From: Thermodesulfovibrio sp.
Lineage (GTDB): Bacteria; Nitrospirota; Thermodesulfovibrionia; UBA6902
Direction of reading: 5' to 3'
Length of the DNA: 51,289 bases
Assembly: GCA_026982355.1 (NCBI GenBank)
Contig: JALSHG010000090.1
Span: 1 to 51,289, forward strand
A program made the position numbers and the translations under genes. The notes under the pieces were generated by a model. It did not search any database. It was not told the origin of the DNA and saw nothing but the letters and a program-made list of their open reading frames with translations. This document shows, in pieces, positions 1-51,289 of this stretch; positions within the stretch are counted from its first letter, which is position 1; every line of letters starts with the position of its first letter.

Positions 1-179
1 CGTAAAACCTTTATAAAGCGATGGGATATCGGAAATATGTCTTTATTGCAGGACGTAACGGAGAGTGAAATTCCAAAGGATGTCGATAAGCCGTGCGGAA
101 TACTCTCCAAGGTATCGCAGATAAAGCTTTTCCGCCGGACTCCCCTGCCCGCGGGCGGCATTTTTATGCCACTGTAAGG
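1..179 (-). mobile_element. Family A element, copy A1 (cut by window edge)
   Basis: Reverse-oriented copy of the roughly 213-bp family A element, truncated by the window start. The sequence is almost identical to the copies at 42902-43113 and 50745-50957 (subfamily I), differing at only a few bases. Its outer end reads GCCACTGTAAGG at 168-179, the complement of the CCTTACAGTGGC terminus. The interior carries the imperfect hairpin GGAGAGT-ATTCC / GGAAT-TTC-ACTCTCC. The high identity between distant copies suggests recent movement. No transposase gene is present in the element. Confidence 0.85.
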
Positions 180-182
180 TTA

Positions 183-309
183 TTATTGCAGGAAATAACG
201 GAATGTGAAGTTCAAAAAGACGTCGATACGCCGTGCGGGATATTCCCTGAAGGTATCGCGGATAAGCCTCCCCGTCAGACTCCCGTGCCCCGCAGGCGGA
301 ACTGTAAGG
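183..309 (-). repeat. Family A element, copy A2 (partial, subfamily II)
   Basis: Partial copy abutting A1. It matches the internal and left-end part of the copy at 44242-44455 rather than A1: both share the GAGTCTGACGGGG block (seen here on the minus strand) and a one-base length difference after the GCACGGC segment. It ends CTGTAAGG at 302-309. The piece corresponding to the other terminus is missing, so this is an internally broken copy, probably truncated when A1 inserted or by recombination. Confidence 0.75.
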
Positions 310-314
310 TAAAC

Positions 315-346
315 AGGCAGCCGGTGTTTTTTACGCCGCTGTAAGG
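315..346 (-). repeat. Family A solo end, A3
   Basis: Only the left-end motif of family A is visible: TTTTTTACGCCGCTGTAAGG, ending at 346. It is the third such end in a row within the first 350 bases. Its terminal TAAGGG lies 12 to 13 bases before the ATG at 360 and is the only purine-rich Shine-Dalgarno-like stretch near the start of the downstream oxidoreductase gene. Confidence 0.65.
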
Positions 347-359
347 GTAACATGCTGAA

Positions 360-1466
360 ATGAAAGAGACCATAAATGTTATAGGCGCGGGCCCGGCGGG
401 GCTGACAGCCGCGATTGTCCTGCGCAGGCACGGCTTTCCCGTCAGGGTGTATGAGATGTCCCCGCATGTGGGCCACCGCCTGAGCGGGGATTTCCAGGGC
501 TTTGAGAACTGGAGCTCTGAAAGGGACGTCACCGCGGTGCTGAAGGAGACGGGAATTGAGATGAATTTCCTGTATGTGCCCTATTACGGCGGGACACTGT
601 TCGCGCCGGAGATGAAACCCGCTGAAATCAGTTCGGACAGGCCGATCTTTTACCTTGTCAGGAGGGGGCCGATGCCCGGCACACTTGACACCGGGCTGAA
701 GGAGCAGGCCCTGTCCATGGGTGTCGAGATACTTTTCAACCATCGTCTCGATCCAGGGTCATCCACCGGAAAGACCGTTGTCGGAACCGGCCCTAAAAGG
801 GCCGACGCGGCTATCGTGGGCATAACGTTCAATACGGACGGTAAAGACACAGTCGGCGTAATATTTGACAATGACATCGCCCCTGACGGCTATGCGTATG
901 TTATGGTGCATGAGGGCCGCGGCACAATGGCGGCGGTCCTCTACCGGGACTTCCGGAGGGGAAATGAATGCTTCGGGAAGATGCTGGATTTTTTCAGGGA
1001 CAAAATGGATATTGATGTGAAAGATGAAAAGAGGTTCGGAGGCTACGGGAACATCTTTCTCCGTGACACACAGATACAGGGCGACAGTCTTTATGTCGGC
1101 GAGGCGGCGGGATTCCAGGACGCGTTGTGGGGATTCGGGATGAGGTATGCCGTCATGTCGGGCCGCCTTGCCGCTGAAAGCCTGATAAACGGCTCGAATT
1201 ATGATATGCTTTGGAAAAGGGAGCTTAAACCAATGATCGAGACTTCTCTTGTCAACAGGTATTTATACGCGGGCTTCGGCCACACGGGCTACAGGCACCT
1301 CACGAGACAGTTTTTAAAGGGAAGACCGTGTGATTATCTCAGGAAACACTACGAACCCTCTTTCCTGAAACGGTTCCTGCTGCCGCCGGCTAAGCGGCAT
1401 CATGACAGGCAGGGGATGATGCACCGGGGGAAATTTCATGGACTATTCAATAAAAATCAGCGGTGA
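360..1466 (+). CDS. FAD-dependent oxidoreductase, geranylgeranyl-reductase-like
   Basis: A 368-residue flavoprotein. The N-terminus has the dinucleotide-binding glycine motif GAGPAG at residues 9-14 after a beta strand, with a nearby acidic residue closing the Rossmann fold. A second FAD motif, GEAAGFQDALWGFGMRYA, lies near residues 247-264, which is typical of the geranylgeranyl-reductase/lycopene-cyclase-like group. This family reduces isoprenoid chains or acts as a general NAD(P)/FAD oxidoreductase; the substrate cannot be read from sequence. The C-terminus is basic. The gene overlaps the next one by 29 bases in another frame, which suggests translational coupling with the 2-oxoacid oxidoreductase. 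That pairing could let it use reduced ferredoxin, but this is inference. The start has no strong Shine-Dalgarno of its own beyond TAAGGG from the upstream repeat. Confidence 0.85.
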   Translation: MKETINVIGAGPAGLTAAIVLRRHGFPVRVYEMSPHVGHRLSGDFQGFENWSSERDVTAVLKETGIEMNFLYVPYYGGTLFAPEMKPAEISSDRPIFYLVRRGPMPGTLDTGLKEQALSMGVEILFNHRLDPGSSTGKTVVGTGPKRADAAIVGITFNTDGKDTVGVIFDNDIAPDGYAYVMVHEGRGTMAAVLYRDFRRGNECFGKMLDFFRDKMDIDVKDEKRFGGYGNIFLRDTQIQGDSLYVGEAAGFQDALWGFGMRYAVMSGRLAAESLINGSNYDMLWKRELKPMIETSLVNRYLYAGFGHTGYRHLTRQFLKGRPCDYLRKHYEPSFLKRFLLPPAKRHHDRQGMMHRGKFHGLFNKNQR

Positions 1467-3162
1467 GGCCGGACAGGGCATACAGACCATAGGCAACACC
1501 CTTGCGAGGGTCTTTGCGAGGTCGGGGCTTGATGTCTTTACACACCAGGACTACGAGTCGCGCATAAGGGGAGGGCACAATTTCTTTTACGTGCGTGTCT
1601 CCGGCAAGCCCGTAACGGCTGTAAGGGAGGCGGTGGATATCCTTGTGGCTCTTGACAGGGAAGGCATCGTCTTTCACGAAAAAGAGCTTTCGGCGCGTGG
1701 AATGCTGATCTACGACTCCTCCGCGCTCGGGCAGGTATACGAAAGACCGCATTTCCTTGATATTCCCTTCACGAACCTCGCAGTCGAACACGGCGGCGGC
1801 AAAATCACGGCCAACACCGTTGCCACCGGTGCGGTGCTGGGAATACTGGGTATGGGGCCGGATATACTCGAGGGGATTATCAGGGATACCTTCAGGAAAA
1901 AGGGGGACGGGATTGTAAACGCCAATATAAATGCCGCGGCGGCGGGACATGATTACGCCGTCAAACACTGCCGGAAGTGCTCCTTTTCCGTTCCGCCCGT
2001 TTCCGGGCCGAAGATGCTGATCGCCGGCAATGACGCCATAGGGCTCGGCGCGCTTGCATCCGGATGCAGGTTCTACGCAGGCTATCCCATGACGCCTTCA
2101 ACCGGGATCATGCTTTACCTGGCGGGCAGGGCGGACGACCGGGGGATTGTCGTGGAGCAGGCCGAGGATGAGATATCGGCCGTGAACATGGCGCTTGGCG
2201 CTTCCTTTGCAGGGGTGAGGGCCATGACAGCAACGTCCGGCGGCGGTTTCGCGCTCATGGTTGAGGGCCTTTCGCTTGCCGCGATGACCGAGACGCCCAT
2301 CGTCGTGGCACTTGCCCAGAGACCCGGGCCTGCAACAGGACTGCCGACAAGGACTGAACAGGCCGACCTTGAATTCGCCCTGTACGCCGCCCACGGGGAA
2401 TTCCCGAGGGCCGTCTTTGCGCCCGGCACGCCGGAGCAGGCGTTCCATCTCACACAAAGGGCGTTTGACATTGCAGAGAAATACCAGATACCCGCCGTTA
2501 TTCTCACGGACCAGTACCTTGCCGATTCCCTGTGGACGTTTGAATCATTTGACCCCGGCAGGACCGCATATACTGAATACAGGCTGAAAGGCGATGCATT
2601 CAAATCCCTGCCCGGGTACAGGCGTCATGAGTTCACCGACAGCGGCGTATCGCCGCTGGCCGTCCCGGGGGACGCGGAACACGTGGTTGTGACGGACAGC
2701 GATGAACATGACGAGGAGGGACATATTACGGAAGACGCCGGAACAAGGGTGAATATGCTCCGGAAGAGATTGTTCAGGAAACTGCCCCTTATCAGGCAGG
2801 AAATGGAGCCGCCGCTTTTTTACGGTGATGACAACCCACGGGTGGTCATTGCAGGCTGGGGTTCCACGTACGGCGTGATGAAGGAGGCGGTGGACCTGCT
2901 GTCAGGAGACATGAGCATTGCCATGCTGCATTTCAGCGCAATCTGCCCGTTTCCTTCAACAGCAAAGTTTGATTATCTCTCCATCCTGAACAATGCGGAT
3001 GTGTCCGTATGCGTGGAGAACAACGCAACGGGACAGTTCGCCCGCCTCATGAGGGCCGGGACGGGATACGAGTTCAGCGCGGGGATCAATAAATACGATG
3101 GAAGGCCGTTTACACTTGAGGGCCTCGGAGGGGAAATAGATGCCGTCGCCGGGGGATTATAA
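1438..3162 (+). CDS. korA: 2-oxoacid:ferredoxin oxidoreductase, fused gamma-alpha subunit
   Basis: A 574-residue subunit of a CoA-dependent 2-oxoacid:ferredoxin oxidoreductase. Residues 1 to about 180 form the gamma (catalytic) domain, with GEAGQGIQTIG near the start and a SRIRGGHNFF segment. From about residue 195 comes the alpha (pyrimidine-binding) domain with GYPMTPSTG near 216 and VVEQAEDEISAVNMALGAS. This gamma-alpha fusion is typical of KorA and related two-subunit enzymes. The enzyme oxidatively decarboxylates a 2-oxoacid to acyl-CoA, or runs in reverse to fix CO2. Whether the substrate is 2-oxoglutarate, pyruvate or a branched 2-oxoacid is not decidable here, so the symbol is provisional. 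It overlaps the next gene by 23 bases, so alpha and beta subunits are probably made in step. Confidence 0.92.
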   Translation: MDYSIKISGEAGQGIQTIGNTLARVFARSGLDVFTHQDYESRIRGGHNFFYVRVSGKPVTAVREAVDILVALDREGIVFHEKELSARGMLIYDSSALGQVYERPHFLDIPFTNLAVEHGGGKITANTVATGAVLGILGMGPDILEGIIRDTFRKKGDGIVNANINAAAAGHDYAVKHCRKCSFSVPPVSGPKMLIAGNDAIGLGALASGCRFYAGYPMTPSTGIMLYLAGRADDRGIVVEQAEDEISAVNMALGASFAGVRAMTATSGGGFALMVEGLSLAAMTETPIVVALAQRPGPATGLPTRTEQADLEFALYAAHGEFPRAVFAPGTPEQAFHLTQRAFDIAEKYQIPAVILTDQYLADSLWTFESFDPGRTAYTEYRLKGDAFKSLPGYRRHEFTDSGVSPLAVPGDAEHVVVTDSDEHDEEGHITEDAGTRVNMLRKRLFRKLPLIRQEMEPPLFYGDDNPRVVIAGWGSTYGVMKEAVDLLSGDMSIAMLHFSAICPFPSTAKFDYLSILNNADVSVCVENNATGQFARLMRAGTGYEFSAGINKYDGRPFTLEGLGGEIDAVAGGL

Positions 3163-3991
3163 GGGGCTGGACCCGGCATGGTGCCCGGGTTGCGGTAATT
3201 TCAGCATACTGAAGACATTCGTGGAGGCAATGGCGGAGATGAACATCATGCCCCATGAGTTTGTCATTGTCTCCGGGATAGGACAGGCAAGCAAGTTCCC
3301 GCATTATCTCAGATGCAATACCTTCAACGGCCTCCACGGCAGGGCGCTTCCGGTTGCGACAGGAATAAGGCTTGCCAACCACGCGATGACCGTTATCGCC
3401 GTTGCCGGGGACGGGGACTGCTACGGCGAGGGGGGAAACCACCTCATACACACAATCAGAAGGAATGTAAATATAACGCTCTTTGTGCATGACAACCAGA
3501 TATACGGGCTTACAAAAGGGCAGCCCTCGCCTACAAGCATGGAAGGCATGAAGACGAAAAACCAGCCCCTCGGCGTCCTTTCCGGACGGCTGAATCCCAT
3601 GGCGCTGGCAGTGGCCATGGACTGCAGTTTTGCTGCGAGGGGTTTTTCAGGCGACCCCGGGCATCTGAAAGAGTTGATGAAAGAGGCTGTGAATCACAAC
3701 GGCTTTTCCCTCGTTGATATCTTGCAGCCTTGCGTGACTTTCAACAAAATCAATACATACCAGTGGTATAAAGAGAGGGTTTATCACCTGGAGCCGGCCT
3801 ACGATCCCGGAGACAGGACCGGGGCGTTCGGAAGGTCGCTCGAGTGGGGGGAACGCATCCCACTGGGCATAATCTACAGGAACGACCGTCCCGTCATGGA
3901 GGAGAGGATTCCCGTGCTCGGGGAAAGTCCGCTCGTGAGGCGGTCATTTGATCCGCCGGCAGTGGAGGCGGCCCTGAAAGAGTTTTATTAG
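3140..3991 (+). CDS. korB: 2-oxoacid:ferredoxin oxidoreductase, beta (TPP-binding) subunit
   Basis: A 283-residue thiamine-diphosphate-binding subunit. WCPGCGNF at residues 14-21 carries the CxxC pair seen in KorB-type beta subunits, and GDGDCYGEGGNH at about 91-102 is the Mg-TPP motif (GDG...N). The length and the absence of a separate delta ferredoxin gene fit the two-subunit KorAB type. It is the last gene of the three-gene operon beginning at 360. Past the stop codon there is only a degenerate family A end before the convergent MFS gene. No clear Rho-independent terminator was seen. Confidence 0.92.
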   Translation: MPSPGDYKGLDPAWCPGCGNFSILKTFVEAMAEMNIMPHEFVIVSGIGQASKFPHYLRCNTFNGLHGRALPVATGIRLANHAMTVIAVAGDGDCYGEGGNHLIHTIRRNVNITLFVHDNQIYGLTKGQPSPTSMEGMKTKNQPLGVLSGRLNPMALAVAMDCSFAARGFSGDPGHLKELMKEAVNHNGFSLVDILQPCVTFNKINTYQWYKERVYHLEPAYDPGDRTGAFGRSLEWGERIPLGIIYRNDRPVMEERIPVLGESPLVRRSFDPPAVEAALKEFY

Positions 3992-4030
3992 CCACGTCTC
4001 CCCCCCTGATTTGCCGGAAGCTGACGGCAG

Positions 4031-4064
4031 GCCGGACTCTCCAGCCTGCTTATGCGACATTAGG
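4031..4064 (+). repeat. Family A solo right end, A4 (decayed)
   Basis: The segment CCGGACTCTCCAGCCTGCTT followed by ATGCGACATTAGG matches the right end of family A (CCGGACTCCCCTGCCGGCTT then GTGCAACATTAAGG) with several changes and one deletion. No left end is visible. It lies between the convergent korB and MFS genes. Confidence 0.6.
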
Positions 4065-4105
4065 TTTTATGCCGGGTGAATCGTCCAGACTCACTCAGCA
4101 GGCGC

Positions 4106-5563
4106 TCACGTGCCGCACCCTTTGTCCCGGACGGGAGACGGTTCCGCACGGGGGGGCGCCGGTTTTTCAACAGGTTCGACATCGACATCCGGCTGAAGAT
4201 ACGGCACTGTCTGCGGCAGGGCGCCTTCCTGCATCCTGCTTCTTGCAAGGCTCCATACTACCACAGAGCAGCCGGCTGCAAGAAAGCACAGTATCCCGGC
4301 GAATACGAACGCTATGACATACGCCTGCGTCGCGTCGTAAAGCACGCCCCCGGCCACCGGGCCGAGGATGCCGGCGACCCCGTATGCAGTGAATATCCAC
4401 CCGTAGTTCATGCCGAGGTTCTTTGTTCCGAAATAGTCCGCGGTTGCGGATGGAAACAGGGCGAAGTTGCCGCCGAAGTTAAGCCCGACCCATGCCGACG
4501 CAACAAACACGGCTGCATGCGATTCAACGCTCACAAGCACCATGAATGCCATGCCCTGTGCAAGGAACATTATCATCATGGCCCGCGGCCGGTCCATGAG
4601 GTCGCTGACCTTGCCCCAGAATATGCGGCCGAGCGCATTGAATACGGCTAGCACCCCCACAGGTTCGATAAAGCGGCCGAAGCCGCCCATCCAGGCAGGC
4701 GCGAATGTCCTGCCGTTCAGTATGTCTCCCATGAGGGGCTTCCACTGGCCGATGGCCATCAGCCCCGAGGTGGCTCCGAATATGAAGGTAATCCACAGCA
4801 TACAGGCAAGCGGCGTGTTCAGCATATCCCTCCATTCCGTGTCCTGCCCCGAACTGCGATGAACTTGCCCCGAGGACACGCATGGCGGCCGCCATCCGGC
4901 CGGCGGATTGCGCAGGAGGGAAGCTCCCAGTATGACGAAAACAGCGCTGGTGACACCGTGGAATATGAAGAAAGCCTTCCAGCCGATGCCGAATCCGCTG
5001 CCCTGTGAAACCCCGAGGGCCACAAGGAGAACCTGTGATAATCCCATGGCATCCGCCCCCTGTCCCGGGGGAAGCAGGAGCGTGGATGCCGGGCCTGCGA
5101 AAAAGAGAGCGCCTGCGCCGAAGCCGGCAACCGACACGCCCGTGACCAGGCCTTTTTTGTCCGGGAACCATTTCATGGCCGCTGCTATGGGGCAGACATA
5201 CGCAAAACCGATCCCCGCTCCCCCGATAATGCCGTAAGTTATATAAAGTGCCCACGGCCTGTCCGGAGCGACCAGCACCGAGCCGAGAATAAAGGACAGG
5301 CCCAGCAGGGCGCCTCCCATGGAGGCCACTTTCCCGGGGCCGGCCCTGTCCTGCAGCCGGCCTGCGGGGATCATTACTGCGGCGAATGTAACGAGGGCGA
5401 ATGAAAAGGCCCACTGTGTCGTCGCGCGGCTCCAGCCGAATTCCATTTCAAGGGGCCTTACAAAGACACTGAATGCATAAACAGTCCCCAGAATCACCTG
5501 TACGATCAGCGCCCCTGCAAGCACCGTCCAGCGGCGAGTCGCATCATTGTTGTTGTCGGACAT
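4106..5563 (-). CDS. MFS transporter, oxalate/formate antiporter (OFA) family-like
   Basis: A 485-residue integral membrane protein with about 12 hydrophobic segments. The first helix is near residues 12-35 (VQVILGTVYAFSVFVRPLE, an OFA-like opening), and a long central loop of about residues 205-240 separates the two halves. RLQDRAGPGK after helix 2 is the MFS loop motif. The OFA family exchanges small carboxylates such as oxalate/formate, and relatives take up other monocarboxylates. The adjacent 2-oxoacid oxidoreductase makes a carboxylate substrate plausible but does not prove it. The C-terminal tail is soluble and proline-rich. The start is supported by GAGGAG six to seven bases upstream of the ATG at 5563. 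It is transcribed toward korB. Confidence 0.85.
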   Translation of the reverse strand: MSDNNNDATRRWTVLAGALIVQVILGTVYAFSVFVRPLEMEFGWSRATTQWAFSFALVTFAAVMIPAGRLQDRAGPGKVASMGGALLGLSFILGSVLVAPDRPWALYITYGIIGGAGIGFAYVCPIAAAMKWFPDKKGLVTGVSVAGFGAGALFFAGPASTLLLPPGQGADAMGLSQVLLVALGVSQGSGFGIGWKAFFIFHGVTSAVFVILGASLLRNPPAGWRPPCVSSGQVHRSSGQDTEWRDMLNTPLACMLWITFIFGATSGLMAIGQWKPLMGDILNGRTFAPAWMGGFGRFIEPVGVLAVFNALGRIFWGKVSDLMDRPRAMMIMFLAQGMAFMVLVSVESHAAVFVASAWVGLNFGGNFALFPSATADYFGTKNLGMNYGWIFTAYGVAGILGPVAGGVLYDATQAYVIAFVFAGILCFLAAGCSVVVWSLARSRMQEGALPQTVPYLQPDVDVEPVEKPAPPRAEPSPVRDKGCGT

Positions 5564-5589
5564 AATTATCTCCTCTTTTTAAGTATTAA

Positions 5590-5676
5590 CCTTGCAGTTG
5601 CATAAAATACCGGCGGCGGACAGGGGAGTCCGGAGGTTTCCCGGCAGCCCCCCCGCACGTCTATGCAACATTAAGC
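5590..5676 (+). repeat. Family A short element, A5
   Basis: An approximately 87-bp element between the MFS and PAP2 genes. It starts CCTTGCAGTTGCATAAAATA and ends CTATGCAACATTAAG, with the shared GGGGAGTCCGG block inside. The flanks are TTAA on the left and CATTAA on the right, so a TTAA duplication is only visible if one extra base is allowed. It sits in the divergent leader region of the two genes. Confidence 0.75.
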
Positions 5677-5762
5677 ATTAATCATCAGGTTATTATTCGG
5701 GCGGGACGCTGCCGAACTTTAACCCAAATGGCTGCAATGGCGGGAGCAAAACAAAGAATCTT

Positions 5763-5778
5763 TTATGCAACATTAAGG
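5763..5778 (+). repeat. Family A solo right end, A6
   Basis: A 16-base TTATGCAACATTAAGG followed by TTTA, identical to the right terminus of family A elements. No matching left end was found upstream, so this looks like a remnant. It lies 37 bases before the PAP2 start codon. Confidence 0.6.
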
Positions 5779-5814
5779 TTTACTAAGGAATACCGGTTCA
5801 TCTAAAATTATGTC

Positions 5815-6342
5815 ATGGATGCCGACCTGTTTTTTTTCATAAACAGGGGAATGCAGAATTCCCTCCTCGACGTGATAATGCCGTTTATCACCACCTTGCC
5901 GTTTGTGCTGTTTGCGGTCGTCGCTGTTCCCGTTTTTTTCCGGTACCCGAAGAAAAGCCTTTTCGTCGTGGGCCTGTGCCTGGTTGCCCTTGCGGCAGGG
6001 GATGCAAGCTCCAATGCGCTGAAGCATTTTTTCCAGAGGCCGAGACCGTGCCAGGAGCTTGAAGGGGTCAGGCTCCTTGTCGGATGCGGAAAATCTTTTT
6101 CCCTCCCTTCAAGCCATGCGGTGAATGCCTTTGCGACAGTCGCGACCTATGCCCATTTCTTCAGGAAGACCGCGCTGCCGCTCTTTTTCTTTGCCGCGCT
6201 TGTCGCCTTCTCAAGGGTATATGCCGGCGTTCATTATCCGGCTGATGTGCTTGCCGGAGCCCTCTGGGGCGGGGTGGTGGCGGGGATCGTCCTTGCCGTA
6301 TATGAGCTGGTGTCGCGCAAGCTGGGCAAAAGCCTGAAATAA
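5815..6342 (+). CDS. PAP2-family membrane phosphatase
   Basis: A 175-residue membrane protein of the type-2 phosphatidic acid phosphatase family. All three signature motifs are visible: KHFFQRPRP at about 69-77 (KX6RP), PSSH at about 99-102, and SRVYAGVHYPAD at about 133-144 (SRX5HX3D), the last two supplying the catalytic histidines. Four to five hydrophobic segments surround them. The short length and lack of extra domains fit undecaprenyl-diphosphate or lipid phosphate phosphatases acting at the outer face of the inner membrane. The exact lipid substrate is not determinable. The start at 5815 has no clear Shine-Dalgarno. It converges on the sigma-54 regulator gene with a 13-base gap. Confidence 0.88.
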   Translation: MDADLFFFINRGMQNSLLDVIMPFITTLPFVLFAVVAVPVFFRYPKKSLFVVGLCLVALAAGDASSNALKHFFQRPRPCQELEGVRLLVGCGKSFSLPSSHAVNAFATVATYAHFFRKTALPLFFFAALVAFSRVYAGVHYPADVLAGALWGGVVAGIVLAVYELVSRKLGKSLK

Positions 6343-6355
6343 GCGGGCGGCCCCC

Positions 6356-7714
6356 CTACTTCTTGAAGTCTTCCGCGTTGATGCCGTGTTTCTCCAGGAG
6401 GGTGTGGAAATCAGCCTGGCACCTGCCCGCCAGCCCGGCCGCCCTCGTGATATTGCCCTTTGTAAGCTCAAGAAGATGGATGATGTAGTTTTTTTCAAAC
6501 TCGGCCTTTGCCTCGTTAAGAGGTTTCAATGGTTCGGGAGACAGGCCGCTTGCCGGGAGGATGAGATCTTCGGAAATGATGTTCTCTGTGGTCATGGCCA
6601 TTGCATACTCGATTGTGTTCTCCAGTTCCCTTACATTTCCGGGCCAGTCATGGAGCATGAGCTTCTGCATCGCAAGGGGCGTCAGGCCTTTCACCTTTTT
6701 TTTCATGGGCTTGCTGAATTTCTTTATGAAATGGTTCACAAGAGGGGGGATGTCGTCTTTTCTTTCCCTCAGTGGCGGCAAATTAATCGGAATCACATGG
6801 ATCCTGTAAAACAAATCTTCACTGAAACGGCCCTCCCTGACCTCTTTTTCTATGTCCCTGTTTGTCGCGACGATTACCCTGACATCCACCTTAACGGGTC
6901 TTTTGCTGCCGAGCGGGCGGAACTGCCGCTCCTGTAGCACGCGCAGGCTCTTGCTCTGAAGCGACAGTGGCATATCGCCTATCTCATCCAGAAAGACCGT
7001 CCCCTTGTCGGCCCGGGCGAATAACCCGTCCGTCTTTTTCAGCGCCCCGGTGAATGCGCCCTTTTCATGTCCGAAGAGTTCTGACTCCAGCAGGGTTTCA
7101 GGCAGCGCGGAGCAGTTTACGGCCACAAAGGGCTTGTCCCTGCGTTCGCTGCGCAGGTGAATGGCTTTTGCAATCAGTTCCTTGCCCGTGCCGCTTTCAC
7201 CGTAGATGTAAACCGTGGAATCGGTCCGTGCAACAAGGTCCACCTGTGCCAGTATGTCCTGCATCCTGGCGCTTCTGGCTATGATGTTTGCAAAATTGTA
7301 CTTTTCTTCCACGAGACCTTTCAGCCTCTTTATCTCTGAAGCAAGCTTGCGGTTCTCCATTGCCATTTCAATCTGCAGGAGGAGCTCCCGCGGATCGAAC
7401 GGCTTGGTGAGATAGCTGTACGCCCCCTTTTTCATGGCTTCAACAGCGCTTTCAATGGTTCCGTACGCCGTGAGGATAATGACGGGCAGTTCAGGTATTA
7501 TTTCGTGAACATCCTTCATGAACGATATCCCGTCACTGCGGGCAAGCTGAAGATCGATAATGGCCAGGTCGAAAAGCCCTTTTCTGACAGCCTCTATCGC
7601 CTCCTCCTCCCTTGATGCGGTGACGACCTCGTAGTTTGCCGATTCAAGCCTCATCCTTATTACTTCGAGGAGGTTGCCGTCATCGTCTACAACCAGTATC
7701 TTCCCGGAAATCAT
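6356..7714 (-). CDS. Sigma-54-dependent response regulator, QseF/GlrR-like position
   Basis: A 452-residue NtrC-class activator. The receiver domain is at about 4-118 with phosphoacceptor Asp54 (AIIDLQL) and conserved Lys104 (YLTKPF). The AAA+ domain is at about 145-380 with Walker A GESGTGKE at 172-179, the sigma-54 contact loop GAFTGA at 219-224, and Walker B FLDEIGD near 241. A Fis-type helix-turn-helix forms the C-terminus. The start chosen is the ATG at 7714, preceded by AGAGGGG and directly before the receiver fold; an upstream in-frame extension to 7846 would run through the preceding gene. It follows the lipoprotein gene by 7 bases and the kinase gene before that, so it is very likely the kinase's cognate partner. 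It should drive RpoN-dependent promoters, whose location is unknown. Confidence 0.93.
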   Translation of the reverse strand: MISGKILVVDDDGNLLEVIRMRLESANYEVVTASREEEAIEAVRKGLFDLAIIDLQLARSDGISFMKDVHEIIPELPVIILTAYGTIESAVEAMKKGAYSYLTKPFDPRELLLQIEMAMENRKLASEIKRLKGLVEEKYNFANIIARSARMQDILAQVDLVARTDSTVYIYGESGTGKELIAKAIHLRSERRDKPFVAVNCSALPETLLESELFGHEKGAFTGALKKTDGLFARADKGTVFLDEIGDMPLSLQSKSLRVLQERQFRPLGSKRPVKVDVRVIVATNRDIEKEVREGRFSEDLFYRIHVIPINLPPLRERKDDIPPLVNHFIKKFSKPMKKKVKGLTPLAMQKLMLHDWPGNVRELENTIEYAMAMTTENIISEDLILPASGLSPEPLKPLNEAKAEFEKNYIIHLLELTKGNITRAAGLAGRCQADFHTLLEKHGINAEDFKK

Positions 7715-7721
7715 TGCCCCT

Positions 7722-8537
7722 CTATCTTGCCAGTTCCTTTTTCTTTTTTTCAATTTCAATATCCACCTGCTTGGCCCTTTCGATTGCATTGAGCACATTA
7801 ACCCATATCCTGGCCTGCTCCGCAAGGGGGCTTTGGGGGTATTCACTGATCAGTTTTGAAAAATACGCGATGGATTTTTTATAGTCCGTGTCGGGGTTGT
7901 CGAAATGGGCGTATATCAGCCCCATGTTGAAAAGCGCCTTGTCTTTAAACGGGCTTTCCGGCATGGACAGTATCTTCACATTCTCCCTCAACGCCTCCGC
8001 ATACCTGCCGGATGCAAGAAGCCTGCGGCTGCGCAGGATACGCTTGCCGGCATTTATCCTTTTCTTCAGTTCCTGCCTCAGCCCGGCCGTTTCCTGCCTG
8101 AGCTCTTTTTCCCCGGCTTCGGCCTCCTGTTTTTCAGCCTCTGCTTTTTTAAGAGCATCGAGCATCCCGATCCATATCCTCGCCTGAACGGCAAGAGGGC
8201 TTTGGGGGTATTCCCTTAAGAGTCTCCCGAAATAACCGCGGGACTTTTCGTAATCCCTGCCGGGATTGGCATGATGGGCGTAAATAAGCCCCATGTTGAA
8301 AAGCGCCCTGTCAGCGTAGGGAATGGCGGCAACCATGGATACGACCTTCCGGTTCTCCCTGAGAGCGGAACCGAAGTCCTCTTTTGCAAGTAAACGGCGG
8401 CCGAGCATGAGGTGTTTGCGCGCGTCCGGATTGCCGTCGGTCCGCTGTCCGGTTGCGCAGCCCAGGAATGAAAAAATGATCAGACAGGCAGTACAAATGT
8501 AAATGTGCTTCCCTGTCCCAACGTGCTTTCCGCCCAT
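7722..8537 (-). CDS. TPR-like lipoprotein between kinase and regulator (QseG/YfhG-like position)
   Basis: A 271-residue predicted lipoprotein. A hydrophobic signal is followed by SFLGC with the lipidated cysteine at residue 27. The mature part is an internal duplication. Two segments of about 80 residues (roughly 44-123 and 167-246) share the landmarks RRLLA, ALREN, ALFNMGLIYAH and YPQSPLA.QARIW, and are joined by a charged coiled-coil linker rich in E, K and Q. The repeats look like degenerate tetratricopeptide helices. The gene begins inside the 3-prime end of the kinase gene (58-base overlap), with GGAGGAAGG before the ATG. Its place between a kinase and a sigma-54 regulator is the same as that of enterobacterial QseG/YfhG, an outer-membrane lipoprotein that modulates the kinase. 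Homology to QseG is not asserted, only the positional and topological parallel. Confidence 0.8.
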   Translation of the reverse strand: MGGKHVGTGKHIYICTACLIIFSFLGCATGQRTDGNPDARKHLMLGRRLLAKEDFGSALRENRKVVSMVAAIPYADRALFNMGLIYAHHANPGRDYEKSRGYFGRLLREYPQSPLAVQARIWIGMLDALKKAEAEKQEAEAGEKELRQETAGLRQELKKRINAGKRILRSRRLLASGRYAEALRENVKILSMPESPFKDKALFNMGLIYAHFDNPDTDYKKSIAYFSKLISEYPQSPLAEQARIWVNVLNAIERAKQVDIEIEKKKKELAR

Positions 8538-9928
8538 ACCCTTCCTCCATGAGTCGTTATAATGTGCCTGACAATGGATAAACCCAGCCCAGTCCCCTTG
8601 ATCCTGCTGGAACTCGTAAGGTCATCCTGCCGGAACTTGTCGAAAATCGCATTAAGGCTTTCCTTTGCAATACCCGCCCCTGTATCCGATACCGATACCC
8701 TCACCTCCCGCTCAAGCGCCCGGGCGGCTATCCTTACGAGGCCGTCGCCCGATGTGAACTTCACGGCATTGCCTATCAGGTTTCTCAGCACCTGCAGTAT
8801 CCTCTCCGTGTCCGCGGTCACCTGAGGCAGTCCCTCCTCGGTACTGATCTCGATCCTGATGTTCTTGGTCTCGGCCAGCGGTTCCATCTCGCGCGCCGCC
8901 TTGTTGATCAGGGCGGCCAGGTCGGTCCGGCTGAAATTATAAACCATCATGCCGGCTTCCATCTTTGAAAGGTCCAGCAGTGAGTTGACCAGCCTGATTA
9001 AGCGGTCGCTCTCCTCTGTTATAATCGCCAGGAGCCTTTTCTGCTTTTCCGTGATCCTCTTTGTCCTTAATCCCTCCATCAGGAGATTCGTCCCCTCCCT
9101 GATGGTGGTGAGCGGGGTGCGCAGCTCGTGAGACATGAGGGAGAAAAAGTCGGACTTCATCTTGTCTATCTCGCGCAGCCTGGAGCACATGGAATTAAGC
9201 GCCTGCGCCAAATCCTTTATCTCCGGAGGGGAAGAAATCTTCAGGTCATCCCCGAAATTCCCGGCCGCAATCTCACCGGTCTTCTTCTTCATGAGGGAAA
9301 GAGGCCTTGTGATCTTCACAGTGATGACGGTTGATATGAGGACCGCAAGAATCAGGGAAGCCGCCGTCATCCCCACGGCCGCTTTTATTGTCCTGATCTC
9401 GGCCTCGTTTAACTGCTTAATCTTGGCATAGGTCTTTGTCTGGCTGTAACCCTTGAGTTTCTTGAGGTCCGCCAGCATTCCGTTAACGGCGTCGTCCTTT
9501 TTCTGTTTGAAACCCTCCTCCGGGTAATGCCGGCCGATCCTCAGGTATTTCACCTCTTCCGCAAACAGCGACTGGTAACGCTGGTGATAGAGGCTGATTC
9601 TGTCTATAAGGGTCGCGACACGGTCGTCCACGGGCACAGCCATTATCGCCTTCAGATCTGCCTTGAAATCGTCCCTGGACAGGAGAAACTGCCTGTACAG
9701 CGCCTCATCCTTGATGATAATGTATTTCTTTTCGTACCGCATCATGGACAAAAGGGCGTCCGAGAGTTTCTGTTCAAGGTCTATCAAACGGTTGTCGACC
9801 CTGAGAATGGACCTGGTGATATCTTCAAGCTGCCTGAGCTGTGCAATGGTGTAAATGCTCACCGCCATTGCCAGGGCGAATATTGTGAAATATCCGATAA
9901 CCAGCCTGGAGAAGATTGTTAATTTCAT
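8480..9928 (-). CDS. Membrane sensor histidine kinase, QseE/GlrK-like
   Basis: A 482-residue sensor kinase. TM1 is at about 7-30. A helical periplasmic sensor region (about 31-185, predicted four-helix-bundle-like, charged and cysteine-free) is followed by TM2 at about 187-207, HAMP to about 258, a HisKA domain with SHELRTPL (phosphorylated His near 268), and a HATPase_c domain with the N box NLIGNAVKF, G1 DTGAGI and G2 GTGLGLSI. It is the first gene of a three-gene unit with a lipoprotein and a sigma-54 response regulator, the order found in qseE-qseG-qseF. The signal is unknown; in the enterobacterial system it is linked to envelope state and hormones. The start ATG at 9928 lacks a strong Shine-Dalgarno. 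Confidence 0.92.
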   Translation of the reverse strand: MKLTIFSRLVIGYFTIFALAMAVSIYTIAQLRQLEDITRSILRVDNRLIDLEQKLSDALLSMMRYEKKYIIIKDEALYRQFLLSRDDFKADLKAIMAVPVDDRVATLIDRISLYHQRYQSLFAEEVKYLRIGRHYPEEGFKQKKDDAVNGMLADLKKLKGYSQTKTYAKIKQLNEAEIRTIKAAVGMTAASLILAVLISTVITVKITRPLSLMKKKTGEIAAGNFGDDLKISSPPEIKDLAQALNSMCSRLREIDKMKSDFFSLMSHELRTPLTTIREGTNLLMEGLRTKRITEKQKRLLAIITEESDRLIRLVNSLLDLSKMEAGMMVYNFSRTDLAALINKAAREMEPLAETKNIRIEISTEEGLPQVTADTERILQVLRNLIGNAVKFTSGDGLVRIAARALEREVRVSVSDTGAGIAKESLNAIFDKFRQDDLTSSSRIKGTGLGLSIVRHIITTHGGRVWAESTLGQGSTFTFVLPV

Positions 9929-10082
9929 ATTTGAACGCGCAGCGATGTATGGTGCCGCATTGAAAGATTTCCGAATCTGGTGAGGAGATTATGAAACAAA
10001 ACGCCTGTAAAAGCAAGTGGGAAGGCGGGCGTGCACGGGTCATATATGCGCAACCCGCGGTTATGTATGGATTTCCATGCGA

Positions 10083-10112
10083 TTGAATAAGGTGCGCGCT
10101 TTTATTTATACT
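10083..10112 (+). promoter_or_regulatory. Candidate sigma-70 promoter for mnmG
   Basis: TTGAAT at 10083-10088 and TATACT at 10107-10112 are separated by 18 bases. The transcript would begin about 100 bases before the mnmG start. This is consensus matching only and could be chance in an AT-richer spacer. The rest of the 292-base gap from 9929 shows no other feature. Confidence 0.35.
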
Positions 10113-10220
10113 CAGATTACCCCCTTCTCCTGCCTCCCTCCCCTGTCTGCGTGTAATACACAGGCAGGCGCAAGGGATGGGAACCTGACAGCGCGGGCCT
10201 CTCCGGCGGGGAGGTATTTA

Positions 10221-12101
<1,881 letters not shown>

Positions 12102-12116
12102 CGGGAGAGTCCGATG

Positions 12117-12160
12117 GAAAATGTTTGTATATGTCATTTCGACCGGAGGGAGAAATCTTA
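12117..12160 (+). repeat. Family B internal fragment, B3
   Basis: A 44-base piece containing ATGTCATTTCGACCGGAGGG then AGAAATCTT, matching the interior of the family B element at 44090-44226 (minus strand). Neither terminal repeat is present. It lies in the convergent gap between mnmG and the protease gene. Confidence 0.7.
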
Positions 12161-12174
12161 AGGTTAAGTTAAAG

Positions 12175-13002
12175 CTAACGACGCCATTCGAGGGGGACGG
12201 AATATTCGCTGGCATAGACATTCAGCCTGTCATACAGGTCCTCGGCATTTTCATACTGCGAATCTGCAAATGCCCTCAGCTCTCTCACCCTGAGAGAATC
12301 GGAATCCTCGTTATACAGCCTCTCCCTGTAGCGCCGCCATTCCGCCCTCATGGACTTGAATTTCCGGAATGTATCCCTCCACCATGTCTCGCTTCGCCCC
12401 GCCGGCATATTTGAGCTTTCCGGCAGCTCTTCAAAGACCACGCGGCGTTTTCTCGTGTCTATGAAAACGGAATAATTCGTCATAAAATCCATCCCGATAA
12501 GTCCGTCAAACCCCTGGAAATCCAGGAACGAGATGGTGGTGGGGATGAAATCGTATTCCACGTCTCCCACCCTTATGGAATCAAGAATGGTGAAAATCGC
12601 GGGGATCATCCCCCCCACTCCACCGACAAGGGAGAGCAGCTTCGCCCTGTCATTATCGAGAACCCCGAGTCTTTCCGCCAGCCTCAAGGAGATGAGCATT
12701 CCCGTCGCCCCCGTATCCAGGAGCATGGGTGCCGCGACCCTGTTGTTGAATGTCACCTGAATGACGATCCTCCTTGACGAGCCGGAATAGGGAATCACAT
12801 ACTTTTTAGGCCGGTAATCCCAGTTCTCCTTCGGCGGGGGGCCGTATTTCACGGCGGGGATATTCTCTTCAGGCGCGGGTTTCTTCGTGTCGGAGGCCTT
12901 CTTGTATTTTTCAAGGTCCTGATTGGTGAAATACCTCCCTGCCGAAGCGGGAGACGCCGCCACAAGAAGCAGGATCAATGCTGTGAATACGCGTATGCTC
13001 AT
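12175..13002 (-). CDS. Secreted retropepsin-like aspartyl protease
   Basis: A 275-residue exported protein. A signal peptide at about 1-21 ends ASPASAG. The central domain holds the single aspartic protease motif LLDTGATG near residues 95-102 and a second hydrophobic-glycine strand (GLIGMDFM) near 170-177, as in bacterial retropepsin-like proteases, which act as dimers. The C-terminal 80 residues are helical, charged and rich in Arg, Glu and Tyr, an addition not needed for the protease fold. Substrates are unknown. The start overlaps the stop codon of the upstream PAS gene by four bases, so the two are coupled. Confidence 0.85.
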   Translation of the reverse strand: MSIRVFTALILLLVAASPASAGRYFTNQDLEKYKKASDTKKPAPEENIPAVKYGPPPKENWDYRPKKYVIPYSGSSRRIVIQVTFNNRVAAPMLLDTGATGMLISLRLAERLGVLDNDRAKLLSLVGGVGGMIPAIFTILDSIRVGDVEYDFIPTTISFLDFQGFDGLIGMDFMTNYSVFIDTRKRRVVFEELPESSNMPAGRSETWWRDTFRKFKSMRAEWRRYRERLYNEDSDSLRVRELRAFADSQYENAEDLYDRLNVYASEYSVPLEWRR

Positions 13003-13613
13003 CGCCGGTTGTTTATATTCATATAATACTGAAGCTCTGACTTCATTTTCCTGATCTCTTCCTTGAGTTCCTTCATCCTCAGTTCCCTGCCGACCGCCAT
13101 TTCATAGAATTTTTCGAGTTCTTCCACGCGTTCCTTTAGCTCCCTCTCCATGTTTTTACGCTCGGTGATATCTTCACAGGTGGTGACGATTCCGATGGGT
13201 TTTCCAACGGCATCGGTGACGACATCGGACATAAGCTGCACGGGAAAAGACGTGCCGTCCTTCCGCCTGTTGATGCTTTCGCGCTTCCACCTTTTCATGG
13301 ATAAAATCTGTTCTTCAGTCAACGGTTTCCAGGTCTCGGCAGGGGCGAACATCCTGACATTTTCGCCCCTCAATTCATCGACTGAATAACCGTGCATGGA
13401 CGCATCGGCGGGATTCACATAGATGATTTTCCTCTCCAGATCGGTGATTGTCACGCCGAGCTGCATGGTCTCGAGCGCCTTTTCAAAAAAACGCAGGGTC
13501 TCCGCCGCCTGCCGGTGTTTCCTGTATAACGACTCTGTCTCTCTGAGCTTTCTGCGGGTCTCCTGCAGTTCGATGAGGAGCTGCTCTTCTGTCCTGTCTT
13601 CGTCTCTCAGCAT
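12999..13613 (-). CDS. PAS-domain protein with coiled coils
   Basis: A 204-residue soluble protein. An N-terminal coiled coil (about 5-45) leads into one PAS domain at about 45-155 (GVTITDLERKIIYVNPADA ... GIVTTCEDITERK, with the PAC-type ending). A second long charged coiled coil reaches the C-terminus. There is no kinase, GGDEF, HTH or other output domain, so it is either a stand-alone sensor or adaptor acting through protein contacts, or the remnant of a larger sensor. It is translationally coupled to the downstream protease gene (overlap ATGA at 12999-13002), which suggests a shared role, not identified here. The gap to uvrC is 155 bases. Confidence 0.82.
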   Translation of the reverse strand: MLRDEDRTEEQLLIELQETRRKLRETESLYRKHRQAAETLRFFEKALETMQLGVTITDLERKIIYVNPADASMHGYSVDELRGENVRMFAPAETWKPLTEEQILSMKRWKRESINRRKDGTSFPVQLMSDVVTDAVGKPIGIVTTCEDITERKNMERELKERVEELEKFYEMAVGRELRMKELKEEIRKMKSELQYYMNINNRR

Positions 13614-13768
13614 TTACGATTCAGCGCCACGGTTCATTTCCTCCGCCCGTCCCGTTCAGGAAAGTGAGAGGACGGCGGGAACTGGACTGTTTTCCAATTA
13701 TAACAAAAGCCGTGGCGCTTGGCTACAATACGCCCGCCGGGGTATAAATATGAGTTATAATCTTCATT

Positions 13769-15664
13769 ATGGATATACAGAAGAAACTCAGCGGGGTCCC
13801 CGCGTCCGCGGGTATTTATATACTGAAAGGCCCCGGACACAGGGTCCTGTACGTGGGCAAGGCCAAGAACCTGAGAAACAGGCTGAGGACGTATTTCCAG
13901 GGCGGCGCCTCCCTGGATGCGAGAAAGTCGAAGATGGTGACGGAGGTGGAGGATTTTGAATATATTGTCACGGAAAACGAGCTCGAGGCGCTTGTGCTGG
14001 AGGCGAACTTCATAAAAAGGTCAAGGCCCCGGTACAACATCATACTCAGGGACGACAAGAACTATCCATACCTGAAGCTTACGGTGAATGAAGAATGGCC
14101 GGGGATCGAAGTGGTACGGAAAATCAAAAAGGACGGCGCACTTTATTTCGGCCCCTATGTGCCCGCAGGGGCCATGTGGGAGATGATGAGGTTCATACGG
14201 CGCAACTTTCCCATACGGCAATGCAGATATAATCTTCAAAAGCCCTTCAGGCCCTGCGTGCGCTGCCAGATGGGCAGGTGCCTTGCGCCGTGTTCCGCGT
14301 CACGCCGCTCCCCGGCGGACAGGGAGAGATACATGAGGACAGTCAATGACGTCAAATCGTTTATAACAGGGGAAAAGAAAGAACTGCTTTCGGGCCTGCG
14401 GAGCCGCATGCAGCAACTGTCGGATGAGCAGCGCTTTGAAGAGGCGGCCGCCGTGAGGGACAGCCTGTTCGCCATTGAAAAGGCGTGGGAATCACAGCGT
14501 GTAACGGCACCGGAACTCGGGGATATGGACGTCATCGGTCTCTACAGGGAAGGAGGGGATGCCTCTGTATTCATACTCTTCATAAGAAACGGCGCCGTGA
14601 TAGGCCGGAAAGACTTCTTCCTCAGAAGACTCGGGGATATGCCGGACAAGGAGATAGTGGCGGGTTTCATGGAACAGTTCTACCTGAAGGAAATGCTGGT
14701 CCCGCCGAAGATAATCACTCCGGTCAGGGCGCGCCTCGCCACACAGAGGCAATGGCTGAGCCGCAAGAGGGGCGGGCCGGTCCGTGTTGGGCCCGCGAAA
14801 AGCTCTGAAGAAGAGAAAGTGCTCAACATGGCCGGTGAAAATGCCTTCTACTCGTTCATGAAGCACCGGGATGCAGGAATGGACGAAACGCTCCATGAAG
14901 TAAAGAGGCTGCTCGGCCTGGCAACGGTTCCGGAAAAGATCAGCGCCGTGGACGTATCCAACATATCAGGTTCGGAAGCGGTGGGAGCGGTTGTTGTGTA
15001 TGAAAAAGGAAAATTCAGGAAGGAAGGCTACAGGCTCTTCAGGGTAAGGACGGTTGATGGAATAAACGATTTCGCCATGATGGGCGAAGTGGTGGGCAGG
15101 TATCTGAAGGGGTTCCGTGAAGGCGGCGGCAGCCCGCCGCAACTCATACTCGTGGACGGCGGAAGAGGGCAGCTGGAGTCTGCACTGAAAGTCCTGAAAG
15201 ATTCCGGTCTCGCCGCGGATATTGCGGCGATTGCAAAGGCAAGGGACGCCGGGCCGGACAGGGGCGGCATGATACGCAGGGATGTGGACAGGGTCTACCT
15301 GCCGGGCCGGACAGGGCCTGTCTATCTTGAGCCTTTTCTTGCATCCACACACCTGCTGCAGAAGATACGCGACGAGGCGCACCGCTTTGCCGTGAGCTAC
15401 CACAAAAGGCTCCGCACGAAGAGGACACTTGAATCACCGCTTGAAAAAATAAAGGGGATCGGGAAAAAAAGGCGGCTGCTCCTGCTGAGGCGCTTCGGGA
15501 GCATTGATGCGATCAGAAAGGCATCAATAGAGGATATAGCATCCCTTAAGGGGATGAACAAAAAGATTGCCGGGGATTTGAAGGAAGCCCTCCGGCAGAC
15601 ACCGGAAACCTTCTACCCGCGCAGGCGCACGCGTATGCCGTCACTCACCGAACTGCCGGGGTGA
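13769..15664 (+). CDS. uvrC: Excinuclease ABC subunit C
   Basis: A 631-residue nucleotide excision repair nuclease that makes the 3-prime and 5-prime incisions after UvrAB loading. It has a GIY-YIG domain at about 10-90 (AGIYILKG ... VLYVGKAKNL), a cysteine cluster at about 160-175, a UVR motif near 210-240 (SDEQRFEEAAAVRD), an RNase H-like endonuclease domain with DVSNISG near 395 and LVDGGRGQL near 465, and C-terminal helix-hairpin-helix repeats (KIKGIGKKRRLLLLRRFGS, SLKGMNKKIA). The length is normal. The start ATG at 13769 lacks a strong Shine-Dalgarno but is the start of the family domain. The 3-prime end overlaps the convergent HlyD gene by 52 bases. Confidence 0.96.
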   Translation: MDIQKKLSGVPASAGIYILKGPGHRVLYVGKAKNLRNRLRTYFQGGASLDARKSKMVTEVEDFEYIVTENELEALVLEANFIKRSRPRYNIILRDDKNYPYLKLTVNEEWPGIEVVRKIKKDGALYFGPYVPAGAMWEMMRFIRRNFPIRQCRYNLQKPFRPCVRCQMGRCLAPCSASRRSPADRERYMRTVNDVKSFITGEKKELLSGLRSRMQQLSDEQRFEEAAAVRDSLFAIEKAWESQRVTAPELGDMDVIGLYREGGDASVFILFIRNGAVIGRKDFFLRRLGDMPDKEIVAGFMEQFYLKEMLVPPKIITPVRARLATQRQWLSRKRGGPVRVGPAKSSEEEKVLNMAGENAFYSFMKHRDAGMDETLHEVKRLLGLATVPEKISAVDVSNISGSEAVGAVVVYEKGKFRKEGYRLFRVRTVDGINDFAMMGEVVGRYLKGFREGGGSPPQLILVDGGRGQLESALKVLKDSGLAADIAAIAKARDAGPDRGGMIRRDVDRVYLPGRTGPVYLEPFLASTHLLQKIRDEAHRFAVSYHKRLRTKRTLESPLEKIKGIGKKRRLLLLRRFGSIDAIRKASIEDIASLKGMNKKIAGDLKEALRQTPETFYPRRRTRMPSLTELPG

Positions 15665-16818
15665 GTGATTACAATATCTCCTTCTGCAAGTCCTGATACG
15701 ACCTCTGCGCTCAGTCCGTTCCTGTGTCCTGTGCGCACCTCCCTGAGCCTTGCCCTGCCGCCTGAAACTACAAATACCGCCCAGCCGTCGTTGTATCGGA
15801 ACAGGGCGCTTGCAGGCACCTGAAGCACATTGTCTCCTTCCCAGAGTATGAAAGCCGCCTCCACGCGGTAAGCATCCCCGAGCCGCCGCCATTTTTCATA
15901 AGGGGAAACGATATCGGATATGACAAGGGTCCGCTGCTCCTCGACACCGAGCGCGGATATCCTGGTGAATCCCGCGGGTTCAACCACACGGACCCTGCCC
16001 TTAAGCGGCTCTTTGCCGCCCCACCGTTTGAAAATCACGGGTGTGCCCGGCCTGATTTTCACGGCATCCGCCGAAAGCACCTCGACTTCGACTTCCAGGG
16101 CACGTGTGTCCCCTATTTCAATCAGCGCCTGACCTGCCCTTACCACGCCTTCATTTTTATGGTGGATTCTGAGGACCCTGCCGCGGACAGGGGATTTAAT
16201 CAGGAGCGGCGGGCCGGCAGGTTCTCCCCCGGATGCACCGGCGGAGTATTTCAGCGCAGTGCGGGCGGCCTCCATTTCATACCGGGCCACGTCTGCTGCA
16301 AACACGGCTGAGCGGAGCATGGCCCCTGCCTCACGGGCGGCCGCGTCCGCCCTGTCCACCTGCTCGCGGGTAACGAGATTCTCATTGAACAACTGTCTTA
16401 AACGTTCAAGTTCCTTTTCCGCAAGTCCAGCCCTCGCCTCTGCAGCCCGGACCTTCTCCCTTGCCGCCTTCAGCGCCGCCGCCGCCGCCGCGGCGCGCGC
16501 CGCGGCTTCCGCGCGGCTGCGCGGGTCGAGCATGGGGGGCCTGAGCGGCTCCAGCCCGGCAACCACATCTCCCCTTTCCACGGCATCGCCCGCATCAAGG
16601 CCGATGCGGCGGGCAAACCCCGGAACCGGAGCGGATATGATAAAACGGTTTATGACCCTGGTCCTGCCCTCCTCATCCACAGTGACCGTCATGTGTCCCC
16701 TCTCTACGCGGACGCCCTCCACAGGCACCGGCCCGGGCATAAAGCCGTAACCAAGCGCGGCTATGACTGCCGCGGCAATGATGTACAACCATATCCGTCT
16801 TCGTAGCAGCATCTGCAT
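15613..16818 (-). CDS. HlyD/MacA-type periplasmic adaptor
   Basis: A 401-residue membrane fusion protein. One N-terminal membrane anchor (about 8-26) is followed by a beta-barrel/lipoyl half (about 35-80), a long alanine-rich coiled-coil hairpin (about 85-185, including an extended Ala/Glu/Arg stretch), the second lipoyl half (LLIKSPVRGRVLRIHHKNEG near 200) and a C-terminal barrel. Such adaptors bridge an inner-membrane ABC or RND pump to the outer membrane. It is the last gene of the unit with the FtsX-type permease, ATPase and serine protease. The ATG at 16818 is directly preceded by GTAAGGTGG, which comes from the end of a family A element, so the ribosome-binding site appears to be element-derived. 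Confidence 0.88.
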   Translation of the reverse strand: MQMLLRRRIWLYIIAAAVIAALGYGFMPGPVPVEGVRVERGHMTVTVDEEGRTRVINRFIISAPVPGFARRIGLDAGDAVERGDVVAGLEPLRPPMLDPRSRAEAAARAAAAAAALKAAREKVRAAEARAGLAEKELERLRQLFNENLVTREQVDRADAAAREAGAMLRSAVFAADVARYEMEAARTALKYSAGASGGEPAGPPLLIKSPVRGRVLRIHHKNEGVVRAGQALIEIGDTRALEVEVEVLSADAVKIRPGTPVIFKRWGGKEPLKGRVRVVEPAGFTRISALGVEEQRTLVISDIVSPYEKWRRLGDAYRVEAAFILWEGDNVLQVPASALFRYNDGWAVFVVSGGRARLREVRTGHRNGLSAEVVSGLAEGDIVITHPGSSVSDGIRVRLRG

Positions 16819-16821
16819 CCA

Positions 16822-16870
16822 CCTTACAGCGGCATAAAAACACCGCCCGCCGGCTTATGCAACATTAAGG
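16822..16870 (-). mobile_element. Family A mini-element, A7, at a stop/start junction
   Basis: A 49-bp element, CCTTACAGCGGCATAAAAAC at the left and CGGCTTATGCAACATTAAGG at the right. Flanks are TCCA and TCTA (3 of 4 matching). It lies exactly between the FtsX-permease stop codon (16872-16874, inside the right flank) and the adaptor start codon (16816-16818). Removing element and one flank leaves stop and start only a few bases apart, as in a normal tight operon. Confidence 0.82.
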
Positions 16871-16871
16871 T

Positions 16872-19238
16872 CTACTCCCTTGTCTTCAGGACCGCGATGA
16901 GGTCCAGACGATCCAGTTTGTAGCGCACGATAAGGCCCGAGATGCACGCAGAAACAAGCACCACCGTGGCTGCAAAGGCATATGTGTTCATATCCAGGAT
17001 CAGGGGGACCCTGTACAGGTCCGTCTTCAGTCCCTCGGCTATATAGGCGCACATGCCGCGGCCTATGAGAAACCCCGCCGGCACGGCAGCAAGCGCAAGC
17101 ACGCCCAGTTCGCCAAGAAGTATGTACGATATCTCCCCCTTTGTGAAACCCAGCACCCGCAGGCTCGCCAGCTCCCTGCCGCGCTCTGAAAGCGCTATCC
17201 TGGCGCTGTTGTATACTACCCCAAAGGCGATTATACCTGCAAGGAGAGTGTTTATGAAAGTGAATATAAGCACTGTCTCGGCCATGGTATCGTAGAAATT
17301 CCTGATCGCCTTCTCCCTCACCTCTGTGCCGGCGATCCGGGGCATGCGCTTGAGTCTTGCAAATATGCGGGGCTGGTAAACCGGGTCGGCAGACAGGTAG
17401 ACGCCGGAGATTGCATTGCCCTCGTGCATGATGCGGTTGAGGGCGGAAATGTCCATGTAGGCCGAAACACCGATAAACTGGCTGACAAGGGCCGCCACAG
17501 GCACATCCACCACGGGCCGCCCCCCCTCCAGCACCTCGACGGTCAACATGTCGCCTTCGCGCACGCCGAGCATTTCTCCAAGATAGTCGGTCAGTACAAT
17601 GCCCGAGGGGGGAAGCTCTACGGGCTTCAAATCCGCATCAAGCAGGCGGCGGAGGTCGCCGCCCGGCTCCAGTCCCTGCACGGCAATGCGGTAGCTGCGG
17701 TTCCGGAACCGCAGGCGGGCATATACCGTCCTGAATATCTCGCCGTGCCGCACTCCCCCGAGGCCCCGGAGCTCGTACAGCGCTTTTTTCGGGACCGGTC
17801 CGACGAAGGTGACCGCAATGTCCTCCCGCTGCGACAGCCCGAACTGGACATCCACCATGTAGTCCAGCGCATCCTCCTGAAAGCTGCCCACCATCATGAT
17901 GGCCACGGCAAAGGCCATCCCCGTGACGGTAAGGAGTGACTTGACGGGCCTGCGCCCGATATGCCTTATGATCATGCGGCCGGGCTGCGACAGTATGCGC
18001 TTAAGCCCCAGCCGCTCCGCAAGTGTCTCCCGGTAGCTCACTGGGGGCTCGGGCCGCATGGCCCGGGCAGGGGGCAGCATGGCGGCCCTGCGTACGGAGT
18101 GCAGGGTGCCAAGTATCGCGGCTCCTCCGCTCACAAGCGCTGCGACAACGGCAACCACGGGCCTCAGCTCGTATTTCAGGAACGGGAAACGGTAAAATTC
18201 CATATAAACAGTGCTCAGGTACCGGCCCAGCCAGTATCCGCCGGCTATGCCGATCGACACCCCAAGGAGTATGATCAGAAACACCAGCTTGACAAAGTGC
18301 ATGCCTATGTCGAAATTGCCGTAACCGAATGCCTTGAGGACCGCGATCTCCTCCCTCTGGATGCTGACAAGCCTGCTTACAACCACGTTCAGGAGGAAAG
18401 CCGCCACACCAAGGAATATCACCGGAAATATGGCGGCCATGCGTTCGAGCTGTTTGAATTCCTCTGAAAGGTAACGGTGTGAAAGCTGGTCCTTGCGGCC
18501 GTATGCGCCGAGCCCGCCGTAGGGCCCGAGCACTTCATCAAGCCGCTCTATTACATCATTGATATCCGCTCCGGCCGAGAGGGTCAGGGCAACATCATTG
18601 AATGCGCCTTTCATGTCACAGGCGGTTGAAAGCGCCGCCCTCCCCATCCACATCACCCCGTAGCGTTTGAAATCAGGGAACATGGCCCCCGGCGGCATTT
18701 GATATATATGCTCGGGCGACAGGGCGACCCCCACAACGGTGAAGGTCTTCCTCCTGCCGTTGATAATGATTCCCAGTTCATCGCCCGGTTTGAACCCGTG
18801 CGCCTCTGCAAACGCCTCGCCTATAACGACCTCGTTGTCCCTGAAGGGTTCAACCAGCCTCCCCTGCCGGAGGTAGAGCCTGTTGAGCGGTGGCTCACCT
18901 GTATCAGGGAGAGAAAAGACATCTCCCGTGACAGGGTCCGGGAAACCCCTGATGTCGATATTCACAGATGCCGCCACGCGGGTCTGGACAACGTCGACTC
19001 CGGGTATATCGAGGATGCGCCGCCGCACTCTCTCCGGGGCGCGTTTCAGCGAGGCGAACACATCGGCAAAACGGTAGTCCCTGTAAAAGGCCGCCTGTGT
19101 CAGGCGGAGGGACTGCATGGTGCTGACGGACATGATAAAGGTGGAGACGCCGCTTGCAATCACCAGGGCGATGGCAACGGCCTGACCTTTCATGCCCAGC
19201 AGGTCGCGCAGGATTTTGCGGTCTATTGTCTTCATCAC
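16872..19238 (-). CDS. ABC transporter permease with two FtsX domains
   Basis: A 788-residue inner-membrane permease. TM1 is at about 15-40, then a large periplasmic domain, three helices at about 270-390 (first FtsX domain), a further membrane segment at about 430-455, a second periplasmic domain, and the second FtsX helix triplet at about 665-775. The duplicated FtsX layout is that of DevC/MacB/LolCE-related exporters, which move lipids, lipoproteins or peptides out of the inner membrane or work mechanically without translocating a small solute. The ATPase is encoded upstream and the adaptor downstream. The substrate is unknown. The stop codon lies inside the right flank of a family A mini-element. 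Confidence 0.88.
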   Translation of the reverse strand: MMKTIDRKILRDLLGMKGQAVAIALVIASGVSTFIMSVSTMQSLRLTQAAFYRDYRFADVFASLKRAPERVRRRILDIPGVDVVQTRVAASVNIDIRGFPDPVTGDVFSLPDTGEPPLNRLYLRQGRLVEPFRDNEVVIGEAFAEAHGFKPGDELGIIINGRRKTFTVVGVALSPEHIYQMPPGAMFPDFKRYGVMWMGRAALSTACDMKGAFNDVALTLSAGADINDVIERLDEVLGPYGGLGAYGRKDQLSHRYLSEEFKQLERMAAIFPVIFLGVAAFLLNVVVSRLVSIQREEIAVLKAFGYGNFDIGMHFVKLVFLIILLGVSIGIAGGYWLGRYLSTVYMEFYRFPFLKYELRPVVAVVAALVSGGAAILGTLHSVRRAAMLPPARAMRPEPPVSYRETLAERLGLKRILSQPGRMIIRHIGRRPVKSLLTVTGMAFAVAIMMVGSFQEDALDYMVDVQFGLSQREDIAVTFVGPVPKKALYELRGLGGVRHGEIFRTVYARLRFRNRSYRIAVQGLEPGGDLRRLLDADLKPVELPPSGIVLTDYLGEMLGVREGDMLTVEVLEGGRPVVDVPVAALVSQFIGVSAYMDISALNRIMHEGNAISGVYLSADPVYQPRIFARLKRMPRIAGTEVREKAIRNFYDTMAETVLIFTFINTLLAGIIAFGVVYNSARIALSERGRELASLRVLGFTKGEISYILLGELGVLALAAVPAGFLIGRGMCAYIAEGLKTDLYRVPLILDMNTYAFAATVVLVSACISGLIVRYKLDRLDLIAVLKTRE

Positions 19239-19270
19239 GTTTCTTTCAACCTTTCAGCGGCGCAACCTTA

Positions 19271-19318
19271 CCTTGCAGCAGCAGCATAAAACCACCGCCC
19301 GGTTCTGCTGCATCAAGA
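19271..19318 (-). mobile_element. Family A mini-element, A8, with CTTA duplication
   Basis: A 48-bp diverged element, CCTTGCAGCAGCAGCATAAA to CTGCTGCATCAAGA, flanked by perfect CTTA at 19267-19270 and 19319-19322. It lies in the 134-base gap between the ATPase and permease genes. The second CTTA also begins another left-end fragment (see next entry). Confidence 0.68.
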
Positions 19319-19349
19319 CTTACAGGGGCACAAAAATACCGGCGGGGGG
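19318..19349 (+). repeat. Family A solo left end
   Basis: ACTTACAGGGGCACAAAAAT followed by ACCGGCGG resembles the family A left terminus. No partner end is seen before the ATPase stop codon at 19373. It is adjacent to, and shares the CTTA with, element A8. Confidence 0.5.
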
Positions 19350-19372
19350 GATACGAAAGCCCGCGGGTATGG

Positions 19373-20113
19373 TCACCAGTGCAGCTCCCGCGCGGATTTC
19401 CTGTGTTCATTTACGCGCACCCTCGATATAAGACCGTCATTCAGGTATATGACACGGTCCGCCATCCCGGCTATGTCGGCGTTGTGGGTGATAAGCACCG
19501 TGGCTGTTCCCAGCTCCCTGTTGATCTTCTCCAGAACCTCAAGCACCACGATGCCGGTTGCCGAATCAAGGGCGCCTGTAGGTTCATCACAGAGCAGCAC
19601 CGCCGGTTTTTTTGCGATGGCGCGCGCAATCGCCACGCGCTGCTGCTCGCCTCCGGACAACTGGGCGGGAAAGTGGTCGAGGCGGTTTCCGAGGCCTACG
19701 ATGCGAAGGGCTTCCTCGGGCTTCATCGGGTCCCCGGCTATTTCGGTGACCACCGCAACGTTTTCGCGGGCGGTGAGGCTCGGGATCAGGTTATAGAACT
19801 GGAATACAAACCCCACATAAAAACGCCTGTAGTGCGTAAGCTCCCGGTCCGTGGCCCCGGTGAGGTCCTGTCCGCGGTAGGTGACCTGCCCCTTTGTGGC
19901 CGTGTCCAGTCCCCCGAGTATATTCAGCAGTGTGGACTTGCCGCTGCCGGACGGACCGAGCAGCACGACGAGTTCCCCGGCGTATATCTCCATGTCCACG
20001 CCGCGCAGGGCATGAACCTTCACCTCCCCCATATCGTAAATTTTGGCAAGGCCGCGGGTCTGAAAGACCGTTCTATCAGGAGACATTGTCCGGTTCACGG
20101 CAACCCCGGTCAC
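19373..20113 (-). CDS. ABC transporter ATPase, LolD/MacB-type
   Basis: A 246-residue nucleotide-binding subunit: Walker [10 protein letters not shown] near residues 53-61, Q-loop in FVFQFYNL, signature LSGGEQQR, Walker [13 protein letters not shown] and H-switch LITHN. It has the short MacB/LolD form without membrane domain. It starts one base after the serine protease stop codon. GTG at 20113, preceded by GGAGTAGG, is taken as the start; an ATG at 20086 also falls before the conserved domain but has no Shine-Dalgarno. It supplies energy to the FtsX-type permease encoded next. Confidence 0.93.
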
Positions 20114-20114
20114 C

Positions 20115-21239
20115 CTACTCCACCTGTTCCAGCCTGACCTTCACCTGCACGTATCTCTCTCCACGCCGTATACCCAGCGTCACCTCGTCGCCGACACGGT
20201 ATTTGTCGAATTCATTCCGCAGGTCGTCATATGAATAGACCTTCCTGCCGTTGACCGACTCTATAATATCACCGAGGATTATCTCACTGCCCGCACGGCG
20301 GGTTCCCCTCAGCCCAGCTTTTTCGGCGCTGCTGCCCGGCTGGATATTGATCAGCAGCACGCCGCTGATGCCGAGGCGCTTTGCAATACGGTCATTGGCT
20401 ATTGTCACGCCGAGGCCCGGGCGGATCACCCTGCCGTACCTGATAATCTCCGGCACGACCCGGTTTACTATATCCACGGGCACGGCAAAGCCGATGCCGG
20501 CGCTGGCGCCTGAAGGACTGTATATGGCGGTGTTCACGCCTATCAGCCTCCCGGCGCTGTCCAGGAGCGGCCCGCCGGAATTGCCGGGGTTGATGGCCGC
20601 ATCGGTCTGTATCACTCCCTGGATCGTCCTGCCTGTAACGGACTTGATCTCGCGGCCCAGGGCGCTTACAATGCCCGTGGTCATGGTCTGGTCCAGGCCG
20701 AAGGGGTTGCCTATGGCAAACACCTTCTGCCCGACCTTGAGATTCGCGGACTCGCCGATTACAATGGGCTTTAATTTCTCCGGCGGAGCGGATATACTGA
20801 GCACTGCTATGTCCTTGTCCGGAGCCGCTCCGACCACCATCGCCTTCCATGTCGAGTGGTCGGCCAGTGTGACCTCAAGACGGCCGGCGCCCCTGATGAC
20901 ATGATAATTGGTGACTATCCTTCCTTTTTTGTCCCAGATGAAACCCGATCCCGTACCCTGCGGAATCTCGTAGACATTCAGGCTGAAGAGGCTCCGCCGC
21001 AGTTCTATGCTCGTGATGTAGACCACCGAGGCGGAAGTGGCCTCAAAGAGCTCGATTGAATTCTTCTCGTCCTCCGCAAGATCCCCCCTTGCGGCAACCA
21101 CGCGGGGCCGTGCCTCCGGGTCATAGGGGGACACAGGCTGCGAGGCATACCACCAGATGCCGGAGGCTGCCAGCAGGACAAGGAGAAACGGCAGCAGGTA
21201 TCCCCGTCTCCCCAATCCGTATTCATCGTACCGGTCCAT
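20115..21239 (-). CDS. Membrane-anchored DegP/HtrA-type serine protease with PDZ domain
   Basis: A 374-residue S1C protease. A single N-terminal membrane helix (about 14-31) anchors it to the periplasmic side. The trypsin fold carries the triad in NYHVI (His near 113), DKDIAVL (Asp near 143) and [11 protein letters not shown] (Ser near 218). One PDZ domain occupies about 272-370. A single PDZ domain and an anchor match DegS-like architecture, which suggests a regulatory rather than bulk-degradative role, but substrates are unknown. It is the first gene of a unit with an ABC exporter and adaptor, so protease and pump may serve one envelope-quality function (inference). Confidence 0.92.
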
Positions 21240-21258
21240 GGCGTTTCTATATTATACA

Positions 21259-21308
21259 CCTTAATGTTGCATAAACGGGCAGGCGGTATTTCCATAGCCA
21301 CTGTGCTG
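21259..21308 (+). repeat. Family A short element, A9 (decayed left end)
   Basis: It starts CCTTAATGTTGCATAAACGG and continues GGCGGTATTTCCATAGCCAC then TGTGCTG, which aligns with the 61-bp element at 40000-40060 with a decayed far end. It lies upstream of the protease gene and is followed at once by a family B copy. Confidence 0.65.
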
Positions 21309-21309
21309 T

Positions 21310-21443
21310 GAGGCTCTCGCAAAAGCGTGAAAATGCCTGCATATGCCGTTTAGCCCGGAGGGAGAAATCTTTCGGCATCGACGGGCTATAAGCCCTCTCT
21401 CTCCGCTGCAGGTGACAGACAGGGGACTTTTTATTAAAGATTC
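21310..21443 (+). mobile_element. Family B element, B2 (decayed)
   Basis: An approximately 134-bp sequence beginning GAGGCTCTCGCAAAAGCGTG and matching, over its whole length and on the opposite strand, the family B element at 44090-44226. It includes the GCCCGGAGGGAGAAATCTT block and CAGGTGACAGACAGGGGACT. The far terminal repeat has decayed to TTTTTATTAAAGATTC. No target duplication is evident. It is sandwiched between a family A short element and a family A right-end half. Confidence 0.75.
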
Positions 21444-21481
21444 TACGGCGGACCCTCCTGCCGGCTTATGCAACATTAAGG
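21443..21481 (+). repeat. Family A right-end half
   Basis: TACGGCGGACCCTCCTGCCG then GCTTATGCAACATTAAGG, the right arm of family A, closes this nest of three repeats. It is preceded by the decayed end of B2, so the left portion may have been lost. Confidence 0.65.
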
Positions 21482-21519
21482 GCAAACCGGGTTTTATATG
21501 ATTATGATAAAATATTTTG

Positions 21520-22530
21520 ATGAAGATTCTCATTATAAAGCCCAGCTCACTCGGCGATGTTATTCATGCCCTGCCCTTTCTCAAGGCCATCAGGGACTCG
21601 TTTCCCGATTCGAGGGTCGACTGGGTGATCAGTAAAAACCTGGGAAAAATCCTCGAGGACAATCCACTTATCAACAGGCTTATTACCATTGACAAGGATT
21701 CATGGAAAGAATTCAGAAAGCTGCCGCAAACCCTGTCCGAGCTGTTCTCGCTGAGGAACCTCCTCAGGTCGGACAGATATGATATCGTGGTCGATCTGCA
21801 GGGTCTCTTGAGGAGCGGGCTTATTGCCTTTTTCACTCCAGCGGCGCTGAAAATCGGTTTTGAAGACGCACGCGAGGGAAGCCGTTTTTTCTATGACAGA
21901 AGGGTGCGGGTAAATAAATCCTCACACGCGGTGGACAAGTGCCTCGAGGCGGCCCGGGCCATGGGCGCATCGCTCGGGGGCACACCCGGGTTCCCGCTTT
22001 ATATTGACGGCACGGCCCCGGACCGTGTCAGAAAACTGACGGGGGATACAGGCGGGTATGTGGTTATAGTCCCCTCGGCAAGATGGCCGTCAAAGAGATG
22101 GCCTGCCGGATATTTCGCCTCGCTGATTAAAAGAATACCTCTTCAATGCGTTGTCGCGGGCGGCGGCGGGGACGGGGAGGCGGTAAGGGAAATAACAGGT
22201 TCGCTGCCCCGGCACAATATTATTGATCTCTGCGGCAAAACCGACCTGAAAGAGCTTACGGCCCTGCTGGCCGGGGCGAGGGCCGTTGTAACCAATGATA
22301 CGGGCCCCATGCATATCGCCGCAGCGCTGGATGTGCCGGTAGTGGCGCTGTTCGGCCCCACGGATCCCGTGAAGACAGGCCCGTACGGGTGGCGGGGAAA
22401 CAGCAGGCTGAAGGTCCTCACAGCCGGTGTCCCGTGCAGTCCGTGCCGCAGGAGAACATGCGGGGAGCCTGCATGCATGACCGGGATAACCGTGGACATG
22501 GTCTTTGAGGCATTAAGGGAATACCTGTGA
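21520..22530 (+). CDS. waaC: Lipopolysaccharide heptosyltransferase I-like glycosyltransferase
   Basis: A 336-residue family 9 glycosyltransferase that adds heptose to the Kdo-containing inner core of LPS on the cytoplasmic face. N-terminal KPSSLGDVIHALPFLKAIRD is the family opening. VPSARWPSKRWP near residues 186-197 and TNDTGPMHIAAALDVPVVAL near 261-280 are the nucleotide-sugar site, followed by FGPTDPVKTGPYG. The start is the ATG at 21520 (a TTG immediately before it is in frame but adds one residue). The stop overlaps the GTG of the DUF3108 gene by four bases. Assignment to WaaC rather than WaaF rests on the opening and is moderately sure. Confidence 0.85.
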   Translation: MKILIIKPSSLGDVIHALPFLKAIRDSFPDSRVDWVISKNLGKILEDNPLINRLITIDKDSWKEFRKLPQTLSELFSLRNLLRSDRYDIVVDLQGLLRSGLIAFFTPAALKIGFEDAREGSRFFYDRRVRVNKSSHAVDKCLEAARAMGASLGGTPGFPLYIDGTAPDRVRKLTGDTGGYVVIVPSARWPSKRWPAGYFASLIKRIPLQCVVAGGGGDGEAVREITGSLPRHNIIDLCGKTDLKELTALLAGARAVVTNDTGPMHIAAALDVPVVALFGPTDPVKTGPYGWRGNSRLKVLTAGVPCSPCRRRTCGEPACMTGITVDMVFEALREYL

Positions 22531-23273
22531 GAAATACGGGATTCATGATAGGCGTGCTGCTGTTTGCAATCCTGTCCGCCCCTGCGCTCTTCTCATATCC
22601 GGTTGATGCCGCCCGGCCGGCCGATAAAAAATTTGTATATTACATCTACTGGGCCGGCATCAGGGCCGGCAGGGCGGTGCTTGAATATACAGCCTCACCT
22701 GAAGGCACTGTTATAAGAACCCGGGCCGAATCCGCTGCGTTTATTTCATTATTCTACAAGGTTGACGACAGGGCGCAGAGCGTCCTGTATCCGGACGGGT
22801 ATCCCGCAAGTTACACGCTGAATATCCGTGAAGGAACCCACAGGAGATACAGAATCACGGAATTCACGCCGAGGGTGCCCGGAAGGCCCCGGAAGGCGAT
22901 TTTCAATAATGTGCTTGACGGAGAAGTAACAGAGTTTGAACTTGAAAAACCCGCGCACGATCCGCTGTCGGCCTTTTATTCCATGACCGTACGGGATATC
23001 AGGGTCGGACAGTCGGTATATATCGATATCTTCGACAACGAGAAACTCTGGAATACGGAGGTCAGGGTGTTGAGAAAGGAAAAGGTGCGCGTTCCCGCGG
23101 GTGAGTTCAGCACGATAGTGATAAAACCTCTCCTGAAGTCCGAGGGTATCTTTCTCAGGAAAGGTGAAATGCACATCTGGCTTACCGACGATGACAGAAG
23201 GATACCTGTGATGTTTACAAGCAAGGCGAAGATAGGCGGATTCAGGGTCGTGCTTGTTGAAGGAGACTATTAG
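22527..23273 (+). CDS. DUF3108 exported protein
   Basis: A 248-residue protein with a signal peptide (about 1-25) and a beta-rich mature region typical of DUF3108: YIYWAGIRAGRAVLEY near 38-53, a middle DPLSAFYSMT segment near 148-157, and MHIWLTDDDRRIPV near 217-230. The function of the family is not established; the fold suggests an outer-membrane-facing or periplasmic lipid- or glycan-associated beta structure. GTG start at 22527 overlaps the heptosyltransferase stop (GTGA), so the two are coupled and may both serve envelope assembly. Confidence 0.85.
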   Translation: MRNTGFMIGVLLFAILSAPALFSYPVDAARPADKKFVYYIYWAGIRAGRAVLEYTASPEGTVIRTRAESAAFISLFYKVDDRAQSVLYPDGYPASYTLNIREGTHRRYRITEFTPRVPGRPRKAIFNNVLDGEVTEFELEKPAHDPLSAFYSMTVRDIRVGQSVYIDIFDNEKLWNTEVRVLRKEKVRVPAGEFSTIVIKPLLKSEGIFLRKGEMHIWLTDDDRRIPVMFTSKAKIGGFRVVLVEGDY

Positions 23274-23320
23274 GCCTTGCCCGTTTCACGCATTTTTTGG
23301 TGCGTGCGTGTTAAAATATA

Positions 23321-23363
23321 TCTTAATGCCGGCACAAGCCGGCATTCTTATGCCACTGTAAGG
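23321..23363 (-). mobile_element. Family A mini-element, A10, with TATA duplication
   Basis: The smallest copy, 43 bp: TCTTAATGCCGGCACAAGCC then GGCATTCTTATGCCACTGTAAGG in two parts. It contains the perfect hairpin AATGCCGGC-acaa-GCCGGCATT. Flanks are TATA at 23317-23320 and at 23364-23367. It lies between the DUF3108 and ugd genes and could act as an RNA hairpin in a read-through transcript. Confidence 0.8.
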
Positions 23364-23411
23364 TATACAGTTGAATTATCAATCTTTTCCTGACTGCCCT
23401 TGGGAGGTAAA

Positions 23412-24740
23412 ATGAACATTTCTGTGATCGGAAGCGGTTATGTCGGTCTGATTACCGGCGCGTGCTTTGCGGAATTCGGCCTCAATGTCACCTGCGTGGA
23501 CAAGGATGAAAAAAAGATCAGGTTGATGAAAAAGGGAGTGATATCATTTTATGAGCCCGGCCTCGAGGAACTGCTGCAGAGAAACATCAAGGCCGGGCGC
23601 ATACATTTCACCACCAGTATAGGCGAGGCCGTGGATTCATCACTTGTCGTCTTTATAGCGGTCGGAACACCGCCGAGGGGCGACGGTTCCGCTGAAATGA
23701 AATATGTCGAGGATGTCTCAAAAGAGATTGCAAGACACATAAAAAGCTACAAGGTCATAGTGACCAAAAGCACCGTGCCGGTCGGCACGGGAGAAAAGGT
23801 GCGGCGGATCATTTCCGAAAACCTGGAGGAAGATGTGGATTTCGACGTGGTTTCAAATCCGGAGTTCCTCCGGGAAGGCGCCGGCATAGAAGACTTCATG
23901 AGGCCCAACAGGGTCGTCATCGGCGCATCGAGCAACCAGGCCATAGCCATAATGAAGGATCTCTACAGGCCCCTCTACCTCATCGAGACGCCGATAGTGA
24001 TTACGGATGTCAAAACAGCGGAGCTGATAAAGTACGCGTCAAACGCCTTTTTAGCCACCAAGATCTCATTTATAAACGAAATCGCCAATCTCTGCGAGAG
24101 GGTCGGCGCGGATGTGCAGACAGTGGCGAAGGCAATGGGTCTTGACCGCAGGATCGGACCCAAGTTCCTTCATGCAGGCCCGGGTTACGGCGGCTCGTGT
24201 TTTCCGAAAGACACCCTCGCCCTCCTGCAGATAGGGAAACAATACAATGTCGGCCTCAGGGTTATCGAGGCCACGGTGAAAGCCAATGAATTCCAGAAAG
24301 AAAAAGCGGCGGGCATGATAATGGAGACCCTGGAGAAATTAAGCGGCAGGACCATCTGCATACTCGGCCTTTCATTCAAGCCCAACACCAATGACCTGAG
24401 AGACGCCCCTTCGCTGTTCATCATCAGGAAGCTCCTGAAGGCCGGGGCAGAGATAAGGGCGTATGACCCGGTGGCCATGAAAGACGCCGGAAAAGAGCTG
24501 CCCGCCGTCACATATTGCAAGGACGCATATGAAGCCGCAAAGGGAGCGGACGCCGTTGTCATAGTCACGGAGTGGAACCAGTTCCGCAACCTCGATTTCA
24601 ACAGGATCAAAAAGGTTGCCAAGGGGAATTTCTTCTTTGACCTCCGCAATATATACGAACCGGACAAGCTTCTGAAAATGGGTTTCAGATACTATTCGAC
24701 GGGAAGAGCGCCCATGCGGCAGGGCAACGCGAACCCTTGA
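23412..24740 (+). CDS. ugd: UDP-glucose 6-dehydrogenase
   Basis: A 442-residue NAD-dependent dehydrogenase making UDP-glucuronate for surface polysaccharides. N-terminal Rossmann motif GSGYVGLITG at residues 7-16 and the catalytic cysteine in GPGYGGSCFPKDT near residues 255-267 are present, as are the central dimerisation helix and the C-terminal UDP-binding domain (LGLSFKPNTNDLRDAPS). The start is the ATG at 23412 with GGGAGGT four bases upstream; a TTG twelve bases earlier lies upstream of that site. It is probably cotranscribed with tpiA, whose possible TTG start overlaps its stop. GDP-mannose dehydrogenase relatives share the fold, but the motif set favours the UDP-glucose enzyme. Confidence 0.92.
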   Translation: MNISVIGSGYVGLITGACFAEFGLNVTCVDKDEKKIRLMKKGVISFYEPGLEELLQRNIKAGRIHFTTSIGEAVDSSLVVFIAVGTPPRGDGSAEMKYVEDVSKEIARHIKSYKVIVTKSTVPVGTGEKVRRIISENLEEDVDFDVVSNPEFLREGAGIEDFMRPNRVVIGASSNQAIAIMKDLYRPLYLIETPIVITDVKTAELIKYASNAFLATKISFINEIANLCERVGADVQTVAKAMGLDRRIGPKFLHAGPGYGGSCFPKDTLALLQIGKQYNVGLRVIEATVKANEFQKEKAAGMIMETLEKLSGRTICILGLSFKPNTNDLRDAPSLFIIRKLLKAGAEIRAYDPVAMKDAGKELPAVTYCKDAYEAAKGADAVVIVTEWNQFRNLDFNRIKKVAKGNFFFDLRNIYEPDKLLKMGFRYYSTGRAPMRQGNANP

Positions 24741-24775
24741 CTTTAACTGAAGAATTCAACTACATTATATACGCT

Positions 24776-25522
24776 ATGCGCAAGCCGTTAATATCAGCAA
24801 ACTGGAAAATGAACAAGACGGTCGGGGAGACCGAAGAGTTCATAAATTCCTTCCTCCCCATGGTAAAGGATGTCACGGGCGTTGATATCGCGATTGCGCC
24901 GCCTTTCACTTCACTGGGGACTGCGGCAAAGCTGCTGAAAAAATCCGGGGTGAGCCTCGCGGCGCAGAACGTGTTTTACGAGGAAAAGGGCGCATACACC
25001 GGGGAGATATCGCCGGGAATGCTTCTTTCAGCGGGATGTTCATGCGTGATCATAGGACATTCGGAAAGGAGAATGTATTTTTCCGAGACGGACGAGATCG
25101 TCAACAGGAAAATCCACACAGCGGGAAGAAACGGACTCGATGTAATCCTCTGCATCGGTGAATCCCTGCAGGAAAGAGAGGAAAACAGGACGTTTGAAGT
25201 CCTGGAGAGACAGCTCTCCGGCTCCCTGAAGGACGTGCGGCTTGACGGAATAACAATAGCCTATGAACCCATATGGGCCATCGGCACGGGAAAGACCGCC
25301 ACCAAGGAACAGGCCAACGAGGCCCATGCCTACATCCGCGACTGGCTCGGCAGAAACAGGGAGGGCGCCGGCGAGGTGAGGATACTGTACGGCGGAAGCG
25401 TTACCCCGGATAATATCGAGTCACTGATGTCCCAGCCCGAGGTGGACGGGGCGCTCGTGGGGGGCGCGAGCCTCAGGCCCGACAGCTTTGCGCGGATAGT
25501 GAAAGGCGCTGTAACGGCATGA
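24776..25522 (+). CDS. tpiA: Triosephosphate isomerase
   Basis: A 248-residue TIM-barrel enzyme interconverting dihydroxyacetone phosphate and glyceraldehyde 3-phosphate in glycolysis and gluconeogenesis. Catalytic Lys in NWKMNK near residue 10, His in IIGHSERR near 94, and Glu in YEPIWAIGTGKTAT near 163 are all present, plus the phosphate loop LYGGSVTPDN. The length is normal. The ATG at 24776 begins the family domain; a TTG at 24737 would add 13 unconserved residues and overlap ugd by four bases. Following gene: secG, 21 bases downstream, a pairing common in bacteria. Confidence 0.97.
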   Translation: MRKPLISANWKMNKTVGETEEFINSFLPMVKDVTGVDIAIAPPFTSLGTAAKLLKKSGVSLAAQNVFYEEKGAYTGEISPGMLLSAGCSCVIIGHSERRMYFSETDEIVNRKIHTAGRNGLDVILCIGESLQEREENRTFEVLERQLSGSLKDVRLDGITIAYEPIWAIGTGKTATKEQANEAHAYIRDWLGRNREGAGEVRILYGGSVTPDNIESLMSQPEVDGALVGGASLRPDSFARIVKGAVTA

Positions 25523-25543
25523 TGCAATGATAACAAGGATTGA

Positions 25544-25927
25544 TTGAATATTGACATGTATACCGCAGTAGTCGTACTCCACATAATAGTGAGCCTGTTT
25601 CTGATCTTTATCATACTGATACAGAGCAGCAAGGGCGCTGAAATGGGCGCCGCCTTCGGGGGCTCGAACCAGACCCTGTTCGGGAGCAGGGGCGCGGCAA
25701 CGTTTCTGAACAAACTCACAACCGCGGCGGCCGTGCTGTTCATGCTTACATCGCTCTCCCTTGCCATTATATCCGTGAAACGCGGCTCCGTCTCCGTCAT
25801 GTCCTCGGTGCCTGTAAGGGAATCCGCTGAAAGATCCCCGCGCGCCGGGGGTAAAAATCAGCCTGCGGCGCCGGGACAGGGTGAGGTGCAGAAGGGGCCC
25901 GCTCCGCCGGCGGATAAGAAACAATAA
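25544..25927 (+). CDS. secG: Preprotein translocase subunit SecG
   Basis: A 127-residue inner-membrane protein. Two hydrophobic helices (about 6-27 and 58-80) flank the SecG hallmark segment QSSKGAEMGAAFGGSNQTLFGSRG. It assists SecYEG-mediated export. The last 40 residues are a basic, proline-rich tail of low complexity, longer than in minimal SecG proteins. The start is TTG at 25544, four bases after AAGGA; the ATG at 25556 is the alternative and removes only MNID. The terminator begins right at the stop codon. Confidence 0.93.
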   Translation: MNIDMYTAVVVLHIIVSLFLIFIILIQSSKGAEMGAAFGGSNQTLFGSRGAATFLNKLTTAAAVLFMLTSLSLAIISVKRGSVSVMSSVPVRESAERSPRAGGKNQPAAPGQGEVQKGPAPPADKKQ

Positions 25928-25960
25928 AAAAGGGGACGGTCTTCCAACCGTCCCCTTTTT
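25927..25960. terminator. Bidirectional Rho-independent terminator
   Basis: Stem AGGGGACGGT / ACCGTCCCCT with loop CTTCCA, extended by A5 on the left and T5 on the right. The symmetrical A/T flanks let it end transcription from secG on the plus strand and from the secreted-protein gene on the minus strand. This is the clearest terminator in the window. Confidence 0.95.
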
Positions 25961-25970
25961 GTTTACGGCA

Positions 25971-27677
25971 CTAAAACTGTGGTGACTGCAGGAGCGTGAG
26001 AATGGCGGATTTCTGTTTGCTGCTGACGGCTGTGGAGCCGTCCGTTGTCCCGCCCATATTATCCGCCAGATTTGCCACGGACTCCGAGAACTCCTTCTGC
26101 AGGGTCTCATGAGCGCCCATGTCCTCCCCTGCTGATTCCTCTTTCGCCCAGCGCGTGAATTCAAGGATCATGATGTCTTCCTGGATTCCGAATATCGAGG
26201 CATAGCTTTCAGGTATGTTTTGGCCGCCGGCGCCGAAATTCGTTCGTCCGACGGTCCATGTTCCCCCGGCATTTTCACAGGAGGATTTGTCAGTATAGTT
26301 ATTATACTGAGAAGGAGAACAATCACCTATCCACGTGATATTACTCGGTATAGCGGTATTATCACGCGTATAGGTCAGACTGCCGCCGTTGGATACAATG
26401 CTCGAGACCCAGTCAACCAGTATCACCATGGTGACGGGCCAGTTTATCGCTGTTCCGTCGGACTTGTACTGCTGAAATTGACTCTTTGTAAGGCCTGTTG
26501 TCTGCCCAAGGGCACTGTCGATATTGGATATCATCGTGGTTATCCGGGCGTCCGAGGCTGCGGTGGCGGTCAGGAACTGTTCGAATGCAGCCCGCATGGC
26601 TGTGCTTAATACCGCTTCGGCGGCCTGTATCTCGGCGTCCGTCTCGTTGCCGTCAAAGACCTGCTCGAATGTCTCGAATGCAGCGGTCATTGCGTTGACC
26701 AGTGTGGTTGCAGCCGCCTGGTAATTGGCTACGTCCTCGCCCGTGGCCCCGAGGATTGTCAGGGCCTGCGAGTATTTCTCGATGCCCCGGTCGGCCTGCA
26801 GCTTCTGGATGCCGCCGCCGATGCTGGAGTCGATCATTCTCTGCGTGGCGGGGCTCAGGTCCCCGTTGGCCACCCCCTGCTTCATCAGCGGCACAACAAC
26901 CGCGCCCATGGCATTGAAGGCCTCTATAACCCTGTCCTGCGGAAACCCGGCCGTGGTGGCCGCCTGAACCAGGACCCGTAACAATTTCGAAGCGGCCTCG
27001 CCGCGGGCGCTTAATTTTTCGGTGTCGGTGGTCGCGTCAACGGACTCCTTGATGAACTTGCTGTACCCGTCGTCCTTGTCCGCGAGCCTGCTGACTATGC
27101 TGCTCTTGTAAGCCGCCAACTGGGCGCTGGTCACGCCGTTGTTCGTGAGATAATTGATAAATCCGTCGTTGCCGTTGATCCCCTGGTTGGCGATATCCGC
27201 CATGAAAGCCAGTTCCGATGCGGTGGCGGACGTTGAGCGTACTATTGCAAACCCGAAGACCGCAAGGATGGGATCATCCGTTGCCGCTGATTCCAGCGCG
27301 TCCAGCAATGCGGTGGTCTGGGCGTTCGTGAGGCCGGATACACCCACCGGCAGCGCCTCGCCCGGGTTGGGACACGGGGCCAGCGAGCGCCGTACGGTGT
27401 TGCCGGCAATGTCTTCAATGGTTATAAGGAGAAAATTGCATGAACTGTTGTCCGGGACACCGGTTAAAGAAAAGGAGACCTTTCCGTCCGTATCGGCGGT
27501 GGCGGAGGAAGATGTGCCGCCTGAATTCACCGTGCCGTCCGAATTTATCTTCTGGACTTTTATAGTGTAGGTCTCGCCTGCCGTCAGGGCGCCTGCGTAA
27601 GAGGCGGTAAACAGCAATACTGCAAACAGGATTATCCCGACCGAAAAGCGGGATCTCATTATGTTTAATACTTTCAT
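25971..27677 (-). CDS. Unknown secreted protein, 568 residues
   Basis: Not recognised as any family. The N-terminus has a basic stretch and a hydrophobic signal peptide (about 13-31, ending SYAGA). Residues about 35-95 look like a beta-sandwich or Ig/CNA-B-like domain (TYTIKVQKI, TADTDGKVSFSLTGVPD). The remainder to about 400 is helical, alanine- and threonine-rich with few cysteines. A segment near 440-490 contains a Cys pair (GDCSPSQYNNYTDKSSCEN) of the kind seen in calcium-binding or thrombospondin-like inserts, and a GGTWTVG turn follows. It is probably periplasmic, outer-membrane-attached or released. The start is supported by GGAGG eight bases upstream. It is 60 bases downstream of a small lipoprotein gene on the same strand, so the two are probably one operon. 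Confidence 0.75.
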   Translation of the reverse strand: MKVLNIMRSRFSVGIILFAVLLFTASYAGALTAGETYTIKVQKINSDGTVNSGGTSSSATADTDGKVSFSLTGVPDNSSCNFLLITIEDIAGNTVRRSLAPCPNPGEALPVGVSGLTNAQTTALLDALESAATDDPILAVFGFAIVRSTSATASELAFMADIANQGINGNDGFINYLTNNGVTSAQLAAYKSSIVSRLADKDDGYSKFIKESVDATTDTEKLSARGEAASKLLRVLVQAATTAGFPQDRVIEAFNAMGAVVVPLMKQGVANGDLSPATQRMIDSSIGGGIQKLQADRGIEKYSQALTILGATGEDVANYQAAATTLVNAMTAAFETFEQVFDGNETDAEIQAAEAVLSTAMRAAFEQFLTATAASDARITTMISNIDSALGQTTGLTKSQFQQYKSDGTAINWPVTMVILVDWVSSIVSNGGSLTYTRDNTAIPSNITWIGDCSPSQYNNYTDKSSCENAGGTWTVGRTNFGAGGQNIPESYASIFGIQEDIMILEFTRWAKEESAGEDMGAHETLQKEFSESVANLADNMGGTTDGSTAVSSKQKSAILTLLQSPQF

Positions 27678-27737
27678 GTCTTGCTTCCTCCGTTGTTCAT
27701 TTACGTTTAAGTCGTTCTTTCAAATAAAATCACGTTT

Positions 27738-27869
27738 TTATTCCCCGCTGCCGCTTATGCTTGCAGCGTCGGTGCCGCTTCCGCCGCCGTCGCCGCTGCA
27801 GCCTGCGGACAGCAGCATGGATGCAAGCACGAGCACAAGGCAAATCGCCGAGACGATCTTCTTTTTCAT
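27738..27869 (-). CDS. Small 43-residue lipoprotein
   Basis: A short reading frame beginning MKKKIVSAICLVLVLASMLL, with lipobox LSAGC placing the lipidated cysteine at residue 24. The mature part is only 20 residues, Gly/Ser-rich and acidic (SGDGGGSGTD ... SGSGE). The ATG at 27869 is preceded by GGAGGAG, a strong ribosome-binding site. It could be a genuine small envelope protein or the leader of a larger lipoprotein cut short by an early stop; no downstream continuation in another frame was recognised. It lies directly upstream of the unknown 568-residue secreted protein. Between it and the regulator stop codon at 28045 there are 175 bases with no other supported feature. Confidence 0.7.
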   Translation of the reverse strand: MKKKIVSAICLVLVLASMLLSAGCSGDGGGSGTDAASISGSGE

Positions 27870-28044
27870 ATCTCTTCTCCTCCTTTTGAATTAGACGGAT
27901 AATCTGGCCGGGCATCACGCCCGACATGCCGGAACCATCCGCGCCGGATGCCCGGACCGTTGTTGACATGTCTGACTTATCGGAACAATCGGGCGTGCCC
28001 TTAAGTAAGGAAAAGTATATTTTTACGGTAAGGGAATCCCCTAT

Positions 28045-28374
28045 TCAGCGGATACCGAAAAGCGGCTCTTTTATTGTCTCGGCGCGGCATACCGGACACC
28101 TGCCCGGCCTTTTGAATTTTTCCCGTTTCCGGAACACGAATCCGCATCTCCTGCATTCCGCAGGCGTGATGACAAGCCTCTGCCCCCTGCTGTTGACCGT
28201 CCTGCCGATATGCCGGAGGTGTGCGTATATTTCCTTTTCAGATATTTTTACAGCAGCCGATATATATTTTATGGAGAGCGGCCTGCCGGCAATTGCGGAA
28301 ATGATCTCACGCCGGACCGTTTCATGCCTGCCGGCAGGCGGGGGCGGCTGTGCCGTTTTCTTTTTCAGGCTCAT
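28045..28374 (-). CDS. Small HTH and zinc-ribbon transcriptional regulator (COG3357-like)
   Basis: A 109-residue protein. A winged-helix-like segment at about 20-72 (REIISAIAGRPLSIKYISAA ... EIYAHLRHIG) is followed by a zinc ribbon with two Cys pairs, CRRCGF near 74-79 and CPVC near 93-96. This HTH plus zinc-ribbon layout matches predicted regulators grouped as COG3357. The protein is divergently transcribed from the acetyl-CoA synthetase gene, and a palindrome overlapping a candidate promoter lies in the 138-base gap, so it may regulate itself and that gene (inference). The ligand or metal role of the ribbon is unknown. Confidence 0.78.
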   Translation of the reverse strand: MSLKKKTAQPPPPAGRHETVRREIISAIAGRPLSIKYISAAVKISEKEIYAHLRHIGRTVNSRGQRLVITPAECRRCGFVFRKREKFKRPGRCPVCRAETIKEPLFGIR

Positions 28375-28387
28375 GTCGGTGTCGGGA

Positions 28388-28407
28388 TCACAGGGCTTGC
28401 CCTGTGA
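28388..28407. promoter_or_regulatory. Palindromic candidate operator
   Basis: Perfect 9-base arms TCACAGGGC and GCCCTGTGA separated by TT. It lies in the divergent regulator/acs intergenic region and contains the possible -35 hexamer of the acs promoter. A second palindrome, CTTAAA-A-TTTAAG, lies at 28429-28441. The two-base spacer suits a dimeric DNA-binding protein better than an RNA hairpin. Binding by the neighbouring regulator is inferred. Confidence 0.5.
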
Positions 28408-28425
28408 AATTTATTGGTGTATGAT
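28397..28425 (+). promoter_or_regulatory. Candidate sigma-70 promoter of acsA
   Basis: TTGCCC at 28397-28402 and TATGAT at 28420-28425, spacer 17 bases. The -35 box overlaps the right half of the palindrome at 28388-28407, a geometry expected for repression. Start of transcription would be about 80 bases before the acsA ATG. Confidence 0.42.
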
Positions 28426-28512
28426 TACCTTAAAATTTAAGTGGAACGTTCAATTTCAGTGAAAATGCATGTTCTCACTTTCTAAACCTAATTATAAGGA
28501 GGGTTGGACATT

Positions 28513-30495
28513 ATGTCTACAAAGGACGGCAGTTACGGCGTTTTCCCGCCGCCTGAAGAGTTCTCGGAACGCGCGCATGTCAAGAGCGAAAAAGAGTACG
28601 AGGAGTTATACCGGAGATCTGTGGAAGACCCGGATGGTTTCTGGGCGGATATGGCTGAGGATAATCTGTCATGGTTCAGGAAATGGGACAGGGTCGTTGA
28701 AAGGGACTTCGAGAAACCGCTTATCAGATGGTTTCCGGGCGGCAGACTGAATGTATCCTATAACTGCCTTGACAGGCATCTGACAACCCACAGGAAAAAC
28801 AAGGCGGCCCTTATCTGGGAGGCGGAGGACGGTGAGAACAGGATCTATACATACAAGGAGCTTCACCGGCAGGTATGCAGGTTCGCCAACCTGCTTAAGA
28901 AGTCAGGCGTTGAAAAAGGCGACAGGGTTGTTTTCTATCTGCCGATGATCCCCGAGCTGGCCGTCGGCATACTGGCGTGCACCCGCATCGGCGCCGTGCA
29001 CAGCGTGGTCTTCGGCGGATTCAGCGCATCTGCGCTGCGGGAGAGGATTAATGACTGCAGGGCGAAAATCCTTGTCACCTCGGACGGTTCGTTCAGGGCC
29101 GGGAAGGTGATACCCCTGAAAAACAATGCAGACGCGGCAATGGAGGAAAGCCCGGACATACAGCGCTGTTTCGTGTTCAGGCGCACCGGGATGGAAGTTT
29201 CCATGAAAGAGGGCAGGGATTTCTTCGCCGAAGACGAACTCGCCGGGGAGGATATATCATCATGGTGCGAGCCCGAGCAGATGGACTCCGAAGATCCCAT
29301 GTTCATTCTCTACACGAGCGGCAGCACGGGAAAACCCAAGGGTTTGCTCCATACAACCGCCGGATACCTGCTCTATGCGGCAACTACATTCAAATACATC
29401 TTTGACTATCACGAGGAGGATACTTACTGGTGCACCGCCGACATAGGCTGGATAACAGGTCATTCCTACATCGTTTACGGGCCGTTGTGCTGCGGAGCGA
29501 CAAGCATAATGTTTGAAGGGGTGCCGTCATACCCCGCACCCGACAGGTTCTGGGAGATAGTGGAAAAGTACGGCGTGAATATCTTTTACACCGCCCCCAC
29601 CGTTATAAGGGCGCTTGCCAAGGAAGGCGAGGAGTGGACCAGGAAGAGGGATCTCGGCAGCCTCAGGCTGCTCGGCTCTGTCGGTGAACCCATAAATCCC
29701 GAGGCATGGCTGTGGTACTACAAAAACATAGGCCGGGAGAGATGCCCTATAGTGGATACATGGTGGCAGACGGAGACAGGGGGGATTCTCATTTCATCGC
29801 TTCCGGGCGCTGTGCCGATGAAGCCCGGTCACGCAGGCAGGCCGTTTTTCGGGGTGGAGCCCGCGATACTCAAGGCCGACGGCACCGCGGCCGGCACAGG
29901 CGAAGAGGGCTCGCTGGTGATCAGGAATGCATGGCCCGGCATAGCGCGGTCCATTTACGGCAATCCGGAGCGATACAGGGAGACCTATTTTTCCCAGTTC
30001 AGGGGTTATTATTTCAGCGGGGACGGGGCAAAGGTCGACGGGGACGGGGATTATCTCCTTCTCGGCCGCATAGACGACGTGATTAATGTATCGGGACACA
30101 GGCTCGGCACGGCGGAGATCGAGAGCGCCCTCGTCGCGCATCCGGCGGTGTCGGAGGCGGCTGTCGTGGGCTTCCCGCACGAGGTGAAAGGTCAGGGCAT
30201 ATATTCCTTTGTCATCCTTAACAGCGGTTTCAACGGAGGCCCGGAACTGGAGAAAGAGCTCGTTGCGCAGATCAGGAAGGATATAGGGCCCATAGCGAAA
30301 CCCGATGCGATTCAGTTTGTGGACGGGCTCCCCAAGACACGCAGCGGAAAGATAATGAGGAGGATACTGAGAAAGATAATCGAGGGCAAAGAAAACGAGA
30401 TAGGCGACACATCCACGCTCGCCGATCCTTCTGTTGTGGAGAGGCTGATAGAGGGAAGAAAAAACATCGGTGGGTTGTTGACCGTCTCAAAATAA
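28513..30495 (+). CDS. acsA: Acetyl-CoA synthetase (AMP-forming)
   Basis: A 660-residue adenylate-forming enzyme that activates acetate to acetyl-CoA through acetyl-AMP. Motif A3 [11 protein letters not shown] lies near residue 268, WWQTETGG near 417 and [20 protein letters not shown] near 517, and the C-terminal [11 protein letters not shown] near 610 holds the lysine acetylated in regulated homologues. The length is that of true Acs, not of longer-chain acyl-CoA ligases. The ATG at 28513 has AAGGAGG ten bases upstream; a TTG nine bases earlier is too close to it. It is divergent from a small HTH/zinc-ribbon regulator gene. Together with the 2-oxoacid oxidoreductase it could channel acetate carbon into central metabolism (inference). 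Confidence 0.95.
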
Positions 30496-30659
30496 TATTG
30501 GCATATCTTCTTTTTTATGTCATGGTGGCATGAAAAGAGCCGCGCGGCGGCTTGACCACAGGGGATTGACGGATATCCGGAAGCGCGCCGGTACAGAATT
30601 GCATAAACAGGCGGAAGAGCCTGCTGGCGGCGGAGTCAACTGCTTTAAGAGACGGTTAA

Positions 30660-30735
30660 CCTTGCAGTGGCATAAAATACCGCCTGCGGGCAGGGGAGTC
30701 CGGAGGAAAAGCGTGTCCTTTTATGCAATATGGAA
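30660..30735 (+). repeat. Family A element, A11, overlapping the cas6 stop
   Basis: It starts CCTTGCAGTGGCATAAAATA at 30660, contains GGGCAGGGGAGTCCGGAGG, and ends in a degenerate TTATGCAATATGG. The left flank is TTAA. The right end provides the last codons and TAA stop of the cas6 reading frame (30721 onward on the minus strand). The preceding stretch 30590-30635 holds another decayed piece (TTGCATAAACAGGCGG). Otherwise the 225-base gap after acsA is featureless. Confidence 0.7.
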
Positions 30736-31689
30736 TTTCCCCAGCCCGAAAGCAGTGCCCTTGCCTATGTGCAGAATCTCACCGGCGCGGATTAAGTCCG
30801 TAAACGGGCTGATATCGCCTTCAAATGTTATCTCACCGACAAACCCGCCCATGTTCATCTTTGTCTCCTGCCTCGACGAATACCTCCGCCAGTCATGCCA
30901 CCTGAGATTTTTGTCTTTCACTCTTATATCTTTCGCCTGTTCGATAATCCCCCTGAAATCCCATGCCGAAGGGTCTCCGCCGCAGTGGAAATAGCAGATA
31001 AGGGAAAGCCTGCGCAGGAGATTCCTTATCAGAATGTGAAATTCGGGGTCTGATACGAGATGTTTGTTGTAGATTATCCGTGCCGGCGTGACAAAATTCA
31101 GAGTTAAAGTTCCGGAGGCCGGAGAATCCGGATTCAGGATTCCGGATTCAAGATTCAGAACCGAAGGCCTGAACGATTTGAGGGTCCTGTCATCGTCCGA
31201 ATAAATTATTCTTCCGTTGTCCTCATCCCTTTCTCCTGCCCCTGAACTCGTAACCTTTTTCAACTCGTATTTCCCCCTCCCCCTGCCGATCCCGGTCCTG
31301 CCGAGTTCATCGAATGTATAAATGAAGTAAGGCAGGTAATCAACGGCCCTCCCCACCAGTGTGAGGCCGAATATCAGCTCGTCTTCAGGGCCGTAGCCGC
31401 GCCTTGTCCCGGACGGCGGCTCGATTATGAAAGGATGCGGGGCGGATGTGTATTTCCGCATTATCCTCGTATCCGGCGGGGGAGGGGTTTCAAAGACATA
31501 GGAGTAAATGCACCTGTCTTTCAGGAGGCACCCGCTGCATTCCCTGCTCTTCAGCGCGCATACGATTCTCCTGAAGGCATTGCCGAATCCGCCCCTCAGG
31601 GTGGAACCTTTGTATGCCGGAAGTATGAGCGGCTCTTCCGGCCTGATGTGAAAATTGAATTTTCCGAATGGAAGCTCAATACCGGACAT
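30721..31689 (-). CDS. cas6: Orphan Cas6-like CRISPR RNA endoribonuclease (RAMP fold)
   Basis: A 322-residue RAMP protein resembling the Cas6 group annotated as pre-crRNA processing endoribonuclease. The N-terminal half has the opening GSTLRGGFGNAFRR near residues 28-41, a four-cysteine cluster CSGCLLKDRC near 52-61, and IGRGRGKYEL near 135-144. The C-terminus carries the glycine-rich loop GKGTAFGLGKFHI that defines the RAMP fold. Cas6 cuts repeat RNA to release crRNAs; the catalytic residues are variable and cannot be assigned. No other cas gene and no CRISPR array is visible in the window, so it either serves a locus elsewhere or has another RNA target. The final residues HIA and the stop codon come from the edge of a family A repeat. 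Confidence 0.82.
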   Translation of the reverse strand: MSGIELPFGKFNFHIRPEEPLILPAYKGSTLRGGFGNAFRRIVCALKSRECSGCLLKDRCIYSYVFETPPPPDTRIMRKYTSAPHPFIIEPPSGTRRGYGPEDELIFGLTLVGRAVDYLPYFIYTFDELGRTGIGRGRGKYELKKVTSSGAGERDEDNGRIIYSDDDRTLKSFRPSVLNLESGILNPDSPASGTLTLNFVTPARIIYNKHLVSDPEFHILIRNLLRRLSLICYFHCGGDPSAWDFRGIIEQAKDIRVKDKNLRWHDWRRYSSRQETKMNMGGFVGEITFEGDISPFTDLIRAGEILHIGKGTAFGLGKFHIA

Positions 31690-31803
31690 CTTTCCGTCCC
31701 CCGGGCCGCTGAAAAGCCGCCGTGTGAAAAATCCACAAGGGTGTCCCTGAAACCGGGATGGGATCGGCCCTCTCCGCCGCTGCGCCTTACAGATATGTTC
31801 CGT

Positions 31804-33207
31804 CTACTGCTTGGCTCTGTGGACGTTGAAGTCGATGGACTTCTTTTTCAGTTTCTCGATAAGGGTCGTCCTGTTGAGCCCCAGGAGCCCCGCTGCCTTG
31901 CTCTTTATGCCCTTTGAGAGTTCAAGGGCCTGGACGATCATGTTGTTTTCGATTTCGTCGAGCATGGTGTTCAGGTCGATTCCCTCGGCTGACAGTCTCT
32001 CGCCTTTCAGCGGGAAGTGCCCGGGAATCATACGGCTCTTCTTATGAAAGCGTTCGGGAAGGTCTTCATAGGTAACGACGTCCCCGTCACTCAGTATGAT
32101 CAGCCTCTCTATAAGATTCTCCAGTTCACGCACATTGCCCGGCCACCTGTAGTTCATCAGGCATTCCATGGCCTCCGGTGATATCTTCGGAGACCTCTTC
32201 TGCTTTTTCTTTGAAATCTCGCTGATAAAGTGCTCCACGAGCAGGGGAATGTCTTCCTTCATCTTCCTGAGGGGCGGAAGGTGCAGCGGGATTACGTTCA
32301 GCCTGTAGTAAAGGTCTTCCCTGAATGTCCCCTCTTCCACCGCCTTTTCGAGGTCCCGGTTTGTAGCGGCTATTATCCTGACATCGACCTTTATGGTCTT
32401 TATGCCACCTACCCTTTCAAACTCGCGTTCCTGGAGCACTCTGAGCAGTTTTACCTGGAGCGAAGGCGCAAGCTCGCCTATCTCGTCCAGAAACAGGGTG
32501 CCGTTGTTTGCAAGTTCGAAACGGCCTATTCTTGTGGTTACGGCGCCAGTGAAAGCGCCTTTTTCATGTCCGAAGAGCTCGGATTCGAGAATATCCTTGG
32601 GAATGGCGGCGCAATTCAGCGGGACAAAGGGCTTCCGCGCCCTTGAGCTGTTGTAGTGTATCGTCTTGGCCACAAGCTCCTTGCCGGTGCCGCTCTCGCC
32701 GGTAATGAGCAGTGTGCTGTCCGTATCCGCTATTTTCTCTATGAATTTGATGACGTTCTGTATCTCGACGGAATTGCCTATGATTTTCCTGGAACTGAAC
32801 TTCCTCTTCAGCTCTCTCTTCAGCCTGATGTTCTCTTCCTGGAGTCTGGAGACGTCAAGCGCCCTTTTTACGGCGATGTAGAATTCCTCAAGGTTGAAGG
32901 GTTTCGTGATGTAATCAAATGCCCCCAGTTTCATTGCCTCCACCGCGGTCTGCACAGTGGCATGCGCGGTGATAACCACCGAGGGGACGTCCATTTTTTC
33001 AGCGGCCGCTTCCCTAAGGACATCAAGGCCGCTCATGCCGGGCATCATGAGATCAAGGAGGAAAATATCGAATCTGTCTCCTTTCAGAAGCGACAGGCCG
33101 GTCCTGCCGTCAGGCGCCGTTACGACCTCCAGGCCCTTGCTTTCAAGGAAATCCTTTAAGAGTTCCCTGATGGATTCTTCGTCGTCTATGACCAGCACTC
33201 GCTGCAT
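31804..33207 (-). CDS. Sigma-54-dependent response regulator (second, orphan)
   Basis: A 467-residue NtrC-class activator. Receiver domain about 3-115 with Asp52 (LLDLMMPG) and Lys102 (YITKPF). AAA+ domain about 135-375 with Walker A GESGTGKE at 170-177, GAFTGA near 217-222 and FLDEIGE near 240. The C-terminal Fis-type HTH ends in KAAGLLGLNRTTLIEKLKKK. The ATG at 33207 is chosen because it opens the receiver fold; six upstream residues are possible. No kinase gene is adjacent: the neighbours are cas6 downstream and, across a family A element, a diguanylate cyclase unit upstream. The regulon is unknown. Confidence 0.92.
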   Translation of the reverse strand: MQRVLVIDDEESIRELLKDFLESKGLEVVTAPDGRTGLSLLKGDRFDIFLLDLMMPGMSGLDVLREAAAEKMDVPSVVITAHATVQTAVEAMKLGAFDYITKPFNLEEFYIAVKRALDVSRLQEENIRLKRELKRKFSSRKIIGNSVEIQNVIKFIEKIADTDSTLLITGESGTGKELVAKTIHYNSSRARKPFVPLNCAAIPKDILESELFGHEKGAFTGAVTTRIGRFELANNGTLFLDEIGELAPSLQVKLLRVLQEREFERVGGIKTIKVDVRIIAATNRDLEKAVEEGTFREDLYYRLNVIPLHLPPLRKMKEDIPLLVEHFISEISKKKQKRSPKISPEAMECLMNYRWPGNVRELENLIERLIILSDGDVVTYEDLPERFHKKSRMIPGHFPLKGERLSAEGIDLNTMLDEIENNMIVQALELSKGIKSKAAGLLGLNRTTLIEKLKKKSIDFNVHRAKQ

Positions 33208-33268
33208 GACTTTATATTGCCACATTATTACGGCAACGTCAACAGTTTGACGAAAACGGTTGTATTAT

Positions 33269-33357
33269 CCTTACAGCGGCATAAAAACACCTCCCCGGCG
33301 CAGGGGATTCCGGAGGTTTTACGGCGGACTCTACTGCCGGCTTATGCAACGTTAAGG
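33269..33357 (+). repeat. Family A short element, A12
   Basis: An 89-bp element beginning CCTTACAGCGGCATAAAAAC and ending GGCTTATGCAACGTTAAGG, with the GCAGGGGATTCCGGAGG and GGCGGACTCTACTGCCGG arms facing each other. The left flank is TTAT, the right flank GCGC, so no duplication remains. It separates the sigma-54 regulator from the diguanylate cyclase. Confidence 0.78.
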
Positions 33358-33398
33358 GCGCCTTGCAGGATGGTCTTATGTGGAGGGGACCGAAGCGG

Positions 33399-34301
33399 TC
33401 AAATCATGGCCTCAACCCTGTTGCGCCCTTTCCTTTTTGCCCGGTAAAGCGCCTCGTCAACCTTTTTAAGCAGGGTCTCGGGGGAGCTGATATTCGGCCT
33501 TATCTCGGCGACTCCGAGGCTGATGGTGACCTTGATATTATTGCCGTCGAAGTTGTTGTCATGCTCCATCACGGATTTCCTGAACCTCTCCGCAACACCG
33601 AGGGCCGGTTCAAGCGCGGTCTCGGGCAGGAGGCAGCAGAATTCCTCCCCGCCGTAGCGGATCAGGAAGTCCACGTTTCTGATCTGCGAGGCGATCATGG
33701 AGCTTACGGATTTCAGAATGAAATCGCCGCACTGGTGGCCGTACTTGTCATTGACCTTTTTGAAAAAGTCTATATCGAACATGATGATGCTCAGGGGTCT
33801 TGAGTATCTCTTGTGTCTCTTGAATTCCTCCCTGAGTTTGCTCTCCAGGAACCTCCGGTTGTAAATCCCGGTAAGGCTGTCCCTCATGTTCATCTCAACG
33901 AGTTTCTGCTCGTATGTTGCGGCTTCCGTTACATCCTGGACATAAATAAAGAGATATTTGACCTCGTTGTTTTCATCCCTCAGCGGCCCCATGGCGCAGC
34001 TCTGCTGCATGTATTCAAACCTCGTATCAAAACATCCCGTTGTCTTGAAAGGGAACAGGCACCTGTGCAGCTTCTGCGAGAAAAAGCAGAAATTCCCGAA
34101 CGTAAAAACGGACTTGCAGCTCCGCAGGAATTTGCGGGTCTTCAGATTCGGGAAAAAATCGAAGATATGGGAACCGACGATTTCAGCGGCGGGGATGCCG
34201 CTGTTCATTTCCATCCAGCGGTTCCACTTGCAGACCTTCAGGTCCCTGTCGAGTATGACAAGGCCGATGTTGATTGCATCAAATATCTGGGCGAAAATCA
34301 T
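33399..34301 (-). CDS. PAS-GGDEF diguanylate cyclase
   Basis: A 300-residue protein. A PAS-like domain at about 1-130 contains several cysteines (CFFSQKLHRC region). The GGDEF domain at about 140-298 has active-site RYGGEEF near residue 219. The GGEEF variant is a catalytically competent form that makes cyclic di-GMP from two GTP. No RxxD inhibitory site is evident just before the motif (DFLIRYGG). There is no membrane segment. The gene overlaps the CheC gene by four bases (34298-34301) and is third in a cheY-cheC-cyclase unit, so its activity may be tied to the phosphorylation state of that CheY. Confidence 0.9.
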   Translation of the reverse strand: MIFAQIFDAINIGLVILDRDLKVCKWNRWMEMNSGIPAAEIVGSHIFDFFPNLKTRKFLRSCKSVFTFGNFCFFSQKLHRCLFPFKTTGCFDTRFEYMQQSCAMGPLRDENNEVKYLFIYVQDVTEAATYEQKLVEMNMRDSLTGIYNRRFLESKLREEFKRHKRYSRPLSIIMFDIDFFKKVNDKYGHQCGDFILKSVSSMIASQIRNVDFLIRYGGEEFCCLLPETALEPALGVAERFRKSVMEHDNNFDGNNIKVTISLGVAEIRPNISSPETLLKKVDEALYRAKRKGRNRVEAMI

Positions 34302-34942
34302 TCATATCGCTCTATAAATTTCCGTAATGCCTCTTTCAGCCACTGTATCGATTCGTGGCTGGTAACCAGGAATACAAATCCGCTGATAGACCCCCTGTCA
34401 AAGCTGAAAACGGTCTTCAGCACAATTGCGGAGTCATCCGCGGCGAGCTGGCTGTCGGGGATGGTGTCGCATGGATGGTTTTCAATTATAATCCGCGGCG
34501 GCGAATAGGTTACACTGTCCCTGAGCAGTTCTGACAGTTTCCCGATGCATGCCCCGATCATGATATTGCCGACTTCCATAAGTGTTTCCCTTCCGAGCGT
34601 CTCCGCGGGGTCTGCATCAGGGTGCATATTTTCTTCCAGGCCGAACAGGGCAATCAGTTCCTTGCCCGCGTGGGAAGGGAACACCATAAGGGCGTTCCCC
34701 CTGAACTTTCCGAGGAATTTCTGCTCAATAATGCTTATGTTGCAGATATCCCTGATCTCGTCCCTGATATAACCGGGGAGTTCCGGAGCCTGCAGTATCT
34801 TGACAAACGGAACGCTCAGTATCACATGGATATCGATAACATCCGCCAGGTCGGACGCCGCCTGCCCGAAAGCGATGTTCATTATCTCCTGCAGTATGTC
34901 TACTTCTTCATCCGTCAATATTTTTTCTTTTTTTACATCCAT
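34298..34942 (-). CDS. CheC-type CheY-P phosphatase
   Basis: A 214-residue protein of the CheC/CheX/FliY phosphatase group. Two copies of the E-x-x-N active-site helix are visible: LQEIMNIAFGQAASDL near residues 17-32 and LMEVGNIMIGACIGKLSELL near 125-144. Two active helices indicate a CheC-like rather than CheX-like enzyme. It removes phosphate from CheY. It starts on the last base of the cheY stop codon and overlaps the cyclase gene, so the three are one translationally coupled unit. No CheA, CheW or receptor gene is nearby. Confidence 0.85.
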   Translation of the reverse strand: MDVKKEKILTDEEVDILQEIMNIAFGQAASDLADVIDIHVILSVPFVKILQAPELPGYIRDEIRDICNISIIEQKFLGKFRGNALMVFPSHAGKELIALFGLEENMHPDADPAETLGRETLMEVGNIMIGACIGKLSELLRDSVTYSPPRIIIENHPCDTIPDSQLAADDSAIVLKTVFSFDRGSISGFVFLVTSHESIQWLKEALRKFIERYE

Positions 34943-35331
34943 CAGCTGAATTTCCGTAATGTATCTTCGGCCTTCAACAGGGCGTCCTCGACTTCCTCTT
35001 TCCTGAGTATCTTCTTCAGTACCATGTGCGCGCCGAGTTTCATAACCTTTGTAACAGCCTTCACCTGAATGTCGGCGGTGACCACGATGATCACGGCCTT
35101 GGGGTCGATCCTGATAATCTCCTCAATGGCTTCATATCCGTTCATCACCGGCATGGTCAGATCCATGAATGTCACGTCAGGCCTGGTCTCCCTGAATTTC
35201 TCAACAGCCTCCCTGCCGTCTCCCGCTTCATAAAACTCATATCCCCGGTCGCGGGGTATGCAGCTCTTCAGCATCTTTCGTGCGATGGGCGAGTCATCCA
35301 CTATTAATATCTTTCTGATCATCTTCTGCAT
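34942..35331 (-). CDS. Single-domain response regulator (CheY-like)
   Basis: A 129-residue stand-alone receiver. Acidic pocket IVDDSP near residues 10-15, phosphoacceptor Asp in FMDLTMPVMNG near 56, and the switch threonine in VVTAD near 84 are intact. The usual Lys-Pro after strand 5 reads VLKKILRK, so the lysine is kept but the following proline is replaced. It has no output domain, so it must act by protein contact, most likely controlled by the CheC encoded downstream. The upstream region 35332-35500 to rlmN is a divergent gap with no recognised repeat. Confidence 0.9.
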   Translation of the reverse strand: MQKMIRKILIVDDSPIARKMLKSCIPRDRGYEFYEAGDGREAVEKFRETRPDVTFMDLTMPVMNGYEAIEEIIRIDPKAVIIVVTADIQVKAVTKVMKLGAHMVLKKILRKEEVEDALLKAEDTLRKFS

Positions 35332-35534
35332 TTACTTAATTATCTCCTTTTCAAAAAATACTGCGCTGAGATAATATAAAATATGGATTATCATTCAACT
35401 GCTTTATTAGTTCCATCCCCCGTCCGGGACTGCGAATAAAAAATAAAGCGCCCGGAATTCCGCCCCGCCGGCAGGGCGGAAGATTATCACACCGCTTCCC
35501 GGATATGATAAATTCAGTTATTGTATCGGCACAT

Positions 35535-36593
35535 ATGAAGATAAACTTTAAACAGACACCGGAAAAAGAGATACACCGGCTCGTGGAGGAACTCGGCGAG
35601 AGGCCGTACAGGGCGCGGCAGATTATTGACTGGATATACGGAAAACTCGCTGTTTCCATCGACGACATGACCGACCTGTCAAAGGACTTCCGCCGCCGCC
35701 TGAAAGAAAGGGCTTTTATAAGCAACCCGGATGTACTGAAGATCCGGGAATCGGGAGACGGCACCGTGAAGTTTCTCTTCGGCCTGGAGGACGGGGAGGC
35801 CATAGAGAGCGTCCTCATACCAAACGGCAGGGGCAAATTCACCCTGTGCATCTCCTCGCAGGCAGGGTGCGCGCTGGGATGCGTGTTCTGCATGACAGGG
35901 AGGCAGGGGTTAAGGAGGAACCTCAGGGCGTACGAGATCATCGACCAGGTTATAGCGGCCAAGCGGCATCTCCGCAGCCTGTCACCTGATGCCGCCCCTT
36001 CCATCGCAAATATCGTGTTCATGGGCATGGGGGAACCCCTGAAAAATTTTGACGAGGTGGTCAGTGCCCTCAGGACGCTCACGGACCTCATGGGGTTTTC
36101 AAGGAGAAAGATCACCGTCTCAACGGCAGGCATCATTCCCCGTATCGCAGAGCTTGCGGAGAGGGCGCCGCGCGTAAACCTCGCGGTGTCGCTGAATGCA
36201 ACAACCGAAAGCACAAGGAACCGGCTCATGCCGGTAAACAGGAAATATCCCCTGAAGGAGCTCCTTGCGGCGTGCCGCGAGTTCCCGCTGCCCCCGAACA
36301 GGCGCATAACGTTTGAATACGTGCTGCTGGACAAGATCAATGATTCGGCGGAGGACGCTGCAAGGCTTGTCCGCCTGCTGAAAGGCATAAGGTCGAAGGT
36401 GAATCTCATACCATTCAATCCGCCGGGGGAAACGGCCGCGGAACGGTTTCCTGAACCGGCAAGGCCGGACGAAGCCCGCATACTGGAGTTCCGGAGAATA
36501 CTGCACCGGGCGAAGATAGTGGCAACCGTCAGGAGGAGCAGGGGCGCCGATATTTCAGCGGCCTGCGGGCAGCTCAGGGCAGACCGCCGCTGA
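35535..36593 (+). CDS. rlmN: Dual-specificity 23S rRNA/tRNA adenine-C2 methyltransferase RlmN
   Basis: A 352-residue radical SAM methyltransferase that methylates A2503 of 23S rRNA and A37 of some tRNAs. The radical SAM cluster motif CALGCVFC lies near residues 113-120, MGMGEPLKNFDEV near 159-171 is typical, and the methyl-carrying cysteine near the C-terminus is in AACGQL. The N-terminal helical RNA-binding domain is present (GERPYRARQIIDWIYGK). The ATG at 35535 fits family alignment best; the ATG at 35505 would add ten residues. Neither has a Shine-Dalgarno. It overlaps the convergent flavoprotein gene by 20 bases. Confidence 0.95.
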   Translation: MKINFKQTPEKEIHRLVEELGERPYRARQIIDWIYGKLAVSIDDMTDLSKDFRRRLKERAFISNPDVLKIRESGDGTVKFLFGLEDGEAIESVLIPNGRGKFTLCISSQAGCALGCVFCMTGRQGLRRNLRAYEIIDQVIAAKRHLRSLSPDAAPSIANIVFMGMGEPLKNFDEVVSALRTLTDLMGFSRRKITVSTAGIIPRIAELAERAPRVNLAVSLNATTESTRNRLMPVNRKYPLKELLAACREFPLPPNRRITFEYVLLDKINDSAEDAARLVRLLKGIRSKVNLIPFNPPGETAAERFPEPARPDEARILEFRRILHRAKIVATVRRSRGADISAACGQLRADRR

Positions 36594-37155
36594 CCAGTTT
36601 TCTGCCTGCCTCATATGCTTCGTCAAGCGCGGAAGGATGCCTGAGGATGGCGCCCTTTCCGTCAACGCCGGTAAAGGCGAGCATGTCGTGATCAGGGACA
36701 CTGATGCTCCTGAAAAAGGCCTTTGCGCAACTGCCGGCGCATTGAACGCCGGTGTCTTTTTTCATTCCGCCGACGAGCAGCAGAAGCCCCCTGCGTCCCG
36801 CCCCCCTGTCCCCGAGGGGTTTGTTCAGCAGGTATTTTTCACACCAGAAGCTCTGGCACCTGTCTATCATGGCCTTTGCCTGGGCACTGAGGGAAAAAAA
36901 GAATATCGGAGAGGCGAGAACGATCCTGTCAGCGGCTCTGATCGCATCATAGATATGGTCCATGTCGTCATGATAAATGCATGTCCCGGTCTCATTGCAC
37001 CCGCCGCAATCCTGGCAGGGCATTATGTTCATCGAGTTGAGGTTGAATATCCGCGTGCTGAAGCCGGCATCTTCTATGCCTTTCACCGTCTCTTTCAGCA
37101 GGAGATCCGTGTTGCCGTCTTTTCTGGGGCTTGCGCAGAATGCGATTACGTTCAT
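36574..37155 (-). CDS. Iron-sulfur flavoprotein-like NAD(P)H-dependent FMN reductase
   Basis: A 193-residue flavodoxin-fold protein. The FMN phosphate loop is CASPRKDGNTD near residues 7-17, and SPIFFFSLSAQAKAMIDR near 82-99 completes the flavin site. A cysteine cluster CQDCGGCNETGTC near 47-59 has the compact spacing seen in archaeal-type iron-sulfur flavoproteins, so a 4Fe-4S cluster is likely. It probably shuttles electrons in anaerobic metabolism or stress defence; partner and substrate are not known. It converges on rlmN. Confidence 0.85.
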   Translation of the reverse strand: MNVIAFCASPRKDGNTDLLLKETVKGIEDAGFSTRIFNLNSMNIMPCQDCGGCNETGTCIYHDDMDHIYDAIRAADRIVLASPIFFFSLSAQAKAMIDRCQSFWCEKYLLNKPLGDRGAGRRGLLLLVGGMKKDTGVQCAGSCAKAFFRSISVPDHDMLAFTGVDGKGAILRHPSALDEAYEAGRKLVSGGLP

Positions 37156-37184
37156 ACGGGTTCTTTAAGGGGGATCAGGAAAAA

Positions 37185-38765
37185 CTACCGATCTTTTCCG
37201 ATAATCCTGACAAAGGCATCGACCATGTGAGGGTCAAACTGCTTGCCGGCACATTTCCTGAGCTCTTTAAGGGCGGCATCCGGTGAGCCGGCCTTTTTGT
37301 AGGCCGTGTCCGAGACGATGACGTCAAATGCCGCGGCAATGGCCAGTATACGCGCCCCGCAGGGAATGGTATCACCCTTCAGCCTGTGGGGATAGCCGCT
37401 GCCGTCGAACCTTTCATGGTGATATAGTATTATGGGCAGTTCTTTTTCGAACAACTTGGTCTTTTCCATTATCTTGACGCCTATGTTGGAATGTCTCTTT
37501 ATAACGTTATACTCTTCCTCCGTGAGTTTACCGTTTTTCTTGAGTATCTCCGAACTGATTCCGACCATGCCGATATCATGCAGCAGTGCAGCGCGTTTGA
37601 TTACATTGACATCCTCTTCCGATATCAGCAGCTCCCGGGTAAGCTTCTCCGCATAACGGCTTACCCTGACGGAATGGTTGTTTATATAATCCCATCCCTT
37701 CTCGATCTCGCGCAGTATGTCGTGAGCATATTCGATACAGTTTTCCTTTATATTTTCGTTGATGTTTTTGAGCCTCTTGTGGAAGTCCTCTATCTTCCTG
37801 ACGTCTTCCTTTATGCTGGCGGCATCCTCCAGCTCCGCCTCTTCATAGGTGCAGACGTTGTTCCTTCCCCTCCACTTGGCCCGGTACAGGGACTTGTCTG
37901 CATTGGCGATCAGCTCCTCATCGCTTATCACATTATCATCGGAAGTGGAAGATATCCCTATGCTCACTGTGACGACATCCGAAATGTTCCCTTTCCTGAA
38001 TATATTGTTTGCAAATGCAACGCGTATCCTCTCCGCCAGTATAAAGGCGCCGTCCAGGTCTGTATTGGGCAATATGATAAAAAACTCTTCCCCGCCGTAC
38101 CGCGCGAGAAAATCCGTATCCCTGACAAGCCGTTTCAGGATTTCAGCGGACTGGGCAAGCACAAAATCGCCGAACTGGTGGCCGTGATTGTCGTTCACCG
38201 CCTTGAAGTGGTCGAGGTCCAGCATTATGCACGACAGGGGCTGCATGTGCCTTGTCGCCTTTTTATATTCCTGCCTTATCACTTCGCGGAAATGGCGATG
38301 ATTATACAGGCCCGTAAGCCCGTCCCGGATGGCCAGGCGCTCCAGCTTTGCAAGGGATTCCTTTATGTCCTCCTCGAGTTTTTTTCTCTGTATGGCCCTG
38401 CGCACGGCCCTGCCCAGCGACTCCGTCCTTATCTCGCTCTTGGTCAGGTAGTCATAGGCGCCTTTATCCATTGCCTGCACCCCCAGACGGTCCTCCCCTT
38501 CCGCAACTATCATGATCACGGGCATGCCCAGTTTTCTCTCTGTAAGCTCCTTGAGTATGGATATCCCTTCCATCCCCGGAAGGTGCTGATTCACCAACAC
38601 AAGGTCAAACCGGTTGTCCGCAGCCTTTGCAAGCGCATCGGTGCAGGACCTTGCAATGTCGATACTGTAATTAATATCATCGTAGCCGGCTAATGCGGAT
38701 TTGATAATATCAATATCAGGAAGGTTGTTCTCGGCTACGAGGATGGAGATATTTTGCTTTGACAT
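37185..38765 (-). CDS. REC-GGDEF-HD-GYP protein with degenerate receiver
   Basis: A 526-residue three-domain cyclic di-GMP protein. The receiver-like domain at about 5-125 lacks the phosphoacceptor aspartate: the position reads LVLVNQHLPG (Asn), and the acidic pocket reads VAENNLPD instead of a pair of aspartates. The GGDEF domain at about 150-310 has RYGGEEF, so synthesis is expected. The HD-GYP domain at about 355-520 has LLHDIGM and HHERFDGSGYP, so hydrolysis is also expected. One protein thus carries both making and breaking activities, controlled by something other than phosphorylation of its own receiver. The start is the ATG at 38765, nine bases downstream of AGGAGG; the ATG at 38774 nearly touches that site. 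Confidence 0.92.
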   Translation of the reverse strand: MSKQNISILVAENNLPDIDIIKSALAGYDDINYSIDIARSCTDALAKAADNRFDLVLVNQHLPGMEGISILKELTERKLGMPVIMIVAEGEDRLGVQAMDKGAYDYLTKSEIRTESLGRAVRRAIQRKKLEEDIKESLAKLERLAIRDGLTGLYNHRHFREVIRQEYKKATRHMQPLSCIMLDLDHFKAVNDNHGHQFGDFVLAQSAEILKRLVRDTDFLARYGGEEFFIILPNTDLDGAFILAERIRVAFANNIFRKGNISDVVTVSIGISSTSDDNVISDEELIANADKSLYRAKWRGRNNVCTYEEAELEDAASIKEDVRKIEDFHKRLKNINENIKENCIEYAHDILREIEKGWDYINNHSVRVSRYAEKLTRELLISEEDVNVIKRAALLHDIGMVGISSEILKKNGKLTEEEYNVIKRHSNIGVKIMEKTKLFEKELPIILYHHERFDGSGYPHRLKGDTIPCGARILAIAAAFDVIVSDTAYKKAGSPDAALKELRKCAGKQFDPHMVDAFVRIIGKDR

Positions 38766-38884
38766 TCCTTGCATGACCTCCTTGGATCGAGGGACATATT
38801 GGTTATGGAAGTTTATATTTATTATTCAGCCATGGTTTTATTGCGGCCGTCCGCGGTAACGGGAGACGGGCATTTGACTGCCGA

Positions 38885-38914
38885 TTGACAAAGAGACGTC
38901 ATTAACAATATCAT
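38885..38914 (+). promoter_or_regulatory. Candidate sigma-70 promoter upstream of ribF
   Basis: TTGACA at 38885-38890 and TATCAT at 38909-38914, spacer 18 bases, in an AT-rich stretch 148 bases before the ribF ATG. The remaining intergenic sequence 38766-39061 shows no repeat. A long leader would be available for flavin-dependent control, but no FMN riboswitch core was recognised in it. Confidence 0.42.
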
Positions 38915-39061
38915 TATTAGTTAATTCTCAATATGTTACAAGCCTTTTAAAGATTTTATTAGGAGAAAGTTGAATTGTCAAGGCTGACGGCGCATCATTA
39001 ACAAAGCGGCGGAACGGCCGCGGCAATCCGGCCGGAGGATGGAGAAAGGGTATTGCCTGAT

Positions 39062-39994
39062 ATGAAGATAATCGACGGAATAGAAAACGTAAAACAGAAA
39101 CTGCCGTATCCCGTACTGACGATCGGCAATTTCGACGGGGTGCATCTCGGCCACCAGGCGCTCTTCCGCATGCTTATAGACAGGGCGAAAAAAAACAGCG
39201 GCACGTCGATTGTTTTCACTTTCGTGCCCCATCCGCTGAGGGTCATCGCTCCTGAAAGGGCCCCGAAGCTCCTTACACCGTATAAGGAAAAAATCAGGCT
39301 GATAAAAAACTGCGGCATAGACGTTATAATCTGCATAAATTTCACGAAGGAGTTCGCCTCGATAACCGCGGAGGATTTCATAAGAAACATTCTCTGCAGG
39401 ATGATCGAGGTAAGGGAGATACTCATCGGCTCCAACTACATGTTCGGCAAGGGCAGAAAAGGCTCCCCGGAACTGCTGAAGGCCCTGGGCAGGGAATACG
39501 GATTCTCCGTGACGGTTGTGGACGAGATCAGGATAGATAATACGGTGGTCAGCAGCTCAAGGATCAGAACCCTGATTGCAAAGGGCAGGGTGGAGGAGGC
39601 GGCGAAATTCCTGGGCAGGCCGTATTCCGTGGAAGGGGTGGTCATAGAAGGCGCGAAAAGGGGCAAGAGCCTCCTGAACACACCGACGGCCAATCTCTCC
39701 ACTGCAAACGAGCTGCTGCCGAAAGACGGGGTTTACGCCGTTAAAGTCAGAGTGGGCAGGAAGGTCTACGGGGGGGCCACGAATATAGGCTGCAACCCCA
39801 CGTTCAAAGACAAGAAGTTCAGTTTCGAAACCCACATACTGGATTTCGAAGGCACACTCCTCGGAAAGACGCTGAGGGTCGATTTTATCAGGAGGATCAG
39901 GGACGAGATAAAATTCTCAAAGGTCGAGGATCTCGCCGCGCAACTCGAAAAAGACATCGCGGAGATCAGGCAAATCCTTAAAGAGCATCCTTGA
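39062..39994 (+). CDS. ribF: Bifunctional riboflavin kinase/FMN adenylyltransferase
   Basis: A 310-residue enzyme making FMN and then FAD. The N-terminal nucleotidyltransferase domain has GNFDGVHLGHQAL near residues 22-34 and the SSRIRTLIAKG segment near 165-175. The C-terminal kinase domain begins GVVIEGAKRGKSLL with TPTANL near 204-209. The length is normal. ATG at 39062 is taken as the start; TTG at 39053 is in frame and three bases from an AAAGGG. The stop codon at 39992-39994 is followed at once by a family A element that separates it from the next gene. Confidence 0.95.
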   Translation: MKIIDGIENVKQKLPYPVLTIGNFDGVHLGHQALFRMLIDRAKKNSGTSIVFTFVPHPLRVIAPERAPKLLTPYKEKIRLIKNCGIDVIICINFTKEFASITAEDFIRNILCRMIEVREILIGSNYMFGKGRKGSPELLKALGREYGFSVTVVDEIRIDNTVVSSSRIRTLIAKGRVEEAAKFLGRPYSVEGVVIEGAKRGKSLLNTPTANLSTANELLPKDGVYAVKVRVGRKVYGGATNIGCNPTFKDKKFSFETHILDFEGTLLGKTLRVDFIRRIRDEIKFSKVEDLAAQLEKDIAEIRQILKEHP

Positions 39995-39999
39995 ATTAT

Positions 40000-40060
40000 C
40001 CTTAATGTTGCACAAGCCGGCAGGAGAGTCCGCTGGCGGTGTTTTTATGCCGCTGTAAGG
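40000..40060 (+). mobile_element. Family A short element, A13, with TTAT duplication at a start codon
   Basis: A 61-bp element, CCTTAATGTTGCACAAGCCG to TTTTATGCCGCTGTAAGG, with GGCAGGAGAGTCCGC in between. TTAT is perfectly duplicated at 39996-39999 and 40061-40064. Because the right TTAT is followed by G, it contains the ATG of the next gene (40063). Removing the element and one TTAT restores TGA-ATT-ATG, that is, the ribF stop three bases from the next start. The element end GTAAGG now sits just before the start codon. Confidence 0.88.
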
Positions 40061-40062
40061 TT

Positions 40063-41253
40063 ATGTTGAGAAAATCGTTTCTTTTAAGAATATTCGATGC
40101 CGCCAACATGCAGAGGTGGAACGACAAGATACGCCCGGTGGACCTGAGGGAACTGGACAAGCAGTCCCATAAGATGATAATCGCCTATATCCTGGGCAAG
40201 TTCGAGAAAGACAACAAGGAGTTCAACTGGATTGATATTATAGAGGGAGGCATCTTTGAATTCCTGCAGCGTCTTGTCATCACGGACCTGAAACCGCAGA
40301 TATTCCATAAAATCAGGGAAGACGCCTCCCGGTACAAAAAACTGAATGAATGGGTCTACCAGCAACTGGAACCGGTCCTGTCACCGCTCGGAAAGGATTT
40401 CAGCAGGAGGTTCAGGGACTATTTCTCGGATACGCGTGAAGACGTAAACAAACGGATACTGGGGGCCGCGCATTTCTATGCCACGAAATGGGAGTTCAAC
40501 ATCATTGAACATGCAAATCCCAGAGGTTACGAGATCGCCGAAATAGGAAGGGACCTGGAGCGGAGGCAGGAAGAGTATCTCGACCTCAGGGGATTGCGTG
40601 AGCTGCTGCAGCATGCGAGCCTGCAGAATTTCGTCTCGCTCTGCGGGCAGCTGAGGTTCCAGGTCAGGTGGAGCCATCTGCACATGGTGCCCAGGACATC
40701 GGTCCTCGGCCACATGCTGATTGTCGCGATATTATCCTATCTTTTCTCACTTGAAATCCGCGCATGCAGGAGCAGGTGTATCAACAATTTTTATACGGGC
40801 CTGTTTCATGACCTGCCCGAGGTTCTCACGAGGGACATAATTTCCCCGGTCAAGAAATCCATCCGGGAATTTGAAAAAATGATAAAGGTTTACGAGAAAC
40901 AGCAGATGAAGAAAGAGGTCTACAACCTGATTCCCAAAGAGTGGCATGCCGACATGAAGATGTTCACCGAGAATGAATTCGCAAGTATCGTGATGATCAA
41001 CGGCAAGAAGCGCAGGAAAAAATCGGACGAGATAAACAGCCGTTTCAATGAAGACGGGTTCAACCCCAGAGACGGTGAGATCGTTGAGGCGGCCGATCAC
41101 CTCGCGGCATTCACGGAGGCATTCCTGACACTGCGGAACGGCATAAACGCGCCGGAGCTTGTTGATGCCAAATGGTCCGTGAAAAACAGGTACCGGCGGA
41201 AAAAAAGCATTGCGGGGATAAACTTCGGTGAGATATATGCGGATTTTGAATAA
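40063..41253 (+). CDS. HD-domain protein, YfbR/5'-nucleotidase-like
   Basis: A 396-residue protein. The central HD phosphohydrolase domain at about 205-345 has VLGHMLIVAIL near 223 (first metal histidine), GLFHDLPEVLTRDIISPVKK near 245-264 (the HD doublet with the PEVLT...PVK signature of the YfbR group) and EAADHLAAFTEA near 345. This signature belongs to 5'-deoxynucleotidases, but the 200-residue helical N-terminal part is an addition not present in YfbR. A nucleotidase or RNA-linked role is possible; substrate is undetermined. It was probably part of a tight operon with ribF before an element inserted. The start is the ATG at 40063, inside the target duplication. Confidence 0.82.
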   Translation: MLRKSFLLRIFDAANMQRWNDKIRPVDLRELDKQSHKMIIAYILGKFEKDNKEFNWIDIIEGGIFEFLQRLVITDLKPQIFHKIREDASRYKKLNEWVYQQLEPVLSPLGKDFSRRFRDYFSDTREDVNKRILGAAHFYATKWEFNIIEHANPRGYEIAEIGRDLERRQEEYLDLRGLRELLQHASLQNFVSLCGQLRFQVRWSHLHMVPRTSVLGHMLIVAILSYLFSLEIRACRSRCINNFYTGLFHDLPEVLTRDIISPVKKSIREFEKMIKVYEKQQMKKEVYNLIPKEWHADMKMFTENEFASIVMINGKKRRKKSDEINSRFNEDGFNPRDGEIVEAADHLAAFTEAFLTLRNGINAPELVDAKWSVKNRYRRKKSIAGINFGEIYADFE

Positions 41254-41262
41254 ACCGGCCGC

Positions 41263-42456
41263 CTAACGCCCTCCGGCGGCATGATAGCGCAGCATCCTGT
41301 CCAGTATGATCCCGGCCACCTCGATCTTTTTCATCATGGGGTACTCCGCAACCTCCCCTTTCCTGTCGATGAGGGTCACGATATTGGTGTCGGCATCAAA
41401 GCCTGCGTCCTTCCGCGATATGTCGTTAAGGACTATCATGTCAAGATTCTTCTCTTTCAGTTTCTCCCCCGCGCTCCTGACATCCATGCCGCTCTCCGCC
41501 GCAAAGCCTATGAGAATGCGCCCGCCTTTCCTGCCGCCGATTTTCTTGAGTATATCGGTGTTTTTCTTCAGGTTCAACGACATCACATCCCTTTTCCTGA
41601 GCTTCACCCTCGCTATCGAAGACGGGGAAAAATCGGACACGGCAGCCGCCATGATGACACATGTCGCACTGTGAAAGTGATGTAACACCGCGGCTTCCAT
41701 CTCGGACGCCCTTTCCACGCGGACAAAGGCGACCCCTTCAGGCGCCTTCAGGCACGTCGGACCGCTGATCAGCGTAACATCGGCGCCGCGTCTTTTTGCC
41801 GCAAGCGCAACGGCATATCCCATCTTCCCTGAAGAGCGGTTTGAAATAAACCTTGCCGGATCTATAGGCTCGATTGTGGGTCCTGCCGTAACAATGATAT
41901 TGTGGCCGGCAAGGTCCTTGGGCGTCAGGGCCGATACAGCCGCCTCCACGATATCCGCCACATCCGCCATTCTGCCTTCGCCTTCTTCACCGCATGCAAG
42001 GCTGCCGGTGACCGGTCCGACAAAACGCACCCCCGATTTCCGCAGTTCCCCGATGTTTTTTCTGACTATGCCGCTGCGGTACATCCTGTAATTCATTGCA
42101 GGTGCAATAATTACAGGCCCTTCATAGGCAAGCCACATGTTGCAGAGCAGGTTGTCCGCGATTCCTGCGGAAAGCTTGTTTATCGTGTTCGCCGTTGCAG
42201 GGGCGATGATAAAGAGCTGGGAAGACTTCGGGAGGTTGATATGCACGAACGGGTCGCCGAATATGTCCGTATGCACGGGATTCCCGGTTACGGCTTCAAG
42301 CAGATAAGGTGTGATGAAGCGCCGTGCCGCGCCGGTCATCACCACGCTGACATCGGCCCCCTCATCGGCCAGCCGTCGTGCGATGTCCACGGACCTGCAG
42401 GCCGCTATGCTCCCGCTGACGCCCAAGATGATCTTGCGTTTCTCGAACAGCGCCAC
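41263..42456 (-). CDS. coaBC: Phosphopantothenoylcysteine decarboxylase/synthetase
   Basis: A 397-residue bifunctional CoA biosynthesis enzyme. The CoaC domain at about 1-185 opens GVSGSIAACRSVDIARRL, has IIAPAMNYRMY near 113-123 and the substrate-clamp cysteine in LACGEEGEGRM near 153-163. The CoaB domain at about 188-395 has NRSSGKMGYAVA near 209-220 and a lysine-rich synthetase loop (KLRKRDVMSLNLKKN). It is the last gene of the yicC-DUF370-gmk-rpoZ-coaBC cluster and begins one base after the rpoZ stop codon. Convergent with the HD gene. Confidence 0.95.
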   Translation of the reverse strand: MALFEKRKIILGVSGSIAACRSVDIARRLADEGADVSVVMTGAARRFITPYLLEAVTGNPVHTDIFGDPFVHINLPKSSQLFIIAPATANTINKLSAGIADNLLCNMWLAYEGPVIIAPAMNYRMYRSGIVRKNIGELRKSGVRFVGPVTGSLACGEEGEGRMADVADIVEAAVSALTPKDLAGHNIIVTAGPTIEPIDPARFISNRSSGKMGYAVALAAKRRGADVTLISGPTCLKAPEGVAFVRVERASEMEAAVLHHFHSATCVIMAAAVSDFSPSSIARVKLRKRDVMSLNLKKNTDILKKIGGRKGGRILIGFAAESGMDVRSAGEKLKEKNLDMIVLNDISRKDAGFDADTNIVTLIDRKGEVAEYPMMKKIEVAGIILDRMLRYHAAGGR

Positions 42457-42457
42457 A

Positions 42458-42841
42458 TCAGTTGTCCCTGAAGATATCCTCGTGGGGTTTTGTATTGTTC
42501 ATCTCCTCTTTTTCACTGAGATAAACCTTGAGGTCCTTCTCGATCTCGGACATGTCCTCCGGCATCGTCTCTTTCTGCTGCGCCTCATCCATCATGCGTT
42601 TGTGAGTGAGTTTCCTGGCTTCCTCGTTGGCCCTGACCGCCTCTTCACCGGTAAGCACGTTTACGGCTCCTGTAGCGACCTCTTCAATGGCGAGCGTGGT
42701 TATCTTCTTGGCCCTCGAGGCAATCCTGGGCAGCGCGCCCTTTGACAGGTCTTTCGCCCTCATTACAGAGGCGACCACCAGGCGGTAGATACCGTCGATC
42801 TTTTCATTGTTACACTCTATGGGCAGTGAAATTATATCCAT
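42458..42841 (-). CDS. rpoZ: RNA polymerase omega subunit
   Basis: A 127-residue small RNA polymerase subunit. The conserved core at about 15-75 is visible: DGIYRLVVASVMRAKDLS, then KKITTLAIEEVATGAVNVLT, corresponding to the omega signature in which an arginine-rich helix and the TxxAxEExxxGK segment clamp the beta-prime C-terminus. The C-terminal 50 residues are charged and lineage-specific. Position between gmk and coaBC is the conserved bacterial arrangement and strengthens the call. A full family A element lies 60 bases upstream of the start, between it and gmk. Confidence 0.88.
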   Translation of the reverse strand: MDIISLPIECNNEKIDGIYRLVVASVMRAKDLSKGALPRIASRAKKITTLAIEEVATGAVNVLTGEEAVRANEEARKLTHKRMMDEAQQKETMPEDMSEIEKDLKVYLSEKEEMNNTKPHEDIFRDN

Positions 42842-42901
42842 GAAAAACCCTCCTTTTAATATTTATCGGTCATTCGCTGTCTTATTTTTATCCTTACTGT
42901 A

Positions 42902-43113
42902 CCTTACAGTGGCATAAAATGCCGCCCGCGGGCAGGGGAGCCCGGCGGAAAGGCTTTATCCGCGATACCTTAGAGAGTATTCCGCACGGCATATCGACAT
43001 CCTTTGGAATTTCACTCTCCGTTAAGTCCTGCAATAAAGACATATTTCCGATATCCCATCGCTTTATAAAGGTTTTACGCCGGACTCCCCTGCCGGCTTG
43101 TGCAACATTAAGG
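42902..43113 (+). mobile_element. Family A full-length element, A14, with TGTA duplication
   Basis: A 212-bp copy. Left arm CCTTACAGTGGCATAAAATG, right arm CCGGCTTGTGCAACATTAAGG in two overlapping parts; the arms form an imperfect inverted repeat of about 42 bp that includes GGCAGGGGAG(C/T)CCGGCG. TGTA is perfectly duplicated at 42898-42901 and 43114-43117. It is about 95 percent identical by eye to the copy at 50745-50957. It lies between gmk and rpoZ inside a conserved cluster. A solo decayed left end (GGTTGCATAAAATACCGG, about 43129-43146) follows before the gmk stop codon. Confidence 0.92.
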
Positions 43114-43156
43114 TGTACCATCCGGTTGCATAAAATACCGGCGGCGGAGCAGAGAT

Positions 43157-43798
43157 TTATTTCACGAAACCGGCTATCCATTCGGGATTGATGTTCGCTG
43201 TCCTGATTCTCGAAGACATGACAATGCCTTCAAGTTCGTCATATGCCTTGTCAAGTTTATCATTAACGATAATATAATCATAGTCCCTGTAACCCGCTAT
43301 TTCGGCCTTTGCATTCTCAAGTCTCTCTTTTATCCTCTCAGCGGACTCCGTCTTTCTTGCAGTAAGCCTTTTCCTGAGAATCTGCATCGAGGGGGGGAGC
43401 ACAAAGATATAAACCGCGTTGTTCCACGTGCTTTTCAACTGCCTTGCGCCGTGGACATCGATGTCGAGTATTATATCATAACCATCCCTGATTAATTTTT
43501 TCAGCCTTCTGAGGGATGTGCCGTACAGGTTGCCGTGAACCACGGCCCATTCGGCAAACTCCCCCCTCCCGATCATGCCCCTGAATCTCTTCTCGCTTAC
43601 AAAAGTATAGTGCACGTCGTTGATCTCGCCTTCCCTCGGCGCACGCGTGGTATAAGACACGGAGAGCCTGATGTCCGGGATTCTCCTGAGCAGCTCCCTG
43701 CAGAGCGTGGTCTTGCCCGCGCCCGAAGGGGCGGATACCACAAAGAGGGTCCCCTTTCTGAGAAAGGGCCGGATTCTGCCGCTGCCGCGTCTCTGCAT
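43157..43798 (-). CDS. gmk: Guanylate kinase
   Basis: A 213-residue P-loop kinase making GDP from GMP. P-loop SAPSGAGKTTL near residues 22-32, GMP-binding SVSYTTRAPREGE near 46-58 and FAEWAVVHGNLYGT near 81-94 are present, as is the lid region and DIDVHGARQLK near 112-122. The N-terminal 15 residues (QRRGSGRIRPFLRK) are a basic extension before the usual start. It lies directly downstream of the DUF370 gene (gap of three bases) and upstream of rpoZ. Confidence 0.95.
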   Translation of the reverse strand: MQRRGSGRIRPFLRKGTLFVVSAPSGAGKTTLCRELLRRIPDIRLSVSYTTRAPREGEINDVHYTFVSEKRFRGMIGRGEFAEWAVVHGNLYGTSLRRLKKLIRDGYDIILDIDVHGARQLKSTWNNAVYIFVLPPSMQILRKRLTARKTESAERIKERLENAKAEIAGYRDYDYIIVNDKLDKAYDELEGIVMSSRIRTANINPEWIAGFVK

Positions 43799-43801
43799 CG
43801 T

Positions 43802-44062
43802 CTACTTCTCCGACTGGAATCTCTGCGTGATGGTCTCAACCTGAAGGGCCGAGAGTATCACGTGATCACTGTCCGTTACTATAATCGCCCGGGTCTTTCG
43901 GCCCTGGGTCGCATCTATGAGTTTTCCCCTCTCGCCGGCCTCTTCCCGCATCCTCTTTATCGGGGAGGAACCGGGCGCCACAACGGCTATCACCCTCGAG
44001 GCGGATACGATATTGCCGAAACCGATATTGATAAGCCTCAGTCCTTTATCGGATTTTTTCAT
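43802..44062 (-). CDS. DUF370/RemA-like regulator
   Basis: An 86-residue protein of the DUF370 (RemA/extracellular matrix regulatory) family: [20 protein letters not shown] near residues 11-30, [20 protein letters not shown] near 39-58, and [15 protein letters not shown] at the end. In Bacillus, RemA is a DNA-binding regulator of matrix genes; in diderms the member next to yicC and gmk has no established role. Gene order yicC-DUF370-gmk is conserved widely, which supports the call. The start ATG is 24 bases from the target site of a family B element that separates it from yicC. Confidence 0.9.
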
Positions 44063-44089
44063 TTATGCCTCCATGAATTTTACATTATC

Positions 44090-44226
44090 GGGGCTCTTGC
44101 AAAAGTCCTCTGCCTGTCACCTCCGGCGGAGAGAGTATGTCTTATAACTCATCGATGATACCGGAAGATTTCTCCCTCCGGTCGAAATGACATATGCAGG
44201 CATTTTCACACTTTTGCAAGAGGCTC
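44090..44226 (-). mobile_element. Family B element, B1, with TATC duplication
   Basis: A 137-bp element with terminal inverted repeats GGGGCTCTTGCAAAAG at the left and CTTTTGCAAGAGGCTC at the right (two mismatches). TATC is perfectly duplicated at 44086-44089 and 44227-44230. The interior includes the segment TTTCTCCCTCCGGTCGAAAT. No reading frame of note. It is unrelated in sequence to family A and lies 17 bases from a full family A copy. Confidence 0.9.
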
Positions 44227-44241
44227 TATCGTTAACATTAA

Positions 44242-44455
44242 CCTTCCGGTTGCATAAAAACACCGCCTGCTGGGCACAGGAGTCTGACGGGGAAGCTTTA
44301 TCCGCGATACCTTCAGGAAATATTCCGCACGGCATATGGGCGTCTTTTGGAACTTCACATTCCGTTATTTCCCGCAACAACAGCATATTCCGATATCCGA
44401 TCGCTTTATAAAGGTTTGCCGGCGGATTCCTGTGCCCGTTTATGCAACATTAAGG
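44242..44455 (+). mobile_element. Family A full-length element, A16 (subfamily II)
   Basis: A 214-bp copy, left end CCTTCCGGTTGCATAAAAAC, right end CGTTTATGCAACATTAAGG. It shares GAGTCTGACGGGG and CAGGAAATATTCC with copy A2 rather than with the other full copies, defining a second subfamily. Flanks TTAA and TGAA match at 3 of 4 positions. Together with B1 it fills nearly all of the 411-base gap between yicC and the DUF370 gene. Confidence 0.88.
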
Positions 44456-44473
44456 TGAAGATTAACTCCCCTC

Positions 44474-45325
44474 CTACTGCAGGTTCTGTATCTGTTCCTT
44501 TATCTTTTCAAGTTCGTGTTTCATCTCCACCACATTGGTCGATATCCCGACATCCTGCGATTTGGAGCCTGTCGTATTGACTTCACGGCGCAGCTCCTGT
44601 ATGAAGAAATCCATCTTCTTGCCGATGATATTGCCTGATTTCAGAACCTCCTCGAACTGGTCAAGATGGCTCTTTATCCTTACCATCTCCTCGGTGATGT
44701 CGGATTTTTCAACGAGTATGGCGGTTTCCTGAATTATCCGCGATTCATCTATGGGAACATTCCCCAGCAGTTCCTTTATCCTGTCATGGAGTCTCTGCCG
44801 GGCGGATGCTGCAAAGTCCTCCCTCATGTCTTCAATGCGGTTTATATACGTTCTCAACATGACTATTCTCCCTGCAATGTCATCCACAAGATTCCTGCCT
44901 TCCTCGATGCGGCTTTTCTGTAACTCCTCCAGCGCAGTCTCAAGTGCGTCATAAAAATCACCGGCATTTATCCCGGGCTCATCCAGCACAAAGATGTCCC
45001 TCTGTGAAGCGATAATATCGATACCCACCTCACCGGCGATCGAAAGTTCGTCCTTCAGGGATACAAGCGCGTTGTAATATTCCCTGGCAAGTGATTTGTT
45101 CACCTTCAGTTTTACATCTTCCGCGTCCTGCCTGTACACATATATCTCTATACGTCCCCGGCTGAACTTCCGCTTCACCCTCTTCCTGACCTCGGTGTCA
45201 AAAGAAAAAAGATAGTACGGGGCATTGATATGAATATCAATATTCTTATGGTTGGAGGAGCGTATCTCCACGCGGAAACCGCCGGCCTCTCCCCTGCCGT
45301 AACCTGTCATTGACTGTGGCTGCAT
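44474..45325 (-). CDS. yicC: YicC-family endoribonuclease
   Basis: A 283-residue protein of the YicC/YloC family. SMTGYGRGE near residues 5-13 is the family opening, with VEIRSSNHKNIDIHI near 19-33 (normally VEIRSVNHRFLD), and the C-terminal DUF1732 region has GSKSQD near 256-261 and a coiled ending. Family members are endoribonucleases acting on RNA stems. The ATG at 45325 has GGAAGG five bases upstream. It is the first gene of the yicC-DUF370-gmk-rpoZ-coaBC cluster, now separated from DUF370 by two mobile elements, which may uncouple its expression. Confidence 0.92.
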   Translation of the reverse strand: MQPQSMTGYGRGEAGGFRVEIRSSNHKNIDIHINAPYYLFSFDTEVRKRVKRKFSRGRIEIYVYRQDAEDVKLKVNKSLAREYYNALVSLKDELSIAGEVGIDIIASQRDIFVLDEPGINAGDFYDALETALEELQKSRIEEGRNLVDDIAGRIVMLRTYINRIEDMREDFAASARQRLHDRIKELLGNVPIDESRIIQETAILVEKSDITEEMVRIKSHLDQFEEVLKSGNIIGKKMDFFIQELRREVNTTGSKSQDVGISTNVVEMKHELEKIKEQIQNLQ

Positions 45326-45355
45326 GATAGCCTTCCAAATAATCCGCCCTGTTGA

Positions 45356-45406
45356 CCTTACAGCGGCATAAAAACACCGCCGATTGCATGGATGCAGAAC
45401 ATAAGA
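45356..45406 (-). repeat. Family A short element, A17 (decayed right end)
   Basis: CCTTACAGCGGCATAAAAAC begins a roughly 51-bp element whose far end has decayed to AACATAAGA. The left flank is TTGA; no duplication on the right. It lies 30 bases upstream of the yicC start codon, with its left end facing the gene. Confidence 0.68.
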
Positions 45407-45486
45407 ATATATAACACTTTGTAAGATAAGTCAATTTTCCCGATGGAGATTTTTCAGTGGATCATAAATGAGGGGAGAGAGGACAG

Positions 45487-47922
45487 TTATGAAACGAATG
45501 CCTCCACTTCACTTTCAATGAACACGGGAGAGCCGTTCTCAAGGATAACCCTGACCTTTTTTACATCCTTGAACCTGCCCCTGAGTATTTCCTCGGAGAG
45601 AGGGTCTTCTATATATTTCTGGATCGCCCTTCTCATGGGCCTTGCGCCGTATGACGGCTGGTAATTCTTTTCGATCAGCCAGTCCGTCACCTCGTCGCTC
45701 ACTTCAATGGCAAGGTCCTGATCAAGGAGTTCCCTGTTCAACTCATCGATAAGCAGGTTGACAATCTCCACAAGGTGTTTTTTCTCGAGCTGGTGAAAGA
45801 CCACTATTTCGTCTATCCTGTTTAAAAACTCGGGGTTAAACGTCTTTTTAAGCTCATTGAGGACGGAATCTTTAATTTTCCTGTAACTGCTCTGCGCTGT
45901 CGCCTGCTGAAAGCCCAGGGGCGTTGCATTGTCAATGTACTTGGTGCCGATATTTGATGTCATTATTATTACGGTATTCTTGAAATCAACCTTCCTGCCC
46001 AAGTTGTCGGTGATGACACCTTCGTCAAGCACGTGCAGCAGGACATTAAACACATCGGGATGGGCCTTTTCAATCTCATCGAAGAGCACGACCGAGTACG
46101 GCCTTCTTCTGACCATTTCGGTCAACTGGCCGCCTTCTTCATAACCGACATACCCCGGAGGCGCGCCGGTCAGCCTGGAGACATTGAACCTCTCCATGTA
46201 TTCCGACATGTCTATTTTTATCAATGCATTGTCATCATTAAACAGAAACTCGGTCAGCGCCTTTGCAAGCTCGGTCTTGCCCACACCGGTGGGGCCGAGG
46301 AAGAAAAAGGAACCGATAGGCCGCTTTCTCGCCTTCAGGCCGGCACGTGACCTCCTGATCGCCTTTGCGATGGCCCTGACAGCCTCGTCCTGGGCCACGA
46401 TCCTCTTGTGTATTTCCTCTTCCATGCGAAGGAGCTTCTCCGATTCCTTCTCCTCAAGCTTGGAGAGGGGGATGCCCGTAATCTTGGACACGGTAAAGGA
46501 TACGTCATCCTCCTGTATGAGCGGAATGTCCTTCTGCTGGTTTTCGCGCCATTTTTTGTTCAGATTGTCGTACAGCCTTCTTATCCTGTCCTCTTCATTC
46601 TTTACGGCGGCGCCTTTTTCAAAATCATGGAGTTTCACATAGAGATTTTTTTCCTTGTTAAGCCTCTTGAGCTCTTTCTCAAGCTCGCGAAGCTCGGGAG
46701 GCATCGTATACCTTTTGAGCTTGATTCTCGCTCCTGTCTCGTCCATCACATCAATGGCCTTGTCGGGAAGGAACCTGTCTGTGATATATCTGTCGGAAAG
46801 ATTTACACACGCCCTGACGGCCTCAGGGCTGACCTTCACCTTGTGGTGAACTTCATACCTCGTTTTCAGGCCTTTCAGTATGCGTATGCTCTCCTCCACA
46901 CTGGGAGGCTGGAGGTAAATGGGCTGGAACCGTCGTTCAAACGCACCGTCCTTTTCAATATACTTCCTGTATTCATCCGGGGTGGTGGCGCCTATGCACT
47001 GTATCTCGCCCCTTGAAAGCGCGGGTTTAAGCATGTTGGATGCATCGATTGAGCCTTCGGCGGCACCGGCGCCTACCAGTGTGTGCAGTTCGTCTATGAA
47101 GAGTATGACCCTGTTGGAGTTGACAATCTCTTTCATCACGAGCTTGAGCCTTTCCTCGAACTGGCCCCTGTACTTCGTGCCTGCTATAAGGGCGCCGAGG
47201 TCCAGGCTTACAAGCCTCTTGTCCAGAAGGTTTTCAGGTATCTCCTCTGCAACTATCCTCTGGGCAAGCCCTTCCACTATAGCGGTCTTGCCCACGCCGG
47301 ACTCGCCTATGATTACGGGATTGTTCTTGACCCTCCTGCTCAGGATCTGAAGCACTCTTTCTATCTCGTCCTCCCGTCCTATTACAGGGTCAAGCTTACC
47401 CTCCCTTGCAAGCTGCGTAATATCCCTGCCGAACTCATCAAGTGCGGGAGTAAGCGTTTTTTTGTCTTTGGCGCCGGACTGCAGTTTGCGCATGGAAAGA
47501 TTTATCGCAAGCTGGCGTACGCCGAGGAGATTTGCGCCAAGGCTCCTCAGAATCTTGCCCGCTATTCCCGCGTCTTCCCTGATTAATCCGATCAGCAGGT
47601 GTTCGCTTCCGATATAACTGTGACCAAGCAGCCTTGCCTCTTCGACCGCGAGTTCAAGCACCTTTTTGGCCCTGGGAGTAAACGGGATGTCCCCGAATGT
47701 CAGGATATTCGAACCGGAGGGGAGGTTCCTTTCAACCTCCATACGAAGTTCTTCCGCCGAGAGACCCATCTTCTTGATAATTATCATCGGGAGGCTGTCT
47801 TCTTCTCTCAGCAGTCCAAGGAGGAGATGCTCGGTGCCGAGGTAGTCATTCTGCCGTTTTTCTGCCTCTTCCCTGGCGTAAATTATTACTTTTCTGCCTC
47901 TTTCAGTGAATTTCTCGAACAT
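45487..47922 (-). CDS. clpC: ATP-dependent Clp protease ATPase subunit ClpC
   Basis: An 811-residue Hsp100 unfoldase. ClpN repeats lie at about 1-145 ([20 protein letters not shown] opening). The first AAA+ domain has [14 protein letters not shown] near 207-220 and [12 protein letters not shown] near 275. A UVR/M-domain coiled coil lies at about 425-465 ([15 protein letters not shown]). The second AAA+ domain has [14 protein letters not shown] near 545-558, and the C-terminal D2-small domain ends the protein. The UVR motif separates ClpC from ClpB and ClpA. It feeds substrates to ClpP, not encoded here. It has its own promoter. Confidence 0.96.
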
Positions 47923-47939
47923 GGATAACCCTATGTTTT

Positions 47940-47968
47940 AATATATCGTTTCCACCTTCTATTGTCAA
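47940..47968 (-). promoter_or_regulatory. Sigma-70 promoter of clpC
   Basis: On the minus strand TTGACA (47963-47968) and TATATT (47940-47945) are separated by 17 bases, near-consensus in both hexamers and spacing. The transcript would start about 10 bases downstream and give a short leader before the clpC ATG. No CtsR or HrcA (CIRCE) operator was recognised nearby. Confidence 0.68.
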
Positions 47969-48144
47969 GACGGTGAAGACCGTATAAGTCATGGTTATAG
48001 GTATTAATACGGAATAAACGGGCAAAATAATAAGTGTCCGTTTGTAACCTTCGCATTAACCCTTCAAAACCGACTTTATCCGGCATGATGAAGGCATTGG
48101 AAAGGGGGAAAATGCGGGGTTGCAGAGCTTGAAACGCGACTTTA

Positions 48145-48165
48145 CCTTAAATGTGGCATAAGCGT
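48145..48165 (+). repeat. Family A solo left end, A18
   Basis: CCTTAAATGTGGCATAAGCG preceded by TTTA resembles a family A terminus. No opposite end is seen before the nrdR stop codon. The rest of the 258-base gap (47923-48180) holds only the clpC promoter. Confidence 0.5.
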
Positions 48166-48180
48166 GCAATGATAGCGTTT

Positions 48181-48645
48181 TCAAGTCTTTTTCTTGTTGT
48201 AGGCTATCTCCTTGATTTCCTGGATGAATTCCTTTATGTCCTTGAACTGCCTGTATACCGAGGCGAATCTTACATATGCGACTTCATCGATTTCCTTCAG
48301 GCCGTCCATGACCTGTTCGCCGATGAAGGAACTGGGGACTTCCTTTTCACCGACAGCCTGTATATTCTTTTCGATTCTGTTTACCAGCGCTTCCCTGACC
48401 TCCACGCCGACAGGCCTTTTCTCACACGCCTTCTCGAGCCCCTGGAGTATCTTCTGCCTGTCGAAGGGTTCCCGCCTGTCGTCCTTCTTGATTACATGGG
48501 GCAGTATGTTTTCTATTCTCTCATAGCTCGTAAACCGCCCCTCGCACTTAAGGCACTCCCTCCTGCGCCGGATTACATCTCCGTCCTTGCTCTGTCTCGA
48601 GTCGATAACCTTGTCTTCTATGTGATTGCAAAAGGGACAGCGCAT
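48181..48645 (-). CDS. nrdR: Transcriptional repressor NrdR
   Basis: A 154-residue regulator of ribonucleotide reductase genes. The N-terminal zinc ribbon has CPFC at residues 3-6 and [13 protein letters not shown] near 31-43. The ATP-cone domain occupies about 49-139 ([20 protein letters not shown]). The length is canonical. It senses (d)ATP and binds NrdR boxes; no nrd gene is in this window and no box was recognised. It is 19 bases downstream of glyA, so it is part of the rpiB-glyA-nrdR unit. Confidence 0.96.
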
Positions 48646-48664
48646 AATTCGCCGGGAACAACCG

Positions 48665-49921
48665 TTAAATTTCTATATCTTCATAAACGGGAAACCTCTT
48701 GCACAGCGCCTTTACCTTGTCTCTGACATGCTTTATGGTTTCACTGTTGTCCGGATTCTTCAGAACCCGGTCTATCAGGTCCGCTATAATGACCATCTCG
48801 GGCTCTTTCATCCTGCGGCTTGTAACGATCGGCGTTCCGATTCTTATTCCGCTTGCAACCGACGCCGGTTTATCGTCATAGGGAATAGAGTTTTTGTTTA
48901 CCGTAATGCCCGCGCGGTCAAGGGCGGTTTCGGCATCCCTGCCGGTTATGTTCCTGTCCGTGAGGTCTATAAGCATCATATGGTTGTCGGTGCCTCCGGA
49001 AATAACCCTGAAACCTTTTCTGATGAGCGCATCCGCCAGCTCCCCGGCATTTTTTATTATCTGAAGCTGGTAACGCCTGAATTCAGGTCTCAGCGCCTCC
49101 TTAAACGCAACGGCCTTGGCTGCAATGACATGCACGAGGGGACCTCCCTGGATGCCCGGGAAGATCATTTTGTCAATCACTCTGGCATATCCGGCTTTAC
49201 AGATAATCATTCCGCCGCGGGGTCCCCTGAGAGTTTTATGTGTCGTTGAAGTGACAAAATCTGCATATGCCACCGGGGACGGATGATTCTCTGTTGCCAC
49301 AAGTCCTGCTATATGGGCTATGTCTGCGAGAAAATAGGCGCCTGCTTCCCTGGCGATACCGGCGAGTGCCTTGAAATCGATTATCCTTGAATACGCGCTC
49401 GCCCCTGCAAGGAGCAGTTTCGGCCTGTACTGTTTTGCAAGGCGCCGCACCTCATCATAATCAATCATGCCGGTCTCACGGTCCACACCGTAAGAGAATG
49501 TCTCGTAGAAGACGCCCGAGAAATTCACATGTGCGCCGTGGGAGAGATGACCGCCGTGGCTGAGGTTCATGCCGAGAATCCGGTCGCCGGGCTTAAGCAC
49601 TGAAAAGTAAACGGCCATATTCGCCTGCGTCCCGGAATGCGGCTGTACATTGACGTGTTCGGCGCCGGGGAAGAGTTCCTTCGCCCTCTCTATGGCGAGT
49701 TTCTCAACCACGTCCGCGTATTCACACCCGCCGTAGTAGCGCCTGTCAGGATAACCTTCGGCATATTTGTTCGTAAACACCGAGCCCTGCGCCTCCAGGA
49801 CGGCCTTGCTCGCATAATTCTCCGACGCGATAAGGACAATCTTGTCCTGCTCGCGCCTGATCTCTCCTTCGATGGCCCTATAGACCTCCGGATCGGTTTT
49901 TTTCAGCTCATTCATGTTCAT
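48665..49921 (-). CDS. glyA: Serine hydroxymethyltransferase
   Basis: A 418-residue PLP enzyme converting serine and tetrahydrofolate to glycine and methylene-tetrahydrofolate. LIASENYAS near residues 31-39, [11 protein letters not shown] near 94-104, and the PLP lysine in [14 protein letters not shown] near 223-236 are present, with the normal length. The start ATG overlaps the rpiB stop codon by four bases; a second ATG two codons later is also possible. It links one-carbon supply to the pentose and deoxynucleotide genes on either side. Confidence 0.97.
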
Positions 49922-50373
49922 GGTGCCTTCAGCAGTCTCTCCTCGATTGCCCGTATCTTGTCGAGCCTTTTCCGGTGCCTGCCCCCTTCAAAATCGGTTG
50001 TAAACCAGATCTTCACTACATTCCTTGCGGTGTCGCCGTCGATGATCCTTCCCGGCAGAACAAGGATGTTTGCGTCATTATGCAGCCTGCTCATCTTCGC
50101 GGTATAACCCTCCCTGCACAACGCCGCCCTTACCCCCGGAAATTTATTCGCCACGATCGACATGCCTATGCCGGTGCCGCAGATCAGGATGCCCCTTTCC
50201 ACTTTACCCTGCGACACCATTTCAGAGACCCTCTCGCCGAAGTCGGGATAGTCCACGGACTTTTCTTCGTTTGTGCCGAAATCATCCCATTGTATTCCGA
50301 TCTCTCTGAGAACGGGAACGATTTCATTCTTCAGCGCAACTCCGGCATGATCACACCCTATAGCTATTTTCAT
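49918..50373 (-). CDS. rpiB: Ribose-5-phosphate isomerase B
   Basis: A 151-residue RpiB/LacAB-type isomerase interconverting ribose 5-phosphate and ribulose 5-phosphate. [10 protein letters not shown] near residues 6-15, [10 protein letters not shown] near 40-49, and the catalytic-site [13 protein letters not shown] near 65-77 are diagnostic. It is the first gene of the rpiB-glyA-nrdR operon. The 222 bases upstream (50374-50595) to the end of the broken surface-protein gene contain no recognised repeat, RNA or strong promoter. Confidence 0.96.
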
Positions 50374-50595
50374 TGAAGCCTCCGATTCCGCCGACCGTAT
50401 TCACCCGTGAACCCTCAAACGGCAAACAGCACATCCCTTCATCCTGGATAAACGTGGCGGGGCAGTTTTTCAGTCAATCGCAAATTGCATGAAGTTGAAA
50501 CAAACAACAGGTCGGGTTATCCGGTTTGAACCAGTGTTAAGACCGGCAACACCCGCCAAAAGAACGATTTCTCCAAAAAAGGGTAAATTATATTA

Positions 50596-51289
50596 TCAAC
50601 CCCGCGGATGTAAGTCAAGGAATGCGTGGATGAAATCTGAAACGTCGAAGTCCATGCAAACTGAAATCCCGGTTGTCGCTTCCCCAAGCCCCGGGGCTGA
50701 GATTCTGACTGTGGTGGCACCTGCTGTGTTGCCTTTTATGTTTACCTTACAGTGGCATAAAAATGCCGCCCGCCGGCAGGGGAGTCCGGCGGAAAAGCTT
50801 TATCTGCGATACCTTGGAGAGTATTCCGCACGGCTTATCGACATCCTTTGGAATTTCATTCTCCGTTACGTCCTGCAATAAAGACATATTTCCGATATCC
50901 CATCGCTTTATAAAGGTTTTACGCCGGACTCCCCTGCCGGCTTGTGCAACATTAAGGTTTACTGTGGCTTTGCCGTCTGTACCGGTTGCGGCGGTTGTGT
51001 TGCCGGCTGTTGCTGTTGAAGGGTCATCAACAAGGAACAGAAGCTCTGCTCCGGGGACGGGCTGTCCGCCTCCTGTGACTGTGACTGTGAGGGGTTCTTC
51101 CGCTCCTTTTCCCACGGTCAGGGTCCCCGGGGAGGTTATGGTGTCTGCAAGGGCTGTTGTGTCTCCGACTGTTACGGTTCCTCTTAAGGTTGTCAGTTCA
51201 ACGGCCTGGTTGCCTGGACCGGCAAGGATGGTGTTGCCCGGGCTGAGCTGGTAGCTCTGCCCGGTTTGCGCGCCTGCCGGTATGCTCAG
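50596..51289 (-). pseudogene. C-terminal end of Ig-like-domain (Big_1-type) surface protein, interrupted by element A19
   Basis: The minus-strand frame is open from the window edge and reads as bacterial Ig-like repeats: LTTLRGTVTVGDTTALADT, then PLTVTVTGGGQPVPGAELLF, ending AATGTDGKATVN at 50962. There element A19 intervenes and carries the frame to a stop at 50747 after about 70 foreign residues. Joining the sequence at the duplicated TTTA restores one continuous frame, TDGKATVN-IKGNTAGATTVRI, which continues SAPGLGEATTGISV and stops at 50596. The Big_1 repeat GNTAGATTV is thus cut in its middle. The N-terminal part is outside the window, so overall size and anchoring are unknown. Such proteins are usually adhesins or secreted matrix proteins. 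Confidence 0.82.
50745..50957 (+). mobile_element. Family A full-length element, A19, with TTTA duplication in a gene
   Basis: The reference copy, 213 bp. Left arm CCTTACAGTGGCATAAAAAT, right arm ends GGCTTGTGCAACATTAAGG. TTTA is perfectly duplicated at 50741-50744 and 50958-50961. The insertion interrupts an Ig-like repeat, so the empty site is known from reading frame alone and fixes the element boundaries. The interior has a long imperfect hairpin (GGAGAGTATTCC with GGAATTTCATTCTCC). Confidence 0.95.

Follow-up and report, generated by a model that had tools for sequence, protein, structure and literature searches.

Insertion site and interrupted gene

The window, that is, the whole stretch of DNA analysed here, is contig C90 (51,289 bp) of a 2.62-Mb genome in 119 contigs (G000), that of an uncultured bacterium of the Nitrospirota. 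Beyond rpiB, toward the right end, a minus-strand gene fragment is split by a 213-bp element, here called A19, that lies between two copies of TTTA (Table 1). When the flanks are joined with one TTTA removed, a single Big_1-like minus-strand frame is restored exactly, reading ...TDGKATVN-IKGNTAGATTVRISAPGLGEATTGISV... (also read as ...AATGTDGKATVN-IKGNTAGATTVRISAPGLGEATTGISV...). This confirms the precise insertion of a MITE into a coding sequence, as an earlier note on this DNA had claimed. The note had also described about 70 foreign residues and a stop appended to the product, and the minus-strand read-through into A19 indeed adds 69 element-encoded residues (LNVAQ...FMPL) before a TAA inside the end of the element.

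Table 1. Features of the window, in order of position
Feature	Position	Strand	Basis
Element copy cut by contig start	1..179	-	99% identical over 179 bp
Further element copy, TGTA duplications	42902..43113	+	Aligned copies
Older, diverged element copy	44242..44455	+	79% identical to A19
rpiB (ribose-5-phosphate isomerase B type), neighbour	49918..50373	-	PF02502, 195 bits
Own-genome-specific breakpoint, 38 bp, junction of gene fragment and rpiB-upstream DNA	50622..50659		Synteny end and homology start
Gene fragment downstream of insertion (IKGNTAGATTVRISAPGLGEATTGISV)	50660..50740	-	84/86 identical to C35
TTTA target-site duplication, left copy	50741..50744		Flank of A19
A19, IS1380-type MITE, ends CCTTACAGTGGCATAAAA ... 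CTTGTGCAACATTAAGG	50745..50957	+	Duplication, empty-site paralogue in C35, 43 aligned copies
Actual open frame: gene fragment, 69 element-encoded residues and stop	50747..51289	-	180-aa open-ended frame
Conserved hairpin core, model R1, 167 positions, 29 pairs	50774..50940	+	186.8 bits, covariation
TTTA target-site duplication, right copy	50958..50961		Flank of A19
Gene fragment upstream of insertion: linker and first part of Big_1-like domain	50962..51289	-	5' end beyond contig

A search with the gene fragment found a second copy of the gene in the same genome, where contig C35 ends. At C35:23380-23568 this copy reads CCTTTTATG-TTTA-CTGTGGC, with one TTTA and no element, and constitutes a natural empty site whose sequence is identical to the flanks of A19 at 84/86 and 106/109 positions (97-98%). 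In the congeneric genome G002, an intact 571-aa gene runs uninterrupted through the site, with the insertion point falling after residue 426, within the Big_1 region; the window gene is 77% identical over 111 aa to this orthologue or close paralogue (L060). The uninterrupted sequence thus exists, as a paralogue in the same genome and as an intact gene in G002. No homologue ending naturally at the insertion point was seen, and both the C35 and the G002 copies continue past it. The copies in C90 and C35 were ruled out as alleles of one locus, since their downstream neighbours differ.

The ends of A19 are set to the base, again as claimed, by the TTTA duplication, the empty site in C35 and 43 aligned copies from the same genome. 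Because its ends recur in these copies, a natural empty site is present in C35 and the orthologue is uninterrupted, the insertion is not a product of chance. Contigs in this 119-contig draft often end in an A19-type repeat, and the window itself starts inside one, as would be expected if unrelated DNA had been joined through a highly repeated element during assembly. The flanks of A19 are nevertheless contiguous in both C35 and G002, and a matching TTTA duplication is unexpected for a random join, so that we regard such an artefact as highly unlikely.

In Pfam searches the G002 orthologue matched Peptidase_M10 with 42.8 bits (cut-off 24) and Cohesin with 33.2 bits (cut-off 24.1), while Big_1 (27.9 bits, cut-off 34.9), Dockerin_1 (21.3, cut-off 22.9) and TSP_3 (16.5, cut-off 25) remained below their cut-offs. 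We read the orthologue as a protease of the matrixin type that also carries cohesin, Big_1, TSP3 and dockerin regions. With Peptidase_M10 and Cohesin as the domains above cut-off and no adhesin domain architecture, the description of the protein as a surface adhesin in the earlier note is not supported. Genes of this protease/cohesin/Big_1/TSP3/dockerin-like kind form a small paralogous family (G002:C86, C277 and C388; G001:C251; G000:C35 and C90), and its members are often found at contig ends, probably by confusing the assembly.

The native C-terminus of the orthologue consists of TSP3 and dockerin, reaching about 145 aa past the insertion site, and the C35 paralogue likewise runs on into a TSP3/dockerin-like end. 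In contrast to the intact L060 gene of G002, the window copy holds the linker and Big_1 region only; the contig end, A19 and a junction near rpiB each cut it short, and its 5' part was not found in the assembly. Downstream of the rejoined site the frame continues for 47 codons, the first 27 of which alone are native to the gene family, and at this point the gene meets DNA from upstream of rpiB. The rpiB-upstream region is syntenic with G001 and G002 as far as about 50618-50621, and homology to the Big_1 gene begins at 50660, with 38 bp (50622-50659) between the gene homology and the syntenic region. The tail of the C90 copy was ruled out as a natural C-terminus, given that orthologue and paralogue continue to TSP3/dockerin and the tail adjoins rpiB-upstream DNA.

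In G001 and G002 an HDOD-like gene (so called from a look at its sequence) follows the rpiB-side breakpoint, making it a neighbour of rpiB. In the genome studied here, the match to this gene stops 557 bp before the end of contig C40 (L083), and the roughly 550 bp of C40 end DNA past it show no match to the G001 or G002 locus. As synteny breaks both on the rpiB side and at C40, the gene fragment lies in an insertion or rearrangement specific to this genome, and the junction between rpiB and the gene could be an assembly error. The earlier note held that the insertion removed the final portion of the protein; this needs correction, as the copy in its present form lacks its native end through the junction at 50622-50659 instead. 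The target of A19 was plausibly a paralogue that is redundant and degenerating.

An IS1380-type element and its possible partner

A19 is short and lacks a transposase, its longest frame having 69 codons. Terminal inverted repeats are present but imperfect, the two ends being only partly alike (CCTTACAGTGGCAT vs CCTTAATGTTGCAC). A 16-base end pattern, allowing at most one mismatch, gave 368 matches in the genome compared to 0 for the reversed control. Among the 43 full-length copies examined in this genome, 25 are flanked by a perfect 4-bp duplication, which is TTAA in 9 cases and TTTA in 6, and TNNA fits 21 of the 25. Copies of the element are plentiful within the genus (∼86% identical in G001 and ∼83% in G002) and patchily distributed in the family. 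An element this abundant helps account for contig breaks in the draft genome.

Elements of 49-89 bp with A19-type ends and no core were also observed in the window, at 5590-5676, 16822-16870, 33269-33357 and 40000-40060, the last with a perfect TTAT duplication. In the left flanks of four copies (L015, L029, L035 and L037), the copy directly follows TATGCAACATTAA or a sequence much like it, giving the look of a nested insertion into the TTAA within the end of another element.

Contig C48 of the same genome carries an intact IS1380-family insertion sequence of 1531 bp with inverted ends and TTAA on both sides. Its 481-aa transposase matched NF033539 with 234 bits (cut-off 180) and PF13701 with 149.7 bits (cut-off 34.7). 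This IS begins CCTTACAGTGGCATAAAA, the first 18 bp being identical to A19, and at the other end it reads CCTTAATGTGGCA where A19 reads CCTTAATGTTGCA. The two have their ends alone in common, with unrelated interiors. From its ends, its TTAA/TTTA duplications and the presence of an IS with nearly the same ends, A19 is best called an IS1380-type MITE, and we infer that it was moved in trans by the C48 IS. Among the loci examined in relatives, no IS1380 element with CCTTACAGT ends was found as a partner. Neither a published IS1380 MITE with TTAA nor a description of an A19-type element was found in literature searches, which for the latter is no proof of absence.

The earlier note further proposed that the MITE acts as a reversible switch of a surface adhesin, giving phase or strain variation. 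The insertion is precise and an empty sequence exists, as a switch would have it; in addition, trees of piggyBac take IS1380 as their outgroup (PMC10813416), and piggyBac excision leaves no scar (PMC7351741). The empty copy, however, adjoins a different gene and is a paralogue elsewhere in the genome, no alternative allele of the locus was found, and no excision was seen. Moreover, the product is protease-like and not evidently an adhesin, and the occupied copy would have no native end even if A19 were absent. We therefore give a switch very little credence.

A conserved hairpin core behind different ends

Within A19, the arms at 50772-50803 and 50910-50941 are 94% complementary, and the element folds far better than shuffled sequence (z of -8). 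In an alignment of 51 copies from eight genomes, the ends and loop motifs are conserved, while in the stem arms the sequence is replaced between genera and complementarity is kept. With kinship ignored, 97.4% of the cells in this alignment pair, both sides change in 13 of the 29 pairs, and none of 500 shuffles reached any of the structure measures. When 26 diverse copies were aligned separately with MAFFT, both sides changed in 21 of the 29 pairs, again ignoring kinship, and the covariation score was 0.503, compared to 0.191 for shuffled alignments and no more than 0.165 for slid ones. As the structure derives from the 51-copy alignment and was itself part of the model that picked up the distant copies, the covariation support is strong but not fully independent.

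The core is probably under selection as a structure, perhaps as an RNA read on the plus strand of A19, antisense to the gene. G-U cells exceed A-C cells by 26:9 and 30:15 when ancestry is ignored, an excess that favours a plus-strand RNA but is only suggestive. A search of Rfam with A19 and distant copies gave no match up to an E value of 1.

That the element might instead be a coding mini-gene, donating a conserved peptide as Rickettsia palindromic elements do, is very unlikely: the minus-strand frame is open through A19 and some copies in the genus have an open frame on one or other strand, but the stop inside the end of the element leads to truncation with no pass-through, and most copies from other genera keep the pairing and have stops in all frames, which makes a conserved peptide unlikely and rules out conserved coding potential of the core.

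Searched with a covariance model built on the 167-nt core, 55 of 230 genomes in the class, representing 33 genera, gave matches. At an E value of 1e-5, a sample of 396 genomes from the phylum gave 38 with the core, of which just three, members of a single family, fall outside the class. Named genomes with an exact 21-mer of the core were in all cases Nitrospirae or Nitrospiraceae MAGs, and none of the viral contigs matched this 21-mer.

Reading the sequence of individual copies directly, we found the ends CCTTACAGTTGCATAAA ... TATGCAACATTAAGG kept in L138, L139, L143, L148 and L153, whereas L140, L150 and L151 lie between ATAATCCGTA/TACGGATTAT-like repeats and L147 lies within TTAA-CCCAAAAAATGCA ... 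TGCAGTTTTCGGG-TTAA. The hairpin core thus occurs behind at least two kinds of element end. We also observed that an IS1380 element of G072 (L157) has the ends CCCCTATTTTGCCGATAG and that in G057 the sequence to the right of one core copy (L152), TATCGGCAAAATAGGG, is similar; going by this likeness, the core may have a second vehicle of IS1380 type.

The unusual feature is an interior conserved by compensatory change across the class and behind different ends. The hairpin core looks undescribed. Somewhat short of an even chance, in our estimate, it is an undescribed structured RNA of ∼167 nt that travels as MITE cargo across the Nitrospirota class and changes vehicles between CCTTACAGT ends and other repeats. 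Such an RNA, if real, may aid its own spread or regulate the transposase or host genes.

Origin of the locus and comparison with known elements

Taken together, it is highly probable that a non-autonomous IS1380-type MITE, moved in trans and with a core selected as a structure, lies in a multi-copy matrixin-like gene. A19 entered, at a TTTA, one of several copies of a gene whose product is a secreted, matrixin-like protein of several domains, and 4 bp were duplicated; the transposase that moved it in trans was most likely one of the IS1380 family, the intact enzyme of C48 being a candidate. The predicted product ends inside the Big_1 region after the 69 element-encoded residues. The TSP3 and dockerin end would have been lost separately, via the junction specific to this genome; this is probably a paralogue undergoing degeneration.

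With the insertion, a natural empty site and a probable partner IS all present in a single genome, the ends of the element and its target rule are fixed. The interior of a MITE is generally regarded as passenger DNA, while here the interior is the part conserved across genera. If the core is an RNA, it would represent a mobile RNA family with no Rfam entry, and selection on a MITE interior would become a directly testable question.

As in the IS1380 family, the ends of A19 begin CCTTA, its 4-bp duplications are mostly TTAA or TTTA, and it is present in many copies. IS1247, a published IS1380 element, has 16/13-bp repeats and a 5-bp duplication (PMC3281130), differing in the latter from the 4 bp duplicated by A19. 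The interior of A19 bears no relation to the C48 IS and shows conservation at the level of structure.

Insertion into genes and the making of fusions have precedents among bacterial MITEs (reviewed in PMC10969869; for enterobacterial RU elements, PMC2759123), and short bacterial repeats within coding sequences add codons to the host frame (PMC10969869, PMC2759123). The A19 insertion is therefore ordinary in kind, and a very clean example of its kind. Like Rickettsia palindromic elements (RPE), enterobacterial RU elements and ERIC, to which we liken it by description and not by sequence, A19 is a short repeat inside a coding sequence; unlike them, it adds 69 residues and a stop, with no in-frame pass-through, and the pass-through with a conserved peptide that characterises Rickettsia palindromic elements is not seen in A19. 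Transcripts of BOX elements and of QMITE2 are predicted to fold as stem-loops (PMC10969869), and A19 resembles both as a multi-copy element with a stem-loop fold. Unlike in BOX elements and QMITE2, the stem of the A19 core covaries across a whole class and sits behind different ends.
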